From Sedimenticola sp. (lineage in GTDB: Bacteria; Pseudomonadota; Gammaproteobacteria; Chromatiales; Chromatiaceae), in assembly GCA_027041035.1 (NCBI GenBank), contig JALULB010000162.1, positions 1 to 10,947 on the forward strand: a DNA stretch of 10,947 bases, read 5' to 3'. Shown piece after piece: positions 1 to 10,947 of this stretch. The position numbers were made by a program, and so were the translations under genes. A model generated the notes under the pieces. It made no database searches. It saw nothing but the letters and a program-made list of their open reading frames with translations, and was not told the origin of the DNA. Numbering within the stretch: position 1 is the stretch's first letter; every line of letters starts with the position of its first letter.

Positions 1-56
1 ACACCGGCCACCTGAAGAGCGGCGCGCCGGCGCGCCGCTCTTCAGGTGGCCGGTGT
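1..56. repeat. 56-bp perfect palindrome at the window edge
   Basis: Bases 1-28 are the exact reverse complement of 29-56, with no loop. The inner 22 bp (about 18-39) form a natural GC-rich palindrome encoding the enolase residues SGAPARRS. The outer arms then mirror the eno coding sequence, and enolase homology breaks exactly there. This is what a fold-back read or an assembly error at a contig end gives; a true genomic inverted repeat would not be expected inside the end of eno. Confidence 0.9.
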
Positions 57-1215
57 CGAGGGCGACGGTGAGGTCGGCGATGAAGCTGTCGACGGTTTCG
101 CCGGAGCGATGCGAGACGAAGGCGCCCCAGCCGTGGTCGCGCGCCAGGCGCGTGGCGGTGATGGTCTCGGTGAGGGTGCCGATCTGATTGAGCTTGATCA
201 GCACGGCGTTGGCGACGTCTTCCTCGATGCCGCGCGCGATGATCTCGGGGTTGGTGCAGAACAGGTCGTCGCCGACCAGTTCGATGCGCGCGCCGAGCTG
301 CTGGTTGAGCAGCTTCCAGCCGTCCCAGTCGTCTTGCGCCATGCCATCTTCGAGCAACACCAGTGGGTATTTCTCGACCAGTTGCTGGTAGTAGGCGACC
401 ATCTCGGCGGAGTCCAGGCGTCGATCCTCGGTGCGCAGGTGGTATCGACCGTCTTCGTAGAATTCGCTGGAGGCGGGATCGCAGGCGATGCCGACATCCT
501 TGCCGGCTTGCAGTCCGGCGTTGCCGATCGCTTCGACGATCAGTTCGAAGGGTTCCTCGTTGGAGGCCATGCGCGGCGCGAAGCCGCCTTCGTCGCCGAC
601 GCCGACCGACAGGCCGCGTGCTTCCAGCAGGGTTTGCAGCGCGTGGTAGATCGTGCTGCCCCATTCCAGCGCCTGGGCGAAACTGTCGGCGCCGTAGGGC
701 GCGATCATGAATTCCTGGAAGTCGGCGCCTTGCCAATGGGCATGCACGCCGCCGTTGAGGATGTTCATGTGCGGTACCGGCAGGCGTGTCGAATCCGGCC
801 CGCCGAGATACTGGTAGAGATGCAGTCCACAGGCTCTGGCGGCGGCGCGGGCGATGGCCAGCGACACACCGAGGATGGCGTTCGCGCCGAGACGCGATTT
901 GTTCGGCGTGCCGTCCAAGGTGATCATCGCGCGGTCGATGTTCGCCTGCTGACGGGCGTCCAGGCCATGTACCGCCGGGGCGATCAGGTTGTTGACGTTG
1001 GCCACCGCCTGGGTAACGCCCTTGCCGCCGAAATGGCGTTCGTCGTCGTCACGCAGTTCGACGGCCTCGCGGCTGCCGGTGGAGGCGCCGGAGGGTACCG
1101 CCGCGCGGCCCCGCGTGCCGCCGGACAGTTGACATTCGACCTCGACGGTGGGGTTGCCGCGCGAATCGAGGATCTGGCGCGCGTGGATCTGGGTGATGCG
1201 AGATTGGGTTTCCAT
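1..1215 (-). CDS. eno: Enolase, 3'-truncated at the window edge
   Basis: Phosphopyruvate hydratase: interconverts 2-phosphoglycerate and PEP in the cytoplasm (glycolysis/gluconeogenesis). The start ATG at 1215 has GGAGAG about 5 nt upstream and gives METQSRITQIHARQILDSRG, the usual enolase N-terminus. Visible family landmarks are AAVPSGAS in the N-terminal domain, GDEGGFAP (catalytic acid E209), D246, E289 and D316 as the expected Mg2+ ligands, K341 in LIKLNQIGT, and SHRSGET at 368-374. The loop NGGVHAHWQGADFQEFMIAP differs from the Escherichia-type NGGEHADNNVDIQEFM, so this is a divergent enolase lineage. 405 codons are open to position 1, against about 425-430 for the family. The reading after SGAPARRS (from about position 34 leftward) lies in the palindrome and no longer resembles enolase (expected roughly ERVAKYN), so the last dozen codons shown are probably not genuine. 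It lies 149 bp downstream of ppsA on the same strand and may be cotranscribed with it. Confidence 0.95.
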   Translation of the reverse strand, partial: METQSRITQIHARQILDSRGNPTVEVECQLSGGTRGRAAVPSGASTGSREAVELRDDDERHFGGKGVTQAVANVNNLIAPAVHGLDARQQANIDRAMITLDGTPNKSRLGANAILGVSLAIARAAARACGLHLYQYLGGPDSTRLPVPHMNILNGGVHAHWQGADFQEFMIAPYGADSFAQALEWGSTIYHALQTLLEARGLSVGVGDEGGFAPRMASNEEPFELIVEAIGNAGLQAGKDVGIACDPASSEFYEDGRYHLRTEDRRLDSAEMVAYYQQLVEKYPLVLLEDGMAQDDWDGWKLLNQQLGARIELVGDDLFCTNPEIIARGIEEDVANAVLIKLNQIGTLTETITATRLARDHGWGAFVSHRSGETVDSFIADLTVALDTGHLKSGAPARRSSGGRC

Positions 1216-1230
1216 TATGCTCTCCGGTTT

Positions 1231-1266
1231 TACCGTGGTCCGGTTTGGGTTTGGACCATCGCGGTA
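1231..1266 (-). promoter_or_regulatory. Stem-loop in the eno leader
   Basis: TACCG-T-GGTCC at 1231-1241 pairs with GGACC-ATCG-CGGTA at 1253-1266: two 5-bp stems separated by an asymmetric bulge, around an 11-nt loop. It ends about 15 nt upstream of the eno ATG, next to the ribosome binding site. It could affect translation or mRNA stability. No function is proven. Confidence 0.35.
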
Positions 1267-1272
1267 GTTGAA

Positions 1273-1356
1273 TGGCCTGGATGGGGCTTGCCCGATGCCG
1301 GGCGATTCGTTTCGATCCCGCTTATCTCGCGGGTAGCGCGAACGCCATCCAGGCCA
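1273..1356 (-). other. Predicted three-way-junction RNA between ppsA and eno
   Basis: A perfect 12-bp inverted repeat (TGGCCTGGATGG at 1273-1284, CCATCCAGGCCA at 1345-1356) encloses two smaller perfect hairpins: GCCCG/CGGGC (1290-1303, 4-nt loop) and CCCGC/GCGGG (1317-1333, 7-nt loop). Transcribed leftward from ppsA, this would fold as a closing stem with two arms. No T-run follows, so it is not a standard intrinsic terminator. It could be an mRNA 3'-end stabiliser, a processing site or a cis-element of the ppsA-eno transcript. Confidence 0.4.
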
Positions 1357-1364
1357 CGATGCGG

Positions 1365-3782
<2,418 letters not shown>

Positions 3783-3879
3783 GATTGTTATCTCCTCGTG
3801 ATGGTTTCTAATCGAGTCGGCCGGAATCACGGGCCGTGGCCACTGGCATGATGGCAGAGACTCTACCGCCCGTTTCTAA

Positions 3880-4047
3880 AGTTGACCGTAACTACTCAGC
3901 TAACCGCTGAAATGCGCCAGCTCTGCGTTCAAAAATGGTCATTTACACGTGTAAACTCACATTTTTTGCCTTGATCTGACGCATTTCAGCGGCGATCTGA
4001 GCAGTTACCCATGTTTTAAACGACTCGCTGAGTAGTTACAGTTGACC
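3880..4047. mobile_element. MITE with GTAA ends and 8-bp target duplication (IS66-like)
   Basis: A 152-bp element (3888-4039) is bounded by 13-bp perfect terminal inverted repeats, GTAACTACTCAGC at 3888-3900 and its reverse complement at 4027-4039. It is flanked by exact 8-bp direct repeats AGTTGACC (3880-3887 and 4040-4047). GTAA ends and 8-bp duplications are characteristic of IS66-family transposition. A longer internal inverted repeat also exists: 3888-3920 pairs with 3976-4008 (16/17 in the inner block, 11/12 in the outer), centred on the palindrome TTTACACGTGTAAA at 3942-3955. The element would therefore form a long hairpin, and its right end is effectively doubled. It encodes no protein and needs a transposase from elsewhere. 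It lies about 100 bp upstream of the ppsA start codon. Confidence 0.85.
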
Positions 4048-4139
4048 TTAAGGTTTCATGGGAAATCGGTGTCCGTTGCCGATGCTTGGCTGCATGACGA
4101 CATTCATGTCAGCGCCCTCGAGCCGTAGCTGTTTTATGA

Positions 4140-4183
4140 AATATAGACTGTTTTAATACGGCACAATGTCATTTAGATGACGA
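4140..4183 (-). promoter_or_regulatory. Candidate ppsA promoter with CRP/FNR-type operator
   Basis: An imperfect dyad ATGTCA-N6-TGACGA (4166-4183) is followed, reading leftward, by 20 bp and the -10-like TATATT (4145-4140). The predicted start is near 4133 and the dyad centre falls at -41.5, the class II activator position. No good -35 is visible, as expected for an activator-dependent promoter. The transcript would cross the MITE before reaching ppsA, giving a leader of about 350 nt. Confidence 0.4.
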
Positions 4184-4229
4184 CTCTACAGGCAGCATCG
4201 GGCCAGCATCGCATAAAGATAGGGTACGA

Positions 4230-4243
4230 TTGATTCAGATCAA
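4230..4243. promoter_or_regulatory. FNR/ANR-like box TTGAT-N4-ATCAA
   Basis: TTGATTCAGATCAA matches the FNR/ANR consensus dyad at all ten specified bases. It overlaps the stop codon of the DUF3096 gene. It would be centred near -103.5 relative to the predicted ppsA start at 4133, which is in helical phase with known class I positions. It may be a chance match. Confidence 0.35.
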
Positions 4244-4381
4244 TGGAAGCAGACCCATGAGGCCGAAAAAGATCAGGTAGAAGGCGACGATATAGTTCAG
4301 CAGCTTCGGCCAGATCAGGATCGCGATCCCGGAAAGCAGCGAGACGAGGGGCGGACCGGCGAGCATCAGATCAAAATCCAT
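4235..4381 (-). CDS. DUF3096-type small membrane protein
   Basis: A 48-residue hydrophobic protein, MDFDLMLAGPPLVSLLSG at the start and LNYIVAFYLIFFGLMGL near the end. The pattern (L-S-L-x-x-G-I-x-I-L-I-x-P-x-L-L-N-Y-I-V-A-x-Y-L-I) is that of the DUF3096 family of short bacterial inner-membrane proteins, whose function is unknown. Two hydrophobic stretches (about residues 9-25 and 29-47) meet at the conserved WPKLLNY turn. The start at 4381 has GGAG about 8 nt upstream. The longer in-frame version from 4513 would add 44 residues of non-hydrophobic, low-complexity sequence and overrun the predicted promoter, so I reject it. Its own promoter with a CRP/FNR-type site appears just upstream. It faces away from the DedA gene. 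Confidence 0.8.
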   Translation of the reverse strand: MDFDLMLAGPPLVSLLSGIAILIWPKLLNYIVAFYLIFFGLMGLLPLI

Positions 4382-4417
4382 CGGGTTCTCCGTCAACGGT
4401 GTGGAAAGGTGGAAGGA

Positions 4418-4461
4418 ACTATAGATCGGAAAACCACATCCTGCTGTCACCCAGGTGGCAA
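4418..4461 (-). promoter_or_regulatory. Candidate promoter of the DUF3096 gene with CRP/FNR-type operator
   Basis: CTGTCA-N6-TGGCAA (4444-4461) lies 20 bp upstream of the -10-like TATAGT (4423-4418, read leftward). The predicted start is about 4411 and the dyad centre is at -41.5. The leader would be about 30 nt and contains the ribosome binding site. Spacing is identical to the candidate ppsA promoter. Confidence 0.45.
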
Positions 4462-4570
4462 GCCGGCGCGCCTGCGATATCCCCGGCGACCCGTTCCGGG
4501 GCGCTCGATCCATCCGGTTGAAGAGTAGCGCGTGCCGACGAGAGTTTCGAAGTCTGGCTGGCGGAGGCTA

Positions 4571-4576
4571 TATAAT
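4571..4576 (+). promoter_or_regulatory. Candidate -10 box upstream of the DedA-family gene
   Basis: A perfect TATAAT lies 72 bp before the DedA start codon. No convincing -35 is seen at 16-18 bp. The box sits between GCGGAGG (4561-4567) and CCTCCGC (4586-4592), an inverted repeat that could be an operator or simply a GC-rich coincidence. Confidence 0.35.
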
Positions 4577-4647
4577 GCGGCCTCTCCTCCGCGTGGCACG
4601 AGTGCCCGCGCAGGCCGGATTCCTCTTATCTTGCATGGTGACGGACG

Positions 4648-5265
4648 ATGTCGGCGCGACCCTTTTTCGATGCTCTCGATAGCCTGGCGATCGGCTCCTA
4701 TGGCGCCGCCGGTCTGGTGCTGCTGTTGATGCTGGAGTCGATGCCGGTGATCGGTCTGTTCATCCCGGGCGTGTTTCTGATGGTCGGGCTGGGTTCGTTG
4801 AGTGGTGGTGGTTACTTCGGTTTTGTCGATTGCGTGATCTTCTCCAGCATCGGCGCTTTGCTCGGTGACAGCATTGGCTACTGGCTGGGCTATCGGGGAG
4901 GCGAGCATCTGCTCGCGCGGTTCGCCAGCCGACGTACGCGGCGGAGTCGCGAGAAGGCGCTCGATTTCCTCGACCGGCATGGCCGTTGGGCAGTGTTCCT
5001 GGGTCGCTTCGTGTGGTTCTTCCACCCGGCCGTGCCGTTATTCGCCGGGGTCAGCGGCATGCGGCCGTGGCGTTTCTACCTCGCTGATGTGCCGGCGGTC
5101 GTTCTGTGGGTGGTCGTCTATGCCGGCATCGGCCATTGGGCTACCGGCGTCGCGCGCGAACGCACGTTGGAGTTCTTCACCGTGCTCGGCGTGGCGATCG
5201 GCGTGCTGCTGCTGGTTTGGCTGTTCCGTCACCTGCGCCGGCGGCGATCATCCACGTCGATGTAG
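4648..5265 (+). CDS. DedA/VTT-family inner-membrane protein
   Basis: A 205-residue polytopic protein of the DedA (VTT/SNARE-associated) family, members of which act in membrane homeostasis and polyprenyl-phosphate or phospholipid flipping. Seen: an N-terminal hydrophobic segment leading into LESMPVIGLFIPG (E30, P33), then GDSIGYWLGYRGGE (73-86), a basic loop (RFASRRTRRSREK, 91-103), HGRWAVFLGRF with R120, P127, LFAGVSGM, and two C-terminal membrane segments (about 147-163 and 176-194) ending in a basic tail. The length is typical. The usual second Arg of the re-entrant R-F-x-P-x-x-R pattern is absent (HPAVPLFAG here). The ribosome binding site is weak. The 3' end overlaps the convergent permease gene by 18 bp. 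The substrate cannot be assigned. Confidence 0.87.
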   Translation: MSARPFFDALDSLAIGSYGAAGLVLLLMLESMPVIGLFIPGVFLMVGLGSLSGGGYFGFVDCVIFSSIGALLGDSIGYWLGYRGGEHLLARFASRRTRRSREKALDFLDRHGRWAVFLGRFVWFFHPAVPLFAGVSGMRPWRFYLADVPAVVLWVVVYAGIGHWATGVARERTLEFFTVLGVAIGVLLLVWLFRHLRRRRSSTSM

Positions 5266-6552
5266 CAGTCCGCGCTGGCTGAACACCAGTTCGGCGAGGA
5301 TCACCGCGAGGTAACTCAAGCCGATCCACAGCAGGTTTCTCGCATCGTCCCGGTACAGGTAGCCGATCAACGCGCCCCACGAGGCCAAGGACAACAACAG
5401 CCCGATGAGCGCCCACGCGCCGCCGCCCCCGGTCTTCTTGCGCAAGCGCCATGCCGACAGGTTGATCAGCGCGAAGATCAGCAGAAAGGTCGAGCTGGCG
5501 AAGGACGAGATGATCGTCAGATTGGCGACATTCACGAATACCAGCGTCAGCACGGTGATGATCACCAGGCTGACCCATGGGATGTTGTTCTGCTTTCTAC
5601 GGAAGCCGAAGGCGCGGGGCAGGGCGCGCTCATGTGCCATGATCATGCCGAGCCGCGCGGTGCCGAACAGCGTTGCATTGATCGCCGAGGCGGTGGAGAA
5701 CAGCGCCGCCAGCCCGATCAACAGAAAACCGGCCTCGCCAAGAAAGGGTTTTGCCGCGACCGCCAGCGCGTACTCCTTGTACTTCTGAATCTCGTCCGGC
5801 AGCAGGTTGCCGACCGCCACCAGCGATACCAGGATATAGATCGCGATGGTCACCGCGATCGACCAGACGATACCGCGCTTCAGGTTGCGTTCCGGATTCT
5901 CCATGTCGTTGATCGCGTTCGGAATCAGCTCGAAGCCCTCGTAGGCGACGAAGATCAGCGCCGCGCCCATGATCACGCCGCCATAGCCAAGATTGAACAC
6001 CGGCAGCACATGGTCGGCCTTGATATAGAACAGACCGATGCCGGCGAACAGGAACAGGATGATGACCTTTACCGTGACGATCAGCAACTCGCTGCTGCCG
6101 CTGGCCTTTACGCCATACAGATTGATGCTGAGAAAGGTCAACAGGATGAGTGTCTCCAGCAGATGATGCATCGCCGGATTGTTGCCATCGTCGCCCAGCA
6201 TCGCGCTGCCGTAGACGCCGAAGGTGTAGGCGTACAACGCCATTGTGCCGATGTAGCCGACCAGCAGCAGCCAGCCGCCGATCGCGGCGACGTTCTGGTT
6301 GGCGAAGGCATGCTCCAGAAAGGTGAAGCTGCCGCCGCTGGACTGGTAGCGCATGCCGAGCCGCGCGTAGGACAGCCCGGTCAGCATCGCGATGATGCCG
6401 CCCAACGCGAAGGCGATCGGCGCGGCATGCCCGGCCTGGGCAATCGCCAGGCCGAGCACCGAGAATATGCCGCCGCCGACCATGCCGCCGATGCCCATCG
6501 CGATGACCTCTTTCAGGCTGAGGTTTTCGGCGCTGCCGGGTTTTTCGTCCAT
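5248..6552 (-). CDS. APC-superfamily amino acid permease
   Basis: A 434-residue integral membrane transporter with about 12 predicted membrane segments, fitting the amino acid-polyamine-organocation family (proton- or gradient-driven uptake or exchange). The first helix carries the unwound substrate-binding signature GIGGMVGGGIFSVLG (about 20-34), and the sixth region carries FVAYEGFELIPNAINDMENPERNLKR, a conserved APC motif. A loop with Glu-Arg-Ala-Leu-Pro follows TM8. A His-Arg-Arg-Gly tail ends the protein. The substrate is not deducible. The start at 6552 (MDEKPGSAENLSLKEV) fits the family, though its ribosome binding site (GGAA) is modest. It is divergent from the CRP/FNR-like regulator with a dyad operator between them, so regulation by that neighbour is plausible. 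It converges on the DedA gene. Confidence 0.92.
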   Translation of the reverse strand: MDEKPGSAENLSLKEVIAMGIGGMVGGGIFSVLGLAIAQAGHAAPIAFALGGIIAMLTGLSYARLGMRYQSSGGSFTFLEHAFANQNVAAIGGWLLLVGYIGTMALYAYTFGVYGSAMLGDDGNNPAMHHLLETLILLTFLSINLYGVKASGSSELLIVTVKVIILFLFAGIGLFYIKADHVLPVFNLGYGGVIMGAALIFVAYEGFELIPNAINDMENPERNLKRGIVWSIAVTIAIYILVSLVAVGNLLPDEIQKYKEYALAVAAKPFLGEAGFLLIGLAALFSTASAINATLFGTARLGMIMAHERALPRAFGFRRKQNNIPWVSLVIITVLTLVFVNVANLTIISSFASSTFLLIFALINLSAWRLRKKTGGGGAWALIGLLLSLASWGALIGYLYRDDARNLLWIGLSYLAVILAELVFSQRGLLHRRG

Positions 6553-6583
6553 GCGGATTCCGTCGGATGATGGTTGGGATTGC

Positions 6584-6592
6584 TGCTATGAT
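6584..6592 (+). promoter_or_regulatory. Candidate extended -10 promoter of the CRP/FNR-like gene
   Basis: TGC-TATGAT forms an extended -10 element on the plus strand, predicting a start near 6599 and a leader of about 130 nt. The operator dyad at 6615-6632 would then lie at about +17 to +34, a position suited to autorepression. No -35 was recognised. Confidence 0.3.
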
Positions 6593-6632
6593 AATCGACG
6601 ACAACCCGGAAATCCTGTCATCCGGGTGACAG
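6588..6632 (-). promoter_or_regulatory. Candidate permease promoter with perfect CTGTCA-N6-TGACAG operator
   Basis: CTGTCA-TCCGGG-TGACAG (6615-6632) is a perfect 6+6 dyad with the half-site spacing of CRP sites. Read leftward, 21 bp separate it from TATCAT (6593-6588, five of six to the -10 consensus). The predicted start is about 6581 and the dyad centre is at -42.5. The site lies in the divergent region next to the regulator gene. Confidence 0.5.
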
Positions 6633-6730
6633 CCTGGGGAAGCCTTTCATGCGAGACTGTACACCGATGTGGAAAAACGCTGACGACGAGGCATCGTGCC
6701 GGCATCCGGAATGCGCGCGGTGGTCATCCG

Positions 6731-7483
6731 ATGAAGCGTGATCCGGTGCGTTACCAGCGCTGCAAGGAGGTGCTGGCCAATTCGCCACTGTTCGGAGGGC
6801 TACCCGATGCCTTGCTCGACGATATGCTGTCGTTGTTCCGTTATGAAACCTGGCGGCGGCGTACGCAACTCGACCCCCGGCTGTTCCGCGAGCGCTTCTA
6901 TCTGCTGATCGATGGCCGTCTCGAAGTGATGCGTGTCAACCCCGACAGCGGCAAGAGCATCATGCTGGCGCTGCTCGGACCCGGCGACGGCATCGACATG
7001 GTGACCCTGCTGAACAGCCATCCGCACGAGGTCACGCCGGTCCCGCTGGACGATGCGGAACTGGTATCGGTGCCGCTGGACGCGGCGCGTCGCTGGATCG
7101 CCACGCATCCGGAGTTCAACCGTAACTTCCTGCCGTATCTGGCCGAACAGATGCGCAAGATGGAGGATCTGGCCACCGATCTGGCGTTGCACGACACCAT
7201 GACACGGCTGGCGAGGCTGATACTGCGGCATGTCGCGCCCGGGCACAAACAGGCGCGACAGGACGGTGGCCGGCATCTGCATCTGATCAACGACCTGCAC
7301 GACGAGGCACTCGCGCGCATGGTCGGATCGGTGCGGCAGGTCGTCAACCGACATCTGCAACACTGGCGTCGTTGCGGCGTGTTGCAACGGCGCGGATTCC
7401 ACACCGAGATCGCGGATCTGGAGGCGCTACGCGGTTACGCCGGCGAGGTCATGCAGGCAAAGCATGAAACCCGCTCGCCCTGA
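6731..7483 (+). CDS. CRP/FNR-family transcriptional regulator
   Basis: A 250-residue regulator. Residues about 16-120 fit the cyclic-nucleotide-binding-like beta-roll (RFYLLIDGRLEVMRVNPDSG, then LLGPGDGIDM), followed by the dimerisation helix (about 125-170) and a winged HTH (about 185-230). The turn and recognition helix read LARMVGSVRQVVNRHLQHW, aligning with the CRP IVGCSRETVGRIL: R202 and R207 match CRP Arg180 and Arg185, but Q203 replaces Glu181. The phosphate-binding cassette G-E-x(5)-R-(S/A) is absent, so cAMP is unlikely. There is only one N-terminal Cys (C11), so it is not an Fe-S FNR. The effector is unknown. The start at 6731 is chosen because homology begins near LANSPLFGGLP. The upstream in-frame stretch runs through the permease promoter and lacks similarity. 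It is divergent from the permease. Confidence 0.88.
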   Translation: MKRDPVRYQRCKEVLANSPLFGGLPDALLDDMLSLFRYETWRRRTQLDPRLFRERFYLLIDGRLEVMRVNPDSGKSIMLALLGPGDGIDMVTLLNSHPHEVTPVPLDDAELVSVPLDAARRWIATHPEFNRNFLPYLAEQMRKMEDLATDLALHDTMTRLARLILRHVAPGHKQARQDGGRHLHLINDLHDEALARMVGSVRQVVNRHLQHWRRCGVLQRRGFHTEIADLEALRGYAGEVMQAKHETRSP

Positions 7484-7629
7484 TCCGCGAGGTGAATTCA
7501 GCGGAGATCATGGCTCCGGCAAGCAAATGTCTACATCTTCGGGATGCAGGCCCGGCGTCCCGACTCCTGAATATACGCAGGCGCGATAAGGCTGAAGGTG
7601 CAAGCATTGAGTCGTTGGAGCAATAACCT

Positions 7630-9024
7630 ATGAAAATCTCGTTTCACGGCGCCGACCAGGGCGTCACCGGTTCCTGCCATCTGATCGAATGCGCGGGCAG
7701 CAAGGTATTGATCGACTGCGGTATGTATCAAGGCGGGCGTGCATTGCGCGAAGAGAATGCCGCGCCCTTCGGCTTCGACCCGGAGGACATCGACTACCTG
7801 CTGCTGACCCACGCACATCTGGATCACTGCGGCCGCATCCCGTTGTTGGTGAAACGTGGCTTCAAGGGCGAGATCATCACCACCCCGGCCTCGGTGGAGT
7901 TGGCGCGCCTGGTGATGCTGGATTCCGCCGGCCTTCAAGAAGAAGAGGCCCGCTACCAGCAGCGCAAGGAACGCCGCCATCGCGGCAAGCACGTCGAGAC
8001 CGCCGAGCCTTTGTACACCACGCTGGATGCGCTCAACAGCCTGGAATTCCTCGGTCGCCGCGCCAGCTACGATCAACCGATCGATATCGCGCCGGGTATC
8101 CGCGCGACCTTCATCGACGCCGGGCATATCCTGGGTTCGGCGAGTATCCTGCTGGAATTGGAAGAGGATGGCCGCCGGCATCGCGTGCTGTTCTCCGGTG
8201 ATCTCGGTTCCGGCGGCCACCCGATCCTGCGTGATCCGACGCCTCCGCCGCATGCCGACACCGTGGTGATGGAAACCACCTATGGCGATCGGCTGCACAA
8301 GCAACTGAAGCCGTCGGTCGAGGAGCTGTACACGGTGGTCAACCAGACGATGGCGGGAGGCGGCAACATCGTCATCCCGACCTTCGCCCTGGAGCGCGCC
8401 CAGGAGATTCTGTTTTTCCTGCGCGAGGGCGTGGAATCGAAGCAGATTCAGCATTTCATCAACCTGTTTCTGGATTCGCCGATGGCTATCTCCGCGACCG
8501 AGATCTTCCGTCGCCATCCGGAATGCTTCGACCAGGAAACCCTGGAACTGCTGCGCGATGGCAATGACCCGTTCAAACTGCCGGGCCTGCATTTCACCCG
8601 CGAGACCGCCGAATCCATGGCCATCAACCAGATAGACAGCGGCGCGGTGATCATGGCCGGCTCCGGCATGTGTACCGGCGGACGGGTCACGCATCACCTG
8701 AAGCACAACCTGTGGCGCGACGAATGCAGCGTCGTCTTCGTCGGCTACGCGGCCAACGGCACCCTCGCGCGGCGTATCATCGACGGCGCCCGGAAAGTGC
8801 GCATCTTTGGCGAAGAGATCCCCGTCGCCGCCAGCATCCACACCATTGGCGGTTTCTCCGCGCATGCCGACCAGGCCGAGCTGCTGGCCTGGCACGACCA
8901 TGTCGACAAACCGCAAACCACCTACCTGGTGCATGGCGAACTCGACAGCATGACCGCCTTCGCCGGCAAATTGCGGGATACCCAGGTCGTCATGCCGCAG
9001 TTGGACCAGGTGTTCGAGCTCTAG
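7630..9024 (+). CDS. Metallo-beta-lactamase/beta-CASP RNase (CPSF73-like)
   Basis: A 464-residue zinc-dependent RNA hydrolase of the bacterial MBL-fold RNA metabolism group related to CPSF73/Ysh1 (COG1236 type). All expected motifs are visible: motif 2 THAHLDHCG (H61, H63, D65, H66), H166 in DAGHILGSAS, D191 in FSGDLGSGGHP, the beta-CASP insert beginning near METTYGDR (214-221), PTFALERAQEI, SGMCTGGR (345-351), motif B GGFSAHADQ (H412) and motif C VHGE (H435). The length matches the single-chain bacterial form and there is no KH domain. It probably acts as an endo- and/or 5'-exoribonuclease in the cytoplasm. GGAG lies about 10 nt before the ATG. A membrane protein gene follows after 3 bp, so the two form one operon. 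Confidence 0.94.
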   Translation: MKISFHGADQGVTGSCHLIECAGSKVLIDCGMYQGGRALREENAAPFGFDPEDIDYLLLTHAHLDHCGRIPLLVKRGFKGEIITTPASVELARLVMLDSAGLQEEEARYQQRKERRHRGKHVETAEPLYTTLDALNSLEFLGRRASYDQPIDIAPGIRATFIDAGHILGSASILLELEEDGRRHRVLFSGDLGSGGHPILRDPTPPPHADTVVMETTYGDRLHKQLKPSVEELYTVVNQTMAGGGNIVIPTFALERAQEILFFLREGVESKQIQHFINLFLDSPMAISATEIFRRHPECFDQETLELLRDGNDPFKLPGLHFTRETAESMAINQIDSGAVIMAGSGMCTGGRVTHHLKHNLWRDECSVVFVGYAANGTLARRIIDGARKVRIFGEEIPVAASIHTIGGFSAHADQAELLAWHDHVDKPQTTYLVHGELDSMTAFAGKLRDTQVVMPQLDQVFEL

Positions 9025-9027
9025 CCG

Positions 9028-9612
9028 ATGTCGAAACTGGCGCGAGAGAACCTCATCTACCTGTTGCTGAGCAGCATCGTCGTCGTCGGCGGCTACTGGT
9101 TCCTGCGTTACGCCTACCACGTCGCGGACAAGGCGCCGTTCTCGCAGGAGATCGTGCTGATCATCCTCGGCGCCATCATCACCATGCTGATCACCGCCTT
9201 GCTGCTGAACAAGCAGACCGAGGTGGAGCTGAAGAAAGAAGAAAGCATCAAATTCATCGAGCTGAAGACCGGGATCTATATCCAGCTGATCGACCACATA
9301 CAACAGGTCATGCTCGGCGGCGATGTCGACCGCGAGGACCGCATACGCCTGCGCATCCTCGCGCACAAACTGGCGATCGTCGCCGCGCCGGACGTGCTTC
9401 AACAGTTCGAATACCTGGTCGAACGCTTCACCAACGTGACGCGTGACAATGAAGTCGCCCAGGAGGATGTCGACGTGTTGATGGAGGAACTGGCGAAGCT
9501 GTCGGTATGTATCCGCAAGGACCTGATCGGTGACTTGGATGATCGGCAGGGCATCGACCAGGAGAAAGTGACCCGGCAGATCATGGAGAACTCGGATGCC
9601 TTTGGTGAATGA
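9028..9612 (+). CDS. Two-TM membrane protein of unknown function
   Basis: I do not recognise a named family for this 194-residue protein. Two hydrophobic helices (about 8-27 and 41-60) are followed by a hydrophilic region of about 130 residues, rich in charged heptad-like stretches (KQTEVELKKEESIKFIELK), so probably an N-terminal membrane hairpin with a cytosolic helical domain. The start codon lies 3 bp after the stop of the MBL RNase, implying cotranscription and probably translational coupling. The context suggests it might tether or modulate the RNase at the membrane, which is inference. Codon use resembles the neighbour and no damage is seen. Confidence 0.8.
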   Translation: MSKLARENLIYLLLSSIVVVGGYWFLRYAYHVADKAPFSQEIVLIILGAIITMLITALLLNKQTEVELKKEESIKFIELKTGIYIQLIDHIQQVMLGGDVDREDRIRLRILAHKLAIVAAPDVLQQFEYLVERFTNVTRDNEVAQEDVDVLMEELAKLSVCIRKDLIGDLDDRQGIDQEKVTRQIMENSDAFGE

Positions 9613-9618
9613 CCGCCT

Positions 9619-9640
9619 CCGACAGGCAAACGTCGGTTTC
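9619..9640 (+). terminator. Weak possible terminator of the RNase operon
   Basis: CCGAC (9619-9623) and GTCGG (9632-9636) form a 5-bp stem with an 8-nt loop, followed by TTTCTC. It starts 7 bp after the membrane-protein stop codon. The stem is short and the T-tract interrupted, so this is tentative. Confidence 0.3.
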
Positions 9641-9680
9641 TCGCAGCCAGTCAGACTCAGTTTGGAAAAATGAAGACCAC

Positions 9681-9794
9681 GTGCTTGGGCGTGGCGGTAA
9701 AGGTGAAGAAACTCATATTCGGCTGGCGGCCATGCTTGGCCATGGAACGGAACAGGCGCTCCAATTCATCCCCTTCGCTATCATTGCCCGCCGC
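9681..9794 (-). pseudogene. hsdR: HsdR (type I restriction) helicase fragment
   Basis: On the minus strand 38 codons encode GDELERLFRSMAKHGRQP followed by NMSFFTFTATPKH. The family pattern R-G-R-x-P-N-(L/M)-S-(F/Y)-F-A-F-T-A-T-P-K belongs to the SF2 helicase motor of type I HsdR subunits (motif III region). After Pro-Lys-His the expected K-T-L-E-x-F-G is replaced by VVFIFPN and a TGA at 9657-9659, so homology ends at a deletion junction. On the other side it abuts the outermost REP palindrome (9797). HsdR is normally about 800-1100 residues, so this is an internal remnant without start or end. Its strand matches the HsdM-like gene 900 bp away. Confidence 0.8.
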
Positions 9795-9796
9795 TT

Positions 9797-9872
9797 GTCG
9801 GGTTACGCTACGCTAACCCGACCTACCTGTTCTTCATCTGCCGTAGGTCGGGTTAGCGCAGCGTAACCCGAC
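9797..9872. repeat. REP pair 1-2 (BIME-like, head-to-head)
   Basis: REP1 (9797-9826) is GTCGGGTTACGC, a 3-nt loop, GCTAACCCGAC, then the tail CTAC. REP2 (9843-9872) is its inverted copy starting GTAGGTCGGGTTAGC. Both are hairpin-forming and a 16-bp spacer separates them. Paired opposite REPs are the arrangement mobilised by RAYT proteins. Confidence 0.85.
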
Positions 9873-9874
9873 AT

Positions 9875-9900
9875 CCCCGCTCAAATTGGCGATAGCGGGG
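9875..9900. repeat. Short hairpin between REP units
   Basis: CCCCGCT (9875-9881) and AGCGGGG (9894-9900) form a 7-bp stem with a 12-nt loop. A second small dyad, AAAGAG/CTCTTT at 9901-9918, follows. No T-run is seen and no role can be assigned. Confidence 0.4.
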
Positions 9901-9933
9901 AAAGAGCAGAGTCTCTTTCGGACCGCTGCGTCG

Positions 9934-9970
9934 GGTTTTTCGTACGGTTCATTCATGTCCGATGCCTTCG
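9934..9970 (-). pseudogene. Duplicated RAYT 3' end
   Basis: This stretch resembles 10070-10106, the last codons and 3' flank of the RAYT gene. On the minus strand it encodes the same terminal EGIGHE and stop, followed by a similar flank, with scattered mismatches. The rest of the second RAYT copy is missing; REP3 lies next to it. Confidence 0.6.
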
Positions 9971-9976
9971 GGCCGC

Positions 9977-10006
9977 GTAAGTCGGGTTAGCGTAGCGTAA
10001 CCCGAC
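9977..10006. repeat. REP3
   Basis: GTAAGTCGGGTTAGC, GTA, GCGTAACCCGAC: same orientation as REP2, with a one-base change in the GTAG tail (GTAA). It lies upstream of the duplicated RAYT tail when read on the minus strand. Confidence 0.8.
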
Positions 10007-10034
10007 ATCTCCATCGGTCTGCCTGCTCCTCTGC

Positions 10035-10068
10035 GTCGGGTTACGCCCTGCGGGCTAACCCGACCTAC
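10035..10068. repeat. REP4, variant with enlarged loop stem
   Basis: GTCGGGTTAC-GCCC-TGC-GGGC-TAACCCGAC followed by CTAC. The orientation is that of REP1 but the centre is a stronger GCCC/GGGC stem. It ends 17 bp from the RAYT stop codon and marks that side of the module. Confidence 0.85.
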
Positions 10069-10084
10069 GGGGTTTTCGTGCGCT

Positions 10085-10621
10085 TTACTCATGGCCGATG
10101 CCTTCGAAATCCATGGTGGTCGCGCCCCAATCGCCGGGGTATATCCCGGCGCGGACGTGGCGATGGAAACTGCTGTGCCGCCACTCCTTCGGCGCATTGA
10201 CGTAACCGTGTTTTACCGGATTGTAATGGATGTATTCGACGTGCCTGGTGAAGTCGGTTTCGTCACGCAGGAGGTGTTCCCAAAATCGATTCTGCCAGAT
10301 CGCCTGCTGTTTTTTGTTTTGGCGACTTCGATTTGGAGGCGCGCGTAGATCCGAAGGACTGTGTTTGCTGAACCAGGTCTTGATGAGACGCCAGCGGGTG
10401 GAGAAGTCGGCATCCTCCGGCGGCAGGGTCCAGATGCAATGGATGTGGTCCGGCAAGATGACGATGGCTTCGATGCCGAAGGGACGTTTTTCCTTCACGG
10501 TGCGGAATGCCTGGCGCAGGAGGTCGATATTGGCTTCATTGTCGAACAGGGGGCGACGTTGCTCGGTGACCACTGTGAAGAAATAGGCGGCTCCGGGGAT
10601 GAATGCGCGTCGGTATTGCAT
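10085..10621 (-). CDS. REP-associated tyrosine transposase (RAYT)
   Basis: A 178-residue single-strand DNA endonuclease of the Y1 HUH (IS200/IS605-like TnpA-REP) family that cuts and joins REP hairpins. Seen: an N-terminal RRAFIPGAAYFFTVVTEQRR, typical of RAYTs, the HUH motif in LPDHIHCIW (H59, H61), and the C-terminal YIHYNPVKHGYV, with the likely catalytic Tyr at Y130 or Y133, inside the family's YIHxNPV signature. The length is complete for the family. The start at 10621 follows AAGGA about 8 nt upstream. The stop lies 17 bp from REP4, and REP5 begins 13 bp before the start codon, so the gene sits between opposed REPs as expected for a RAYT locus. It is inserted among type I restriction remnants. 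No frameshift is visible; it appears intact. Confidence 0.93.
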   Translation of the reverse strand: MQYRRAFIPGAAYFFTVVTEQRRPLFDNEANIDLLRQAFRTVKEKRPFGIEAIVILPDHIHCIWTLPPEDADFSTRWRLIKTWFSKHSPSDLRAPPNRSRQNKKQQAIWQNRFWEHLLRDETDFTRHVEYIHYNPVKHGYVNAPKEWRHSSFHRHVRAGIYPGDWGATTMDFEGIGHE

Positions 10622-10633
10622 GGTGGTTTCCTT

Positions 10634-10663
10634 GTCGGGTTACGCTGCGCTAACCCGACCTAC
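10634..10663. repeat. REP5
   Basis: GTCGGGTTACGC, TGC-centred loop, GCTAACCCGAC then CTAC: same orientation as REP1 and REP4. It lies just upstream of the RAYT start and borders the truncated open frame following the HsdM-like gene. Confidence 0.85.
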
Positions 10664-10678
10664 TCTTGGCTTGTTCAT
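10640..10678 (-). pseudogene. 5' stub of a gene truncated by REP5 (possible hsdS)
   Basis: The stop of the HsdM-like gene overlaps an ATG by four bases (ATGA, 10675-10678), a classical coupled start. The new frame reads MNKPR, then enters REP5 and stops after VGRVSAA. In type I loci hsdM is usually followed, often with overlap, by the specificity gene hsdS, so this may be its first five codons. Too little remains to prove identity. Confidence 0.45.
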
Positions 10679-10947
10679 ATAGTCACCTCCCGCAACATCC
10701 CCATAATCCGCTTTTCCACCTCCGCCAGTCCGGCATCGATCTCCGCCAACGGCCTGGGTGGTTGATATTTGAAGAACTCCCGGTTGAAGTTGATCTCGCG
10801 ATCCACTTTGCTGGCCTCGAAATCCATTGGAGCATTCAATCGCGGGTCGCCAGTCAAACAACAGTCAAAGGTCATGATGCAGCTTATGTTATTGATATTC
10901 ATAGCGTTACATCCGCTACGCATATAGCTGTCCGGGTATTCTGTCAA
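10675..10947 (-). CDS. hsdM: HsdM-like type I methyltransferase subunit, C-terminal end
   Basis: The frame is open to the right edge, so the 5' part is outside the window; the TTG at 10947 is simply the edge. The last 45 residues, VDREINFNREFFKYQPP then RPLAEIDAGLAEVEKRI and MGMLREVTI, match the conserved tail of type I restriction-modification HsdM subunits (pattern Y-E-I-x-F-N-R-x-F-Y-x-Y-x-P-P-R-P-L-E-E-I). Upstream residues (SYMRSGCNAMNINNISCIM) are AT-richer and do not resemble HsdM, so the gene may itself be a remnant whose coding sequence starts or is broken near 10830. The methyltransferase motifs are not visible. It pairs with the HsdR remnant 900 bp away on the same strand. Confidence 0.6.
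   Translation of the reverse strand: MTEYPDSYMRSGCNAMNINNISCIMTFDCCLTGDPRLNAPMDFEASKVDREINFNREFFKYQPPRPLAEIDAGLAEVEKRIMGMLREVTI

Follow-up and report, generated by a model that had tools for sequence, protein, structure and literature searches.

Three dyads in a 10,947-nt stretch of Sedimenticola sp. DNA (the window) are probably operators of the CRP/FNR-family protein P0001 encoded next to one of them, and of its orthologues, which are predicted to activate class II promoters from -41.5 (Table 1). Such sites seem to make up a conserved and apparently undescribed class II CRP/FNR regulon, by which a mostly uncultured group of gammaproteobacteria would switch on genes of stress response and pyruvate metabolism to survive when energy is limited. 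A literature search, with most subscription papers outside it, found no description of the TGTCA motif or of the regulon. In the proposed mechanism, the regulator would bind cTGTCAy-N4-rTGACAg at target promoters having a -10 and lacking a good -35, and from a centre at -41.5 would activate them, the programme presumably serving survival under energy or oxygen shortage.

Table 1. Dyads, -10-like hexamers and genes of the window
Feature	Position	Strand	Remarks
Dyad CTGTCATCCGGGTGACAG	6615..6632		Perfect; between the divergent APC permease and CRP/FNR genes; one of the assembly's 8 perfect sites
-10-like hexamer TATCAT	6588..6593	-	Faces the APC gene, 21 bp from dyad 6615; putative role
Dyad CTGTCACCCAGGTGGCAA	4444..4461		Upstream of DUF3096; 1 mismatch to TGTCAY-N4-RTGACA
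-10-like hexamer TATAGT	4418..4423	-	Faces DUF3096, 20 bp from dyad 4444; putative role
Dyad ATGTCATTTAGATGACGA	4166..4183		Upstream of ppsA; 1 mismatch to TGTCAY-N4-RTGACA
-10-like hexamer TATATT	4140..4145	-	Faces ppsA, 20 bp from dyad 4166; putative role
CRP/FNR-family regulator (P0001), 250 aa	6731..7483	+	cNMP-binding and HTH_Crp_2 domains; proposed dyad reader
APC-family amino acid permease	5248..6552	-	Proposed target
DUF3096 protein, 48 aa	4235..4381	-	Proposed target
ppsA, phosphoenolpyruvate synthase	1365..3782	-	Proposed target
Palindromic MITE-like element, high-copy	3888..4040		Within the ppsA leader, between dyad 4166 and ppsA

Re-reading of the DNA bore out the letters and positions of the three dyads given in an earlier sequence-only reading, as well as their gaps of 20, 20 and 21 bp to -10-like hexamers on the minus strand. 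The motif as written there, CTGTCA-N6-TGACAG with up to three mismatches, matched the window three times against 3.64 expected; this is chance level and therefore proves nothing by itself, and the three-mismatch motif was rejected as evidence. A sharper consensus, TGTCAY-N4-RTGACA, was derived from the CRP/FNR regulator loci of relatives together with the window's best site. At no more than one mismatch it occurred three times in the window against 0.07 expected, and none of 200 shuffles reached three; at two mismatches there were three matches against 1.04 expected (19 of 200 shuffles). No -10 was found at the right gap on the regulator-facing side of dyad 6615, and an Rfam search of the window gave no match. 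The MITE-like element is outside the regulon, yet it parts the proposed promoter from ppsA.

A scan of the host genome, which the sequence-only reading had proposed, returned eight perfect sites against none for the reversed control. All eight sit upstream of genes, among them those for pyruvate dehydrogenase, YfdX, a universal stress protein, an HdeD-like protein and the APC permease. Sites with a single mismatch numbered 12, including two in the window, where about 14 are expected by chance (0.07 per window, scaled up), and seven of the nine examined outside the window fell within genes; as a means of finding regulon members they were rejected. Because single-mismatch sites are at chance level genome-wide, the case for dyads 4166 and 4444 is carried by local density, place and spacing. 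Dyad 4444, one of these two weaker sites, has the added support of conservation in one congener. The reversed pattern at one mismatch (20 sites against 1) was too favourable a control, since shuffling predicts about 14 where it gave 1, and the weight was therefore placed on the shuffles, on regulator-less genomes and on the -10 test.

In that test, which covered both directions at 57 perfect sites of regulator-bearing genomes, TANNNT occurred at a gap of exactly 20 bp in 33 of the 114 directions, against a mean of 1.5 at other gaps around the same sites and 2 of 88 directions (44 sites) in genomes lacking the regulator. A peak that accompanies the regulator and is missing from the controls argues that the class II spacing, an operator centre near -41.5 from the predicted start sites and ahead of a -10, is a genuine and selected feature, as had been read from the window.

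Both domains of the regulator scored over their cut-offs (PF00027, 35.7 bits; PF13545, 42.9 bits), giving it the cNMP-binding-type sensor and Crp-type HTH of the CRP/FNR superfamily. It is not CRP proper: the NCBIfam CRP model scored 29.8 bits against an equivalog cut-off of 266, and the Glu and Arg-Ser/Thr residues, which in CRP serve in cAMP binding, are replaced in the alignment. Because these pocket residues are replaced, the effector is probably not cAMP. The FNR/Anr class is defined by an N-terminal Fe-S cysteine cluster, which the regulator lacks; the 38 aligned homologues share a single invariant N-terminal cysteine, Cys11, and His99 is also invariant. In the recognition helix, GSVRQVVNRHL, the RQ..N residues are invariant among homologues and Gln203 aligns with Glu181 of CRP, a replacement fitting a predicted preference for TGTCA over TGTGA. 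Six relatives with the helix RQVVN(R/K) had 30 sites, whereas those with RVVVNR, RPVVAR and RQVVNQ had 0, 0 and 1, respectively. At the G046 and G014 loci, examined for a substitute operator of altered-helix regulators, there was no TGTxA-N6 palindrome nearby and one single-mismatch hit. The AlphaFold2 model of the regulator had a mean pLDDT of 65, and the greater part of its DNA-binding domain scored under 50.

Beyond the window, predicted regulon targets included pdh, pta, ackA, usp, HdeD-like genes, yfdX, a P-type ATPase gene, cbpA and others. Those recurring were pdh, pta, ackA and ppsA of the pyruvate/acetate/PEP node, the stress proteins Usp, HdeD-like, YfdX, CbpA and YflT-like, and further a P-type ATPase and permeases; pdhA, usp, HdeD-like, yfdX and the ATPase gene were common to different genera. 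The suggestion of a small regulon joining PEP synthesis, amino acid uptake and a small membrane protein thus finds support as to a shared regulon and fails as to its three-gene extent, which is much wider. Conservation of the individual dyads in orthologous promoters was partial. The DUF3096 dyad is the sole window dyad with a footprint: its 18-nt run is letter-identical in the same-genus genome G001 despite diverged flanks, making one of four relatives having the gene, and the DUF3096 loci of the other three (G051, G056 and G094) showed no dyad at the corresponding place. Neither the ppsA dyad, which sits in about 330 bp missing from G001, nor the APC dyad had a counterpart at the corresponding place in G001. 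G051 carries a similar site (L169:4183) in the stretch that separates DUF3096 from the ppsA run, and in six of ten relatives with readable upstream DNA a site was located either at the ppsA run or ahead of it; no ppsA-linked site was found in G101, G056 or G270, nor beside the closest ppsA orthologue of G093. In G094 (L050), where a close APC orthologue adjoins the regulator, no dyad was present within two mismatches.

The neighbouring CRP/FNR protein is probably the reader of the dyads, as had been suggested from its position. Among ten named relatives, all metagenome-assembled, a perfect TGTCA-N6-TGACA core lay no more than 250 bp from the regulator in seven, and in nine if one mismatch was allowed. 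Perfect sites numbered 30 against 5 for the reversed control in 11 regulator genomes, and 5 against 0 in two further ones. Among 92 relatives, the nine with a P0001-like protein had 31 perfect sites (reversed control, 2) and the 83 without it 52 (reversed control, 24). Regulator-less genomes, too, have about twice as many sites as the reversed control, which counts against the proposal. So do seven of the 57 perfect sites in regulator-bearing genomes, which fell inside called genes, the gene caller having been retrained per genome for the lower-GC relatives. Another CRP/FNR paralogue could read a real regulon, with the adjoining gene a target or bystander; adjoining genes are often merely co-regulated, and a first look gave ten candidate P0001 relatives in the host genome. 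This is unlikely, however, as site counts track both the occurrence of P0001-like genes and the form of recognition helix that these encode, and the sites flank the regulator across differing gene contexts.

CRP/FNR proteins can also repress, and activation here is predicted from promoter layout, so the regulator might instead block RNA polymerase at -41.5. We regard this as more improbable still: no two-hexamer sigma-70 promoter was found in 3780-6740 (1.1 expected), and exact 20-bp phasing to the -10 is a requirement of class II activation. That the three dyads are chance resemblances chosen by eye is the least credible reading, most plausible for dyad 4166 alone. The literal motif and the genome-wide single-mismatch counts, both at chance level, speak for it; the excess under the relatives' consensus, the exact -10 phasing and the DUF3096 footprint in G001 speak against it.

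Compared with CRP of E. coli and actinobacterial CRP/GlxR-type proteins, which we take to be among the nearest known systems, the activator proposed here has the same domain order, N6-spaced dyad and class II spacing. The positions of CRP's base-contacting Arg180 and Arg185 are kept, whereas Glu181, the TGTGA half-site and the cAMP pocket are not. Anr/FixK2-type regulators use TTGAT/TTGA-type boxes; the present regulator would belong to another subfamily with another DNA code, its oxygen response being putative. Its targets overlap in gene content with Anr/FixK2-type low-oxygen programmes and, compared by mentions rather than by gene list, the Burkholderia lxa locus (PMC3759415, in extract). 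According to extracts of the respective papers, ackA-pta, uspK and anr are required under oxygen limitation (PMC5705914), and microoxia induces Usp, DnaJ, PEP synthase and phosphoketolase (PMC6515984). CooA, a CO-responsive haem activator, turned up in the profile search with distant sequence similarity only; its site TGTCGGCNNGCCGACA has half-sites of the form TGTC(A/G), spaced by N6 as in the dyads (PMC545781, in extract), and no coo operon was among the regulon targets looked at.

We tentatively propose that a distinct gammaproteobacterial CRP/FNR subfamily may sense a non-cAMP signal (redox via Cys11 or a ligand near His99) and run an energy-limitation programme of pyruvate/acetate/PEP enzymes, Usp, HdeD-like, YfdX, YflT-like and DUF3096 proteins. 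It would parallel Anr/FixK2 but have a separate DNA code, determined chiefly by the exchange of one Glu for Gln. For the poorly understood stress proteins named here, the analysis predicts a regulator, an operator and a promoter layout and ties them to the pyruvate/acetate/PEP node, and the natural helix variants RQVVNR, RVVVNR, RPVVAR and RQVVNQ offer a test case for change of DNA specificity in the CRP family. Several of these gammaproteobacteria are known solely from hydrothermal-vent metagenomes, and one orthologue comes from a genome assembled as one contig of 2,916,906 bp.

The dyads, -10-like hexamers and spacings proposed in the sequence-only reading were found to be correct when the sequence was re-read. 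The shared motif stood only in refined form: as first written, with three mismatches allowed, it gave 3 matches in the window against 3.64 expected, whereas the consensus from relatives, TGTCAY-N4-RTGACA, gave 3 when no more than one mismatch was allowed, where 0.07 would be expected, and 0 of 200 shuffles attained this number. The consensus reflects the pyrimidine/purine inner edges of most relatives' cores and depends partly on the window's perfect site; it is independent of the other two window dyads.

The motif accompanies the regulator gene in relatives. In ten named genomes encoding an orthologue of P0001, the window's CRP/FNR-family protein (66-72% identity), a perfect TGTCA-N6-TGACA core lay no more than 250 bp from this gene at 7 of 10 loci (L048, L049, L052, L053, L055, L056 and L057), and at 9 when one mismatch was permitted (adding L050 and L051). 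Locus L054 had no such core within 250 bp even at one mismatch, and the genome-wide scan of its genome gave 0 perfect matches. Perfect matches exceeded the reversed control by 30 to 5 across 11 regulator-bearing genomes, among them the window's own (G000) with 8 to 0, and by 5 to 0 in two additional regulator-bearing genomes. Nine of 92 relatives encode a P0001-like protein (E up to 1e-20); together these had 31 matches against 2, G000 sites entering both this total and the 30, and the remaining 83 had 52 against 24. All 8 perfect sites of G000 lie outside called genes, each upstream of at least one gene. Its 12 single-mismatch sites showed no excess over chance; 9 of the 10 outside the window were inspected, and 7 of these lie inside genes.

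Both CRP/FNR proteins and promoters of class II are textbook knowledge. A gap of 20 bp between dyad and -10 hexamer puts the dyad centre at -41.5. In a hand-oriented set of 68 entries, of which 4 come from the window and some are single-mismatch sites, TANNNT started exactly 20 bp past the 18-bp dyad in 32 (mean 0.89 over 79 other gaps), and in 30 of 64 without the window entries. An unbiased set, both directions of 57 of the 58 known perfect sites of regulator-bearing genomes (one G032 site left out), gave 33 of 114 at this gap (other gaps: mean 1.48, maximum 6); the window's perfect site is included and scores nothing there, its own gap being 21. The control, 44 of the 52 sites from regulator-less genomes, gave 2 of 88 (mean 1.24, maximum 4). 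Per site the figures were 28/57 and 2/44, with a Fisher p of 5e-7 that is nominal only, the sites being related. A flanking C occurred in 62% of the regulator-bearing set and 30% of the control, and 7 of the 57 sites fall in called genes. The proposed class II-type spacing is thus borne out by a peak near-absent from regulator-less genomes. A search of 3780-6740 turned up no conventional -35/-10 pair (1.1 expected). We infer that the dyad promoters would be activated in the class II manner.

P0001 has 484 homologues, the best 120 at 63% identity or more; close orthologues (E up to 1e-85) occur in only 4 of 369 genomes drawn from the class, G000 included. R202, Q203, N206, R207 and most of the recognition helix are invariant in 38 aligned homologues. 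Since solved CRP-type relatives carry GASRETVNK at the same helix position, P0001, as aligned, has Gln for Glu at a base-contacting position; PMC12531629 gives Arg180, Glu181 and Arg185 as these contacts in CRP. By the features tested, P0001 is neither CRP proper nor FNR. Of the nine relatives encoding a P0001-like protein, the six with RQVVN(R/K) hold 30 sites, and the genomes with RVVVNR, RPVVAR and RQVVNQ hold 0, 0 and 1; site number appears to track helix sequence, a correlation and not proof.

Features of the window (contig C162) and perfect sites of its genome. The names eno, DedA and transposase are presumed from the sequences; HdeD and TonB are likewise presumed.
Feature	Location	Strand	Remark
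eno	1-1215	minus	truncated by contig end
ppsA	1365-3782	minus	
DUF3096 gene	4235-4381	minus	48 aa
DedA	4648-5265	plus	
APC permease	5248-6552	minus	
CRP/FNR regulator	6731-7483	plus	
beta-CASP metallo-hydrolase	7630-9024	plus	
protein without family match	9028-9612	plus	
small REP-associated-transposase-like ORF	10085-10621	minus	
perfect site	C162		between APC and regulator genes
perfect site	C217		upstream of pyruvate dehydrogenase E1
perfect site	C275:387		upstream of YfdX, with phosphate acetyl/butyryltransferase behind it
perfect site	C275:7106		upstream of TonB-receptor-like gene and P-type-ATPase-like run
two perfect sites	C83		upstream of DUF308 (HdeD-like) protein gene and CitMHS transporter
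two perfect sites	C159		upstream of SpoIIAA/Usp protein gene

Several targets recur. At pdhA the site centre lies 84.5 bp upstream of the start in G000 and 75.5 bp in both G001, a same-genus relative, and G031. Sites were seen at the HdeD-like genes of G000, G001 and G031, at the YfdX-like genes of G000, G051, G056, G146 and G270 (Pfam check covering G000 and G146), and at acetate kinase in G100. Further recurring targets are cbpA, which adjoins the regulator in G092, G100 and G146, and YflT-like genes (21.1 bits, under the 26.2 cut-off), which follow it in several genomes. At the Usp gene, G000, G001 and G002 carry two sites in tandem, 35-41 bp apart, and G031 carries single sites. Such tandem dyads, with the same range of 35-41 bp between centres, stand upstream of HdeD-like and Usp genes at L019:853-908, L020:3344-3400, L099 and L102; the proximal dyad is at -41.5 and the distal one at about -80, which may be a class III arrangement. 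An island on G031 contig 9 (34-70 kb; L106, L107) combines seven perfect sites with two P0001-like regulators and a P-type ATPase gene. The seven sites fall inside 32 kb, in which genes for pdh, phosphoglycerate mutase, ppsA, usp, HdeD-like protein, pta, a glycogen-phosphorylase-type enzyme, phosphoketolase, acetate kinase and transaldolase are also found. Phosphoketolase, phosphorylase, TauE and ATPase were identified by Pfam; the other names we presume from the sequence. The G000 assembly (2.26 Mb, 404 contigs, the window being one entire contig) is 63% complete, so any regulon list from it is incomplete.

Conservation at the window's own dyads was uneven. For 10 relatives the DNA upstream of the closest ppsA copy could be read. 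In 6 of them ppsA or its same-strand run is preceded by a site with no more than one mismatch: perfect in G031 and G146, with one mismatch in G097, G051, G032 and G001 (there via DUF3096). It was missing in G101, G056, G270 and G093; in G093 the only site at this copy precedes an APC gene that lies 3 kb upstream, and a second ppsA copy has a perfect site. The DUF3096 gene was found in four relatives; its upstream site recurs in G001 and was not found in G051, G056 and G094. The DUF3096-DedA gap shares with G001 an 18-nt identical run, GCTGTCACCCAGGTGGCA, within diverged flanks (longest run in 1000 shuffles, 12). At APC, the orthologues in G001 and G094 lack a site at up to two mismatches; in G146 APC is the last gene of a run behind a perfect site.

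Because DUF3096 and ppsA are only about 120 bp apart in G001, a single promoter could serve both there. The window's interval is about 330 bp longer, and the extra stretch contains the ppsA dyad and, between the proposed ppsA promoter and ppsA, a 153-bp high-copy palindromic element (3888-4040). Since G051 carries a similar site, placed between its DUF3096 gene and its ppsA run, the dyad may have been either gained in the window or lost from G001. The element is MITE-like, with ends GTAACTACTCAGC/GCTGAGTAGTTAC; it has 79 matches in G000, 49 in G001 and 66 in G002, counts that exceed copy numbers as one copy may match on both strands, and no match in G031 or G051.

Literature searches found no published description of the TGTCA motif or its regulon. 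CooA uses a related half-site (PMC545781), and a DUF3096 gene is reported to be decreased by ppGpp during growth arrest (PMC13343836). Because its predicted target set resembles those of low-oxygen and energy-limitation programmes (PMC5705914, PMC6515984), the regulon seems to work as these do, though through a subfamily and a DNA code of its own.

Elsewhere in the window, the beta-CASP protein had as its top NCBIfam match the type VII CRISPR Cas14 model, a name not to be trusted at 396 bits, far under the cut-off of 800. The gene 3 bp downstream encodes a putative membrane protein of 194 aa with no match in Pfam or NCBIfam. Positions 1-56, within eno at the extreme contig end, form a perfect palindrome resembling an assembly fold-back. 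Several GTCGGGTTACGC-type repeats (9780-10660) surround the transposase-like ORF, together presumably a REP/RAYT system.
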